Assembly (NCBI GenBank): GCA_947168815.1
Contig: CAMVNG010000002.1
Coordinates: forward strand, 186,001-250,000
Reading direction: 5' to 3'
Length of the DNA stretch: 64,000 nt
Source: an uncultured bacterium
Lineage (GTDB): Bacteria; Patescibacteriota; Gracilibacteria; Absconditabacterales; Absconditicoccaceae
The notes under the pieces are model-generated. The model made no database searches. It was not told where the DNA came from and saw only the letters and a program-made list of their open reading frames with translations. Shown one piece after another: positions 1-64,000 of this stretch (within the stretch, counting starts at the first letter, position 1; each line of letters begins with the position of its first letter). A program made the translations under genes and the position numbers.

Positions 1-680
1 AAGGTGCTGAACTTGCTAAATGAGCAATCTATGCATCAAGAGGTGCTTCAAAACTTAAGGTTAAAGAAGCAGGTAAAGTGCTTGAAGTTAACGAAGATTA
101 TATCGTTCTTTGAGTACAAGAAGTGTTCTCTAAATCACTAGTTTGACTTTCTCCAAAGAAAACTAGAGCTGGTGAAAGAGTTTATAAAGGAGAAATCCTT
201 ACAACATGAGCTCTTGATGTTATGGAATATAAAAAGATCGTTTGAGATATTCAAGCTCAAAGATATATCATCTCTGAATCAAAGAAAGTATATGCTGCTC
301 AAGGACAAGATCTTAATGATAAGCATATCGAAGTAGTTGTTAAACAGCTCTTCTCTAAAGTCTTTATTGAAGATGGTGGAGATTCAAGTTTCATCCCTGG
401 AACTTATGTGAAATATGAAGAATTCATTAAAGTTAATGAAGATCTTCAATCACTTGGTAAGAGACCTGCACAAGGACAAAGAGTTGCTCTTTGACTTACA
501 ACTATTGCTAAAGAAACTGATTCATGGATGTCAGCTGCTTCATTCCAGGAAATGATTAGAGTTATGGTTGGTGCTTCATTGAGAGGTGCAGTTGATAACT
601 TATCAGATCTTAAATCTAACGTTATTATTGGTAGATTACTTCCTGTTGGAGAAAATTATAGAAATATGCATGGTTACTAA
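1..680 (+). CDS. rpoC: DNA-directed RNA polymerase subunit beta' (C-terminal part)
   Basis: The gene enters the window already open (frame starts at base 3) and ends at UAA 678-680. It encodes the last 225 residues of the catalytic beta' subunit. Seen directly: the late beta' block NDKHIEVVVKQ, the lineage-typical IEDGGDSSFIPG, the WMSAASFQE motif and the terminal NVIIGRLLPVG. Six or more conserved glycines, for example in ILTTGAL and VALGLTT, are written UGA; with UGA as stop the subunit would be cut into pieces. This is the firmest anchor for both the bacterial identity and the recoded genetic code. A hairpin terminator follows. Confidence 0.97.
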
Positions 681-698
681 TACCACTATAATAATGGA

Positions 699-730
699 GA
701 ACCTGAAATGAGAAATCTTTCAGGTTTTTC
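699..730 (+). terminator. Intrinsic terminator of rpoC
   Basis: AACCTGAAA pairs with TTTCAGGTT across a short loop and is followed by a T-run, 20 bases after the rpoC stop. Confidence 0.8.
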
Positions 731-779
731 ATTTAAATAATAGTTTTGTTCAATATTATTTTACCTTATACTAATATAA

Positions 780-2762
780 ATGAAAAAAATATCTTATTTC
801 TTAATTTTTATCTTATTCTTTTCTTTTTGAATATTTTCATATACACTTCCAAATGTACATGCAGGTACAATCAGTAGTATTTCTATCCGTGTAAATGCAA
901 CATTGCTTGACTGAAAATCATTTAATGAAAAAGTAAAAACACTTGTTGCTGGTAATAAACAGGAAGTTAGTAATTATGAAAATAAGATTAAAACAATTGC
1001 AGAATCAAAAACAATGCCATGATCATCTGTTGTTAAAGTGAATCTTTCAACTTCAGATGAAAGACCTATTCGAGCTTGGTTTGAAGAAGATACTTTATTT
1101 TATTATTCTTCAGGTAGTAGAATTTCATTAAATGAAGATTCAACATCCATGTTTAAAAAATTTTCCAAATTATCAAATATTTCAGCATTAGCTAATTGGG
1201 ATACGAGTAGTGTTAAAATAATGAATGATATGTTTGCTTGATGTACTGATTTGGAAGAACTCTCAGCGTTGAAAAATTGGGATACATCTAATGTTACAAG
1301 AATGATTAGTATGTTTGCTTGAGATCAAAGCATTAAAGATATTTCTTGATTAGCAAATTGGAATACTTCAAAACTTTTATCAATGTCCAACTTGTTCAAC
1401 AATTGTACTAATTTAAATGATATTTCAGCACTAGAGAAACGAGATGTAAGCAATGTTAATATTATGAGTAGTTTGTTTTATAATACGGATATAAATGATA
1501 TTTCACCATTAAAAAATTGGAATATTAAAAATGTTAAAGACATCGGTTGAATGTTTGCTTGGACAAAAATAAAGGATGCAAATGCATTAAAAAATTGGAA
1601 TACAAGTAATATTGAAAATATGGGGGCAACATTTCAGTCCTGTAGTAATTTAAGTGATATTTCAGCTTTAGCTAATTGGGATACGAGTAGTTTGACTGAT
1701 ATAGGTGATATTTTTTATTGACCTAATAAATTAGAAGATATTTCAGCATTAAAGGATTGGAATACTTCAAAAGTAACTAATATGGTACAATCGTTTAGAT
1801 GATGTAAAAGTCTTAAAGATACAACTCCATTAGCTAATTGGGATACTCACAATGTGCGTAGCATGGAATTTCTTTTTGAATGATGTGAAAATTTGGAGGT
1901 TGTAGATTTGACAAATTGGAATACTTCAAAGGTAGAATCTATATTTCAAATGTTTCATGGTTGTAAAAATTTAAAAACGATTTACGCTTCAAAAGATTTC
2001 ACAACAGAAAATGTGGTTTCTGGGGAAAGGTGAATACGAGATCCTTCAACAGAAGTATTTGATTGAGCAATAGCATTACAATGATGAAATGGTACAAAAT
2101 ATGATGCTTCACATACAGATAAAACATATGCAAGATTAGATACAGCATCACAGCCATGATATTTTACTTTAAGATCTGAAAGTATATCATCAAAAAATAA
2201 TGAGCAGCAATCTTCAAATAAAAAGACTCAAAATGAATCTTCAACAAATATGTCTTCAACATCTCAAATACAAAATAATGCTTATTCAAAGGAGATGAAT
2301 GAAGCTTATTCTTTTGCATATAAAAATTGAATCACAACAGCAAAGAATATTGAATCTGCAGATATGAATGCTCCACTAAAAAGAATAGCAATGGCTAAAA
2401 TGCTATCTAATTATGCTATGCAAGTCTTACATAAAGTACCTGATAGTTCAAAAGGGTCAGTAACTTTTGATGATGTTTCTGTGCAACAAAACAATAATTA
2501 TGGTAATGCGGTAACATTAGCTTATCAATTATGAATTATGTGACAATGAACAAAACATTTTAGGCCTAATGATACAGTTACAAGAGCAGAATTTGCAACT
2601 GCATTATCAAGATTGTTGTATTCAACATCTGACGGAAATCCTTATTATGAAACTCATTTAAAAAAGCTTAAGAATGAATGAATAATTACAAAGGATAATC
2701 CATCTCAACAAGAAGTAAGATGATATGTAATGTTGATGCTTTATAGATCAGCACAGAAATAA
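780..2762 (+). CDS. Secreted BspA-like/DUF285 repeat protein with C-terminal SLH domain
   Basis: The product has 660 residues. A signal peptide (MKKISYF..., predicted cleavage after VHA near residue 28) is followed by about ten repeats of 27-28 residues, residues ~115-420. Their pattern is LxNWDTSxVxxMxxMFxxCxxLxDI, the DUF285/BspA-like leucine-rich type seen in mycoplasma and SR1 surface proteins. After a Ser/Asn/Gln linker (~455-500) comes an S-layer-homology-like region with FRPNDTVTRAEFATAL. The protein is probably exported and held on the cell surface, with the repeats as a binding face. Many glycines are UGA. The -10 box TATACT ends only 7 bases before AUG, so the mRNA may be leaderless. 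Assignment of family is firm; the ligand is unknown. Confidence 0.9.
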
Positions 2763-2779
2763 TTCATTTAGTAATAGTT

Positions 2780-2811
2780 AAAAGTAGAATGGAAATCATT
2801 CTACTTTTTTA
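2780..2811 (+). terminator. Terminator of the DUF285/SLH gene
   Basis: AAAGTAGAAT and ATTCTACTTTTTT form a hairpin followed by a T-run. Confidence 0.8.
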
Positions 2812-2816
2812 TTTAT

Positions 2817-2849
2817 AAAAAGAAGTAGAATTCTCTTATCCTACTTCTT
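2817..2849 (-). terminator. Terminator of the leftward coiled-coil gene
   Basis: AGAAGTAG pairs with CTACTTCT; the A-run on the + strand gives a U-run in the leftward transcript. It lies 25 bases after the UAA at 2874-2876. Confidence 0.75.
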
Positions 2850-2873
2850 GTTTACGAGTATTATATGTTTATT

Positions 2874-4398
2874 TTACCAATGCTTAAATTCATCATAAGT
2901 TTTTTTATTATAATCTCCATCTTTTAATTGTTGTTCCCAATAGAAGAATTCTCAAACATTTTCAGCTCATTGTGGAGTTACAACATATTTAATTAATCAG
3001 TATTGTCTTCACATATCTCATGTTGCATCACAGTGTTTCAAAAGAGTAATATGAGCAAGTCATTCTTCTGGTTTTAAATCTTCGTATACAATCTTAGCTT
3101 CTTCGAATGGAAGCTCGCTTTCAAGGGACATTCATTCATTACCAAATGCTCATGGTACTTTTCTTAATGAAAGATTATAAGATGCAGGATATTTTAGCTT
3201 AAGTGTATTGTCGCTGATTAATTTTTTTTCAACTTCCTCAATTTCCTTTTTAAATTCTTTTTTATTAATTTTTTCTTTTGATTTTGAGGCTTCTTTATAG
3301 GCGATATTAAATTCGTAGGTATCAGTTGATTTATGACTAGCTACTGTTACTTCAACTTTATCTCAATCAACTTTAACATCTTTAATTTCTCTATAATCAT
3401 ATTCATCTCTATCATATCTGCTACTTTGTGAATCTCTATATTTAAATTTCTTACTTGCAGTGTTCTTACCTCTCTTAATATTAATAGTTGTTCCATATTC
3501 ACTACCTCATGATCCTGGATATTCAGTGTAGTCGTTTAGAATTACACATACATGATTTTCTTTATCATTAACCATATCACGCTGTACTCAATCAAGATCT
3601 TCACTCCATCTGTAGAGAGAAAGTGCTTCTTTTTCAGGTAATCCAAATTCTTCAACAGCATTTTTTCTTTCTTCTAAATCTTCTAATTGTTCTTGTAATT
3701 TTTTTTCATTCATTTTTAATTTCATCAATTTTTGAATGCTTTTGTTTCTCTCATTCTGAACTGCTTTCTCTTAGAACTTTTGCTTTTGCATTTGATTTTA
3801 CATTGTCATCAACTCTATAACAACTATCTCAAACGTATTTTACAAACTTATCAATTCCTAGTCTTTCTAAATTCCTTTCAACTTCGTCTGCATAATCCAT
3901 TTCATCTGGAAAGTCTGTGTAATAAAAACCTAAGCTATCATTACCTGACATTCCTAAATAAATAATATTTTTTCTTTGTAGATATTGTGATATAACTATT
4001 TTTTCTTCATCAGAGAATTCTTTAATTCATTCAATTATTTTTTTAACTAATTCTTCTAGAGAATCACTATGTTTAACAGCATCAATTAGTTCTGATCTAT
4101 TTCTTCATTCCTCAACGATTTTCATTTCATCTTCTGATAAAATACCAGAAAGTATTTTAACACTAAATTCACTTAGTACTTCATTTTCATCAGAAAGACT
4201 ATTTTTAACTTCCTTTAATAGATTGTCATTCTCAGCAATCTTCTTTTGAGTTTCTTCGATTTCAAGTTTGCGGGTTGCTAAATATTCTTCTTCAGCTGTT
4301 TTAGCATTGAGAGTAGTTGTGATTTTTCATGGAACATTTCATGATGATTCATGTTTTTCATTAGCTGTACCATTTTTTTCAATGATTTCTTTACTCAT
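2874..4398 (-). CDS. Uncharacterised coiled-coil protein, read with an apparent frameshift
   Basis: No family recognised. The first part (AUG at 4396-4398, about 210 residues) is acidic and helical (MSKEIIEKNG...). The second part (about 295 residues, ending at UAA 2874-2876) starts with a clear coiled coil (MNEKKLQEQLEDLEERKNA) and continues into a beta-rich region with KVDGDKVEVTVAS. The two parts lie in different frames, one base apart, and overlap around 3660-3775; the natural join is near 3755-3770. This may be a real frameshift, a programmed event or a homopolymer error. It lies on the same strand as the MoxR/VWA operon but is cut off from it by a rightward gene, and it lacks the N-terminal tag of that operon. 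Confidence 0.7.
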
Positions 4399-4582
4399 GA
4401 TTATAGGTATAGAAGTATAAAATCTCTATTATTATAAACAATAATTTTATTTACGCAAATTTTACAGCTATATAATAAAAATAAAAAAAGTAAAGTATCT
4501 ATTGATACTTGAAGTCGAATGTTTACAATGAACCTGTTGGCATTTTGTGGCCAGAATTATTCTACAAAATGATAAAAGCGAT

Positions 4583-5248
4583 ATGCAAAACAGAGAATCT
4601 GAAGAATACTACAAGAATGAATGAGTTACAAAATCGATAATATGACCAGATGAAAATGGTTATGTTTTTAAGTTTTTTAAAAAAGATGGTATACATAAGC
4701 TTTATTCATTCCAAAAGCAGAGGAGTATTATTGAAAAGAAAAAACAATATATTTGAAAGTATCTTCCTGAAACTCAGTTAATAGAAGAAGTTGATTGAGG
4801 TTATTATATTAAGCAGAAGTACATTAAATGAAAACTTTTAAAATTCATTGATATTAAGAATCTAGATGCCAATGTTCTTTCAGATTTGCTAGATTTGATA
4901 AAAGGTTATGTTGCTTATTCTAAAGATGAATGAATCGAACTTGATGTCTTAGGTTATCAAAAAGATATTCATGAGGAAGATAATATATGGAAAAGAAGAG
5001 TTCTTTTTTATTCGAGATTATTTGGTAGTTTCTTAACTTCAACAAATATTATGATATCTGATGATAATAAGGTCTATATGATTGATGTTTGTGATACTAT
5101 CCCTCTTGAACATCCCAAAACTACAATTAGGAGTGTTAAGGATTGAATCAGACATGCTTTAATAGATCTTTGAATAAAAAAGACGGAGCATAAAATACAC
5201 CGTCTTATAGAAGAAAAAAGGAAAGAATTATGTGATGTGTTATCTTAA
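4583..5248 (+). CDS. Kinase-like fold protein (APH/protein-kinase type)
   Basis: 221 residues. The C-terminal half holds NIMISDDNKVYMIDV, which matches the catalytic N/Mg-binding stretch of aminoglycoside-phosphotransferase and small protein-kinase families (NxLxxDDxxxxxIDF type). A lysine-rich beta segment precedes it. The usual catalytic HxD loop is weak (IELDVLGYQ), so activity is uncertain. Glycines include several UGA codons. It is the only rightward gene inside the MoxR/VWA island; its UAA overlaps the stop of the convergent 5245-5838 gene by four bases. It may phosphorylate a partner in the island; this is inference from position. Confidence 0.75.
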
Positions 5249-5838
5249 TAATGATGTAGACTTTCTAAAAATTTTGTAATTTCTTCAATAGAATACTCTT
5301 CATGATCACGAAAGAATATATCAGCATCTATTTGGTCATTTCACCAAAAAATAATATTTTCGTATCAAATTCTAGCAATAAAAGTTGGTTTTCATGCAAC
5401 CTCAATAAATGCTAATGCTTTATCACTATCTTTGAAGATATGGATTTTCTCTATGTTATCTGCTATTTTATCAAATTCAGAGTAAACAGTTATTTTCTCT
5501 CATCTTTTACATACAAAAATTGGCTTTCAAGCAACGAATATTGGATCTCTATTGAGGATAGTATATCCTAATCTTAAAAGAAATTCTCTAACCATTAATA
5601 AATGTTCCTCTGAATAGCTTTCTTTTTCTTTTGGAGAATTTTCTTCAATTTTTTGAGTTTCAGGTTCTTCTTTCTTATTAGTTAAAGAAGTAGTGATTTC
5701 TTCAGAAATTGTATTAATATCCTCAGAGCTAATACTTTTAAGATTATCTAAGAGTTCTTCTTTGCTTTGAGAAGTCACCGAAGCTGAGTTTCATTTCTTA
5801 GGAATGATAATTGAATAATTGTTAATTGATTTAGTCAT
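5245..5838 (-). CDS. Tagged accessory protein of the MoxR/VWA island
   Basis: 197 residues, last gene of the leftward operon. Residues ~9-44 carry the island tag: SIIIPKK, then KEELLDNLKSISSEDINTI. A charged linker (~50-75) leads to a domain with an internal repeat (two copies of a segment like AGKPIFVCKRGEKI and AGKPTFIARIGYENI). No known domain recognised. It begins 21 bases downstream of the preceding gene's stop, which supports co-transcription. The shared tag suggests it is bound or positioned by a common partner in the system. Confidence 0.8.
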
Positions 5839-5858
5839 GAAGAGTGGATGATATAAAA

Positions 5859-6857
5859 TTATTCTCTGGCTTTTAATTTAACTCTAGTACCAGTTGCTAG
5901 TTCGTGTTCCCGAGCATCAAATTTTTCAACAAGTTGGGTATCGAAGTTAATAGAGTATTGATATTCAGTAATTTTAATCCTATATTTTTGCCATGAATAT
6001 TTCTTTCCTTGAAGAGCATCAGCATCAATTTGAGTCTTAATTACAACGTAGCATTCTCATGTTTTTAAGTCCGTATGTTCATCAACTATTGATGCTTGAT
6101 CGTATGGAATATTTGTTACTCCTAAATTAGGAATTTGTCTTGCTCAATATCAGAAGACATTAGGATATCTTTCATTTTTTGTAAGCTCTTTTACAAGTTT
6201 TTCTTTTTCTGAGTCGATATGTTTTTTGAATGCTTCTTTTGCTTCATATCAGAGATAAATACGTTCTTTTTTTTGAGGATTACTAGGAATCTCAAATTTA
6301 TAGAGTACTGGTGTATCTTCTCATTTTGATAGCCAAACTTTTAGAGTATTACCTTCTATTGATAAACGATTTATTTTAGTAAATGCTTTTGACCAATCAT
6401 CGTATTCTGTCCATTTTGCATCAACATAAACAATCTCTTTTGATGTTTCATAATCTCATACTTTTACAAAAAGTTTCACTCAGCGCTCAGGATCACTATA
6501 TGGATCATCATAATCACGCCTATAATCATAAAGTAGCGCAATTCAAAATCTTTCTCAATTTTCTGTTACTTTACTATCTTCTTTAAAATATCTTCACATA
6601 TTCTTTGTTTTTTCTCATTCGGCTGTTTTAATAAATTCATTTATATGTGTTCTATATTTTGTATTTAAATCTTTCTCTTCTTCATATTCCCTTCTAGCTC
6701 TTGATTTTCTCATTTCTTCTCAAATATTTTCTAATTCCTCAGGACTGATTTCTTTTAAGTTCTCCAAAAGCTCATCCTTATTTTTTCAAATAAGTTCTGT
6801 ATCGGATTTCTTTTGAATAATGATATTCATTTTATTTACATCATTTGGTTTTTTCAT
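5859..6857 (-). CDS. Tagged beta-rich protein of the MoxR/VWA island
   Basis: 332 residues from AUG 6855-6857; a second in-frame AUG at 6828-6830 is possible. I prefer the first because it places the tag (NIIIQKK, then KDELLENLKEISPEELENI) at the same distance from the N-terminus as in its two relatives. The rest is charged and beta-rich, with segments such as WVKLFVKVGDYETSKEIV and SINFDTQLVEKFDA; no known fold recognised. The AUG overlaps the end region of the VWA gene (stop at 6860), so the two are translationally coupled. Confidence 0.85.
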
Positions 6858-6859
6858 AC

Positions 6860-9800
6860 TTATTCTGTAACAACTTTAAATATTTGAGCTTTGTGTTTCC
6901 TAAAGAATTGTCTTAGTTCTTTAAGAAGGGTAGTCATAATCTCTCAAGCATGATCTAATCAGATTACTTTTGAGTTAGGATACCAGTATTTTAACGAATC
7001 TTCATTTATTCAGATACCAACAATAGTTGATAATCCTTTAAAATTCTTCATGAGTTCAATAAGTTCTTGTCACACTATTCAGTGATTGGCTTCTCAATCG
7101 GTTACAAAGATTGGAAGGAATACAGTATCTGGATGAGTATCTTTTACTTCCTTAATTACCTCAAGATCTTTATTAACAGAAAGTCAGATATTAGTCCATC
7201 AATCGTTTGCAACAAGTTCTCTCATAAGAGTTCATTTTCTTTCATTAAAATCATCATCAGTATCTTTAATGATATTTAATGATTCTCAGAAAGTATTAAC
7301 ATGGAATGGAATTCCCCATTTTTGACATAATAAACCCAAGAAGATAACTAGTTTCATAGTATCTCATATATTATCACACATTGAACCAGAAACATCTACA
7401 GAAAGACAAATTCATAGATTAATCTCTAATGATTCTTTTTCTTCTAAACGAGAATAGAGCTTTTCTCATCGCTGTTTAAGTCTAATTTTTCTTCATGCTT
7501 CATTCATATCAGTTACTCTTCATGAAGTATATCATCATTCAAGATGATATTCTTTTAATTTTGGAATCTCATCTTCCAATTTTTTAATGAATCTTTGAAC
7601 ATCTTTATCGAGTTCCTTTTCTAATTTCATATATCTTTTGTAGAGATATTCTTCTTCTCTAGAGAATCAGCATTTCTTAAGTTCTTTTTCATAATCATTT
7701 TCTTTCTTTTTCAAGTAGTCTTTCATTGATTCGATTTTTTCCTTTAGACGTTTCTTGATATCTTCTGATTCAATCTTCTCTGACTCTTCTAATAAATGCT
7801 TATATTCTTTTTCAACAGCTTCCATTTTACGCATATCTTTATCATGAGTCATTTCTTCTAATTTATCCAAATACTCCTCCATTTTTTTCTCATTCTCAAG
7901 ATCTTCATTTCTTTCATCTACAGCTTTTTCAATCTCTTCCCATTGCTTTTGCATCTCTTCCATTTTCTTTTCTCTTTCCTTTTGTTTGAGTTTTTCTTTT
8001 TGTTCTTCTTCCGCAGATTTCTTTCATTCTTTAATTTTATCTTTAGAAGACTCTTCTCATTGTTCTTGAGATTCTCAACTATTTTTATCTTCTCATGAAT
8101 CTTCTGATTGTTCTTTTTTATCTAGAAGTTTTTTTTGCATTTTTAAATCTTCTCAATGTTCTTTGAGATTCTTTTCATCAATAGAATTTTTAATCTCTTC
8201 TATTAATTGTTGTTTCTCCTCATCAGACATGCTTTGAAGTCTATCTTCAATTTCTTTTTCTAGTTGTGGATCATTTATACCTGATCAATCAGTATCTGTC
8301 ATTCATTCTTGAGTTTTTCATCATTGAGCTGATTGCGCAGATCATACTGAAGCATTATTTTGATGTGCAGCATTTTGAGATGAAATATTATTTCATCAAT
8401 TTGGTGTTGATTGGCTATTTTGTTGTTCCATTGATGAAGGCTGCTGAGAAGGAGTTCCTTGGTTTCCTCACATTTCAGAGCTTTGATTAGCTGGTTGCTC
8501 TCATTCTCAACTCTTTCATGAATTTCAAGATGATTGAGAAGGATTTTCTCATTCTCATGGATTTTCTCATTGATTACCACTTTCAGAGTTTTTTTGAGAG
8601 CTATTTTGATTTTCATTTTGTTCTCATCAGTTATTTCAATCCATATTTCATCATTGGTTTTGATTATCTCATTTTTCGGAGTCATTATTTCCTTCTCATC
8701 AACTATTCTGATTCTCTTGTTGTTCTCAATTATTTCATTCTCATCACTCGTTTTGTTGTTCTTGATTGTTTTTATTTTCTCAATTCCCTTCTCAGTTATT
8801 TCATTCACCTCAATTTCATTGATTATTATTCTCTTCTTTTTTCTCCTCATGTTCTCACTCTAAGTCGCTATTTCATTCAGCACTATTATCTCAATTCCAT
8901 TCAGTTTTTTTGTCTCATTTATTATCTCAATTGTTGTTAAGTGCTTTCTCTAAATTTTCTTGTGTAGAATCTTGAACATCTTTCATCTCTTCATTTTTAG
9001 AAGGATTATTTCATTGTTGATTTAAAGCATCACTTAATTCTTCTTGTGTATTTTCTTGAGTTTGTTGAACTTGTTGTTCTTGTTGCTGCTGACGTTCTTG
9101 TTGAATCTGTTTTTTGATTCTTTCTCTTTGTAATCTATTCATATCCTTAGCTCATAATCTTTCAATAATAGGCCATAAGATTTCATTTTTCTTTTTTAAT
9201 CTTTCTTTGTTATCAATACTAACATCTACAATCTCATCAAGATGTTCTATAAATTGATTAAATTCTTCTTCTACATCATCATCAACAATATATTTTACAT
9301 CAAAGGTAAAAGGGAATTCTTTGCTAAGCCAATAATGAATAGCTTTATTAGCAAATTGATCTAATTTTGATAGTTTTCATTTTGCAATTACTGTTCCTGT
9401 GGTAGTAAACATATCTTTATAAAGATTTTGTACTCCTAATTTTTTAGCTCTTCCTCTAGCAATTTGTTTTTTACCCATATAGATATCTTCAAAGGCATTG
9501 AAAAACATTCCAACAGCTGTTACAGGGAGATTATGTAATACAGCTTCACGTGAATTCATAAGCATATCTCAGTAATCACTACTTTCAGCATGTTCAAGTT
9601 CGTGGTCTACTATAGGTCAAAGAACATCATTATCTTTAGAAATTAACCATGGTAACCAATAGTAAAGATATTTTGGTTCGAAATATTCTTCAGGGATATC
9701 AGAAAATTTAATTTTTCATTCCATATAGAGATTAAAGTATTTATCTCATTCTTCTCATAATCAACATGCAAAGGTTCATTCTTCTCAATCTCTAATTTCA

Positions 9801-9961
9801 TAAGGTTTCATAGTTAATCATGAAGTTTTTGAGTATTTAATTAATGATGAAAAATATTCAAATTTTTCAGCAACTATTTTTTGAATTTCCTTTTTTGATA
9901 AGTGCTTTATTCAAGATAAGCCTTTCTCATCTAATGTAATATTATTTACTCAATTCTTCAT
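6860..9961 (-). CDS. Large VWA-domain protein, partner of the MoxR ATPase
   Basis: 1033 residues. Layout: an N-terminal helical region (~1-290), a low-complexity linker of about 230 residues rich in Gly, Asn, Glu and Gln (~315-560), a charged coiled coil (~560-800) and a C-terminal von Willebrand factor A domain. The MIDAS metal site is complete: DVSGS near residue 854, the Thr in DGWTNIGLS, and the Asp in VTDGEA. VWA proteins paired with MoxR ATPases act as substrate or metal-loading adaptors. Dozens of linker glycines are UGA, which produces long open frames on the opposite strand. The operon spacing (25 bases or overlap on both sides) ties it to the ATPase and tagged proteins. Confidence 0.93.
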
Positions 9962-9985
9962 GATGTTATAGTATTTTAAAGAGAA

Positions 9986-11317
9986 TTATTGTATAAGAAG
10001 ACGCATTTTTGTTAATGTGCTTAAATCTTTATAGAGCTTTTTGTGTTTTTTTACTAAATCTCAAAATCACAAGTCAATTAATTCGTTTGCAATCTCATCA
10101 TCTAGACCAGTAAATTGACTAGGATTTTTGGCGACATATTCTCATATGTATTTAGCATCTATATTCTTAAATTTTTCTTGGTCTACTCCATCTATATTTT
10201 TAGAATCAATTTCCTTGGCCTTTTCGAATAGAGCAACAACTAATCATTTATCTTTTCATGTAAATTTTCTTAAGGCACCATGCGTTAATAAATATCAATT
10301 ATCTAATAACGTATGAGCTATATTATTATGATCTCTTTCAAAGAAATATTCGATATTATCTACCAAATATGCATATTCCTTTCTTTCTATGAGTTGATTG
10401 GCAAAATCGATATTCAATCTTGGAACTCCTGAAAGTGAGGGCTTAGTTGAGTATTTCTCATCTAAAATATGTAGAACGATTTCTTTTCTTTCCTCTGTTA
10501 CAAAATTCTTAAGGTCACAAGTAAATGGATGATTTTTTGCGATAGCAAAAGCAACTTCTTTATTTAATTCTGAGAACCAAGAAATCCATTTAAGAAGACT
10601 AGAAGTTCATCATGCATTTATAATTGCTAGTGCTATATCGTTGTGTATTTCTTTAGGGAAATCGCTGGCATTTTCACAAATAATTTTAAATTTATTTTCA
10701 TTGTTTGTTTTTAAAATTCTTTCAGCAAATTCTAAATCACATTCGGCATAATTAAAATTGAATTCATATTCTCATTGCTCAATATAGTAAATAACAATAT
10801 CATTTGCTTCATTTTCATCAAAATACTCTAGTGGTAGCATATTGTGATTATGCTCATAGAGTGCAACTGCAACATCTTTTTTGAGTCCATTAAATTCATC
10901 AATATGGTTATCTAAAGTTCTCCAATATCATCATCTAATTAATGCTAGAGCAACGTCATTATCTAATTCCTCAAAATTCTCTAAATAATCCCAAATGCGG
11001 TCTCTTCACTCAGCAGTAGCTTTTTTAATAATTTTTATTGCTACTTCTTTATGAATATCTTTTCTAAGACCACTAATTCTTTCTCATATAATTTTTAAAT
11101 ATCAATTATCAATCAAGAGATCTATGTCTTTCATTGTAATATCTCAACTATAATTATAGAATTTCTTGATAACATTCTGACATTCAATATCAGTCCCAAT
11201 ATGCTCAATCTCTTCTGAGCTGATTGAATTTAAATTTTCTAATAAATCATCCTTTGTTTTTTCTTTTCCAGGAATGATTATTTTATTAGAAGTTATAATA
11301 TTTCATTTCTTTTCCAT
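9986..11317 (-). CDS. Tagged helical-repeat protein (DUF4116-like) between MoxR and VWA
   Basis: 443 residues. It starts with the island tag: NKIIIPGKEKTKDDLLENL then NSISSEEIEHI. The body is made of at least seven helical repeats spaced by roughly 40-50 residues, each with a core like FxxLxKDVAxALI (FEELDNDVALALI, FNGLKKDVAVALY, FSELNKEVAFAIA). This resembles DUF4116/HEAT-like solenoids that mediate protein binding. It lies 25 bases after the MoxR stop and 24 bases before the VWA start, so it is probably a scaffold or substrate-recognition subunit of the same complex. Confidence 0.88.
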
Positions 11318-11342
11318 TTCTTCAGGGTATTTAGATAATAAA

Positions 11343-13979
11343 CTATGATAAATGATCTTGAACAGCACTATTAGTTAATGCACGTTTAATATTGCTTTCA
11401 CTAAGGGTATCAAAGAATTCAATGACTTTAGGACGATTGTTTACATCAGTAAGCTGTCCTACAAAGGTTTCAATTACAGCTTCTTTTGCAGTTAATCATC
11501 CGTTATGTAATTGTTCTAGTGCTTGAATAGCAAGTCTTGGAGAGAATGAAATGTCATCAAATAAGTCATTGGTTTCTTCATCCCATGGCAACTCTTCGTC
11601 CCATCATTCTTTCGTAGCTTTATATCTCATTCTAATATAATTAGCATAAAGCATCATTGTATAAATATCCTCCATTCATGAAATAAAGGTATCTCAGAAT
11701 TTTTCTTTTACCTCTTCTTCATTTCATCAATTAAACAGATTATTCCATGCCCAAATAAAATCTGAATCGCTAATAGGTTTAAAATTCTTTAATATTTTCT
11801 TCTTTTCAGGAGTAAGTCTATTTCCATGAATTTGATCAAGTAATGCTTCTTCATAAAGTTCTACATCATTTTGAGTAAATCAATTACCTGCAGCTAGTTT
11901 CCAGAAATATTTAACGTTACCATAAACTTTTAAAGCATCTGAATAAGATACTTCAACATCTCAGTTCTCTTTTCCGCGGAGTAACCAATCATAATCATGG
12001 TAAATAAAATGTGCTCTAGATCTCACATCGGCAGCTAGAGGTTGTGTACCTGAATATCCTTGAGGATTCATTGTTCCAAAAATAAGAACAGATTCCTCAG
12101 CCTTTTCTTTTGTTCATCCTGCTTCATCAACCACTAATGATTTACGAGCATCAAGTAATCCATTTAATCTTTTTTGAATACCAGGATCTAGAGTGTTAAT
12201 TTCATCTAATACAAGTATAGCTCATGGAGTATGGATAGCTTCAAAGATTTTAGAATTAAGTTTCTTAGATCAATTTTCATCGAGAATCCAAAGATAAGTT
12301 AAGTCTTGTACATCAGTTCTCTTTCAGCAAGAGAATACAAAGACAGGACGATTAGTAAAGTGTGCAAAGATATCAATAATAACATTCTTTCCTACTCAAG
12401 CTTCACCTTCTAAAATAAGAATATCGTGTTGGCTCTTTAGCATAGTCTTAGAACATTCAGCCATTTCTCTTAAATTATCCATAATATCTGGAGTAATTTT
12501 AATTCTATCAGCATCAAAATCAGGAATTTTATCTTCAATATAATCTCACATTGATTCATCAAAAATACTTAGTTTGTCTTGTACTCTCGCAAAGTGAGGA
12601 ATATTTTGCATAGCATCTTTAAGCTGAATAACGAGTTCCTTTTTCTTCTCTTCATCCTTTTCTTTAGCTATTGCATCTTTAAGTTTTTCGATTTCTTCCA
12701 TTTTCTTTTGGTAACCTTTTGTTTCTCTTTGAACCTCTTTCCATTCTTGTGCAGTTATTTCGTATGGATAGTCTAATCTAAGTCTTTTAGCCATACTAGG
12801 TTCAATCACTTTACCAGATTTGAGATCCTTGAAAGTAATAACAACATTTCAGTCAGGTAATCTCTTAGGATCCATTCTCCATCTATGAGTTTTTTTCTCA
12901 TGATGAGCTACTGGAACAACTTCATCTTTAAATTTAGCATATTCGTTTCCAACAGAGTCTGTATAAGTTTTAACTCTAGGAGGCCTTGATCTAATAGTAA
13001 TTTTAGCGGCTTCAATTTTTCCTAAAATGAATTTTTCAGCTTCACCTTCCTTATCTTTATCAAAGAATTGAGAAGTCCAATCACGGAAGATATGGGTATA
13101 GGTTTGATTAGTAATAGTATAATCTTTAATTTCTTCTATAGTTTCACATTCCTCTAAATTTTTAACAATGACTGATTCAGTAATCTTTTTAATAAGAGCT
13201 GTTAATCAATCATCAAAGAGATTCTCAAATTTTCTCTTACAATCAGCCATATATTCTTCTGATGCAGATCAACGAGTAATAGAATTAGCTTCAATTTTTC
13301 TAACCATATCAACAAAATCATCCTTCCATTTCTTTACATTGAAGGTAGTGTCAGATTTATTGATAGCTTTCTTTATTTCATCAGAGAAATTCTTTTGATA
13401 TTGTTCTAGTTCAGGTGCTATTTTACCAAAAAGTGCTCAAGAGATTAATACTTTTACGTTATCTTTTGTATCATCATCTAGATAATCAAGCTTATCTAGT
13501 TGTGATGCAATATATTCTAGTTTTTCGTTATCTAATTTATCAAATTCAGCTTGATCCATTTTATCGAGTTCTGATTCAATCTTTAATGCTATTTTGTTAT
13601 TGAGTGCTCTAATAGCATCTGTATCAGAAAGTTTTAAATCATCAGGTAATAAGCTGTTCGCATTATTGAAAAGAGTTCAAATAGTATTTCAATTATTTAA
13701 TACATCATCAATGAAAAGCATCCCTATATCTTTTCAATTCAAAAGGGTCTCATACATGTAATCAGCAACCATTTGAGCAGCTCATTCAATGGATTCAACA
13801 AGCTTGTTTTTAATTGCTTCCATTCAAGATGAAAGATTCTCCCAAAGTTTGTTCTGATTGTAATTAACAACTTTGAAGATGGATTCAAAATCAGAAGTAT
13901 TCACTTCTTGTCCATCAATAACCTTGATAGATGCATCTTTTGCACTCTTTAATAGCCCTGAAATTTCTAGATTTCACAT
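11343..13979 (-). CDS. MoxR/dynein-type AAA ATPase with long N-terminal extension
   Basis: 878 residues. The first ~480 residues are helical and unlike known families; a coiled coil (KKMEEIEKLKDAIAKEKDEE) precedes the ATPase. Walker A is LEGEAGVGKN near residue 525 (one glycine is UGA), Walker B is AILVLDEIN near 591, and a sensor-1-like GTMNPQGY follows, the signature of AAA_5/MoxR/NorQ enzymes. Normal MoxR proteins have about 320-350 residues, so this is a fusion or extended form. It is the first gene of the leftward operon. The second codon is UGA (MGNLEISG). It probably powers remodelling of a target bound by the VWA partner. Confidence 0.93.
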
Positions 13980-14015
13980 TTTTTTAAAATAATTAGTAAA
14001 ATTAGTCTTCAATTA

Positions 14016-14043
14016 AGTATAATCGAAATTTTTTATTTCTCAA
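14016..14043 (-). promoter_or_regulatory. Promoter of the MoxR/VWA operon
   Basis: Leftward TTGAGA and TATACT separated by 16 bases, about 37 bases upstream of the ATPase start codon. Confidence 0.65.
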
Positions 14044-14171
14044 AAAAGTGACACTTTTTTTATCAAAAAAATCAGCAATTAAGACCTTATATTTCGAAAG
14101 AATTTCTTTATTGAATTATTAAATATTTTTCCTATGATAATTTTGTCTTTATATTCAATTAGATTAAATCG

Positions 14172-15431
14172 ATGATTAAAAAATACTTATTTCTCTGAAT
14201 GATACTCTTAAGCATTACATGTTCTGGATGTTTTACAACAACTCAAGAAAAAATTGAATATCAATATCCAACATCAATAGATTGAATTGAAAAAGATAAG
14301 CTTTCGTATCTTCTTCAATGAGTTATCGATATTGAAAATGATGAACCAGATATTTGGAATAAACCTCTTTCAACAGATGAACAAAAATGAAGGTTTATTT
14401 ATAATATTTTGAATAGTAATTATATGGATAAATATGAGGAAGAATGAATACCAGAAGATCCTTATTATCCAGTTTTAGAAGATTCATTTATTCCTAATGA
14501 AGGAGATGTTCATGATTCAGTATTTCCAACTAATCAGGATGTTAAAGTTGCTTATAAGAAATCAGATATTGATACTATTATGAAAGAATCTTTTTGAGAT
14601 ACTTTAAAAGACTGAGAAAAAATTGCGCAAGAATGACTTATTTTAAGTTGAGATAACTATTTACTATTCACTTACTCTTATTATTGATCTGATTTGATAG
14701 CTAATAAAGGAAGATCAACGAATTTTACGATTGATTCAATAAATAAGGCATCAGATAAGGATATCGAAGTAACAGCAACCTATTATGATGATATACTACA
14801 AGAATGAGATGATCGAGATGTCTCAGCATGCTCTCTAACTTATCATATAGCTAAGAATCCAAATAGTTTTTTCTGATATACGGTAAATGAATATAAATAT
14901 TCATGATGTGAAATTAACAAGGACTACATTCCAGTAGATTTACCAAGCCAAATGATATATTGATTCTATTATTGAATCTATTCAGATTATGTAACATTGA
15001 ATAGAGATTATGTGACAAGAGAACTTAATATTGATGTTAATAATGATTGAACTGATGAATATTTTAAAATAGGACCAGATAGTCCTAATTGATCAATAAT
15101 GTTGTGAGTATATTGAGATGAATGATATAATTTCTTTAATGATTTCACACATCAAGTACTTGATGAAAATAATGATATTATAGACTGACTCTTTGCAGAA
15201 CTTTATGTAGAAGATATTAATTGAGATGATGTTAAAGAAGTATTAGCCGTTGTTTGAGATAAAAAAACTCGAGTAGAAGCAAATATTTATTCTTTTGATG
15301 CTTGATTTAAAAAAGTCTCTACAATCACAGGTAGATCATATTTAGAATATGATGAAGAATCAGATATTATCCATGCTCCATATTCTAATCATTGAGAATG
15401 TGCACAATATGCAATTGAAGAATTGCTCTAA
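14172..15431 (+). CDS. Lipoprotein with FG-GAP/VCBS-like calcium-binding repeats
   Basis: 419 residues. The N-terminus (MIKKYLFLGMILLSITCSGC) is a lipoprotein signal with a lipobox-like ITC or SGC. The mature part is acidic, and near the C-terminus shows DVNNDGTDEYF and DINGDDVKEVLAVV, the Asp-rich loops of FG-GAP/VCBS beta-propeller repeats. It is likely anchored on the outside of the membrane. Its UAA overlaps the stop codon of the convergent 15428-15832 gene. More than twenty glycines are UGA. Confidence 0.82.
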
Positions 15432-15832
15432 TTTTGTTTCTCTGAATTTAGTATCAAAAAAGCAATATCATCAGCCCTTTTGCTTGGTACAAATCAAAGA
15501 ATATCTCATTTTGAATAAGTTTTCTGCCACATTGGAAATCTAGTTAATATTTTTTCTCAGAAATTAGAGATACAGATAATTTTGCAATTACGTTTAAGTT
15601 TTAAATATTGTCGTAAAAAATCATCTCATATTGCTTGTTCTCTTCCTTCATAAAAGAAGAAATTATCTAAAACAATAATATCTCAATCATGAATTGAACT
15701 AAGATAGGGGATTGGACTTTCTACATTTTCATAAATAGGAAAATTATAATTAGGTAACAGAAATTTTAGTTCATAAATAATATCTTTTCAGTAGATATCA
15801 TCTAATACTCGGATGTTCTTTTTTTCTTTCAT
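15428..15832 (-). CDS. Small receiver-like or Rossmann-like hypothetical protein
   Basis: 134 residues. The sequence alternates short strands and helices (NIRVLDDIYG, DGDIIVLDNFFFYEG, CKIICISNF, LGFVPSKRADDIAFLI). An Asp in the third strand and the order of elements resemble a response-regulator receiver domain, but the usual acidic pocket and Lys are not clear. Function unknown. It converges with the upstream lipoprotein gene. Confidence 0.7.
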
Positions 15833-15977
15833 GTTAATCATAATGTACAAAGTGCTAAAATCAGTGTATAAAATTATTACGTTATATCAAGTAAACCATA
15901 AGAGATTTCACAGATTTTCGCTTGCATTCTTTATTCCAATTAACTACATTATTAGTGATAAAACAAAACAAAATGTT

Positions 15978-16166
15978 ATGGCTACAGATTCATCCTCTTC
16001 AGACTTAACTCTTGAAGATCTTGCAAAAGATTACATCAAGGAAGATTACAGAGAATGGTTTCTGCGCTATTGTGAAGAAACGTTCTGTGTAATGCGAACA
16101 GACTTTGTGTCGCAAGAAACCTGCGATGCCTACTATGAATACTTTAAAAAGAATAGATGGCGTTAG
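15978..16166 (+). CDS. UGA-free cassette gene 1: 62-residue hypothetical protein
   Basis: MATDSSSSDLTLEDLAKDYI at the start, then a WFLRYCEETFC segment and a basic end. No in-frame UGA; stop is UAG. I chose the AUG at 15978 because it follows the A/C-rich leader AAACAAAACAAAATGTT typical of this gene class and because the upstream extension would cross a TTGCAT/-10-like promoter. A GATC-centred terminator follows directly. No family recognised. Confidence 0.7.
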   Translation: MATDSSSSDLTLEDLAKDYIKEDYREWFLRYCEETFCVMRTDFVSQETCDAYYEYFKKNRWR

Positions 16167-16188
16167 GACTCCCTTCAGAAATGAACTT

Positions 16189-16216
16189 TAAGCGATCTGG
16201 TTTTGATCGCTTTTAC
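16189..16216 (+). terminator. Terminator of UGA-free gene 1
   Basis: AGCGATC pairs with GATCGCT, followed by TTTT, 25 bases after the UAG. Confidence 0.75.
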
Positions 16217-16232
16217 TTTCTTTATAAAGATA

Positions 16233-16841
16233 ATGAAACTACCAAAATTCTTGAATGCCTTCAGAAAAAACTATAATCATTCAGAAAAACCACAGCAAGT
16301 AAATGATGAAATTTCTAAGACGAGAAATGAAGTTCTTCAAATCATAAAAGAAAAGAATTTCCAATGAGATAATTTCAATAAAGTTATTTCTCATGTTGAA
16401 TCAATTCTAGTTTGAATTCTTTCAAATGAAGTTAGATTGGAGGGATTAAAAGTTGATATTCAAAAAGCAAATATAGGAGTAGCTTTAGCTCTCCCATGAT
16501 TTCTTTCAGAAATGTATCTAGAAAAAAAGGCTCATTCTAGAGATCCTGAATTAGATGAAATAGGAAATAAGAATTTAGTTCTTAGAGTTTCAACAGATTC
16601 TTATAGAAGGCATTTAGTGCTCCAAGTACTTGATGAAATATTAAATTCTTCAGAACAAGATTTCTGAGATAAAACCTATAAAATTTGAAACATAGAAATT
16701 AATTCTTATCAAGATTTACAAAAAAAAAGAGGGGAGTTACAAGCTCTTCGTAATAAGTGGCAAGAATATAAAATTCCATGATTTCAACAAGCTGTTGAAT
16801 ATGCTGCAAAGCATCAAATGAATACTAATTTCTATGAATAG
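16233..16841 (+). CDS. Hypothetical helical protein
   Basis: 202 residues, AUG to UAG. Mostly predicted helix (VNDEISKTRNEVLQIIKEK, QDLQKKRGELQALRNKWQEY) with a hydrophobic stretch VGILSNEVRLEGL but no obvious membrane span. UGA is used for glycine several times, so it belongs to the recoded class despite lying 66 bases after a UGA-free cassette. No family recognised. Confidence 0.75.
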
Positions 16842-16950
16842 AATATTGCTGAAATATTAATTTATATCTGGTAAAATATAGAAGTCATCTTTTTTTTAAA
16901 AAATAAGATTTTTCTCTTGAAATTTTAAAATCTTTAGATATATAAAAATC

Positions 16951-17076
16951 AAGCGTGCAGGACGTTTATCAATAAAGTCTAACGTATTTTAGAGTCCCAG
17001 TTTCTGGGAAGAAAGGAGGTGTTCGAACATCAATCCTAGGAGCGTGACCGTTTACGGTATCCGCTCCTATTTTTTA
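16951..17076 (+). ncRNA. Structured small RNA carrying an anti-16S-tail (super Shine-Dalgarno) segment
   Basis: Promoter TTGAAA (16917-16922) and TATATA/TATAAA (16939-16946) precede a ~125-nt unit with no credible ORF. It contains the hairpin TCCCAGTTTCTGGGA, the segment AGAAAGGAGGTG at 17010-17021, the palindrome-like GTGTTCGAACAT, and a strong composite terminator (AGGAGCG with CGCTCCT enclosing ACCG/CGGT, then a T-run). The 12-nt segment is the exact complement of the usual bacterial 16S 3' end. It may bind ribosomes or act as a leader whose gene was lost. No known RNA family recognised. Confidence 0.65.
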
Positions 17077-17232
17077 TTTTTCTGAATTTTTTTCTGATTC
17101 TTCTTCTCTTTTCTTTTTTTGATCCTCATACCAACATAAGGTTTCAAATACACAACCAGAACATCTTTCTATAACTAATCACTTTTTACATAATTTAGAT
17201 TCTGTCTTATCTTCCACGTTTAGAATTTCCAT
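17074..17232 (-). CDS. Small cysteine-rich protein
   Basis: 52 residues. Four to five cysteines (LCKKGLVIERCSGCVFETLC) followed by a charged tail (KKKREEESEKNSEK). The spacing suggests a zinc or iron-sulfur ligand set. One UGA glycine. Its stop lies inside the terminator of the convergent small RNA. No family recognised. Confidence 0.65.
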
Positions 17233-17291
17233 AATTCAATGAATGAATTAATTAAAGCAGAAATTGAATATAGTAATTTTTTTATAAATTA

Positions 17292-17324
17292 GAAGAGAAA
17301 ACATTTATTCAATTTTCTCTTTTC
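17292..17324. terminator. Bidirectional terminator between two leftward genes
   Basis: AAGAGAAAA pairs with TTTTCTCTT; it overlaps the stop of the MFS gene. A- and T-runs allow action in either direction. Confidence 0.6.
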
Positions 17325-18372
17325 ATATTCATTTCAACCCTACTCACAAACATCATGCTGAGAGGAGGATAAAATAGATAATAAGCATAGTTTCTTGATT
17401 TTGAAAATTAACTTGTAATAAGTAGGGGAGCGCTCATAAAAGTAAAGCTAAGCAGAGTAATCAAAATATGATTCATGGCTTTTTAGGACTGAGTTGATAC
17501 ATTCAGACTAATGCAATAGGCATAGTGATATTGAATAAGAAGATTCCAATAAATCAGAAAGCAGGAACCTGTTCTCATAGTAAAAGAAAAGGTAATGATA
17601 AGATTAAAGATCAAATTCAGATTTTCATCCATCAAAATTTATCAGCTATAATTCATCAAAAAGCTTTTCATAGTGCGATAGCAAAAGTAAATCATGAGAC
17701 GATAGGAATTCAAACTTTCCAAGAATAATTAATAAGGAATCAGACTAATGAGCGGATAAATATTGAAGTAAAGAAAACAAAAAATAATAAAAATATAGGT
17801 AAGAGAAAATTTTTTCAATTTTTAATTTCTTTAAGCTTTCAAATTTCTTGATAAGCAGAGTAGTGTTTATTACTTAATAGTAACGATACTAAACAGATAA
17901 TGAGAAGTCCTATTCAAATAATTGAATTAAAGATCCCCATTTTTCAGCAGAGAAGTCAGGCTGTTAATCAAATTGCTCATGGAGCAACAAAGATTCAGTT
18001 TTCGCTTGCTCATCATTTTGATAAAGCTAATGTAGTAATTCATCATCCAACATGAAAACAAGCATTTCATATTCATACTAATATGATAGCAATCATAGGT
18101 GAAATGGTATAAAGTCCAACTCCTAGTCATACCAATATGCATCAAAGATATCCTACAGATTTAGACCACTTAAATGTATCACACAAAGCTCAAATAAGAA
18201 TTTGTAATCAAAATGCTAAACAGTTATAGAGGATAATTCCAATGCTTAATGTTTCTACATCTAATCAATGATTAAATCAAATACTATAAATGCTTGCAGC
18301 ACAGAAAAAATCGATTACCATATGAGTAAAACTCCAAGAACTTAATATAGCTGTTTTAATTTTTGAATTCAT
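17305..18372 (-). CDS. MFS transporter, fosmidomycin-resistance-like
   Basis: 355 residues with about eleven or twelve hydrophobic helices. The first half contains GIGNACFHVGGGITTLAL, close to the helix-4 motif of the Fsr/fosmidomycin-resistance branch of the major facilitator superfamily (GxGNAxFHPxG), and SFTHMVIDFF at the start, also typical of that branch. It is likely an inner-membrane drug or solute exporter. Glycine-rich helices are densely UGA-coded. The length is slightly short for the family (about 380-410). Confidence 0.87.
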
Positions 18373-18468
18373 GAAGATGAATTATCTAAATAGAAACGTT
18401 AATATTTAATTGTTTTATAAAATCAAATCATTATATCACAACTAATCTTTTACATTCAATATTTTATA

Positions 18469-19326
18469 ATGATTAAAAAATACCTCATTGCATTCATTAC
18501 ACTTATAAGTTTTTTCTGATGCTGTTATGCTGATGTAATTCCTGAAGATTCTCATTACATTGATAGGTGTGCAAAAATAGAGAATACTTCAATTGATGGA
18601 TATAAGCCTATTCAAATTGTTGAACTTCATTATTGAAATGAAGCATATCCTATTGAAGAATGAAAATGTTTAGAACATCATTATAAGTTTTGAAGTTCAT
18701 ATATTTATCTTGTTGATGAAAATGTTGAAGTTGTAGATTATGATTCAGTAGATCTAGAAAAAGCTATTAAATTGGATCAAGTAAGAGTTAATTGATATTA
18801 TGAAGATAATGGTACAGACGATAGTACTTCAATGGTTGAAGAAACGTATAGAATAAATGGAGATAATTGAAATTATACTCTAGAGCTAGTTTCTTCAGAT
18901 AAAATGGGTTATAATGCACAATATAGATATCAAATATCTGAAGATCATGGTGCAGTGAAACCTTATTATGTACTAATGTTTATAATCGCATTATTCTTTA
19001 CAATCCTCATAGAAACAATTGTTCTACTTATTCTTATGAAAGGATTTTGGAAATCAGATAAATCATATTGAAGAATTATTCTCTTCTGAATTATTGCTTC
19101 ATCTGTAACCTTACCATTACTTTGGTTTGTCCTTCCATTAATTATTACTGATGAGACGCTATATACATTGGTATGAGAATTATGAGTTACGGCAATAGAA
19201 ATTGTTATTCTTAAATATGGTTTACAGCTATCTTGGGAAAAAGCAATCATTGCAGGCCTTTCATGTAACCTTTTATCATATCTCTTTTGATTGTTCTTAC
19301 CACAATTATTAGAAATAATCTTTTAA
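18469..19326 (+). CDS. Exported protein with C-terminal four-helix membrane domain
   Basis: 285 residues. Signal peptide (MIKKYLIAFITLISFFGCCY), an extracytoplasmic region (~25-165) rich in Asp, Glu and Tyr, then four hydrophobic helices (~170-285) beginning KPYYVLMFIIALFFTILIE. The pattern of an exported domain followed by a small membrane domain is seen in uncharacterised CPR and Clostridia proteins. No catalytic motif found. Ends 34 bases before a bidirectional terminator. Confidence 0.8.
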
Positions 19327-19357
19327 ATAAGAGTGTTATATTTAATTTTTAAATCAT

Positions 19358-19390
19358 AAAAAAATAGAACGATTAACGTTCTATTTTTTA
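19358..19390. terminator. Bidirectional terminator
   Basis: AATAGAACGATTAACGTTCTATT hairpin with A-run and T-run on its two sides; it serves the convergent membrane gene and gpmI. Confidence 0.85.
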
Positions 19391-19404
19391 TTATAAATAA
19401 GTAA

Positions 19405-20940
19405 TTATTTAATTAATGAATTTCCTGTCATCTCTTCTGGTTTATTAATACCAAGAAGATGTAAAATACTAGGAGCTAAATCATATAAAGCTCATGAATC
19501 AACAACATCATCTATAACTTCTCACTTACTAATATGCCAGCATGGTACTAAATTAGTTGTGTGAGCAGTTTTTGGATTTTCAGGAGTTCCCATTTCTTCA
19601 CAGTTTCCGTGATCAGCAGTTAATAAGATATCGATATCATGGTCTTTACTTAGCTTAAGCATCTTTTCTACAACATTTCAAAGAGTATTGATAGCAGTAA
19701 TAACAGCAGGCATAATTCCAGTATGTCCTACCATATCTCCATTAGCATAGTTTATAATAAATACATCAAAATCTTCAGCTCTTTTTTCAAAATTATCATA
19801 GATTTCTTCAGCTGACATAGCAGGATCTAAGTCATAGGTTGCAACTTTATGTGAAGGAACGAGCAAGTTTTCTTGTCCTTCATATACTTTAGAATTCTCA
19901 GCATTGAAGAATTTTGTAACATGAGCAAATTTTTCAGTTTCAGCAAGATGGAATTGCTTTAATCCATGTTGTGAAAGAACTTCAGATAGAGTATTTTTAA
20001 CATCCTTTTCTGGTAATATGGTTGTTCCAACATAATCAGGATAATATTTAGTCATAGTAACAAGTTTTAATCCTTTTAGATTAGTTTTATTAAAATCTTT
20101 ATTCCACAAAGGAATCTTCTCTGCATGTTCAGGCATACTACTTACAAGTAATGCTTGTGTAAATTGCCTAGCTCTATCAGTTCTAAAATTAATATATAAT
20201 ACTCAATCATTAGGAGCTATTCACTTTCAACCTTCAAATGAGATAGGAGTAATGAATTCATCTTTTTCTCATTTATCATAGCAAGATTTAATATAGTCTG
20301 CAACGCTACCACTTACAACATCTTTTCTATAAATTATTTGATCATATGCTTTTTGAACTCTATCCCAGTTATTATCTCTATCCATACCAAAATATCTTCA
20401 ACCAAAACTAGCAATATGGATATTAGGATATTTTTTAAGCTCTTCTTCAAATTCTAACATAAGTTCATAAGCAGATTGAGGAGGAAGATCTCTTCCATCT
20501 CAAAAGAAATGGATATACGTTTCTTGATCGCTAGGGATAAGAGGTAAAAGTTTTGTTAAATGTTCATCACAGCTATGTACTCCTCATTTTCCAAAAATTT
20601 GTAAAAGATGAAGATTAGAATGATTTTCTTTACAGTGATTAAGTAATGCTATAAAGTTTGGATGCTTTTCAAATTCATGATTATCAAAGAGTTTATTTAT
20701 TGTTACAAAACTTTGTTCTACAACTCTTCATGTTCATAGAGTGATATGACCTACTTCAGAATTTCACATCTGTCATGCAGGTAATCCAACAGATTCTCAA
20801 GAAGCTTGAAGTTGAGCATGCTTTTTAGAAAACAAATCTGTAAATACAGGATGATTAGCACGTTTAATTCCATTTTCTTCTGGAGTCTTATCGTTTATAC
20901 CAAATCCATCAAGAATAACTAAAGCTACTTTCTTAGCCAT
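19405..20940 (-). CDS. gpmI: 2,3-bisphosphoglycerate-independent phosphoglycerate mutase
   Basis: 511 residues, full length for the family. It interconverts 3- and 2-phosphoglycerate in glycolysis using two Mn ions. Seen: [10 protein letters not shown] at the N-terminus (first metal site), GQMGNSEVGH with the phosphorylated Ser near residue 62 (one Gly is UGA), [11 protein letters not shown], and [12 protein letters not shown] and [12 protein letters not shown] for the second metal site. All are canonical. Monocistronic, on the minus strand. Its presence supports a retained lower glycolysis. Confidence 0.97.
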
Positions 20941-20991
20941 GTTTATTGATAATAAATGTAAAGTATTGTTATGTTGTAAACTATAATCTTA

Positions 20992-21019
20992 TAGAAAGCT
21001 AGAAGAGACTTCTAGCTTA
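20992..21019 (-). terminator. Terminator overlapping the stop of UGA-free gene 2
   Basis: AAGCTAGAAG pairs with CTTCTAGCTT around a three-base loop; the following U-run is short (TTTC). Confidence 0.55.
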
Positions 21020-21247
21020 GAATTCCTTTAGAAACTCAGATATTGAGTTTGTAATCACAGGAGAAATAAAACAATATACAGCAAACCCGATAAGAAGAAT
21101 AATGAGAATAGAAGCAAAAATGCCTTTTTTATCATCATCACCGAGCGAGTTCCAAAAACTTTTGATTTCTTTTATCTCTCTTTTCTTTGCTTTTTGTCTC
21201 TGTCTTTTTTCACGGAGATTTTTCTTTTGTTGTTTATTTTTAACCAT
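21017..21247 (-). CDS. UGA-free cassette gene 2: small basic single-span membrane protein
   Basis: 76 residues. A very basic N-terminus (KNLREKRQRQKAKKREIK) precedes one membrane helix (IFASILIILLIGFAVYCFIS). The layout fits a type II or tail-type membrane protein whose basic arm lies inside and may contact RNA, ribosome or DNA. No in-frame UGA, stop is UAA. The leader reads AAAACAAACAAAAAAAATAAAC, the A/C-rich type shared by this class. No family recognised. Confidence 0.75.
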   Translation of the reverse strand: MVKNKQQKKNLREKRQRQKAKKREIKEIKSFWNSLGDDDKKGIFASILIILLIGFAVYCFISPVITNSISEFLKEF

Positions 21248-21576
21248 AAAGTATGTTTATTTTTTTTGTTTGTTTTGATGGTTATTTTATAGTAATCGTA
21301 GTCAAAAAAGCAAACATAATTATTAAAGAAGATACGATACATATAAAGGTAATTGATTATTGCTAGAATATCTATCTTTGTACGATTATCATAACTTTCC
21401 AAAAAGTCAACTTACTCTTGAAAATACAAGATAAGATTTTTCATAAAATTATGGAAGAATAGTATAATTATAGAAGATTCTAAACTCTGGATAATATTGC
21501 TTAAAAATGGCAAAAAGAGGAGTCGAGAATCTTATGAAATATCACAGTAAATAAAAGGTATTTATTCAATAGCTTT
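21248..21576. other. Intergenic stretch without a clear gene
   Basis: It holds the leader and promoter of the leftward 76-residue gene (TATAAAAT-like -10 near 21280) and a 15-codon ORF (21507-21554, MAKRGVENLMKYHSK) preceded by ATAATATTGC. The tiny ORF has no close terminator and could be a leader peptide or chance. I see nothing else. Confidence 0.5.
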
Positions 21577-21750
21577 ATGAGAATAAAAGCAGAAATAAAT
21601 AAAGATGAAGAGGAACATTGAAGTCCTATAGAAAAAGGGGATCAGTATAAATCAAGAAGAATAGAAGAGGAGGGTCAACCAGAAAAATTAGAAGATGAAG
21701 ATGAAAATAATAATGAAAAAAATGAGGAGAAAGAGAAAAACTGACCTTAA
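21577..21750 (+). CDS. Short acidic hypothetical protein
   Basis: 57 residues, very rich in Glu, Asp, Lys and Asn (EEEGQPEKLEDEDENNNEKN), probably unstructured. Two glycines are UGA, and the ORF ends GP-UAA. It lies 54 bases ahead of a large membrane-protein gene and may be co-transcribed with it. Function unknown; small size leaves some doubt. Confidence 0.55.
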
Positions 21751-21804
21751 AATCAATAAAGGATTCTATTATTAAAAAGTAATATTTTAACATAAACAAA
21801 AAAA

Positions 21805-23691
21805 ATGGTTGATAAAAAATTTAAAAGTTTAATGATTGTACTTTTATCATTACTCGTTTGAGTACTTTGAATCTGAATAACTTTTCCAAATATTTTAGAC
21901 TGACTTTCAGATAGTTTATGATGACATGAGGGAATTCTTCCTCTTATCCAAGAACAATGACTACGAACGCTATTTACTAATTGTTATTCATCATTAGCTT
22001 GAGTAAATATTGAATTCACATATTTATGATTAGCTCTATTACTATTATGAGCATCATGAATCCTTTTCGTAATTCTTTGGAATAAAATAGGTGATGCATT
22101 GAAGTCTCTAAAAGCATTAGCAATAATATATACATTATTCTTCGCTATTCAGGCAATATGCAGTGCTATCCAAAATTGATTTACAGATGATAGTATTATC
22201 CCATTATCTCTATCTATTGCATTTTGAATACTCCTCTGACTTCTTACTCTTCATATTCATAAAGAAGAAAATATAAAAAAGACCTTTCTAAAAGTTTATG
22301 CAGAAATAATAAGTATACGTACAGTGATGTATGAGGATGATAACTGAAAAGAATATTCTTATTATATTACCCTAGATGATTGAAAAATTATTTACCAAGA
22401 TGTCTTTTTCTCAACATTAGATGATATTAATGAATGAGATAAAGTTGCTATCTATTTAAGTCCAAAAATCTTTTGAGAATTTAAAATAGATTTTAATGAT
22501 CATTATGAATGAGATGAATCACTAATTAATATTCCTGAAAATAAATCAACCCATTCAAAAATTGATTCTGAATGATTCTTTAGCCAATTAAATGAATGAA
22601 AAGCGAGAAGAATTATATTATGAACAGAAAGAAGTCATCGTTGATTCTTAAAAGTCCTTTGAGCTTTTTGATGAGTAATAGTATTTGTTGTTTTGCTTAT
22701 AGTTTCTTTAATGATTCCACGAGGAAAATATGTTTTTATATGTTGATTCCCATTTTTAGCATTTTTAATGTACTATTGCTTCAATTCAAATAAGAGATTG
22801 CATAGTGCAGATACCCTCAATGAAATAGAATATGATTGAATTAAGAAAAAATGCGAAATTGTAGCTATTGAAAAATCCTGAGATTGTGAATATGTTGTTA
22901 TGGTAACTGATTGAAGTAAAATTTATAAAACTGGGAAAGTAAGATTATGAGCAGTAGATCAATGTATGAGAATAGGAGATTCAATAAATGTGTATATTAA
23001 TAATGATAATGTAGAGGAATATAAAATTGACATATATAACGTTATTCCAAATAAAGATTCAGATTTCACACTACCAAAACGAAAAAAAGATTTTAAATCT
23101 AATCCAGAATTAGATATTGAAATAAATCAAGATAGAATTACGTATGAAGAAAAGAAAAAATCTGAGATTCTCTCAAAATATAACGAAAGTATTAAAAATG
23201 AAGTAAAACAAGAATCGAGAAAGGTTAAAGAAGATTATACAAAGCAACAAACTCTTCCTTGAGTAGCCGTTGCTATAGTGGTTTGATATTTTATTATTGA
23301 TATGCTTCTTTCAGACTCTGATATAGGAATAGGATATATTATTGGATGAATAGCTATTATATTAATTTTTTCTTACCTATCATTCACTGTACACCAATGA
23401 AATATTAAATCAAAAGTTATATTAGCATATTGAATTTGAGAAAAAGAAGCTGTAACAATCCAAAAAATAATCCCATGTATTAAAATTCCAAATCGTGTGG
23501 CTAAAGAGGATTGATCATGAGAGCGAAGGTTTGATAGTATATGTATCCTTGTCCTTCAAACAAAAGATAATGAAACAAAACGTATTGTTAGATTATTACC
23601 TACCTCATTAAAATATACTCCATGAGAACAATGTATGATGTATAAAGCAGCTGATGGTAAACGATATGTTGATACTTCAAAATTAGAATAA
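21805..23691 (+). CDS. Multi-span membrane protein with DUF3592-like soluble domains
   Basis: 628 residues. Four N-terminal helices (~10-145), a soluble domain, two helices around residue 285, a second beta-rich domain (VAIEKSGDCEYVVMVTDG ... GDSINVYINNDN) of the DUF3592 OB-like type, two more helices (~485-540) and a C-terminal soluble part. DUF3592 domains occur in many uncharacterised bacterial membrane proteins. The same helix-plus-beta plan recurs in the 45400-46905 gene, so the two are probably related. Many UGA glycines. Confidence 0.82.
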
Positions 23692-23768
23692 TTTTAATAA
23701 TGATAATTGAAATTTCCTTTAATAAAGATACTATGTATTAAAGATTTTTTATTTTAAAAAAAACAAGT

Positions 23769-24461
23769 ATGAAAAATAAACGGTTATGGATAATAGTAAT
23801 AATTCTATTTATTGTAGCTGCATGTTGATGAGTTATTTATTGGCTATTCTTTTGAAATCTTGAAAATAGAGAAAAAAACTCAAACCTTTGCTTTGATGCA
23901 ATAAGTCAAAAAATAGATGAAGATGCTTGATGATTTACAGAGAGTACGGTTTCTATGGAAGAAGATTTGTTTGCTAATCTTTTTGATAATAAAACTCACT
24001 ATCTATGAAATGCTAGTTATTTATGAAAGGATTATTCTTATACTTGTGTTGTAGATTGAAATTGAAAGGTTGATATTAATCGAACTATTCTTTGAGATGA
24101 TGAGGATTCATGTGAAACAAAGTATCAAACTTGGTTGGATGAAAATTGAGCAAACAGTAACGAAGATATTGAATGAGTGAGTTATGAATACGAGGCTAAT
24201 GTATTCTATAGTCCTATAGTTAATTGATGTGTATGAAATTCAACAGTTACAATTACCAATCCAGAATATAACCGTATTGAAATTGTTTATGATATTTATG
24301 ACCTTGACCATCAGGAAAGTCTATTCCATGATAGAGAAGATACAGAAAATTTTTCTTATGGATATGGAATGACTCTTGAAGATTTAAAGAATGAATCAAC
24401 TTCAGAAATGGATTATCATAAGAAACTTGAATATTTCTGAGCTCCAAGTGAAATGATGTAA
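23769..24461 (+). CDS. Membrane-anchored exported hypothetical protein
   Basis: 230 residues. One N-terminal membrane span (RLWIIVIILFIVAACGGVIY) and an extracytoplasmic acidic domain with several cysteines and tryptophans. The Cys in VAACGG could also be a lipobox. Glycines mostly UGA. A strong bidirectional terminator follows 25 bases later. No family recognised. Confidence 0.75.
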
Positions 24462-24482
24462 TAATAAAATATTTCTAATGTA

Positions 24483-24513
24483 AAAAACTGAGAAACACTA
24501 TTCTCAGTTTTTG
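24483..24513. terminator. Bidirectional terminator
   Basis: AAAACTGAGAA pairs with TTCTCAGTTTT; T-run on the right, A-run on the left. It overlaps the end of the leftward gene that stops at 24498. Confidence 0.8.
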
Positions 24514-25709
24514 TTTATTGATTTTTCCCACTGACATACTTGAGCTAACTTTTTCACGTCTACTTTATCTTTTATAAGATTCCAATATTTAAGAAGTTCA
24601 TTCTTATCATAATCAGTAATTTCTCTTCCCTTATACTCTTCACCTTCAATATTAATGGTATTTTTAAAGAAGACATTTCTTTTAAGAATTTCAGATGATT
24701 GAGCATCACTGACGCTTGTTACTACAATATCTAATTTATCTAGGATTTCTTGAAAAATATCTTCTGAATTTGGATCAAGAGTAACATCATCCTTTAGAAT
24801 AAACATTTGTTCTTTCCCATCAACCAAGAGCTTTAATCCTCAAGGTAAGAATTCAAATTCGACTCTAGGATTTTCTCAGTAAAAAGATATAGGGCTAACG
24901 AATATTACTCTATATGGTCATGGATATTTTTTTACATCTTGTAAGAAGAATTCCAAATTTTGGAAGTGGAGTGTCTTACTTGTGTTGTCAGTACGAGAAT
25001 ATCCAAGATTCCAATCATTAATTTCTAATTCATCAAAGATATCGAATTTTCTTTTGTGGAGAGCTTCTGTCTCAAGCTTTAGATTTTCAAGAGCTTGAAC
25101 CATACATCATCCGTAAATCATATTTAATCATTCATAATCTAGTATATAATCAACACCTTCAAATTTTATGATTAATCAAGAGTGTCTTAGACTTAAAACT
25201 CATGCATAATCTTCATACATATCCTTGAGTCTATAAATTCTAATTTTTATATCTAATCACGCTTTCCTGAGTCTGTCAAAGAATTGATAAAGGCTAATAG
25301 TCCAATAGGTACAGTTTCATCCCTCGCATTCTTGATCAAAGTTCCAGGTTTCTTTATATGCATTATGAACAAATTGTTCTCCTAAACTTTTATTCCTATA
25401 TTCTTGGTGTGAAAGAGTAGGAAAACTATTGTGTAGTTTTCTAACACCAAAGTGGGGACTTAAACTATTGATTAGAAAACAGATGTCTTGAAAAATGTTC
25501 CTTTGAAAATTCTCTGAAGTATAACCAGATTCTTTTCTTCTTTTAATGAAATTTACAAGTTTATCTGTTATATTATTTATTCAATTAACAACATCCTCTA
25601 AACTTTTTGGGTTTTCTAATGCTGTTCTTAAATCATTAACAAAACATTTAAGATTATGCTTCCTTATTTCATATTCTTTAGATTCATAGAGTTTTGGAGT
25701 GTGATTCAT
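24498..25709 (-). CDS. Transglutaminase-like or NAT-like hydrolase candidate
   Basis: 403 residues. Residues ~125-190 contain EGGNCTYWTISLYQFFDRLR followed by RHSGLIIKFEGVDYILDY. A Cys at a helix start, then a His and an Asp on adjacent strands, is the triad order of transglutaminase-like, arylamine N-acetyltransferase and related cysteine enzymes. The rest is helical and has no recognised domain. I place the start at AUG 25707-25709 because a perfect promoter (TTGACA, 17 bases, TATTAT at 25738-25766) lies just upstream and excludes a longer N-terminus. The product then lacks a signal peptide and is cytoplasmic. Confidence 0.78.
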
Positions 25710-25737
25710 AGAAGGTGAAAAGAATAAATCGAAAGAT

Positions 25738-25766
25738 ATAATATAAAACCATACAATAAATGTCAA
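25738..25766 (-). promoter_or_regulatory. Consensus promoter of the transglutaminase-like gene
   Basis: Leftward TTGACA, 17-base spacer, TATTAT; 29 bases upstream of the AUG. Confidence 0.7.
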
Positions 25767-25827
25767 TAGTAAAATAATAAATAATTTTTCACTTGAAATT
25801 GGATTACTTCTTTCATATAGTATTGCT

Positions 25828-25945
25828 TGCTAGAAAGTATGGGTTATTCTTACTGTGAAGCAAGGATTACTCCAGCAATCTGATTTTTCCGCCCTACTGT
25901 GAAGTACGGCTTGCCATTTGCCCTCGGTTTCGAGGGCTTTTTTTC
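25828..25945 (+). ncRNA. Candidate small RNA with a duplicated TACTGTGAAG element
   Basis: TTGAAA (25793-25798), 17 bases, TATAGT (25816-25821) then ~118 nt with no ORF and a strong terminator (GCCCTCG/CGAGGGC plus seven T). The decamer TACTGTGAAG occurs at 25851-25860 and 25895-25904, each followed by an A/C-GG step and flanked by C-rich pairing partners, so the RNA seems built of two similar hairpins. No known riboswitch or sRNA recognised. It could be a tandem regulatory element, but the next gene lies beyond the terminator. Confidence 0.65.
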
Positions 25946-26006
25946 TCCTTGAATTATAGCTATTTAATAATTAAAAATAATTATGTTTTAGTATTTAATG
26001 TAAAAC

Positions 26007-26537
26007 ATGGAAACAATACTATATGAAAATGAAAATTGATTGGATAAATTCAATATGCAGAATTCTCGTGATACTACATTTGATATTTATGATGTTCTTA
26101 ATTTTGATGCTTATGGTGATTCTAATATAGATGAAAAACATAAAAAATATGAAAATGCCCTTAAAAAATATTGTTCATATTTTTCAGATATTTTTTATAT
26201 TAAATGCTATCCATTTTTAATTGATCAATGGAAAGATCATCCAGAAATTTATGATATTTTAAAGAGATATGAACACACTGCAAATGGTTACCCTCTTGAA
26301 ATACTTATATGAAAATATAGTGACGAAGCGATGCAACGTGCTAGAAAGATAACAGAAGAAAATAGAAAAAGATATGAAGATATGTGATTTACAGTATGAG
26401 ATCCAAAAGAATATCAGCACATGATATGATATTTTTGAGGTACATCTTGAAGAATTTGTGAAGAGGTTATTAAAGATATTAAAGAAGTAGCACCAGAAAA
26501 AATTAAGGTGTTAGAAGTAGATAAAAAGAAAGAATAA
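26007..26537 (+). CDS. Hypothetical protein
   Basis: 176 residues, AUG to UAA. Acidic N-terminal part (MQNSRDTTFDIYDVLNFDAY), a helical middle with aromatic residues (YFSDIFYIKCYPFLIDQW) and a Lys-rich end. No signal peptide or known motif. It follows the duplicated-element small RNA by about 60 bases but is separated from it by a terminator. UGA glycines are clustered at residues ~128-150. Confidence 0.75.
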
Positions 26538-26621
26538 CACTCTATACTGAGCTCAATTTACTGATTATAAAAAACTAGTAAAATAGCTTGACATTAAAAA
26601 TGAAATTTGTATTATAGTATC

Positions 26622-26739
26622 ACCACTCGGTGATAATGAATCATCGATTATGATAGCCCGCAAAGGCTAGGTGGAGGACTCCGATAAAATATCTCCACAA
26701 CATTGAGAGCCGTTTGATTGCAAATTGGCTCTCTTTTTT
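26622..26739 (+). ncRNA. Candidate small RNA with five hairpins
   Basis: TTGACA (26588-26593) and TATTAT/TATAGT (26610-26618) drive a ~118-nt unit. Hairpins in order: ATCACC/GGTGAT, an AT-rich one around ATCATCGATTATGAT, AGCC/GGCT, GTGGAG/CTCCAC, and the terminator GAGAGCC/GGCTCTC with a T-run. No ORF of more than a few codons. GC is far above the surrounding intergenic DNA. No known family recognised. Confidence 0.7.
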
Positions 26740-26833
26740 AATAAAAAAAGTCAAAAATCATCATTTATTAATTGAAAATTTATTTTGCATTAATATGATA
26801 TTAAAAAAAATTTATACCTTATATACTTATAAT

Positions 26834-28339
26834 ATGAAAAAAAGAATTCTTGCTTGGATATTAGCATGATTTTTGGCGTTATTAAGTTTTTCAAATACTT
26901 ATGCTCTTGATAAAAATGCTTTAACATACTGAGATCTGCTTTCACTCTATTTTTGAGCATTAGCTCCAGATTGGAAATCAAATGCGAATCAAGCTTTGAA
27001 ATATACTAATGTAAAAACCTCAGATTCTTTGTATCCATTATTACAAAAAGCAGTTTCTAATAACAAGTTTCCTAATTTAGCTATTGCATTACCTTTGGAT
27101 AATACAGCATATGAATCCGATTTAGCTCTTCTAATCAAGAATAATTTTAACAAAGATATAGTATATACTGATAAGAAAGTTCTTACTTTTGATTTTCTAT
27201 TAAAAAATTTAAAGAATGTTTATAATATAAATACTCCTTCACAGACTACTAATACTCAAAAAACAGATTCTACTAAAGACAAATCAACATGAACTGTAAC
27301 CTCTGATGAAAAAGAAATTGCTGATCAAGTACTTTCATTACTAAAATATAACTACATCAATAAGAATGAATTAAAGTGAACATCATCAGTTGATTATAAT
27401 TCATTATGAGAGTTTGTTGAATGATTGGGTGAAACTTATACCGTTTATTATACTCCTGAAGAATGAAAGAAATTCATGGATAATCTTAACTGAGAATTCG
27501 CTTGAATAGGAGTATATCTAATACAAAGAGGTGATGAAAATCCAACTATACATGAAGTAATTAAAGATTCACCTGCAGAAAAAGCAGATCTTCGTGCTGA
27601 CGATGTTATTATCTCAATTGATTGAAAAAAACTTAATGAATTTGATAGTGCTGATGCATTTATCGATGCATTAAAATGACCTGAAGATACAATAGTTACA
27701 ATTCAAATCAAAAGAGGTTACCAGTATTTAACGAAACATATTACAAGAGATATTATACAAGTCCCTGTTATTGAATCCTCAAAGATATGATGAACTTGTT
27801 ATTTTAATATATATTCTTTTGATTTATGATTTAAGAGTAAATTCTTTAATGAATTTAATAAACTATCATGATGTGAGAAGTATGTTTTCGATATAAGAAG
27901 TAATCCTGGTGGTGTGATTGATGAAGTTACAGATATATTGGATAAATTTCTTCCTAAATGAAAGATAATTATGACAGAAAAATGAGTTAATGATGATGAA
28001 AAAATATATTCAGAAGAAGAACAAACTTACAATTTAAATAAACCAACATATGTTCTTATCGATAGTTATACTGCCAGTGCTGCTGAAATCTTTGCATGAG
28101 TATTAAAGCATTATAACCCAGATACAGTAAAATTAGTTGGTTCTCAAAGCTTTGGTAAATGATCTGTTCAGCAAGTGGTTCAATTTCCAAACGATGCAAT
28201 AATAAAATATACTATAGCTGTTTGGTATATTGCAGATAATGAAACATCTATTGATAAAATATGATTAACACCTGATATTAAAGTTGTTGATAATCCTTAC
28301 ACAGTAGAAGATGAGGTTCTGAAAAAAATATGATTATAA
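26834..28339 (+). CDS. ctpA: C-terminal processing peptidase (S41 family, PDZ)
   Basis: 501 residues. Signal peptide (MKKRILAWILAGFLALLSF, cut near YALDK), an N-terminal domain, a PDZ domain (~240-310; EFAGIGVYL, DSPAEKADLRADD) and the S41 protease core. Catalytic residues seen: Ser in SYTASAAEIFAG and Lys in GSQSFGKGSVQ, with DIRSNPGGVIDE between them. Acts outside the membrane and trims proteins or controls cell-wall hydrolases. Glycines in GVL and GKGS are UGA. The -10 box TATACT ends only 7 bases before AUG, so the mRNA may be leaderless. Strong terminator after the UAA. Confidence 0.95.
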
Positions 28340-28346
28340 AAGGAAA

Positions 28347-28378
28347 CCTAGCTAAGAAAACTTAGCTAGGCTTTTTTT
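28347..28378 (+). terminator. Terminator of the S41 peptidase gene
   Basis: CCTAGCTAAG pairs with CTTAGCTAGG, followed by a run of T. Confidence 0.88.
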
Positions 28379-28401
28379 AATAGATTAGAATTCAAATTTA
28401 C

Positions 28402-29850
28402 TTAGAGAAGTCTTCCAGCCTTATCGGCTAAAGCACTTCTTTCACCCTTTGAGAGATGTACATGCACAAACTCAGGCTGTCCCTTCATGCGGTCAATCAG
28501 ATAAGAAAGTCCATTGGTCTTTTCGTTCTGATAAGGCGAATCGATTTGAGTCACGTCGCCAATGATCACAATCTTGGTTCCCTCACCGGCTCTGGTAACA
28601 AGTGTTTTCATACCTAGAGGGCTGAGATTCTGAGCCTCATCGATGATAATGAACTTCTTTGCTAATGAACGGCCTCGAATGTAGTTGAGTACCAACACCT
28701 CAATACCTTGGCTTTTAGCCCAATCTCTGATAGGTTCTTTCGGAATAGAGTCGTTCGACTTCTGATCAGAAGACTTTTGTTCTTTTCTTCTCTGATCATT
28801 TTGTTTCTGAGCTTCACGAAGAACATCAAGGTTGTCGTAGATTGGTGCCATATACGGATCAATCTTTTCATTCATATCACCAGGCAAGAATCCGAGGGTT
28901 TTGTCTTCAACTTCAATAGCAGGGCGAGAGACAAGGATCTCCTCATAGTCTTTTTTCTGCTTGAGTGCAGCGGCAAGAGCTACGAGAGTTTTACCTGTAC
29001 CAGCTTTACCAGTAAGTGCGACAAGTGAAATTGAAGGATCAAGCAACGCGTTAAGAGCAAAATACTGCTCATCGTTTCTTGGAGTCAACAAACAAGTCTT
29101 AAGTTTGCTTCGATCCAGAATAATGAGTCTTTTGCCTTTAGCTCGAGCAAGAATTCTCTCATCACAGCCTTCTGAATAGAGAACGAAAAGCTGGTTCTGC
29201 ATAGAGCCTTTCAGGGAGGTTGGAGTGGAATAGAGATTATCGTTTCTGTGTGAAGAGAATAGTGTATCCCAATCATCATCGTTCAACTCTACTTCCCTAA
29301 TTGCTTTGTAAATCTTATCCATATCCTGGACACTCTCATTGCGATAGCCTTCAGCTGCAACTCCAAATCTCATTGCTTTTACGCGTAAGTTGATGTCATT
29401 TGTAACAAGGACAACTTCAGCTTTACGACTTTGCTTGAGCTTATAGGCTATAGCCAGAATTCTATGATCAGGAATATCCATCATCAGTGATGTAGCAATC
29501 TTTGCAGGATACTCTCGACCAGGAAGACCAATACTCAAATTTCCAAGTCCCTTACCAAGTTTTGCACTTTTTGCAGTCTCGGTAGAAGTGATAACCTTCT
29601 CTAAAGAACGTGAAAATGCACGAGCATTCAAATTTGTTGTTTCAAATCCCTTCTTGAAGCGATCAAGCTCTTCGAGGACGGTGATTGGAATACATACATC
29701 GTGTTCCTTGAACCCGAATATGCAATTCGGATCCTGCAACGGGATGTTCGTATCCAACACGAACAACTTCTTCTGTGGCTTAACATCAGTCTTTCTTTTT
29801 GCAGAAGACTTGTTGGCGGCCTTTTTTACTTGATTTTGTTTTTTTACCAT
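28402..29850 (-). CDS. phoH: UGA-free cassette gene 3: PIN-PhoH family ATPase
   Basis: 482 residues without one in-frame UGA; glycine is always GGN and CGN arginine is common, unlike neighbours. Basic N-terminus, a PIN domain (LFVLDTNIPLQDPN; ITVLEELDRFK; VLVTNDINLRVKA, acidic nuclease residues present) at ~30-180, and a PhoH ATPase domain with Walker A TGKAGTGKT near residue 282 and Walker B FIIIDEAQN near 410, then GDVTQID. PIN-PhoH (PhoAT-like) proteins are ribonuclease-helicases. A consensus TTGACA/TAATACT promoter and a long A-rich leader with AACAAAAAAA lie upstream. Codon use suggests acquisition from a standard-code donor. Confidence 0.95.
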   Translation of the reverse strand: MVKKQNQVKKAANKSSAKRKTDVKPQKKLFVLDTNIPLQDPNCIFGFKEHDVCIPITVLEELDRFKKGFETTNLNARAFSRSLEKVITSTETAKSAKLGKGLGNLSIGLPGREYPAKIATSLMMDIPDHRILAIAYKLKQSRKAEVVLVTNDINLRVKAMRFGVAAEGYRNESVQDMDKIYKAIREVELNDDDWDTLFSSHRNDNLYSTPTSLKGSMQNQLFVLYSEGCDERILARAKGKRLIILDRSKLKTCLLTPRNDEQYFALNALLDPSISLVALTGKAGTGKTLVALAAALKQKKDYEEILVSRPAIEVEDKTLGFLPGDMNEKIDPYMAPIYDNLDVLREAQKQNDQRRKEQKSSDQKSNDSIPKEPIRDWAKSQGIEVLVLNYIRGRSLAKKFIIIDEAQNLSPLGMKTLVTRAGEGTKIVIIGDVTQIDSPYQNEKTNGLSYLIDRMKGQPEFVHVHLSKGERSALADKAGRLL

Positions 29851-29952
29851 AAATTTGAACTAGATTTTTTTGTTAACGATTTTGTAATTGTTTTTTTGAT
29901 TTAACAACAAAGTATTAAAGAAAAACCATTAATTGTCAAGATAAATTAGAAA

Positions 29953-29982
29953 ATAAAAAAATGGTCTAAAAAGACCATTTTG
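29953..29982 (-). terminator. Terminator of the DUF333 lipoprotein gene
   Basis: AAAATGGTCT pairs with AGACCATTTT; U-run in the leftward direction. Confidence 0.8.
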
Positions 29983-30004
29983 TTTAAAGATTTAATATTA
30001 AAAA

Positions 30005-30640
30005 TTAGTTGTATCCAAAAGTAAGTACTCTCCAATCTCCTTTATTTGTTCTTCCTAAGTACCAAGACCAATCTGATATGTCTGTGTTAGGTTCAAATGC
30101 ACCAGCCATTTCAACATCAGTTTCTGGAATGTGGAAATTAGATGTATATACAGCACATTGATCAACAGGTTCTACTCATTCTTTATCAGTAGTTAATTCT
30201 ATACAATAATCTAATTCAGATGAAGATTTTTCATCTCATAGATAGGTAATATCTTTTATTTCTACAGGTACTTCCCATTCAGTATTTATATAATTTAAGA
30301 TAGTTTCTGTTCCAGCAGCTATTTCTTCTTCAGTGTATAATGAAGAAGTTTCTTCATCTAATGTGTTATACATAATCATTCCTTTTTCACATCATTCTTG
30401 TCTGTAATAACTCCATTCATCACAATAAGATCCGTCGTCGAACATGCAAAGTCATGATTGATTTCATTCCTCATCTGATACGATTTGTACAGTTCATCCG
30501 TTTTCTTCACAGTAAACTGAAGCTGGATTTGCCATTCCAAGATTTTCTTCATTCTCAGCTGGCTCAGTTTTATTACATCATGAAAGAATCAATCCTGCGA
30601 CTCAAAGAAGGGCGATTAAAGAAAATGTAGATTTTTTCAT
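30005..30640 (-). CDS. DUF333 lipoprotein
   Basis: 211 residues. Lipoprotein signal (MKKSTFSLIALLGVAGLI then LSGCNK lipobox). The mature start NPASVYCEENGGTVQIV, then GLCMFDDGSYCDEWSYY and RQECE, is the DUF333 cysteine-rich module found in small bacterial lipoproteins. A C-terminal domain of ~110 residues is unknown. Glycines of the lipobox and DUF333 core are UGA. Confidence 0.9.
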
Positions 30641-30769
30641 ACTATTTAATTAAGTGATATAAAACAACAGTGGTAATATATGCATTTAATATTAATAATC
30701 AAATGTTATTGCAATTTTTAATTGCTTTCTTTATGATATGAAAAATACAAACAAATACAAAGTACAAAC

Positions 30770-31135
30770 ATGACGAAATTTATTGTTGTTTTTTTACCTA
30801 ACATTATTCGAGATGGTAATGTTGGGGATGTAATTTCTCTATTAGAATCATTAAAATTAAGGGTGATTGAATCTTATAAGTTCCAGATGGATGTCTCAAG
30901 CTTTGAAAAGACTGATGAATATCTTAGAGTTTCACATCATATCGAGCGTATATATTCGCCATCCATACAAGCTATGAAAATTGAAGAATTAAAAAAACAA
31001 GTTGAGAATGGTAAATTATTCTCATTAAAATTTGAATCTTCAATAGTTATATCCATTGAAGATCTTGTCTTTATGATGAGATCACAGACTAGGATAAATC
31101 CTTATTATTTAATGATTTTTGAGCAAACGAATTGA
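30770..31135 (+). CDS. UGA-free cassette gene 4, ending at UGA
   Basis: 121 residues (MTKFIVVFLPNII...), acidic-helical, containing FKTDEY-like and LKKQVENGKLFSLKFE segments; no family recognised. There is no internal UGA, yet the ORF meets UGA at 31133-31135, exactly before an intrinsic terminator. Under table 25 it would run 27 residues further, through the terminator and into the convergent gene, to UAA 31217-31219. Leader: AATACAAACAAATACAAAG, the class motif, behind TTGCAA...TATGAT. This gene is one of three suggesting standard-code termination. Confidence 0.75.
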   Translation: MTKFIVVFLPNIIRDGNVGDVISLLESLKLRVIESYKFQMDVSSFEKTDEYLRVSHHIERIYSPSIQAMKIEELKKQVENGKLFSLKFESSIVISIEDLVFMMRSQTRINPYYLMIFEQTN

Positions 31136-31150
31136 ACTATTAGGTTTTTA

Positions 31151-31179
31151 AAAACCTCAGGATTACCTGAGGCTTTTTT
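31151..31179 (+). terminator. Terminator of UGA-free gene 4
   Basis: CCTCAGG pairs with CCTGAGG, T-run follows; begins 16 bases after the UGA. Confidence 0.85.
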
Positions 31180-31180
31180 A

Positions 31181-32032
31181 TTATATAGATGCCTTAGTAT
31201 TCGTTGATTGTTCGATTAAAGAATTTAATTTTTTAACGAGGCGTTTTGGTGCAGGAATATAAGATAATTTAAGATTTTTATCCTGTTCTGTATTGAGATC
31301 TCAATCTGTATAGATTTTAATTGTTCAATATTCTAATAAAGCTCAAGTAAGTCCTTCTTTAATTGATTGAATAACTTTAATATCAGATGTTGAGATATTC
31401 ATGGCATCTGTCTTGAAAAATCACTTTTGATTGTATGAAGTGAAAGTTTTTGCAGTACAAATACCAAAATTCATTTCATATTCAATTAATTGGTACATAA
31501 CTCTATTTACTATAAACAAGAAAATAATATCAATTATTAACGCACCAACAGCAGCTGCAATACTTCAAAGTCATGTATTATTAATTACAATGAAAGGAAC
31601 TGTCGAATTAAATATAAGAACAAGGAGATGTACTGTAAAAGTTAGGAGTGTACGCTTTAAGAATTTTTCAAATGCTCTTTGTTTTACAGCAGCCATTTTT
31701 GAACTATCAATATATTTGGTTTTCGCTTGAATCTGTCAGATAATATTAGCCATAATTCAAAATACAGTATATGCACTTCGTGAAATAGTAGTATAAGCAT
31801 AAAAGATAGCTAAAATCCAGAACATCACTTTGTTTTCTTCAAAAATATGAATGTAGATTACATAAAGCATAAGATTAAGAAGAAAAATGGATAATACCAC
31901 CAAAAAAAGAGGAATTATTAATTTAATCCAATGTTTTTTAACAAGAATAACATTTCATTCTCAATATTTGTGAACAGCATCTAATAACTCTTCAGCATCT
32001 GTTTTTGTATCAAATGATGATAGGATTCTCAT
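31181..32032 (-). CDS. Membrane protein, paralogue 1 of a tandem pair
   Basis: 283 residues, four hydrophobic helices (two near residues 38-85, two near 150-190) with a short N-terminal soluble segment (SSFDTKTDAEELLDAVHKYG) and a C-terminal soluble domain (ISTSDIKVIQSIKEG ... IKIYTDGDL) that resembles bacterial PH-like domains. It is about half identical in pattern to the 32134-33003 gene, so it arose by tandem duplication. Function unknown. Confidence 0.82.
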
Positions 32033-32050
32033 AAAATAATTAATAATAAA

Positions 32051-32078
32051 CAAAAGCTATCAAATATGATAGCTTTCT
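32051..32078 (-). terminator. Terminator between the paralogues
   Basis: AAAGCTATCA pairs with TGATAGCTTT; the leftward transcript ends in TTTTG. Confidence 0.7.
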
Positions 32079-32133
32079 TCTTTGTAAAATCAATTGAACA
32101 TGTAATCGTTGATAAAAGTCAATATGATATATT

Positions 32134-33003
32134 TTACTGTGCACTTGCATAGTTTTCTTCATTTGTAGGGTTTTTCTCTTCAATGAGTGTATTTAATCTC
32201 TTTGCTAGAGTTGATGGATCTGGCATATATGTTAATTCAAGATTTTTACCTCATTGAACACTTAAATCTCAATCTGTGTAAATACATAAATTTCAATATT
32301 TAAACAGAGCACTTATAATTCACTCTTTAGTTGATTTTATGACTTTTATTGAGGCAGAATTTATTTTTAGGGAATCGCTCTTAAAAAATCATTTTTGTCT
32401 GTAGGTCGTTAGTCAATCAATTGTACAGATATTGAACGTCATTTCATATTCTATTAATAGGTACATAACCCTATTTAAGAGGAATAGAAAAACTAAGTCG
32501 ATAAAGAGAATTCAAATTGCCACCGCAGCGCTTCAAAGTCAGGTTGTTTTAATATATATAAAAGGGAAACTAGCATTGAATATGAGTACTATAGTATGTA
32601 TTCAGAAAGTAAGAAAAGTACGTTTCATAAATTTATCAAATCATTTTTTCTTAATATCTAAGATTTTCTCAGGATTTTCAATATACTGAGTTTTAGATTT
32701 TGTCCAATAATTAATCCTTATTATAATTGATATTACAACAAAGAGGCACCAAGAGATAGTAGTGTAAGAATAAAAAATAGCTAAAACCCAAAAAGTAATT
32801 TTATGTTCTTCAAAAGTATGGATATAAATAGAATATAACATCAACATTAGCATGAAAATTGATAGGAGGGTGAGTGCTAGTGGAAGCAATAATTTTATCC
32901 AGTGTCTTTTTATAAGTAGAACTTTTCATTCTCAATATTTGTTAAACGCTTCATTAAGTTCCTCAATATCTAATTTTGTGTCAAATGATTCTAGAATCTT
33001 CAT
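32134..33003 (-). CDS. Membrane protein, paralogue 2 of a tandem pair
   Basis: 289 residues with the same plan as its neighbour: ESFDTKLDIEELNEAFNKYG start, HWIKLLLPLALTLLSI first helix, paired helices in the middle, and a C-terminal domain ending in a helical NxLIEEKNP tail. Shared positions include the KYGEGxVxLxKxHWIK motif. Both are UGA-rich. A terminator separates them, so they are expressed independently. Confidence 0.82.
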
Positions 33004-33141
33004 TCCTAATTAGATTAGTAGCATAAAGTAATATATTTATATAAATACTCTATATTTTTATTGAATAAAAATTCAAATGATACTAATATAATTTATTATG
33101 TTATTATTCAGATAAAATTTATGAAAAAAATATTAAAAAAT

Positions 33142-33170
33142 TTGCATTTATTTTATTTTTGTTATATAAT
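33142..33170 (+). promoter_or_regulatory. Consensus promoter of the large noncoding transcript
   Basis: TTGCAT (33142-33147), 17-base spacer, TATAAT (33165-33170). Confidence 0.75.
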
Positions 33171-33176
33171 AGTAAT

Positions 33177-33872
33177 GTCATCAAGAAGTGATAAGTTCTT
33201 CTTGTTGAAACAAAAGAGATCTTTAACAAAGTTTATGTAATGAGAATTGTTCTCCCTTTGCTTTAATTATCTTTGCTGAATGTGAAAATCATTCTATACT
33301 ATTATTTAAGAATAATACTTAGTAATTAATTTCTTTACTTTATTATTTGAATAGAGTAGAGGAGCGATGATTAAGGTTGATAGTATTCTTGAGTGGCTTT
33401 CTAAGATTTAAGCCTCAGATAACTAGTTTAAATGATTAGTTATTATATGAATACTCGATTCCAATTATCTTCTATAATTCTTATTACTTTATATTTCGCT
33501 TTAAAGTTGTAATAAGCATGATAATAACCTATTATTGTTACCTTATTAACAATTATGGAATATCAAGTATTTATAGAGGCAATGTTTAGAAAATATGGTT
33601 TTTCAGGCAATTCGATTCTAGTGTTGTTGGTTATATTTCTTATATCATGTGGGAGAGGTTCCTAGTAATGATAGTATATCCAACTCTTTAGATTTCTTTA
33701 TCTAAAGATAAAATATATTAGAGTTTGTTATCTCATGGAAATCTTCTTCTTTAGGTCTGCCTAAAGCATGAGATACTTATCAAGTTAATAGCTTGATGAG
33801 CTTAGTAGGCATCTACATAAACTTGATTTCTTGAGGAAATTTGAGGTAGATCAATCTTCTATCTCTTTTTTT
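33177..33872 (+). ncRNA. Large (~700 nt) structured noncoding RNA candidate
   Basis: A single unit from the promoter at 33142-33170 to the terminator GAGGTAGA/TCTATCTC plus seven T at 33843-33872. Even with UGA as sense, the longest frames are 21-39 codons and show no leader signals. Local pairing is strong and nested: AAGAAG/CTTCTT at the 5' end; ATTAC/GTAAT; AACTCT/AGAGTT enclosing TTTAGA/TCTAAA near 33690-33725; TCTCATG/CATGAGA enclosing CTTTAGG/CCTAAAG near 33733-33775; ATCAAG/CTTGAT near 33780. I find no RNase P, tmRNA or rRNA core motifs. The size and ornate structure recall OLE, GOLLD or ROOL RNAs, without recognisable identity. Confidence 0.7.
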
Positions 33873-33881
33873 ATTTTTAAA

Positions 33882-33911
33882 AATAAAACCCTCCAGAAAA
33901 CCAGAGGGTTA
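33882..33911 (-). terminator. Terminator of UGA-free gene 5
   Basis: AACCCTC pairs with GAGGGTT; leftward U-run. Confidence 0.8.
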
Positions 33912-33926
33912 AGCTTCTTGAATTGT

Positions 33927-34214
33927 TTAATAGGCATTAGCTAGCGAGGCAAGCTTAATCTCCATTGACTCATTTCCAAGACAGCAATTGCGCTGATCGA
34001 GAGTGATGAGCTCATAGTCGGGATACTCATCCTCAATGCGAATAATGGCGTTCTGAATGCCATTCTGCATTGACTCAATGAAACCACAGGCCTGGAGAAT
34101 GATCGAATCACCTTCAACTTTGCCCTTCTTTGTAACGCCTAGAACCTTTACCAGGCACTCTTCCTGTAGCTCTTTTGCTAATTCAGGAGAGAAAATAAAA
34201 TCACCTTGATCCAT
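33927..34214 (-). CDS. UGA-free cassette gene 5: 95-residue hypothetical protein
   Basis: MDQGDFIFSPELAKELQEEC start, a compact acidic protein with six cysteines or methionines and no membrane span; stop is UAA. AUG 34212-34214 is chosen because the class leader AACAAATACAAAC lies 15 bases upstream and a TTGCAA/TATAGA promoter (about 34263-34305) sits behind it; the frame stays open further upstream by chance. No family recognised. Confidence 0.75.
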   Translation of the reverse strand: MDQGDFIFSPELAKELQEECLVKVLGVTKKGKVEGDSIILQACGFIESMQNGIQNAIIRIEDEYPDYELITLDQRNCCLGNESMEIKLASLANAY

Positions 34215-34334
34215 GTTTTTGAAATTTAAGTTTGTATTTGTTTTTTTCTGTGATAGATAAATGACTATCACGACTTCTATACTAATCAATTATTAGAGTT
34301 ATTGCAAGCTCTTTTTCTATAAAATTTATATTTT

Positions 34335-34371
34335 TAAAAAAACGTAGCAATAAATACTATCACTACGTTTA
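34335..34371 (-). terminator. Terminator of UGA-free gene 6
   Basis: AAACGTAG pairs with CTACGTTT with a leftward U-run. Confidence 0.8.
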
Positions 34372-34377
34372 ATTTTC

Positions 34378-34833
34378 TTACTTCCAAAGTTCTTCTTCAA
34401 CTTCTGCCCGGGTGACTGTAACAGTATAACTTTTAAGAATGGAATATTCTTTATCCCTACTTTTTTTCTTATTCCTGTCGCCACACTTAATGATATTAAC
34501 CTTGTAGGTTTCAGGTTTGATTTCAACAATCTCTAAGATATCTACAGGGATTATTGATCTATTGAGATGCTGTTTTTGCTCCCTTTCACAAGCATCGTTT
34601 ACGAAGAAATCAAAAGTTGTAAGCCAGAGATCTTTAATATTTGTATAACGCTCGGGAATTTCACCACAGAGATTGCTACACAAACTATTAAATGTTTTGT
34701 CTGAGAAGTTGAACCATGTTCGGTTTGCCTCTTTCAATACTTTTTTGAGGAATATCTTCTTTCGAAGATAGAATCCACAAATCGATACTAATAAATACCG
34801 AAAGATCCATGTAAAATCTGAAAATTTTTTCAT
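34378..34833 (-). CDS. UGA-free cassette gene 6: hypothetical protein
   Basis: 151 residues, basic and cysteine-containing. A hydrophobic N-terminal segment (FRYLLVSICGFYL) may be one membrane span or signal anchor; the rest is soluble with NIIKCGDRNKKKSRD and an acidic end. No internal UGA, stop UAA. Leader GTAAACAAATACAGTAGCCT and promoter TTGAAT...TAAGATAAT match the cassette class. No family recognised. Confidence 0.75.
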   Translation of the reverse strand: MKKFSDFTWIFRYLLVSICGFYLRKKIFLKKVLKEANRTWFNFSDKTFNSLCSNLCGEIPERYTNIKDLWLTTFDFFVNDACEREQKQHLNRSIIPVDILEIVEIKPETYKVNIIKCGDRNKKKSRDKEYSILKSYTVTVTRAEVEEELWK

Positions 34834-34963
34834 AGGCTACTGTATTTGTTTACATCATTATCTTATTTAATACGTAAAATGAATTCAAGGTAATTTTAAA
34901 AATGATTGATTAATTTATAAATATAGCTAAAATTGAAATAGATTTATTTATAAACCAATAAAA

Positions 34964-35887
34964 ATGTTAAAAACATACGATTCACTTTCTGATATTTTTG
35001 ATTTAACAATAGCGAATAAGAAATACGTCCATATTGCAGAGAGAAATGCAGAAACTTTTTGAAACTATAAGCATAATTATATTGCGAATATCTTAAATTC
35101 TGATGAAAAAGATTTTGACGTCCCTTGAGATTTAAAGAAAATGGAGGAATCATTAATCAAAAAAGAAGAGTTGATGAAAAAGATTCCATTCAATCTTGTT
35201 TCTAAGCTTATTCAATTAAATTATTGAGATGTTTCTAAAAATGAGAAAAAGTTGATTTCTTATCTACAAGAAAATGATAATCAGGATATTGTTACTGAGA
35301 TTTATGATTTTATAAACCATATCCAACAGGATTTTGAACATGCATTATCACAATATGAAAGTTTATTAAAATGAAAGGATATAGAAGATTTGGATAAGCC
35401 ACTTAAATATGAGAATTCACCTAAAATTAAAGAAAACGAGTATGAAGCTAGAGAATATTGAATTAAAAAGTGACTATGGACTTTCGGTAATGTTATAATT
35501 AATGAGGCTACTAATTATGATATGGAAACTCTTGCTGAATCGATTTGAATTCATCAAGATGAATTAGAGAATCTCTTAAAAATTGAGAATAAAGAGATAA
35601 TCGAAAAGCTTCATATTCGGATTTATAGAATGAGTATTAAATATAAGGATTATGCAGAACTCTATAAATGGATTGCTGAATGAAAGGAATATGAAGATAA
35701 GGCTCTATGAATTAAGGATTATTCAGAGCTATATCCAACAAAAATAGATGCCACTCTTGAGAGAGAAAGCATTAAAGTACCATTAGAAACATACGAAAAA
35801 AATAATGAAAGTAGTACTAAAAAAGATGATGATGCTAAAGAATCTAATAAATCATTTTGGAGAAGAATATTAGATCGATTTAAATAG
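34964..35887 (+). CDS. Helical hypothetical protein
   Basis: 307 residues, predicted almost all helix (LIQLNYGDVSKNEKKLISYL, NHIQQDFEHALSQYESLL), with repeat-like spacing in the second half (KDYAELYKWIAEGKEYEDKA, KDYSELYPTKIDA) that resembles TPR or Sel1-type repeats. Tail is charged. Typical UGA-rich code-25 gene between two UGA-free cassettes. Function unknown. Confidence 0.78.
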
Positions 35888-35907
35888 AGTAGTTAATTGG
35901 TAAGTAT

Positions 35908-35937
35908 ACACTTAGCTTACACGCTAAGTGTTTTTTA
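35908..35937 (+). terminator. Terminator of the helical protein gene
   Basis: ACACTTAGC pairs with GCTAAGTGT, then six T. Confidence 0.85.
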
Positions 35938-36012
35938 ATTAAAATTAAAAAAAATATTGCTATTTGTATATAAAATGATATAGTATTCTTTGTCTAACAA
36001 ATACAAAGAGAT

Positions 36013-36402
36013 ATGAAAAAAAAGTTTAATTTAATTCTTACAGATTCGATGCTCAAACGAGCAAAGAAAATGGGAGTGTCATTGGAGCTCCTTAGAGTAA
36101 ATCGAGTTCGAGTCACATCAAATGGCTCAAGTTACACCCCTAAGACGTTTGTAGATCTTCTCAGTCTCATCGTAAAGGGAAACCCAGACTTTACAATCTC
36201 TGATGTGAAATTTGGAAAGGATGACTGCTTAGTTTACACTCTGAAATTCAGACCTCTCTATGAGGTTGCTTATGAGGAGTCAAAAGCTCTTATGAAAAGT
36301 TATCTTTCAAACTTTTCTTCTGAGGTTGAACAAGTTCTACGGGGTGCGAGTCTTACAACGAGGAAGAATGTGTTCGCGCTCATTGATAATTTCAAAATCT
36401 AA
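36013..36402 (+). CDS. UGA-free cassette gene 7: hypothetical protein
   Basis: 129 residues, basic N-terminus (MKKKFNLILTDSMLKRAKKM), then VNRVRVTSNGSSYTPKTFVD; no membrane span. Stop is UAA followed at once by UGA. CGA arginine and GGA glycine are frequent. Leader GTCTAACAAATACAAAGAGAT directly precedes AUG, with a TATAGTAT -10 box. No family recognised; the basic start could bind nucleic acid. Confidence 0.75.
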   Translation: MKKKFNLILTDSMLKRAKKMGVSLELLRVNRVRVTSNGSSYTPKTFVDLLSLIVKGNPDFTISDVKFGKDDCLVYTLKFRPLYEVAYEESKALMKSYLSNFSSEVEQVLRGASLTTRKNVFALIDNFKI

Positions 36403-36425
36403 TGAACTTTTTCTGAGGTAAAAAC

Positions 36426-36456
36426 AGGAGAGTTGGTGTTACTGACCCTCCTTTTT
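36426..36456 (+). terminator. Possible terminator of UGA-free gene 7
   Basis: GGAG and CTCC flank a long loop before a T-run; weaker than the others. Confidence 0.45.
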
Positions 36457-36506
36457 AAAATTAAAAAAATTTTGCTTTTTTAATATTTTGTGAATATACT
36501 TAATTA

Positions 36507-36649
36507 ACATTAGTTATCTAATGTAGTCTTTGTCTTTATTACCAAGGGCAAAAACAAAAACAAAAAATACACTTTACTAACAAACAACACCTCAGTCTTG
36601 GTAATACTTCAGAGCAGATTTACCCTAGTGATTGCACTTAGGGTTTTTC
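36507..36649 (+). ncRNA. ORF-less transcript with cassette-type A/C leader
   Basis: Promoter TTGCTT (36472-36477), 17 bases, TATACT (36495-36500). The transcript has hairpin ACATTA/TAATGT, a 10-bp stem TATTACCAAG (36537-36546) with CTTGGTAATA (36597-36606), and a terminator ACCCTA/TAGGGT plus T-run. The loop (36547-36592) is almost pure A and C with repeated AAAAAC units, the same sequence type as the leaders of the UGA-free genes. No AUG-led ORF exists. It is either a regulatory RNA related to those leaders or a cassette that lost its gene. Confidence 0.65.
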
Positions 36650-36653
36650 TTTT

Positions 36654-37289
36654 TTATCAAAGATAAGGATTAATTTTTAGAATATCTCAATAAGTCATCA
36701 CTTCTCAATGTCATGGATAGACTTTGGTATCTAATGGAAATCAAAGTTTCTTAATTTTTGCAATTGATTCCTGCATCTTTTTAGTATCTCAAGTAGGTGT
36801 TGATAGTGTTCAAATACTATCCATTAAAATCATATCTCAAGAAAAAAGAATTCATTCTTCTTTTAAATTGTACATACTACATCAATCGGTATGTCATGGA
36901 GTATGTATAAGATTAAAAGTTAATCAATTAAGGGTATACTCTCCTTCTCAAATAAGTTGCACTTCGCTCTGTATGGTTATTTCTTTGTCTCAAACTAATA
37001 ATGAGCAATTTAAATATGTATCATGAAGTAATTCTTCATCATCTTTATGAATAAAAATTTTAGCAGTTGGAAATATCTTAGTATAAGTATCTACCTCTCT
37101 TATGTGATCTCCATGTCAGTGGGTTAATAATATTCATTCAATTCCTCAAATTTTTCTTATATAATTCACAACCTTAAGACTATAAAATCATGGATCAATT
37201 AATATGTTTCAGTTCTTTGAACTTAAAACATATAGATTTGAACTAAAGATTTCTGAATTTATAAAACATTTTACCTCGGTATTATTCAT
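36654..37289 (-). CDS. Metallo-beta-lactamase-fold hydrolase (glyoxalase II type)
   Basis: 211 residues. The HxHxDH metal motif is LLTHGHGDHIREV near residue 57, followed by HTPGHTDGCSMYN, then FSGDMILMDSIG and YPGHGE, which complete the two-zinc site in the usual order. Glycines in HGHGDH, PGHT and SGD are UGA. Likely a small thioester or lactone hydrolase in the cytoplasm. Monocistronic. Confidence 0.93.
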
Positions 37290-37403
37290 AGCTTATGATA
37301 GTCTAAAAACTGAAATTAGTATTAGTAAAATATTGTTTATATACAATTGAAATATTCCTCAATTTTGATATGTTATGAAACAGTTTATATATTATTTTCC
37401 AAT

Positions 37404-38003
37404 ATGCTTCGTTATCAACCAATTATGACTTATATACTTATAGCCATTAATGTAATTATTTTTGTTATAGAGTTCTTCTTCTGAGGATCGACCAATACGG
37501 ATGTAGCTTATAGCTTTTGAGCTATGTATACACCAGCAATAATCGAACAACCACGAAGAATGTTTACGGCAATGTTTCTTCACTTTTGATGAACACATAT
37601 CTTCATGAATATGTATGCGTTATATTCCATTGGACCTCTAATGGAAAAAGTATTATGAAAATGGAAGTATTTGATAGTATATCTTTTGAGTTGAATTTCA
37701 TGAAATCTATTAGTTTATTTCTGGGAAAGCTTTACTTGAGTATATTCTCTTGGAGCTTGAGCAAGTGGCGCAATCTTTGGTTTGTTATGATGAATTTTGG
37801 CATTTGTTCTTATTCTTAGAAGTGAATCAAAGCAGGTGAATGTTAAAGAAGTAGTAATCTCTATATTATTCTCATTAGCTCCTTGATTCTTAGTTCAATG
37901 AATATCATTAACAGCTCATATTTGAGGACTTATCTGATGATTTATTACAACATATATTATTCTACTAATAAGAAAGCTTAAAAGAAAAAGTTTAGAATCT
38001 TAA
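37404..38003 (+). CDS. Rhomboid-family intramembrane serine protease
   Basis: 199 residues, six membrane helices. After a first helix comes FLHFGGTHIFMNMYALYSIG (HxxxN motif of helix 2), then VYSLGASGAIFGLLGG with the catalytic Ser (GASG; the first glycine is UGA) and the partner His in TAHIGGLIGG. All marks of a minimal rhomboid are present. It cleaves membrane proteins within the bilayer; substrate unknown. The next gene (PAP2) starts 10 bases after the UAA, so they form an operon. Confidence 0.94.
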
Positions 38004-38013
38004 AATATTATAG

Positions 38014-38634
38014 ATGTCTTTTATAAAGAATTATTGGAAACAGCTTTTGTTAGCAGTCTTTTTAATGTGATTCACATTACTTGCTTTTCTTGTTATAACA
38101 ACCCCGGTCTTAGAAGTTGATACAATATTCTATAATACTTTGATGAAACTTTCTTCATATAGTTGGACTTCGTTTTTCCTTTTTTTTACGTTTCTTTGAA
38201 GTACTTATATGATTATCGCAGTTGCATTATTAACAACGATTCTGTTTTTTATTAAGAAAAAATACAAGCGATATACAGTTTTGAGCTTTTTAACTCCAGC
38301 AATAGTATATTTAGTAAATTGTACAATTAAGAATATTGTTCAAAGGCCAAGACCGAATATCCTGAGATTAGTACAAGAAACTGATTACAGTTTTCCATCA
38401 TGACATACAATGGAGTCTTTAGCAGTTTATGGATTATTAATTGTTTTTTGTTTATTAAATATAAAAAATAGAAGCCTAAAGTATTGAATAGCTTCTATTA
38501 TTGTTATTATAATAACCTGTATCGCATTAAGTAGGATTTATTTATGAGTACATTATTTTACCGATATTCTTTGATGACTCCTTCTTTCTTGATCATATCT
38601 CTTATTAATTAATATCTTTTCTAAGCAGGATTAA
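38014..38634 (+). CDS. PAP2-family membrane phosphatase
   Basis: 206 residues, five or six helices. The three phosphatase motifs are visible: KNIVQRPRPN, PSGHTMES and SRIYLGVHYFTDILGG (the glycines of PSGH and the last GG are UGA). Family members dephosphorylate undecaprenyl pyrophosphate or phosphatidic acid. Its stop overlaps the stop of the convergent HAD gene by four bases. Confidence 0.93.
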
Positions 38635-39215
38635 TCAAATAATTCAGGTGTGATATCATCCCAGGAATTAACTCTTTTAAGTAGCTCATTATCTTTTATA
38701 TCTTTATTCCAAGGCTTATCTAAGAGAATCCCCTTTATTCAAGCAGAATTTACATCAAGGAGATTATTTATGCTATCATCAATTAAATAGCTAATTCATA
38801 GTTCTTTACAAAGTTGAGACTTAGATTTTTCGTTTTCTTTAAATTGATTCATGAATAAGAAATCAGAAAAGATTCAAGGGAAATGGTCTTCCACCCATTT
38901 CTTAGTTTGTTTCTCAAATTGAGTTGCTCTTGCTGTTACAACAATTAATTTGAAACCTTTTTCTTTCATGGTTCTTAATTTATTAAGTGCTCACTTAACA
39001 GGTTTACAATCATAAAACTTTTCAGAATCGAAAAATGAGAAAAAGATTCTTATTCATTCTTCCTTAGTTATATTTATCTTTTTTACATCCCATAAGAAAT
39101 AAGATGAAATATCTTCTTTTTTGATATTCTTTTCAATAAATGGGGAATATTTTAATAGTTCATCAATAGTTTCACACAAGACTTCATCACAATCTACTCA
39201 AATACAAATACTCAT
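38631..39215 (-). CDS. HAD-superfamily phosphatase, 5'-nucleotidase-like
   Basis: 194 residues. Motif I IGVDCDEVLCET (Asp-x-Asp; the first Gly is UGA), motif II LIVVTAR, and motif IV LIDDSINNLL. The plan matches NT5C/YqfW-type small HAD phosphatases that act on nucleotides. It may share substrates with nucleotide metabolism genes in the window. Shares its 3' end with the PAP2 gene. Confidence 0.88.
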
Positions 39216-39279
39216 AATGTGTTGCAATATTTAAATCATATGAAACTCTTATACTAAAATTTGATAAGAAATCCAAATA

Positions 39280-39312
39280 AAAAAAGAGAATCAATCTTGA
39301 TTCTCTTCTTTT
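39280..39312 (-). terminator. Terminator of the DUF-type membrane gene
   Basis: AGAGAATCA pairs with TGATTCTCT; strong leftward U-run. Confidence 0.8.
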
Positions 39313-39365
39313 AAGTTTATATTATAAATTATTCAAGAATTTCATCACCTGATTCTTCTATGTCG

Positions 39366-40085
39366 CTAGGCATCTTCATCTTCAACAGCTTCTTCAATTT
39401 CTTCTACAGGTTCAACATCTGAAACTACTTCAGAGTCGCTTTCTGATGTAATATCTAATGTTATTGGAAATTCAGCAGCTTCTTCATCATTTAATGCTGC
39501 ATTACTATCATCAATTAATTTTTGTAAATCTTCTTCACTTAATCATTGAACTTGTTGTTCATAAGTATCTAATGAGTTACTTATTCCTTGTTGTATGATT
39601 GAGAAGAAAATGTATCCAAATTTTTCAATACTATTTTTTCAAGTTGTAGCATCAAAGATTTCGTCAAAATTTGCTCATGAAAGACTTTCAGCTATATTAT
39701 TGAATTCTTCATTTGCAATAGCTTTAAAGAGATCTTCATTCATGTTGTCGAATCTTTTAGCTTCGTTTTGAGCTTCAATCCAAGTAGTGAATTCTTGTGC
39801 TGGAGCTTTAATGCTACTCCAAAGATATGCTATACATCAAAAGATTGCTCAAAAAATACATCCAGGAATTAATACTGCAACCCAAGCTTTCCCTCTAGGT
39901 TTGAAGAATAATCAAATGATTCCAAGGATGAATCAAATAATAAGAAGAGGAATTGCGAATCAAATTCAAATAATAGTAATTAGAAGTACTAATCACACAA
40001 TACTAAAAATCATACCGATAAGAGCAACTGTATTCTTTTCTTTTGTTGCTACATTGTTTGTTTCAACATTGTTTGTTTCTTCCAT
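39366..40085 (-). CDS. Small membrane protein with acidic tail, possible C-terminal frameshift
   Basis: 239 residues. Two or three hydrophobic helices (LIGMIFSIVGLVLLITIIGI; WVAVLIPGCIFGAIFG) follow an Asn/Thr-rich start; a helical domain and a very acidic C-tail end at UAG 39366-39368. One base later, in the +1 frame, the sequence continues as a plausible acidic tail (SDIEESGDEILE) to UAA at 39329-39331. This may be a lost or programmed frameshift or chance. Family not recognised. Confidence 0.78.
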
Positions 40086-40200
40086 GAAAAACATATAAAA
40101 AATAAAAATTTATCAGTTAATAAATATGTTTTCTAATGATAAAATCAATAGAAAGTTGGTTTTAAGACGAAACTATTATAATAGATTAAAATTTTTTAAT

Positions 40201-40240
40201 AAAAAAAAGCTAGTATATCCATGAAGAATATACTAGCTTA
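40201..40240 (-). terminator. Terminator of the HU gene
   Basis: AAGCTAGTATAT pairs with ATATACTAGCTT followed by a leftward run of eight U. Confidence 0.88.
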
Positions 40241-40258
40241 GATTTTTTTGTGCTATAA

Positions 40259-40534
40259 TTATTTAACAGCAGCTTTGAAATCTGAACCAGCTTTGAAAGT
40301 AACAACATTCATTGCAGGGATCTTAATTTTTTGAGAAGGATTTTGAGGATTAACTCCAGTTCTAGCCTTTCTCTTAGAAGCCTTGAATGTTCCGAATCCT
40401 TGGATTCTTACTTCACCATTTTTCTTAACACCTTTCATTACGTTTTCGATGAAGCAGTTAACTAATTCTCCAGCTAATTTCTTAGAAACTCCTAATTCAC
40501 TAGCTAAGCTTTCTGTTAATTGAGTTTTTGTCAT
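40259..40534 (-). CDS. hup: HU-family DNA-binding protein
   Basis: 91 residues, normal length. Seen: TKTQLTESLASELG, KKNGEVRIQGFGTF, and the DNA-clasping arm with ARTGVNPQNPSQKI then KIPAMNVVTFKAG. Histone-like dimer that bends DNA. It has no UGA codon, although its leader and context look like the recoded genes; with only about nine glycines this may reflect high expression rather than foreign origin. Upstream TTGAAT...TATAAG promoter. Confidence 0.96.
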   Translation of the reverse strand: MTKTQLTESLASELGVSKKLAGELVNCFIENVMKGVKKNGEVRIQGFGTFKASKRKARTGVNPQNPSQKIKIPAMNVVTFKAGSDFKAAVK

Positions 40535-40688
40535 TTGAATAATTGTTATAAGAAATAAAATATTATAACGTAAGTCCTTATAAGTTATTTAGTATAAAAT
40601 TCAAGAGAAAATGTATCTTTTTTGCACTTTTTTTGAGATTTTGTGGCCTAGTACCTGTTTAGTGACCGAAAATATTAGGTCTCATAAT

Positions 40689-40758
40689 AGAAAAAGTTCC
40701 GCGTCATCTCGACGCAGAACTTACAGATCCAATAGCAATTAGTAAATTACCTAACTGC
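40689..40758 (-). ncRNA. Candidate ~70-nt small RNA
   Basis: Leftward TTGCTT (40789-40794), 17 bases, TATAAT (40766-40771), then a 70-nt unit without ORF ending in AAGTTCTGCGTC/GACGCGGAACTT with a U-run. The hairpin is much richer in GC than the surroundings. It could also be the 3' end of the upstream 108-residue gene's mRNA, but it has its own promoter. Confidence 0.55.
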
Positions 40759-40811
40759 CAAAACTATTATATATGAAACGTTGTTAAAAAGCAATAAATA
40801 TTTCTTTGACT

Positions 40812-41138
40812 CTAATATTTTCAAGTAGCTTTTACTACTACATAATAGTGATATAATGTTGAAAGCATTAGGAAACATCATCAAATAATCATAAACCATA
40901 TTGAAGTTTTTCCTTCGGCGAACTTGAAATTTGTTTGATGTTCTAGAATAAATCATAAAACAATGCTAACAAGGAAAAGAATAATTGCAGCAATTGTTAT
41001 AACTCTAATGGTCTTAAACTTCTTTAAATAGAGTTCCTTTTCTTTTTTAGTGAAACTAGCTTTTTTGCTATTAATTCTAATTGAAAAAAGTCAGAGGAGT
41101 AAAAAGAAAATCATGAAAATGGCTATTTGTGGCGTCAT
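40812..41138 (-). CDS. Small three-helix membrane protein
   Basis: 108 residues: helix 1 IAIFMIFFLLLGLFSI, a basic loop (NSKKASFTKKEKELYLKK), helix 2 VITIAAIILFLVSIVL and helix 3 IWFMIIGGCFLMLSTLY. Ends at UAG 40812-40814. Four UGA glycines confirm the recoded class. No family recognised. Confidence 0.75.
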
Positions 41139-41214
41139 TGTTTGTAGTTAATATAAAGATATCTTCTATATAGTATTACTATCTTATTTTTCAAGTATTT
41201 AAAGTTTTCTAAAA

Positions 41215-41238
41215 TAAAAAACCGATATTATTCGGTTC
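41215..41238 (-). terminator. Terminator of the GNAT gene
   Basis: AACCGA pairs with TCGGTT with a leftward U-run. Confidence 0.75.
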
Positions 41239-41258
41239 TTCATATATAATAGATACTT

Positions 41259-41564
41259 TTATAATTCCATCTTCATTACATATCATTTATTATCTCCTAT
41301 TGCATATTTATCAATAGTTTCAAATCAAAGTCTCTCAAACCAATCTTTTAATTCTTCTGTTCACATTCATTCTTCTTCATCAAAAGATAATGCTGAGAAT
41401 TCAATAAGATCTACATCAAGATTATTTGCTTCATCGATAAGCATTCACATTAATTTTGTTGCAGTTCATTGTCTTCTTTCTTCGTGTACATAGAGAGATA
41501 ATACAAGCAGAATATTACCTTCAACTAAGTACTCAAGAGATCAATCTTTATAAGTAAGTTTCAT
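41259..41564 (-). CDS. GNAT-family N-acetyltransferase
   Basis: 101 residues, a minimal GNAT core. Beta4 and the acetyl-CoA loop read LLVLSLYVHEERRQGTATKL (RRQGTA fits the Q/RxxGxG/A motif; its Gly is UGA); then a helix MLIDEA, and the C-terminal LKDWFERLGFETIDKY with the usual Tyr. It lacks the N-terminal strands of full GNATs. Substrate unknown. Confidence 0.87.
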
Positions 41565-41647
41565 GGTAATAAATTTATAGTATAAAACTTTTTTCTATTT
41601 ACTATTAGAGCATAAAATTTCAAGTAAAAATTTCTCAAAATTTTTTA

Positions 41648-41980
41648 TTAAAATGGAAGGTCTGATTGATATCAGTTATCATCTTCTAAAGGCTCAATTC
41701 TCCATGCTGAAATAGATCAAAAAGCTGTATCTCTTCATTCTTTATCAGTCCATTCATTTGCTCTATATCATAAGTGAAATCTATATCTTTTACCTTTTTG
41801 AAGATGAGAAACTAACTCTAATTTTTTATCTCAACCTTGTTCAAGAACGATTCTATCTGGATAATCTTTTTCGGAATTGAATTCTATTAAAACTTTTCTG
41901 GTCCTAAAATCTTCTCATGTTTTAGTTGTTCTAGTTGTTGTATCAAAAATTCTAAGAACAATTGCATCTACAAATTCCAT
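41648..41980 (-). CDS. DUF3127-like OB-fold protein
   Basis: 110 residues. Pattern: EFVDAIVLRIFDTTTRTTK, RKVLIEFNSEKDYPDRIVLE, GKRYRFHLGYRANEW, ISAWRIEPLEDD, which matches the DUF3127 family (predicted OB-fold, single-stranded nucleic acid or protein binding; usual end ...LQAWRIE). Monocistronic. Role in the cell unknown. Confidence 0.82.
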
Positions 41981-42126
41981 ATTAACTAATTTAATCTAAA
42001 TATTATTAATAAGAAGGTATTAGTAATTTTTAATTATTATTCAAGACTTAAAATCTTTTAAAATCAGTATTGAATTTGATGAGTGATTTGCATATAACCG
42101 AATCCGATAAAAAAACAAAATGCTAT

Positions 42127-42510
42127 ATGAAAAAAAGATTTATTTTACCAAAGAGCTTTTACAACGATATTGTGTATGGAGAAGAAGGCCAGGCTGGAGC
42201 TAGTATGAGTGTACCCGCAGTAATCTTTACTTCTATAGGTGGAGGTTACTTAATCTATTTTAGCTACAACCATGGCTTTCTAATTCTTGGCATTCTTGCT
42301 GTTATCCTTGTTACTGTTCTGATTACTATCTTCTTAAGATGGTATTTTACACAGGTGGATCTTCTAGCTAATCTCAGAGATGATGCAGTTGATGCATATA
42401 AAAAGGCAAAGCAGATGGATGACTACAAGAATATTGAACTTTACAAAAAGGAGTTAGAGCGCTTATGCGTTAAACTCGAGGATATCGATAAGAAAAGCAG
42501 AAGAAACTAA
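42127..42510 (+). CDS. UGA-free cassette gene 8: two-span membrane protein with coiled-coil tail
   Basis: 127 residues from AUG 42127. The frame is open further upstream, but the leader AAAAAAACAAAATGCTAT and the promoter TTGAAT-17-TATAAC lie there, so the short form is favoured. Two helices (VIFTSIGGGYLIYFS; GILAVILVTVLITIFL) are followed by a charged helical tail (LANLRDDAVDAYKKAKQ). No UGA; stop UAA. First of five contiguous UGA-free genes. No family recognised. Confidence 0.75.
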   Translation: MKKRFILPKSFYNDIVYGEEGQAGASMSVPAVIFTSIGGGYLIYFSYNHGFLILGILAVILVTVLITIFLRWYFTQVDLLANLRDDAVDAYKKAKQMDDYKNIELYKKELERLCVKLEDIDKKSRRN

Positions 42511-42517
42511 GATGAGT

Positions 42518-42552
42518 CCTAGGTTGAGAAATTCTTGACCTAGGCTTTTTTA
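42518..42552 (+). terminator. Terminator of UGA-free gene 8
   Basis: CCTAGGTTGAGAA pairs with TTCTTGACCTAGG, then six T. Confidence 0.85.
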
Positions 42553-42586
42553 AAAAAAAGCTTAGAATGTATACTATCCTAAGCTC
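42552..42586 (-). terminator. Terminator of UGA-free gene 9
   Basis: AGCTTAG pairs with CTAAGCT with a leftward U-run. Confidence 0.75.
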
Positions 42587-42596
42587 TTGAGAGTTT

Positions 42597-43166
42597 TTAA
42601 AATTTTTCGTAATAACTTTTAATCGCTTTTTTCTTCTCTGATATGTATTCAATCTCTTTCTTGATTTCTTCTTTTGTGTTATCAAGGCAATTGCGTGTCT
42701 CAGCAAGACTCGAAAGATTCTTTGTGTTAACGAGAGAAGGAGTAAATTCGAGACCGGTCTTCTCAGTAAAGATGTTAATATCTTCAAGAAACGTGATTGA
42801 AATGTCGTGTAGTTTCTCTTTGATTTTATCGAGTTCGCCTCTCTTAATATAAACATCATAATCTGCATCAAGAACATGTAAGGAAGTTAATGTTTTGTTT
42901 ATGATACCCCCTAATTCATGAAGATCCAGCAAGTATCTCTCAACTCTGTATTTGATTTCTTTCCTTTTTATAGGAAGAGAATAAACAAGAGAGATGCAGA
43001 AGACTACTGTTAGAACGAGATTAATCCAGAAGAAGAACTCAAACCCATTTTGAATGAGAGAAGAGATTAAGAAACCCAAGCTGCAAATCAGAAGAATTGC
43101 GTAGACGAGATACATGTGTCTGTAGAACACAAGATCGCTTTTTAAACTTTTAAATGTTCTTTCCAT
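42597..43166 (-). CDS. UGA-free cassette gene 9: membrane protein with coiled-coil domain
   Basis: 189 residues. Two helices (MYLVYAILLICSLGFLISSL; FFFWINLVLTVVFCISLV) and a long helical C-terminus (DKIKEKLHDISITFLEDIN, EEIKKEIEYISEKKKAIK). Same plan as UGA-free genes 8 and 13. No UGA, stop UAA. The leader is AACAACAAATACAAATTAGTTT behind TTGAAT...TATAGT. Function unknown. Confidence 0.78.
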   Translation of the reverse strand: MERTFKSLKSDLVFYRHMYLVYAILLICSLGFLISSLIQNGFEFFFWINLVLTVVFCISLVYSLPIKRKEIKYRVERYLLDLHELGGIINKTLTSLHVLDADYDVYIKRGELDKIKEKLHDISITFLEDINIFTEKTGLEFTPSLVNTKNLSSLAETRNCLDNTKEEIKKEIEYISEKKKAIKSYYEKF

Positions 43167-43306
43167 AAACTAATTTGTATTTGTTGTTTTTTTATTTCAA
43201 AAATACTATACATAACTATGGTTTTAAATTCAATGTTTTTTAAAAAATCTTGCAATAAAATATACCAATAAATATAACATAGCCAGTGAAACAAAAACAA
43301 AAAGCT

Positions 43307-43741
43307 ATGAGAAAAGATGTTATGAATGAAGGAATCCTGATTTTAGGATTGGGGTTCTTATTGTGCGCCCATTTTATGGGGTTATGCATTAACGGCCTTT
43401 GTTCTCCTGACTGGGTGACAAAAAATTTACTGCTTTCTATTGCAGTAGAATTGGTCTTGTGTTATTCACTGTACCATTATATTTATGATAGTGCAGTGGC
43501 GGTGTTTAGAGAGACTAAGAGTATTGATGAGGTAATATCAGTTTTTATCCGTGTTAGAATGTACGCAATATTCGGGGTCTTCTATTCCTTCGCGATATGG
43601 GCTTTCCCTGGAAATATAGTGGAAGAGACTATTAAAGGTACGATGCTGACATCTTCAAATTTACTCATTATCTCTATTTCTGTAATTATTCTTACATCTA
43701 TTACAATTAGTAATCTTAGAAAGAGAAAAATGCGGAAATGA
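43307..43741 (+). CDS. UGA-free cassette gene 10: four-helix membrane protein ending at UGA
   Basis: 144 residues from AUG 43307, just after the leader GAAACAAAAACAAAAAGCT; an upstream open extension is not used because a TTGCAA/TATAAC promoter lies there. Four helices (GILILGLGFLLCAHFMG; LLLSIAVELVLCYSLYH; IFGVFYSFAIWAF; LLIISISVIILTSITI) and a basic end (NLRKRKMRK). It stops at UGA 43739-43741; as glycine the frame would run 34 codons further through the terminator and the next promoter to UAA 43844-43846. Confidence 0.75.
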   Translation: MRKDVMNEGILILGLGFLLCAHFMGLCINGLCSPDWVTKNLLLSIAVELVLCYSLYHYIYDSAVAVFRETKSIDEVISVFIRVRMYAIFGVFYSFAIWAFPGNIVEETIKGTMLTSSNLLIISISVIILTSITISNLRKRKMRK

Positions 43742-43761
43742 ACGTGAAATTTCGAAAAATT

Positions 43762-43798
43762 TAACCAGACTTGGTGTATTCAATGTCTGGTTTTTTTT
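43762..43798 (+). terminator. Terminator of UGA-free gene 10
   Basis: CCAGAC pairs with GTCTGG, followed by eight T; begins 24 bases after the UGA. Confidence 0.85.
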
Positions 43799-43877
43799 AA
43801 CTTGATTATAATATTCCATTTTCTTAAAATACTTTTACTTAAATAAAAAATATTGTTCAACAAAAAAAACTAAGTGT

Positions 43878-44783
43878 ATGATAACTCTAATTGGATCTCC
43901 AGTTCAAGCAGTTTACGTTGCAGAACAAGAAACTGCTACTGAGCGTGCAGATGAAAGTTTTAAGTTCATCTGTAGACACATTCTTGAGCATGGATCTTAC
44001 GATCTTGATCCTCGCCCAAAGTACTCTGATGGTACACCAGCACATACTTATTCGGTGAACCATGTCGTGCAAACTTATGATCTTGGCAAAGGTGACTTTC
44101 CGATGCTCTCTCTTAGAAACATTGCGGTTATGAGCGGTATTGGTGAGATTCTCTGGATCTACAAGGATCAAACAAGTTGCCTTAAGAGACTTGCTGAGTA
44201 CGGTGTAACCTGGTGGGACAAGTGGGATATCGGCGATGGTACCATTGGCCAGTGCTATGGCAAGACCGTGAATGACCACGAGATTATAGGCGATCTTATT
44301 AAGAATATGAAGAACGACCCAGATAGTCGTCGTCATATTATTAATCTGTATCAGTATGATGATTTCAAGAAGACACACGGTTTGAAGCCTTGTGCTTTGT
44401 ACAGCCAGTACAGTGTGCGCTATGAAGGCAACGAGAGCTATCTTGATGGTTTTCTCCTGCTGAGAAGCTCTGACTTCGTGATGGCCGGCGCTATTAACCA
44501 GGTGCAGTATATCGCACTTCTGATGATGCTCGCGCAAATTTGTGGCTTCAAGCTTGGAAACTTCACCTGCCTGCTCGTGAATTGTCAAATCTACGATCGC
44601 CATGTTGATCCTGTAAAGGTGATGCTCGAAAGAGAGTCTGTGCCCGCGAATCCGTATCTCTACATCAATCCGGAGAAGAAGGAACTCTCTGAGTTCGAAT
44701 TGAAGGATTTCAAGATTATGGATTATCCACGTAAAGAAATCAACACCAAGAATCCTCAGCTGAAGCTCGATATTGGTATTTGA
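43878..44783 (+). CDS. thyA: UGA-free cassette gene 11: thymidylate synthase-like, ending at UGA
   Basis: 301 residues with GC near that of a moderate-GC donor, CGT/CGC arginine and GGC glycine, and no internal UGA. Seen: DSRRHIINLYQY (arginines gripping phosphate), the catalytic Cys in LKPCALYSQYSVR, RSSDFVMAGAIN and NCQIYDRHVDP. In classical ThyA the Cys is followed by His and the last motif has HxY; here they are Ala and QxY, so it may be a divergent ThyA or a pyrimidine hydroxymethylase. It stops at UGA 44781-44783, 19 bases before its terminator; UGA-as-glycine would add 17 residues. Confidence 0.9.
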   Translation: MITLIGSPVQAVYVAEQETATERADESFKFICRHILEHGSYDLDPRPKYSDGTPAHTYSVNHVVQTYDLGKGDFPMLSLRNIAVMSGIGEILWIYKDQTSCLKRLAEYGVTWWDKWDIGDGTIGQCYGKTVNDHEIIGDLIKNMKNDPDSRRHIINLYQYDDFKKTHGLKPCALYSQYSVRYEGNESYLDGFLLLRSSDFVMAGAINQVQYIALLMMLAQICGFKLGNFTCLLVNCQIYDRHVDPVKVMLERESVPANPYLYINPEKKELSEFELKDFKIMDYPRKEINTKNPQLKLDIGI

Positions 44784-44799
44784 TTCAATTTCAAGATTA

Positions 44800-44832
44800 A
44801 GGCAGTCTTTAGTATTAAAAGACTGCTTTTTT
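44800..44832 (+). terminator. Terminator of the thyA-like gene
   Basis: GCAGTCTTT pairs with AAAGACTGC, then T-run. Confidence 0.88.
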
Positions 44833-44865
44833 AAAAAAATACTTTAGGAGTTTCCTAAAGTATTT
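44833..44865 (-). terminator. Terminator of UGA-free gene 12
   Basis: AATACTTTAGGA pairs with TCCTAAAGTATT with a leftward U-run. Confidence 0.85.
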
Positions 44866-44875
44866 TCTTTCCTTT

Positions 44876-45292
44876 CTAGAGAACTTGCTCGATAACAGAT
44901 AAGAGCTGATCAAGGATTGGTTTAACATCTATGCTAATCTTAAATTTTTTGCTTTTAATCTCATCACTTAAATACTTTTTATAAACTGTGTTTAAAATAT
45001 TGAGTAATGCAATAATTAAGTCATACTTGTAGAGTAAATCAGAATCTTTCTCTTTAAAATTTTTATCTTTATAGTACTGAATAATACTTTGATGAATCTG
45101 TATGAGTTCATTAAATACTTCAGAAAAGAATCGATAATTTTCAAGAGTTAGTGGATTCTTTAGTTTATAGATGTAACTTTGAATACTCTTAATTTTCTGT
45201 TCATGGAGTTCTTCAAGCGTTCGTAATTCAATTCTACCGGACATTAATCCGTCATAGTAATTTCCGAAATATACATTTTCTTTTTTATCCAT
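44876..45292 (-). CDS. UGA-free cassette gene 12: helical hypothetical protein
   Basis: 138 residues, soluble, helical (GRIELRTLEELHEQKIKSIQ; NELIQIHQSIIQYYKDKN). No UGA; stop UAG. The leader ends AAAACAAAAAATGAAAATGCT before AUG, with a TTGAAA...TATAAG promoter. Last of the five-gene UGA-free block. No family recognised. Confidence 0.75.
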   Translation of the reverse strand: MDKKENVYFGNYYDGLMSGRIELRTLEELHEQKIKSIQSYIYKLKNPLTLENYRFFSEVFNELIQIHQSIIQYYKDKNFKEKDSDLLYKYDLIIALLNILNTVYKKYLSDEIKSKKFKISIDVKPILDQLLSVIEQVL

Positions 45293-45349
45293 AGCATTTT
45301 CATTTTTTGTTTTCCAGCGCTACTTATAAAAATTGAAATTTTAATTTCA

Positions 45350-45380
45350 ATAAAAAGCAGGATTAAGAAAATCCTGCTTA
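45350..45380 (-). terminator. Terminator of the DUF3592-like gene
   Basis: AAGCAGGAT pairs with ATCCTGCTT with a leftward U-run. Confidence 0.85.
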
Positions 45381-45399
45381 TAGATAATATTTTTTACCA

Positions 45400-46905
45400 T
45401 TATAAATCTATATAATAGTTGTTATCGTTTTCGTTATCAACAAACATTCTTACTTCTTCTCAGATATGATGTGTCTTTCTACCAATATATAAAGAAGTCG
45501 TTTCCTTCTTTTTAATCCATATAGAACTATCTGGATTATAGATTCATAAATCATTGTCAGAATACTTTTCACTTTTATATTTTCTATTTCAATCACTAAC
45601 TATTACTCTATATCAGCAATCTTTATCATTATATTTTTTTGTATATGATCTGTAACGATCAAATTTTATAATTTCAACGTAATCTACATAAAGAGAATTA
45701 TCTAAAGCTTGCTTGTACAACCTTTTACGACGGTTCTGATAGTAAAAAACTACACAAAGTAGAATTACTGAAAAAAGAATTCCTCAAACAAGTCCAGGCC
45801 AATAATCATTAAAATCATATAGATCATGATCGGTAACAAAATACATACCAACAGTAATCATTATAGCTAATAATCATGGTATTAATGCTAATGATTGATT
45901 AGAATCGTATGCTTTATATCTTGCTTCAAGAAGCTTTATATCTGCTTTGCTTACATCATAGTTCCTAGTTTCATTTCAATCTCCTTGTTCTTTCATTGCT
46001 TCTTTAATCTCAGTTGTGCCCGTTTCATCTTTAACCTCAGATTCTTTTGATACTTTATCTCAATCCTTTTTTTCGGCGATTGTAGCTTTCTTTTTACTCT
46101 CTTTTCAAAATTCAACTCCTTTTGTTGTAACTTTTAATTTTCAAGTCCTTAGTTCTTCGAACTCATAAAGTATTCAAGTTAATCACATTCAAATTCAAAA
46201 TACACCAAAAGGTATACATAAATAGGTATTAACGTAGGTATCATCAACGACTCAGATGAAGTGAAATCGTAGTCATGTTAGCATAAATATAAATCATATT
46301 CACATTAGTGTCAAAACAGCTCTAGTTGATAATTTATTCATATCAAAGAAAGCTTTGCTTTTCTTCCTAGTAACAGGATTTTTTAATGTTTCTTTAATTT
46401 CATTAATCTCTTCTTTTTCTAATACTCATTCTTTTGCTCTCGGTGTTATTGCTATTGCATACCACATAATCCATAGTGGTAGAAATATAGCGAAATATTC
46501 AGCATCATTAACTCAATTGATGTATCAGAATCTTGATCAAAAATCAGGTGTGAATGGATAAATGAATATTCAAAGCACTAATGTTAGTATAAAGATTGCA
46601 TTAAATCTATGAGAAAAAAGTGATCATTTTGGACGCATAATTCAGAATACATAGAATATTGTTGCTGCAAAGACAAAAAGAACCCATCGTTTGTTTGCAA
46701 TTATTGCATCTTTAAAATGATCCAACCAAATTCAATCACAGTATGATACTATGGCATTTATTGAATATCAAAGAAATATTATAGAAAATAATATGATTCA
46801 AATACATTTTGTTTGGGGATTTATATCAAATAATTTTGATGCTATTGTAATTCAAGCGCTTTTAGCAACTTCGCTTGATAAAACTGAAGAAATTAATTTT
46901 CACAT
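45400..46905 (-). CDS. Multi-span membrane protein, DUF3592-like
   Basis: 501 residues. Four N-terminal helices (~35-165), another helix pair (~215-270), a charged cytoplasmic stretch (KKKATIAEKKDGDKVSKES), two more helices (~345-400) and a C-terminal beta-rich domain (KDCGYRVIVSDGNRKYKSEK) resembling DUF3592. It parallels the 21805-23691 protein. The second codon is UGA (MGKLISS), as in the MoxR gene. Function unknown. Confidence 0.8.
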
Positions 46906-46962
46906 TATTTGTTTTGATTTATGTTTTAAACAATATAATTATAAGAGAAATAAATAATAAAT

Positions 46963-46995
46963 CAAAAATAGCCCTTAATTTAAAGGACTATTTTA
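46963..46995 (-). terminator. Terminator of the HD-domain gene
   Basis: AAATAGCCCTTAA pairs imperfectly with TTAAAGGACTATTT; leftward U-run. Confidence 0.75.
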
Positions 46996-47009
46996 AGTTG
47001 GGTATGATA

Positions 47010-47870
47010 TTAATATTCAGTTTTGTGAGGTATTCTAAAACAGATTATGTGAAGTATTCACATAAGGATAACTATACCAATTCCAATAGTTAAAGAAAGT
47101 TTCATAAGTGAAACGTTAGTCTTATACCATGCGTAACACCCTAATCATACAGTCAATATAAATGAAATCCAAATAAGAATCCATAATACTTTTCAAGCAG
47201 CTAATCTTTTCTCAAAAGTAACAAAATTAAAGAGTTGTTTATGATATCTTCTTAAGAATTCTAGATAAAACTCAGTTCATCAGAACCATTTGTTTCATTG
47301 TTCAACAAAATAAGGGCACTTTTCATAGAGGAATCTTTTTCTTTTTTTAAGGTTGGGCATTGTATGACATCCACTAACATTATCACAAATATCTGCAAAC
47401 TTAATAGCTCGAGCATTCCTATCACAAGCTTCTTCTAACCTTTTCATCATATCTTTCCATCTTTGGAACTTATCCTTAGTTTTTAGATTATGTGTTGCTA
47501 AATCCACCAATTTTATAACTTCTTCAGGATATCATAATTCTCTTAATTCATCAAATGTGGTATTTCAATCTTCAACAATATCGTGTAATAAACCAGCCAT
47601 TTGGACTGTTTCATTAAATCTATTTTCTTTTAGGATTTCTCTAACATGGAATGAATGAATATAATTTGGAATATCCTTTGTTCATTTTCTAAATCAAGTA
47701 ATCCTTTGCTTAACTAAATCTTCTGTTTCCTCAAAACTTGGACTATGTAATATTTCTTCAGGAATATTTTCTTCTTCATTATCGATGCTTTCAATATTCT
47801 CTTCTTTCTCTTCAATAATCTCTTCAGTTGCTTCTTCTTCGATATTGTTTTTTATATCTTGTTCATTCAT
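47010..47870 (-). CDS. HD-domain protein of the RelA/SpoT hydrolase type with membrane tail
   Basis: 286 residues. An acidic N-terminus (~1-55) precedes an HD domain: YIHSFHVREIL, then QMAGLLHDIVEDGNTTFDEL (HD pair plus ED, the SpoT/MESH1 signature) and LVDLATHN, residues ~75-160. A conserved Cys-His stretch NVSGCHTMPN follows, and two C-terminal helices anchor the protein in the membrane. Stand-alone HD enzymes of this kind degrade (p)ppGpp or related nucleotides; the membrane anchor is unusual. Confidence 0.87.
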
Positions 47871-48053
47871 TGTGATTTAGATTTGATATAAAAAGATAAA
47901 CACTGTTTAATATCTACTTTTTATATAGAAATATTATCTATAAATACAAGAAGATATCCTTTAAAGATATAAAAATGCTATATTAAATTTTAATTTGATT
48001 TTTCTCTACATACTTATAATATAAATGTAACAGATTTAGTTCTACCTAAATGA

Positions 48054-48338
48054 ATGTTATTCTTACTACTCACAGCAATAATTGTATGATCAATAATTTC
48101 ATTAGATGTACTTTCTGCATTTTTGAAAATATTGTTTTTTATATTAATGTTTATGCTATTGCGAGTTATAGTTAAGAATCTATTCTATGTCTTTATGTTT
48201 TTCGCAGTATTCTATTGGTGAATTAAATGATTCAAATATTTTATGAATTTGATTAAATCTTCTAACGGATATTTTAAAAATAGGAAATATAAGAAAATCC
48301 CATTTTGAGATGCTGAAATTTTCGAAGTTGTTGAATAA
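48054..48338 (+). CDS. Small membrane protein
   Basis: 94 residues: helices LFLLLTAIIVGSIISLDVL, FLKILFFILMFMLLRVIV and NLFYVFMFFAVFYWGI, then a basic soluble tail. Three UGA glycines. The AUG follows in-frame CTA CCT AAA TGA, so a non-AUG start upstream is possible. No family recognised. Confidence 0.68.
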
Positions 48339-48391
48339 TTAGATAGTAAGTAACTTATTAGTAATTTGCTTTTATCTTCTAATCCATAACA

Positions 48392-48559
48392 ATGAGAGAA
48401 ATGGTTGATCTTAAAACTTATGTAATTTGATTGCTATCAAATTATGATAAAGAGGAAGTCACACATAAACTTTTCGATGAAGGATATGATGTCGATGAGA
48501 TTGCAGATGAACTTGGAATGGATGAAGATGATGTAAAAGAAATACTTGCTTTACAGTAA
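48392..48559 (+). CDS. Small helix-turn-helix-like protein
   Basis: 55 residues. EEVTHKLFDEGYDVDEIADE then LGMDEDDVKEILALQ has the alternation of a helix-turn-helix of the sigma-70 region-4 or RpoE type. One UGA glycine. Might be a compact DNA-binding or protein-binding module. Confidence 0.65.
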
Positions 48560-48691
48560 TATTATTTAGATAATATTAAGAGATTCTTAATTAATAGTAT
48601 TTTTGTTATTTTAAAAAAATCTATAAATATTTAATCTATATTCTATTATAATTATCTTGATAATATAATACTGTTTTCTTATATTAAATAT

Positions 48692-48764
48692 GCATTTTTG
48701 CACCCATTATATGGGAACGACTCATAATAACACTCCTTCGTTGTGATAACGGGGGAGCTTTTTT
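48692..48764 (+). ncRNA. Candidate ~73-nt small RNA
   Basis: TTGATA (48657-48662), 17 bases, TATATT (48680-48685), then a unit with hairpin CCCATTATATGGG and a terminator CTCC..CGTT/AACG..GGAG plus six T. No ORF. It lies 70 bases upstream of the VTC operon but is terminated before it, so it could be an attenuator-like leader or an independent RNA. Confidence 0.6.
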
Positions 48765-48836
48765 ATTTATTTAAGATTATTTTAAGGTTGATGATTATAG
48801 TACTGCCAGTTTTAAAAATAAATAGCAGAAAATATA

Positions 48837-49628
48837 ATGAACACGCAATGAAATAAGACCTTAAATGCAATTAGAAAATTTAATCGTTTTGAATTAAAAT
48901 ATTTGATTTCTTTTGATACAGCAAAAAAATTACAGGAAGATCTTAAAAAATATGTAATTCCTGATGGTTATTCTAAGGCTCCTAATGGTCTCTATACACT
49001 TTCTTCATTATATTATGATACATCTGATTATCGTTTCTATCGAGAAAAGGTTGATGGTATAAAGTATAGAAGAAAATTAAGAATCAGACAATATGAGACT
49101 CAAGAACCATTAAATGATGATTCAATTGTATATGTAGAGATTAAACAAAGAGTAGATAGGGTAACTCAAAAGAGGAGAGTACCTATGAAGTATAAAGAAG
49201 CTTTAAATTTCTGTAACAACTTTATTATACCAGAATATGAAAAAGTCGATGAGGCTACAATCTTTGAAATTTATGAATTCTTGAAGACAAATAATCTAAA
49301 GCCTTCTTGTATAACAAGTTATATGCGTAATGCTTATTTTGGGACAGATTATGATAGCTGACTTCGTATAACTTTTGATTCAAATATTCGTTATAGAACT
49401 CAGAATCTAGATCTCTCTGATAAAAAAATAGGGGAGTTTATGATTTCACCGGATATGGTAATTATGGAGGTTAAAGCAAATGAACGTGTTCCATATCGAT
49501 TAACAGAAATCGTTTCAGACTATAACTTCCGTTTGATTCGTGTTAGTAAATACTGCCAGTGATTAGAGACTTCTGAAAGTGTCCCTCGTACAGTATTCTA
49601 TATAGATGATAACGCCTTAAATAAGTAA
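48837..49628 (+). CDS. VTC-domain polyphosphate polymerase-like protein
   Basis: 263 residues. RFELKYLISFDTAKKL, RKLRIRQYE, VYVEIKQR, SYMRNAYFG, and MVIMEVKANERVPYRL give the tunnel-fold basic and acidic residues of the VTC domain (the catalytic module of yeast Vtc4). Bacterial relatives usually lie beside DUF4956 and CotH genes, as here: the next gene starts 28 bases downstream. It probably handles polyphosphate or a triphosphate substrate at the membrane. Confidence 0.9.
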
Positions 49629-49656
49629 TTCTTTTATTTTATTATACGATATAAAA

Positions 49657-50364
49657 ATGGAAAATTTTATTCAACAATTCACACAAAGTTTGTGATCTAT
49701 TCAAGATTTAACAGGAACATTCTCAGTTATGGATATAACAATCTGAATGATCTTGAGTTTTATCTTAACTGCAATTCTTTGATGGGTTTATAAGAAAACT
49801 CATAAATGAACATCTTATACACAAAGTTATGTTCACACATTAGTTATGATGTGAATGACTGTTTGTATTATTATGTTAATTGTGTGATCTAATATTGCTC
49901 GTGCATTCTCTCTTGTTTGAGCACTTTCTATTATCAGATTCAGGAATGCAATGAAAGAAACAAGAGATATTTGATTTATGTTCGCAGCAATGGCTATCGG
50001 TATGGCAACATGAACAAAGTTTTATATTTTGGCTGTAGTCTTTACACTAATTATCTCTGTGATAATCTTTGTAATGTCTCGCTTTAATTGGTTTGCTCGC
50101 CAAGCAACAAGTCAAATCCTCAAGATTCAGGTATCAAATACATTAGATTTTGATCATATCTTTGATGATGTTTTGGTAAAATACACTAATATTTCTGATC
50201 TTATAAGTATTGATTCTGTTAGAGGATGAGCATTAACAGAACTTGTATATAATGTAGATCTTAAAAACCCTAATAAGAAACAAGAATTCTTAGCTGAAAT
50301 TAAGAGATTAAATGATAATCTTAATGTAACATTAATTACAGGATATAATACAACAGACCTTTAG
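49657..50364 (+). CDS. DUF4956 membrane protein
   Basis: 235 residues, four or five helices followed by a soluble C-terminal domain. SYTQSYVHTLVMMGMTVCII and ARAFSLVGALSIIRFRNAMK then RDIGFMFAAMAIGMA are the hallmark stretch of DUF4956, always coupled to VTC and CotH genes. Several helix glycines are UGA. It likely works with the VTC protein at the membrane. Confidence 0.9.
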
Positions 50365-50411
50365 AATAGAGGAGTGAGGTACTAATAAATATTTATATAT
50401 AATGAATAAAG

Positions 50412-52112
50412 ATGGCTATGTCATTAACCTTTAGAAGAAATCGATGGCTAATTCCGTTTTGTGCTGTGGTGCTATTAACACTCATATATTTCTGAGATAA
50501 AAGAGTAATATCAGTTAATGTTTGAGATAAATGAGAAGTGACTACTGATTATTATGATATTGAAAATACAATAAATCTATTCGATACCACACAAGTTCAC
50601 AAAATCGAAATTAATATGACAGAAGAGGAGTATAAAGACATGATTGATACGTATTCATCAACCTCAGAAAAAGATTGGTATAAAACTGATATTACAATCG
50701 ATTGAGTAACAATTTATAATGTTTGAGTTAGATTAAAATGAAACTCATCATTAAGGTGACTTTGATGAGGCAATGAATGAATGCCATGAAGAAGCATGTC
50801 ATGAATTGATCGTTGAAAATGAAAGCACAGGAATGGATCTTGAGATAATAGAATGATGTGATTCCATGCTAACAGATTCTGATCATGAGATTTTATGAAT
50901 CAGTCTTGAGATTTCATTAGACCAGAAATATTTGAGTGAGGAAGCTTCTGACCATGAGCTATGAGCTGAGCTGAAATTAGCTACGATACTCAACTTCCTC
51001 TATTCATAAAATTCAATAAATATGAAGATCAAACCTATCAATGACATGAAATGATTTCATTGCGTGTATGAGGTATGTGACAAGATACTACATTATTAGC
51101 TGAACCATATTCATATGAACTTTACCAAGAATTATGACAACCATCACCAGACACTTCATATTGAGCAGTTAAAGTTGATGGTTTAGATGAAAAACTATTT
51201 ATTATAAGTGAACTTCCTGAAGATAGCTACTATATTTCTAAGTGGTTTTGAGAAGATAATTGAATTCTTTATAAAGCCTGAAATTTCGTAGACTTTTCAT
51301 ATCAAGGTGAAGATCCAACAGAATATTCAGATTATTTCACTCAAAAGACAAGAGTTAATGATTATGATCTCTCACCATTAATTAAATTCCTAAAATTTGT
51401 ATCAAATTCAACTGATGAAGAATTTGAGGAATGAATAGAGGAGTATATCGATGTAGATTCTGTTCTTACCTTATTAGCAATAGATGATTTTGTATGAAAT
51501 CAGGATTCGTTCTGAGGTATGTGAAGTAATTACTATCTTTATTATCACTTATGAGAACAGAAATTCTATCTTCTTACACGGGATCAAAATCTTGCATTTT
51601 GATGAATGTGATGATGAATGGGTGGATGAATGCCTTGAATGCCATGATGAATGCAACAATTTGATTTCTCATGAGATAATCAAGGAATGATGCCTCCAAT
51701 GATGCAGGATGATAAATCATTCACTGGTGACTTTTGAAAACCTAATGATACATGATTTCCATCATTTACATGATGAGATTTAAATCCTGGAAATTTCTGA
51801 TGAGATATGCCATGATTCCCTTGATGAAATTGAGGAGAAGATAGGGGGGGATGAAAAGGATGAAGGATGTGAAGTAATGAGTTAAAAACAAGACTTCTTG
51901 CTAATGAGACATTTAAAGCAAGGTATGATGCTATCTATGCTGAAATAGAAAGAATTGCTTTAAATACAGATTTCTCAGAAAATTTCTTTCAGACACGAGT
52001 ATCAGCGTTTAATAATTATAACGAAGATCATAATCTCATTGATAAAGATACTTACTCTAAAGCTGTTGAAAGTTTAAAAGACTATCTAAATGACAAGGTA
52101 GACGAAGAATAA
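50412..52112 (+). CDS. CotH-kinase-family exported protein with Gly/Met-rich insertion
   Basis: 566 residues. One N-terminal membrane span (WLIPFCAVVLLTLIYFG), then the CotH fold: GVRLKGNSSLRG, then DFIRPEIFEGGSFG-like motifs, and a late DFVGNQDSFGGM...LTRDQNL catalytic stretch, similar to spore-coat CotH protein kinases. Residues ~395-490 form an insertion of glycine, methionine, proline and phenylalanine (GMGGGMGGGMPGMPGG type) made almost wholly of UGA codons. Third gene of the VTC operon; a bidirectional terminator follows. Confidence 0.9.
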
Positions 52113-52139
52113 AAAAAGAGGGGACTCCCCTCTTTTTAT
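52112..52139. terminator. Bidirectional terminator
   Basis: AAAGAGGGGA and TCCCCTCTTT form a compact hairpin with A- and T-runs on both sides; serves the CotH gene and the convergent MFS gene. Confidence 0.88.
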
Positions 52140-53401
52140 CTATTTTTATGCCTAGCCTTCTCGGATAGTTTTTTTATTATAATATAAACGGATAATAGAA
52201 TTAATATGATTCAAAAAAACATAAATGCTCATTGAATACCTAAGAGTGAAATGAACAGTCAGAATCATAGAGATCAAATAATCTCTCAACACGTTGCGAT
52301 ATATTCTTTAACTCATGCTATGCTACCCTCCTCTTTTTCCCTAATTCATTCAGATATTAAAGCTGAGACCATTGGAAAGATGAATGCAATAACAAAAGCG
52401 ATTCAAAAAGTGATTGCTAAAATAGCTATAAATGAATCGTGGCATCACAATAAAACATAGAATATTCCACCTACTAGTAAGAAACATCCTATAAGTAATT
52501 TTTTGTTATATTGATCTGATAGATTACCAGCATAAATATTTAATATATTAGGTAACCACATAACGAAGGTAATGATTGCAATCTGTACTAAATTGAGGTC
52601 GTTTTCTACTGCGATAATTGGAATAAATAAAAATCAAACATATTCCATAAGATTAATAAGGGCCTGTGCTCATAGTGCACTATACATAGATCCTTTGTAA
52701 TTCTTAAGTGTTTTATAAACTGTTCTTAACGGTGTACTTGTAAAGAAGTGCTTAAAATAAAGAGTTACAGCTCATTCTTCTCAAAAGAACGAAAACTTTT
52801 TAGGATCTTTTCATTGCCTCCTTGCTTTATGTCTTAATTTATCGTCTCGGAATAAAGAGATAACTATGAAAAATGACATAAAGAGAAAAATGTATGGCAA
52901 GTCGAGGAAAACAATTAAACCTGCACAAATAAGAGCTCCGAAACAATATCATAAATTAATGGCTGTTTGATGGTATCAGAATACTTTTCATTGATTCAAT
53001 AAAGTTCATGATTTTTTATAAAGAGTCCAATAACTTGGATAAATCAAAGCACCAGCAATTCAGCTTAAAATAATTCATATTAATAGTAATATCCATGAGG
53101 TATAAACTCATGCTAAATAATAGAACAATCATGAGAGAATCCATGCGGCTTTTCAAATATAAATAAGCTCTTCGCTCTTTCATTGGTCATTTAATTTTCA
53201 AGCAGTGGTTACAATAAGTAATTTTGTTAATGGATAAACACTTCAAAATAAGCTAACTCAGAATCCAAAAAGAACGATATTTTCGATATATACAGAAAAA
53301 TAAGTATCTCAAATTCAAAGTCCGAGTATACATAAGAATAAAGATATCGTCATATATTTAACCTTTATTGAAACATCGAATAGTCTTTTAAATAACTTCA
53401 T
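52136..53401 (-). CDS. MFS transporter
   Basis: 421 residues with twelve hydrophobic helices, a cytoplasmic basic loop between helices 6 and 7 (KARRQGKDPKKFSFF), and C-half segment SIAGVKEYIATCGEIIGSLG. The pattern is that of major-facilitator exporters, but I cannot fix the substrate. Nearly all helix glycines are UGA, so a standard-code reading shows no ORF over 80 codons here. Confidence 0.82.
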
Positions 53402-53456
53402 TATAGTATAAAGAATAAATTATTTGATAATGTAGTATTATTATAGCGAAATACAA

Positions 53457-53493
53457 TAAAAAAACCGGAAAATAGGAATCTAAAATCCGGTTA
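53457..53493 (-). terminator. Terminator of UGA-free gene 13
   Basis: AACCGGA pairs with TCCGGTT with a leftward U-run; overlaps the stop codon. Confidence 0.8.
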
Positions 53494-53976
53494 TTTCTTA
53501 AGGATACGATAGAGCTTTTCAAGCTTTCTTAAATGTTCTAAAGCCATACCGTATTGTACTCTTGATCCAAGAACCTTCCTTGATAAATATTCTTCATCTG
53601 TTTCCTTTTTTCCTAGTTCCTTAATCTCATTCTCAGGAGATTTTTCATCTATATGATTATCCAAGAGCTTTTGATAACTATCTCGATTGTCTCTGAAGTA
53701 ATCAATCTCAATCATTATGAAATACTTTAAGGTATCCAATGTTGATTTATAATAGTGTCTCAAAAGACGGATAATACATTCTAGAATAAAAAGAATAGGT
53801 AATAGGAATGAAGGTATCCTTAGATCAATTTCAGACATAACGCTGTTACTTATTAATTGTTTAACAATGATAAAGGCACAATAAATAAGTCCAGCGAGCT
53901 GTAAGATTCGAATGGTATTCTTAAGAATAACAAAGAATCGAATCTGAACTAAATGATCGTGTAATAACTTATCCAT
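53491..53976 (-). CDS. UGA-free cassette gene 13: two-span membrane protein with charged helical tail
   Basis: 161 residues. Two helices (IRILQLAGLIYCAFIIVKQL; IPSFLLPILFILECIIRLL) and a long charged C-terminal helix (IDEKSPENEIKELGKKETDE). Same architecture as genes 8 and 9 of this class. No UGA, stop UAA. The leader ends AAAAAAACAAAAACGCT before AUG; promoter TTGATA...TATCAT. No family recognised. Confidence 0.77.
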   Translation of the reverse strand: MDKLLHDHLVQIRFFVILKNTIRILQLAGLIYCAFIIVKQLISNSVMSEIDLRIPSFLLPILFILECIIRLLRHYYKSTLDTLKYFIMIEIDYFRDNRDSYQKLLDNHIDEKSPENEIKELGKKETDEEYLSRKVLGSRVQYGMALEHLRKLEKLYRILKK

Positions 53977-54093
53977 AGCGTTTTTGTTTTTTTATATGAT
54001 ATGAAAATACTCTAATATTATCAAGTTAAGTTCACTTGATTTTGTTGTTCTAATAAATGTAATTTTTGTACTTTTATAAGTAATATAATCTTC

Positions 54094-55821
54094 ATGAAAC
54101 TACTACATTTTTTTAGTAATTGGATAACTTCAATTAAGACATTCCCTTTAAGTTACATAGCATTAATACTCATAACAGTTGTTTGATTTTATGAAGTAGC
54201 AATGGGCTCTACACCTTTAACTACAAAGTTGTATACGTCATGAGCTTTGGTGTTTTTTCTATCAATTCTTTGACCATTGTTCTCAATCCACTATATGAAT
54301 TCATCTCGTAAAAAGATTAACTTAATTAATTATAGCTTACAATTCCTATCTATTCTTATTGGTATTTGATACTTTTTCATTCTTCCTGATAAAAGTTCTT
54401 TTTACTCATTAAGCTACTCTTCAGAACTATTCTATTTTTGAATATTTCCTATTGCTGTTTTATTGATTTTTTTACTACCAACACGACTTACAAAGAAAAA
54501 TCAGGATGGAATTTGGATTATTTGGATTAATATTATTAAATCAGTATTGTTTTGAGTTCTTGCATGATTATTAGTCTTTGGTTGACTTGCATCTGCATTA
54601 GCATCAATTGAAGCTCTATTTGACGTTAATCTTTCATCTGATTGGTATAGTTATTTCTGAATTTTTAGTATGGTATTATTAACAGGATCTTTTCTTCTTA
54701 ACTACTATCTTGTTGCGACTGAATCCACTCTACTTATACCAGTTTCTCGTGTTAGAAAGATTTTCTGATGCTATATTATTCTACCTTTAGCTATTATTTA
54801 TCTTTCTATCTTCTTAGCATACGGTGTAAAAATTCTAATTACATGAAATTGGCCAAAAGGTGTTATTGTACGGCTTTGAACTTGATATTTTTGCTTATGA
54901 TTAGTGACATATTTCCTCACTTATCCAGAAAAAATGAAATTCTATACAATCCTACATAAAATACTTTTTTGAAGTATGGTTTTTGTTTGATTAATGATGT
55001 CTTTTGCGATTTATCAAAGAATTAATCAGTACTGATTCACTATTAATAGATATTTTGTAATTGTTTGGGTTGCTTGAATATTATTATTCTCATTATATTC
55101 TATTTTCTCGCAGAGAACTATTTTCCTATCACTCATTACTATAGCAACAGCTTTGTTAACTGTAAGTATGTACGGACCATTAAATGCAGAAAATGTTACA
55201 TTATGATTACAGTATAAAAGACTTTCTGCTCTATTAAAGGAAGAGAATATTCAGCTTCCTCTTTGAGCTAACTCATTAGAGAATTTGACCTGAGCTAAAG
55301 CTCCAATTATAGCTGATTTGATTGATGATATTGTAAGAAATAATGAGGAAAATGAGTGGTGAGATAAAATTATCGTTCTTGAAGATTTAAAATTAGAAGA
55401 TGATGATAATTGATATCGATCAAAACGCCAGAGAATTCACTGAGTGCTATGATTACAGGAATATTATTCAATTGAAAACGATAGAAAATATTTTAGCTAC
55501 TGGTGCTCTATGAGAAATAAATGAATTGATATATGATGATATGCTAGAATTTATGATCTTTCTAATAGTAACCATTCAATAAATGATAATATAGTTTCTG
55601 TATCAAAGGAAATGTGAAATACAATTGACCTAACTAACTATATTGAGGATTTGTATAAAAAATCTCTTGAAGATGATGATAAAAATAGCGATACTATAGA
55701 TCCTTATATTTTCGAGGATTGAAATAGAAAAATAATAATCACGACTGCTTGAGGATATAAGTATTACGACAGCTGAGAAATTAAAATTGAGTCAATTTGA
55801 TGATATCTTTTAATAAAATAA
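54094..55821 (+). CDS. DUF4153-type multi-span membrane protein
   Basis: 575 residues with about thirteen hydrophobic helices and a C-terminal soluble domain (~390-575). Segments such as LASALASIEALFDVNLSSDW and FFILPDKSSFYS..., and RISVSRVRKI-like basic loops, recall the DUF4153/DUF4173 family of integral membrane proteins. Function unknown. Strongly UGA-coded. The Elp3 gene starts 12 bases after its UAA, so they are co-transcribed. Confidence 0.8.
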
Positions 55822-55833
55822 TAGTAAAAAGTT

Positions 55834-57648
55834 TTGGAAGAATTAGTGATACAATTATTAAATAATAAAAATCTAGATGCAGAAAAGCTAAAGGATGCTC
55901 AAAGATTTTTTGCTAAAAAAAATAATTTAGATACTTTACCTAGTAAATCTCAAATTCTCCAAACCTATTTTGAACTCGTTAAGAAATGAGAAATCAAGAA
56001 AAATGAAGATTTTGAAATATTATTGCGTAAAAGAGCGATACGTTCACTCTCATGAATCGTTCCTGTTCAAGTATTAACAAAACCTTTCCCATGTCCTTCT
56101 CACTGTATCTTCTGTCCAAACGATCCTGAGATGCCAAAAAGCTATATAAAATCAGAACCTTGAGCAATGAGGGCATGGCTAAACCAATTTGATCCTTTAA
56201 AGCAAGTATATAACAGGCTCTATTCTCTTTCTCAAACCTGACATAAAACAGATAAAATTGAAATGATTGTTTTATGAGGGACTTGGGATTTCTATCCTGA
56301 AGATTATAAAATTGATTTTATTAAGAATCTCTATAACGCTTGTAATACATTTGATGAATTAAAAATTGAGAATAATAAGGAACGTAAAGATTGGAAATAT
56401 GCTTTCAATATTGTAAATGAGGATGAAATAAAATATGCAGATTCATTAGAAGAAGCAATCAAGATTAATGAAACAGCTAATCATAGAATAATAGGATTAA
56501 CTATCGAAACAAGACCTGAATTTGTGACTGATGAAAATTGTCAGTCTCGAAGAAGAATGGGAGTAACAAGAATTGAAATGTGAGTTCAATCAACAGATAA
56601 TCATATCTTAGACTTAAATCAAAGAGGACATCATATAGAAGAGGTTAAAGAGGCTCTTCATAAATTAAGACAATACGCTCTAAAGTTTTCAATCCATATT
56701 ATGCCTGGATTGTATGGTTCTAGTATTGAAAAAGATATTCAAACATTTAGAGAGGTGTATTCTGATCCTTATCTTAAACCTGATGAAATTAAATTCTATC
56801 CGACTTCTGTAATACCTTGAACTGTTCTTTACAAGCTCTATGAAGAAAAGAAATATAACCCTATAACAACTGAATGAATATCTGAAGTAATAACAAAAAC
56901 TTTCTCATCTATAATTCCTCCATATACGAGAATTAAAAGATTGATTCGTGATATTCCAGCAACAGAAATTGCTGCATGATCTAATGTTACCAACCTATCT
57001 CAATTAATGCATGAGAAACTTCTTAAGGAATATAGATGAGATAAACAGAAAGCTCAAGAGTTCTATAAAAGAATATATCCAAATCTTAGGATGTTCAGTA
57101 ATGAGAAAGAACTTTTGGATTGCTTGAATGAATCAAACAAGGCAAGTGATATTGATACTTTTATTCTTTGAGATAATCCTGACTTAGCATCATATCGTCA
57201 TTATGTTTCTTTGGATACAAGAAGTAGAGAGGTGAGAAATAAAACTGAGGAGACAAAATCTCTAAATCTAGTAGTTAGAAAATATCAATCATCTGTATGA
57301 GATGAATATTTTATCTCATTCGAAGATGAATTATGATATCTTTATTGATTTACTCGTCTTCTCCATCCACTTAAAGAGAATACAATTGATTATGAATGAT
57401 TATGAGACTCAACTGCTTTAATAAGAGAACTTCATGTATATTGAGCATTACAAAGTCTTCATGATGAGCAAGAAAATAATAAAGTACAACATACAGGGCT
57501 TTGAAGAAAACTATTAGAATTTGCAGAAAAATTTTCTAAAGAGAAAAAATATGATAAGCTCTCTATTATCTCATGAGTTGGCGTAAGAGAATACTATCGT
57601 AAAAATTGATATCATTTAGAGTGAACTTATATGTCGAAAGATCTCTAA
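55834..57648 (+). CDS. elp3: Elp3-type tRNA uridine-34 carboxymethyltransferase (radical SAM plus GNAT)
   Basis: 604 residues. Start is UUG 55834-55836, because a UAA lies in frame at 55825-55827 and no AUG comes before the conserved part. Radical-SAM Cys cluster CPSHCIFCPNDP near residue 89, then ETRPEF and IMPGLYGSS motifs, and a C-terminal GNAT domain with HTGLGRKLLEFAE acetyl-CoA loop and YYRKNGYHLEG end. Modifies wobble U34 of tRNAs for decoding of A-ending codons. This matters in a genome that reads UGA by tRNA-Gly(UCA). Confidence 0.94.
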
Positions 57649-58628
57649 ATAAAATCAAAATATATTTTTGTATTTGGAAAGGCTGTTTTAAAAAGAGAAA
57701 CAAAGCTTTCGAATATATCATCAGGTAACTTAACCAATCAATTATCATGTAATGTTACGAAATTCCAGAGTTCTGAATCTGGATTTTTCTTTTGCATTGT
57801 TTTAAAATCTCATTGATTATAAATGAGTGATGCTATAAATAGTGAATTAATCTTTTCGATTAGAATCTCTTTTTTAATTCTTTCTAAAAATTTTGTGTAT
57901 ATCTCAATATAGTCCTTAACTGGTAATAGAGGTAAGAATCTTAATCAAACTTTATATCATTTATCAATGAGACGATTTATTGATTCAATTCTTTTACCTA
58001 AACTAGAAGTTCATTTTTCAAACTTAGCTATAATTTCATCAGGATTTAATGAAAAAGAAATCTCAGTATTCTTGAATGGTACTCAATTATTAATTTGAAA
58101 TAATGAATCAATATTTGCAGATTTTGTTCTAGTCTCCATTAAAACGTTATCGAATTCTTCCATAAAGGGAATAAACTCTTGGTTAAATCAGCTTAAACTA
58201 TCGAGTCCTTGTATATCTGAATAGTTGCTCGCATAAAAAGTAATCTGTCATTGATATCATCATTCTCTTAATTCGTTTATTTTATCTCTAATTATATTTT
58301 TAATATCATCATAATTCACAAATATCACAGGATATTGTGTTTTAAAATTTCACTTTAAATAACAATATTCACAATCAAAAACACAATTTAATGAGCTCTT
58401 AAAGAAAAATGATTTTCATGGATATCAATAATTTTCAGGAACATCTAAAATATTAGGATGCTCATCCTTAGCAATAATAATAGCTGGAATAAGTTTTTGA
58501 TTTTCAATTCTCTTATCAAAAATATTTTTATAATGATCAATTCTTAGAACTTGAGCATCAGGAAACTTCTTCAAAATGTTTTGAGCTACCTCAAAATTCT
58601 CTGCTCTTTTCTCTAAATAAATTAACAT
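57645..58628 (-). CDS. Radical SAM protein, spore photoproduct lyase-like
   Basis: 327 residues. The Cys motif SSLNCVFDCEYCYLKG (CxxxCxxC) lies near residue 105, in the middle third as in SplB proteins; an N-terminal LIYLEKRAENFEVAQNIL and a later NVLMETRTKSANI fit this family. SplB repairs the thymine spore photoproduct or acts on nucleic acids. Convergent with Elp3 with a four-base overlap of stops. Exact substrate uncertain. Confidence 0.85.
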
Positions 58629-58650
58629 GTTAATTATTAATTAGTGATAA

Positions 58651-58983
58651 TTATGCTTTCTTTTCTCAAAGAGCGTGTTCAATTTTATCTTCGTAAAAAT
58701 CCTTTGGATAAGCACCAAGAAATCCCTCTTGAATCTCGTGATTATATCAGATAAAGACTGTGGGTATAGAACTAATTCAATATTCTTCAGCTAATTCTCA
58801 TACTTCATCAACATCAACTTTTACGAAAGTAACTTCTGGGTGTTCTTCAGACAATTCCTCCATAATAGGAGCTAACACCTTACAAGGTCAACACCAAGTT
58901 GCATAGAAATCAGCAATAATAACTCAGCTTTTTTCTTTTAATAAATTATCGAATTCTTCTTTTGATGATATAGCTTGTACCAT
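58651..58983 (-). CDS. trxA: Thioredoxin
   Basis: 110 residues. [20 protein letters not shown] with the redox pair CGPC; the glycine is UGA, so the active site itself proves the recoding. DVDEVGELAEEYGISSIPT completes the fold (cis-Pro in IPT). General disulfide reductant. It precedes ruvC region genes but has its own start; a standard reading shows no ORF here. Confidence 0.97.
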
Positions 58984-59056
58984 TATGAAAAGGAAATATA
59001 TAAAAACTTGATTAAATTCAATATAAAAAAAACTGAAGCAAGTTCAAGATGTTTGA

Positions 59057-59533
59057 TTACTTACACAATTTAGCTGCTAAATAGGCTAATCAAAGCGCAT
59101 CTGCAGCATCGTTATATTCTGGTAAATCTTGGAGTCTGAAAAGCTTCATAGTCATTTTCTGAACGAGCATTTTTTCCGCCTTTCAATTTCAGGTAATGAA
59201 TTTTTTTAATTCAATAGGTGTAAATTCAAGTATTTTGCATCAGTACCTTTTAGCCATTGTTAGGAGAATTGCTCTTATTCAGAAGACAAACTCAGCATTA
59301 TTCTTATTATATTTTGTGAAAAAAAGTTTCTCCATACAAACAGCATCAATTTTATTATTTTCAAAGATATCCTTAAAATAATCCTCGATTTCTATCATTC
59401 TCTGAAACTGATCTTCTCTTGATGGATTAATTTTCTTTTGTAGTAAAATTCACGAATCAAGAATCTTTAGCTCTTTATCTATAAGAGCATATCAAAGCTT
59501 TCTAACTCAAGGATCTATTCAAAGAAGAATCAT
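59057..59533 (-). CDS. ruvC: Crossover junction endodeoxyribonuclease RuvC
   Basis: 158 residues. MILLGIDPGVRKLGYALID carries the first catalytic Asp (both glycines UGA), VCMEKLFF the Glu, and YNDAADALGLAYLA the last Asp pair. Cuts Holliday junctions with RuvAB. Normal length. Lies between thioredoxin and an ion exchanger, all leftward. Confidence 0.95.
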
Positions 59534-59548
59534 TATTAAATAATAGAA

Positions 59549-60748
59549 TTAAACTCCTGCTAATCTCATAAAGAAAGTAGGATTGATTTCAAAAGCCATT
59601 CTACAAATAGCTAATATAAGAAGGAAAGCTCATTCCCATTTTGAAAGCTTCCATCAAGTTCTCATAAAGAAGAACGTGATGATAAGCGTTATTATAAGCA
59701 CTCAAACTGAGAAGATGTTATCTCTAAATAACATTTCAAACCATCATGATTCACATCAGCTAGCTAGCAAACAAGTTGGTGAGAGATTTAATGGAGTGAT
59801 TACAGAACTTATTCATATAATTCATAATACATTAAAGATATCTGAACCCACAACATTTCAAACTCACATATCATATTTTTTCTTAGCAATAGCAGCTACA
59901 GTTGCAGCTAATTCTGGAAGAGAAGTTCATGCTGCTACAATGGTTGCTCATATAGCCCATTCAGATACTCAGAAATACTGTGCAATAAAAACAGCAGCAT
60001 TTACGACTAAATCTGATGAGAGAACAAGCACTCAAAGACTTGCTATTAATTTTGTAAAATTGAGTAACATTCCTAATTTATTTTCAGAAGAATTCTTATT
60101 CTTTCTTAAAAAGAGAGAAATAAGGAACATAATTGTAAGAAAACATAGGAATATGATTCAGTATAGTGTTATTCAAAAATGGATTCAATAACTTCACTCT
60201 AAACTTTCTCAAGTAATAAGACAAAGAAGAATACTAATTCAAAATAAGATGAAAAAATTCTTCAATTGAGGTTTCTCTATTTCTTCAACTTCTTCTCAAT
60301 TAGATTCTTTCTTAATCCAAAGATAGCTGTTGTATCAAACAAGTAATGCTAGTAATATTGCTCCCTCTCGTCGTGCAACATGTTGATCTCGGAGCATAGC
60401 GAAAATGAGACAGGTAATGAAAGTAAGAAATACTCAATCTCTATAAACAAGTTTCTTTTTGATAGCAATAGGAGCTACTAAAGCAGAAAGTCCTAATATA
60501 AATCAAAGATTAAAGATATTTGATCCAATAACATTTCCAACAGATAAGGATCAACTTCCATTTAATGCTGCCATTCCTGATAAAAATAATTCTGGGGCAG
60601 AGGTTCACATAGCAAGGACAGTTAATCCGATAAGAAGTGCAGAAACCTTAAAATATTGAGCAATTCTAACACTAGTATTAATGAGATGATTAGCTGAATA
60701 TCAGAGTAAAAACAGTCAAAAAATAAGAAATGTTACCGCTAATATCAT
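59549..60748 (-). CDS. Na+/Ca2+ exchanger-like (CaCA) antiporter
   Basis: 399 residues, ten or eleven helices in two halves. The alpha repeats are LTVLAMGTSAPELFLSG followed by GNVIGSNIFNL, and GTSLPELAATVAA followed by GNVVGSDIFNVLG, which together form the cation site of YrbG-type exchangers. Glycines at the core are UGA or GGA. Ends 15 bases before the ruvC start, probably one operon. Confidence 0.95.
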
Positions 60749-60806
60749 ACAATAAATTTAAAGAATAAATCAGCTACCACTTTATTATTTTCAAAAGCTA
60801 AATCAA

Positions 60807-60845
60807 GAAAAAGCTCTTATAGAGAAGTTCTCCATAAGAGCTTTT
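60807..60845 (-). terminator. Terminator of UGA-free gene 14
   Basis: AAAGCTCTTAT pairs with ATAAGAGCTTT with a leftward U-run. Confidence 0.82.
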
Positions 60846-60856
60846 AGAATCTTAGA

Positions 60857-61597
60857 TTACATGGTTATAAACCTATTAGATTCCGTAGTGTCAAACATTA
60901 ATCCAATTTCTCCTTCTAGGATTACCTTGATGTAAACTTTCGAAGTCTTTGCAAAGGGTTCTTTCGTGAACACAGACCCTAGACCGTTGAAACATGGGAA
61001 GACCACGTTCGTAGAATAGAGAATCTTATCGTTTTCATCAAGCTCAATGACGCAGAGATAACACATAAGATCATCTTCTAAGTCGCTGAAGTCATCCATA
61101 TCAACCAGAACCATTTCCTCAGACACTTCATTTAATCCACGAATATGATAGATTGACGCCTCAATAAAATCAAATTCAGTAGGATTCAAGTGCTGGAAGG
61201 TTGATTCCGGTTTAAGAGGAAGTCCATCTTCGCCAAAGAGCGCAAAGTCCTCAATGAGTCCACCAGAGATGAATACTGTGTAGTTCTCATCAGCTGAAAT
61301 CTCAATGAGTGATTCGATACTATCCTTACGAACTTTCATTGTTTTGCCTTCCTTACTAAGTTTCTCAGCTTCTGGAAGTTCTGGGAGTTTATCAACTGAA
61401 TTAGATGGATAACCCCAGATTTCAATGAGATTACGAGAGTAAGCCTCACCATTCTCAGCAACATAACTAAATGCTTTAGGCATGCCACTAAAAACGGACA
61501 AGGTTGGAATAGTTTGAACTACCGATGGGGTTGTTGCTTTGCAAGGGAGAAGAACCCCAATAAAAAGAACCAAGTAAATTAACTTAAATTTGACCAT
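60857..61597 (-). CDS. UGA-free cassette gene 14: exported protein
   Basis: 246 residues. Signal peptide MVKFKLIYLVLFIGVLLPC (possible lipobox or cleavage near CKA), then a soluble acidic protein (EDLMCYLCVIELDENDKILY) with beta strands. No internal UGA; stop UAA. Leader CAAAACAAATACATTACTCTT and TTGAAT...TATACT promoter match the cassette class. The mature part has no recognised family. Confidence 0.8.
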   Translation of the reverse strand: MVKFKLIYLVLFIGVLLPCKATTPSVVQTIPTLSVFSGMPKAFSYVAENGEAYSRNLIEIWGYPSNSVDKLPELPEAEKLSKEGKTMKVRKDSIESLIEISADENYTVFISGGLIEDFALFGEDGLPLKPESTFQHLNPTEFDFIEASIYHIRGLNEVSEEMVLVDMDDFSDLEDDLMCYLCVIELDENDKILYSTNVVFPCFNGLGSVFTKEPFAKTSKVYIKVILEGEIGLMFDTTESNRFITM

Positions 61598-61722
61598 AAG
61601 AGTAATGTATTTGTTTTGACGAAAAAAGTATACTCAAAGAAAGAATTGAATTCAAGATAAAAAACTTGTTATTTAAAGATGTTTAAGTATAGTAAGTAAC
61701 CGCTTTATTTTAAAAAAATCAT

Positions 61723-62604
61723 ATGTGGTGGAATCAAGTATTAAATTCTTTTAATTATGTTTGGGATACTTTAACAAAGTTTGTATATGAACAACCATTT
61801 ATATTTATTATTTTCTTAATACTTATTATTTGGTCAGCTATTTCTCAGATCGTTAAAATAAAATTAAAGAAAAAATATATCGATCCATATGAATGGTCAT
61901 GAAATACAGAAAATAGAGAATTCTATATTAGATATTATAAAAAGGTACAATATATTGATTTGTTTTGAGCAATTATAGGAATCCTATTAATTTTTGTATA
62001 TCTTTTAACAAAAGATAAAATCGTTTGAGCTGTTTGGGCTGTGTGAGTTTGATGAGTTTTGATAACTTTCCAAACATTTACAGTTTCACTTTTCACATAT
62101 TTTCTATTAATCAGGAATTATAAAATATGAGACACGATAAGAGTAAGAGTTAATTGAGATACCATGCAATGACAAATCTTATATATCAAACTTCTTCATG
62201 TTTGAATCTCATGAAAGAATGATTATTGAGAAAATACCTGACAGTTTTTTGTTGTTCCCAATTATCAAATGCGGAATAATCCAATTGTTAAAATAGATTT
62301 AGCATTAGATAATATTGCTAAAGATTCCTTAATAATTGTTTATGATCCTAAAAATTATAAATTAGGGTTTAAAGAGTTCTCTTCAGAACTAAGGAAATAT
62401 TTAGATGCTTTATTCCCATTAAAGTCAGCTACAGATGTTTCTTATTTCAGAAGCTATATAGGAGTGAAATACAAATGGGATGTTACTTATAATGATGATT
62501 GAAAAGTATCAATTTGGATTTGATTTGTTGAAAAAAGATCTACATCAAAGCAGATCAAAGAAAAAATTATTAGTTTTGTGGAAGATAAGAAAAAAACAGA
62601 GTAA
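61723..62604 (+). CDS. MscS-like mechanosensitive channel
   Basis: 293 residues. Two to three helices (FIFIIFLILIIWSAI; GIIGILLIFVYLL; TFTVSLFTYFLL), then a beta domain with NYKIGDTIRVRVNGDTMQGQ and VVPNYQMRNNPIVKIDL, which fits the MscS beta domain (IGDxIxV...xGxV...iPN). The alanine/glycine pore helix is short and the family match is moderate. Promoter TTGTTA-17-TATAGT lies upstream. Confidence 0.8.
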
Positions 62605-62606
62605 TA

Positions 62607-63482
62607 CTACGATACATCAATAGCATCAGTATCAATAGAATTATTATCAATATTCCATTCTAGGTCTTTGATTTCTTCTGTTGTTGCTGCTAAATAACTG
62701 TCAATTTCACTTTGCTTTTGTTCTTCGAGTTGTGCTAAATTTCTAAAACCTAGCATATTATAAGCCCCTTTCATAATATCATCTTTAATAGGGGTCCTTA
62801 AAGAACCAACGAAATTATCTAAAGCTTTTCATAATGATTTTCAAAAAGCATCCAAACCTGATGTATCTAGAGTATATGTAGCTTTACCACTTCTCATTTG
62901 TTCCCATCTTTGTAAATCTGATTGCTCACCTTCAGGAATAATTTTAGATATTGTAACTGCTCAATCTTTTCCTTTTTGAATTTTAAAATCATATCTATAG
63001 CTAGTTGCGAAGGTTTTGTTTATGTATATTAATCTCAAACTTCAATCGTTTAACTTTTCTATTCTTTGCCCTCAAACACTAATTCTTTCAGTTGAATCTC
63101 TAAATCCTAACATGCTATAAGTTCCTTTACAAATACCATCCTCAACAGGAGCTTTTATTGGACCTACAAAATTTTCTAATGCTTTTCATAGTGAATCTCA
63201 AAAATCAGTTAAGTTTGTAGTATTAAGAGTAAATACAGCTTTTTTATTCCTTATTTGCTCCATTCCCTGAAACCCTGGTAGATTGTTTTCTGGGATAATG
63301 TTTGAGATAGTGACTTCTCAATTCTTTCCTTTTTGAATTTTAAAATCAAACTTAAATTTTTTTGCTATAGTCTCAAAAGTATAGGTAAATTTTAAACTTC
63401 AATCTCTCATTTTTTCGACTTTTTGTCATCAGAACTGAATAACTTCATTTGAATGTTGTGATTCAGAAGCTCTCATATTCAT
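62607..63482 (-). CDS. Protein of two tandem homologous domains
   Basis: 291 residues, made of two copies of about 120 residues. Shared segments: YDFKIQKGKDGAVTISKIIP with FDFKIQKGKNGEVTISNIIP, and FGKSLGKALDNFVG with FGDSLGKALENFVG, and NMLGFRN with SMLGFRD. An acidic tail ends the protein. No known domain recognised; it is soluble. The internal duplication must be fairly recent because the copies are still close. Confidence 0.85.
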
Positions 63483-63552
63483 GATATTATTTATTAGATA
63501 GTAAACAAAATAAGTATAGTTACAGATTATTAGTTTGTCAATCTTTTACTAA

Positions 63553-63637
63553 CAAAAAAAGCCCTTCCTAAGAAGAGCTTTTTTTGCTTTTACCTTCTAT
63601 ACTTCACCATGAAAACGAACACTACAACGATTCGCAC
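63553..63637 (-). ncRNA. Candidate ~85-nt small RNA
   Basis: Leftward TTGACT (63667-63672), 17 bases, TATAAG (63644-63649). The transcript ends in AGCTCTTCTT/AAGGGCT with a T-run. Only a six-codon AUG frame is present. It shares its terminator region with the start side of the duplicated-domain gene. Function unknown. Confidence 0.55.
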
Positions 63638-63724
63638 ATCAATCTTATAACTAAATATTAGATAAAAGTCAATAGAATTTATTTTAAAAATAGAAAAGTC
63701 TATAGATTAAAGAAAAACATTGTA

Positions 63725-64000
63725 TTACCGCCTTTCTCGCCATGCTCTTAGTGATTCATAAGCTCACATTCTTCTATTCATTGCTTTAACAAATCATTGC
63801 ATAATTAATGGATTTTTAAGCATTTCTTTTTCTTCATCTTTTGTAAGTTTATGATATGCATATCAAAGTGATGATCAACTTCATCTTAAAACATTAGAGT
63901 TAATAACACCAGCATCTGTTCATTTTAATCACCACCATTTTCTATGAATTATGTTGGTTCAATTAAGTGCATCTCTATTTATACGTCAGAATTTTCCTGT
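63725..64000 (-). CDS. Partial hypothetical protein (C-terminal part)
   Basis: At least 90 residues to UAA 63725-63727, continuing beyond the right edge. Tryptophan- and glycine-rich middle (HRKWWGLKGTDAG) and a basic end (RMGAYESLRAWRERR). UGA glycines are frequent, so it is of the recoded class. No family recognised. Confidence 0.7.

Follow-up and report, generated by a model that had tools for sequence, protein, structure and literature searches.

The 64,000-nucleotide stretch of DNA analysed here (the window) carries one copy of what is probably a new family of independently transcribed RNAs, ~700 nt long, with a closed fold and a structural role exerted in trans, whether by scaffolding a ribonucleoprotein or by assembling into an RNA multimer. 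The genome to which the window belongs (G000) is predicted to encode five such RNAs of one type (type A) and one of a second type (type B); the type A genes have a promoter, a terminator and a common fold, and contain no ORF. The distribution of the family is best read as restricted to this lineage. The features of the window copy are collected in Table 1.

Table 1. Predicted features of the type A RNA gene in the window
Feature	Position	Strand	Remarks
Promoter	33120-33170	+	A-tract; -35-like TTTGCA, 33141-33146; 18-nt spacer; -10 TATAAT, 33165-33170
Type A RNA, ~698-nt noncoding transcript	33177-33874	+	Start inferred from promoter and alignment
5' hairpin	33177-33211	+	Helix 1
Closing helix, 5' strand	33214-33242	+	Helices 2 and 3; partner 33810-33832
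Domain 1, large, multibranched	33244-33613	+	Helices 4-18; basis of model R1
Domain 2	33614-33725	+	Helices 19-22; hairpin of variable length, 33687-33706
Helix 19 (conserved)	33614-33624 with 33715-33725	+	Domain 2
Helix 20 (conserved)	33626-33635 with 33675-33684	+	Domain 2
Domain 3	33729-33775	+	TATCTCATG/CATGAGATA stem and CTTTAGG/CCTAAAG hairpin; helices 23 and 24
Domain 4	33776-33800	+	Hairpin with GTTAATAGC loop region; helix 25
Closing helix, 3' strand	33810-33832	+	
Intrinsic terminator	33843-33872	+	8-bp stem, 33843-33865, and T-run; helix 27

A conserved unit from promoter to terminator

Identity among the type A copies climbs at ~33100-33120, lies at 0.5-0.9 across the transcript and drops after 33880. 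Mean pairwise identity is ~0.35-0.43 upstream and 0.69-0.74 over the promoter segment (33120-33170), and the conserved unit is therefore promoter, transcript and terminator together. Promoter-like sites are frequent by chance (9 found vs 7.7 expected in the scan); the one preceding the RNA was the top-scoring site (10/12), and its position and sequence are kept in every copy with a preserved 5' end. Promoters of the AAAATTTGCA..TATAAT type are general in these genomes and not peculiar to type A RNA, and no genes for stable RNA were found 3' of such promoters at the loci tested. The terminator is present in all copies, with helix 27 paired in 99% of alignment cells. The promoter and strong terminator of the original prediction are thus both conserved features, and its coordinates (33177-33872) were correct to within a few bases. 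A dyad resembling TAGTTCTTAACTA lies ~60-85 nt before the start of several copies (L032, L034 and L050) and may be a regulator site; it is not clear in the window copy.

In code 11 the longest ORF within the transcript encodes 36 aa; in code 25 it encodes 55 aa and lies on the wrong strand. No ORF is shared between type A copies in code 11 or 25, in keeping with the earlier statement that neither code gives a credible ORF. The TGA codons of an S41 protease gene (26840-28339) fall at conserved Gly positions of solved relatives, supporting a reading of TGA as glycine (code 25) in this genome, so that the absence of ORFs was tested in the right code. UGA=Gly coding puts this lineage with Absconditabacteria/Gracilibacteria. 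Two other genes in the window, both on the minus strand, have no in-frame TGA. One encodes 95 aa (33927-34214) and seems to have a higher G+C content than the DNA around it; homologs in G001 and G002 (47% identity) likewise lack TGA, and the 95-aa product had no Pfam, NCBIfam or PHROG match. The other, a PhoH/PIN-domain gene (28402-29850), has 37% GC in a UGA=Gly genome of 28% GC, possibly reflecting recent acquisition or strong codon selection.

Covariation supports the predicted fold

Folded on its own, the transcribed strand of the window copy had a z-score of -5.9 against dinucleotide shuffles. An alignment of 12 full-length type A homologs (A1) was the basis of an RNAalifold consensus, with energies of -242.6 kcal/mol for the transcribed and -166.7 for the reverse strand, against -68 +- 6 after column shuffles. 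The consensus comprises 223 pairs, formed in 92.3% of cells across the 12 sequences, and changes on both sides of a pair were seen in 104 pairs and 243 cells. Within-pair shuffles gave 51 pairs and 79 cells, with 0/500 reaching the observed values, and slid structures gave at most 41 pairs and 56 cells. Because related sequences can inflate covariation counts, columns were also simulated independently on the family tree with matched numbers of changes; this tree-aware null gave 74.5 +- 1.2% paired cells, with both-side changes in 39 +- 5 pairs and 54 +- 8 cells, where the real alignment had 92.3%, 104 pairs and 242 cells. Since one alignment served both to derive the 223-pair structure and to score it, the structure is favoured, but so wide a gap, together with double changes in most helices, is not sufficiently explained by this bias. 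Energies and covariation lie far beyond the nulls, bearing out the original prediction of a highly structured, putative transcript. Comparison of the homologs, in which covariation is very strong, shows a structured RNA under selection for its predicted fold.

In overall architecture, a 5' hairpin is followed by a long covarying closing helix that joins the 5' to the 3' part and encloses domains 1-4, and then by the terminator. Helix 3 is paired in 93.5% of cells and has both-side changes in 4 pairs. Covarying helices in domain 1 are 5, 8, 9, 11, 12, 15, 17 and 18, and helix 25 of domain 4 has both-side changes in 7/10 pairs. Unpaired and hairpin-loop stretches are almost invariant among the copies, such as GCTGAATGTGCAAATCATTCTAT in domain 1 (33275-33297), in which the window copy has one change. 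The elements of domain 3 are common to type A and type B. The original prediction had proposed two nested stems, of which TCTCATG/CATGAGA around CTTTAGG/CCTAAAG was correct and corresponds to the covarying helices 23 and 24. In the other, TTTAGA/TCTAAA lies within the hairpin of variable length and the outer AACTCT/AGAGTT stem is not conserved, being replaced in the consensus by the conserved helices 19 and 20. No convincing covarying candidates for additional pseudoknots were found. Kissing via a conserved AGATCT palindrome was considered and rejected, the palindrome being broken in copy G2_C4 and so lending no weight to multimerisation.

Multiple copies in a narrow lineage

The multicopy nature of the RNA, absent from the original prediction, emerged from a DNA search of relatives, which returned full-length type A copies of 70-75% identity. 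G000 has five full-length copies, on C2 (the window), C11:1798, C1:64113, C1:23630 and C5:16430, and a conserved 23-base pattern matches exactly those five in this genome (0 matches for the reversed control). The second species of the genus (G002) has six, on C4, C20, C31, C67, C45 and C15. Those on C15 and C45 (L117 and L037) are nearly identical in the 5' part and more diverged in the 3' part, a pattern suggesting that these two paralogous RNA genes have recently undergone gene conversion or recombination with each other; contig C44 carries the 5' end of the same near-identical part. In the third species (G001, 77% complete), a full copy is accompanied by one 3' end at a contig edge. Outside the genus, G022 (another genus) has one shorter copy of 635 nt without most of domains 3-4, and in G039 (a third genus) a 3' end lies at the edge of a contig (51 bits). 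Beyond these, nothing convincing was found with R1, R2 (a covariance model built on the 3' domain) and a motif over 288 genomes of the class, or with R1 over 380 genomes of the phylum, in searches with strict filters that may miss more distant forms. Weak model matches at G209:C12 and G000:C2:43264 were judged false (only a terminator in common), as was one at G020:C7 (within a coding frame). The family is seen in metagenome-assembled genomes only, with some copies at contig ends.

A second, diverged type

The search with R2 also gave G002:C19:10656-11420 and G000:C5:39912-40658, one type B RNA per species. The two are ~73% identical to each other over the alignable part, and barely alignable with type A except in a few blocks. 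In kind of promoter, length, closing helix (GACTATAAA/TTTATAG), CTTTAGG-CCTAAGG double stem and terminator they nevertheless resemble type A. Profile matches from type B to type A were obtained for a 3' block with one RNA (E = 2e-6) and for a 5' block with the other (E = 7e-6), and these matches in separate blocks support homology of the two types. The type B consensus, from two sequences only, has 26 double and 29 single compatible changes and 0 broken pairs. A small gene lies 3' of type B on the same strand in both species; the two genes are homologous (37% identity), and type B has therefore been inherited in place. Located directly downstream (L118:1737-2099 and L120:1912-2340), this conserved gene encodes an apparent N-terminal hydrophobic segment and is a candidate functional partner of type B.

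Genomic context

The type A copies are dispersed, mostly at different sites, and have no neighbour gene in common, which makes action in cis on a particular gene unlikely. The gene upstream of the window copy has an ortholog in G002, at a locus that holds no element. One orthologous copy, found in all three species (L033 on G000 C5, L040 on G001 C45 and L038 on G002 C67), has flanks exchanged between species: a downstream ABC transporter is common to G000 and G001, and the upstream neighbour to G001 and G002, as if the chromosomes had recombined at the RNA gene. Near the copies there is no tRNA, no inverted repeat at the element ends and, on inspection only, no apparent transposase or integrase among the neighbouring ORFs. 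Searches of viral contigs (exact patterns), phages and plasmids gave no match to the RNA, and five neighbouring window proteins had no match in protein libraries, including PHROG. A link to mobile elements, hinted at in the original prediction and typical of GOLLD and ROOL, is therefore absent as far as these searches extend.

Among the surrounding genes are tandem paralogous membrane proteins of 283 and 289 aa (window 31181-33003, minus strand) without a Pfam match. Putative secreted proteins also form a very large family of paralogs, with tens of members per genome (L031:78-1682 and many loci in G001, G002 and G022); some of its genes adjoin RNA copies, probably by chance.

Possible roles of the RNA family

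The features described above suggest a model in which a strong promoter would drive high-level synthesis of the RNAs, which would act in trans. Each would fold into one closed, multi-domain body that serves as a structural RNA, either a ribonucleoprotein scaffold or, by analogy with OLE, ROOL and GOLLD, an RNA multimer. The paralogs may supply dosage or slightly different versions of one particle, and the near-invariant unpaired segments may be contacts for protein, RNA or substrate. A more tentative extension of the model, possible and no stronger than that, is that the diverged paralogs and the second type are coexpressed and assemble homo- or heterotypically into RNA or RNA-protein particles in this UGA=Gly Patescibacterium.

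The main rival to a structural RNA is a selfish noncoding element, a promoter-to-terminator unit that copies itself round the chromosome with the help of an enzyme acting in trans, and whose structure serves its spread. The dispersal of the copies, the empty G002 locus, the swapped flanks around one copy, the gene conversion between two others and the several contigs that terminate within copies would all fit such an element. Nevertheless, we regard it as rather unlikely, since all five type A copies of G000 are intact with no decayed fragments found, neither terminal inverted repeats nor an apparent transposase or integrase (inspection) accompany them, and copies old enough to be 70-75% identical have yet retained promoter, structure and terminator. 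In addition, type B has been inherited in place, and multicopy genes, rRNA operons among them, also show moderate recombination. Another reading is a regulatory RNA of large size that acts in trans through loops base-pairing with several mRNAs, with different targets for different paralogs. It would fit the variation of some hairpin loops between copies, and multicopy sRNAs whose loops have diverged occur in other bacteria. The size and closed multi-domain fold are, however, well beyond those of typical base-pairing sRNAs, and the most conserved parts are the structural cores, making a regulatory RNA improbable.

Similarity in size and closed architecture to GOLLD and ROOL, which are of phage/prophage origin (PMC12286853), would be accounted for by capture of a phage- or satellite-derived RNA by the chromosome. 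This is more improbable still in view of the negative viral-contig (exact pattern), phage, plasmid and Rfam searches, the lack of a nearby tRNA and the absence of PHROG matches for the five neighbouring window proteins. Size is the only feature in favour of a diverged housekeeping RNA or an unrecognised protein gene. RNase P RNA and tmRNA have separate loci, the 12 copies have no Rfam match at E<=0.5, no ORF is conserved in code 11 or 25, and the covariation is strand-specific; this reading is highly improbable and is refuted to the extent that sequence allows.

It is rare for a large structured RNA of unknown class to be found in bacteria, and OLE, ROOL and GOLLD have each opened a new structural field. 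The present family shows no sequence relationship to any family in Rfam and has five to seven copies in a genome of ~1.3 Mb, suggesting that reduced-genome Patescibacteria hold large RNAs missed by current annotation. With two diverged types, whose comparison gives a well-supported structure, probing, cryo-EM and expression tests are possible without a cultured host. If the reading of a particle-forming multigene family is true, it would be the first ornate RNA whose genes form a diversified, non-phage family on the chromosome.

Comparison with known large RNAs

The original prediction recognised no known class, and the Rfam 15 covariance models, including GOLLD, ROOL, OLE and raiA, gave no match to the 12 homologs at E<=0.5, matches at permissive thresholds being chance only. 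A candidate RNase P RNA (98.3 bits, just below the cut-off) lies at C1:121384-121714 and tmRNA at C7:5235-5612; neither of them, nor a tRNA-like domain, is present in the window. Of the two outcomes that the original prediction named as refuting it, a match to a known class and a lack of covariation in homologues, neither occurred, and its reading of a large structured noncoding transcript of no known class is supported. No description of such a family was found in the open-access literature, and no similar multicopy family in the libraries searched. The raiA motif RNA occurs in >2,500 species of other phyla, and type A has no Rfam match to it. That RNA (ModT) is conserved, structured and trans-acting (PMC11706538); type A is likewise conserved and structured, and is predicted to act in trans.

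OLE, ROOL and GOLLD form RNA-only complexes (PMC12286853). GOLLD is encoded by phages or prophages, often near tRNA islands (PMC12286853), and like type A is a multi-domain RNA of >600 nt with an ornate secondary structure; type A differs in being chromosomal and multicopy, without a tRNA or phage link or a covariance-model match. ROOL, also phage or prophage encoded, is a stand-alone transcript with no known protein partner, and the one solved is 659 nt long (PMC12286853). Type A is of similar length and also predicted to be a stand-alone transcript, but does not match the ROOL model and forms a paralogous family of five to six copies. OLE comes from Gram-positive bacteria, often extremophiles (PMC11332333); both it and type A are large, chromosomal, highly structured and lineage-restricted, whereas type A has no match to the OLE model and no conserved neighbour genes. 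Type A has the hallmark of GOLLD, ROOL and OLE, a large RNA with a complex covarying fold, and is best read as comparable to them in kind, not homologous.
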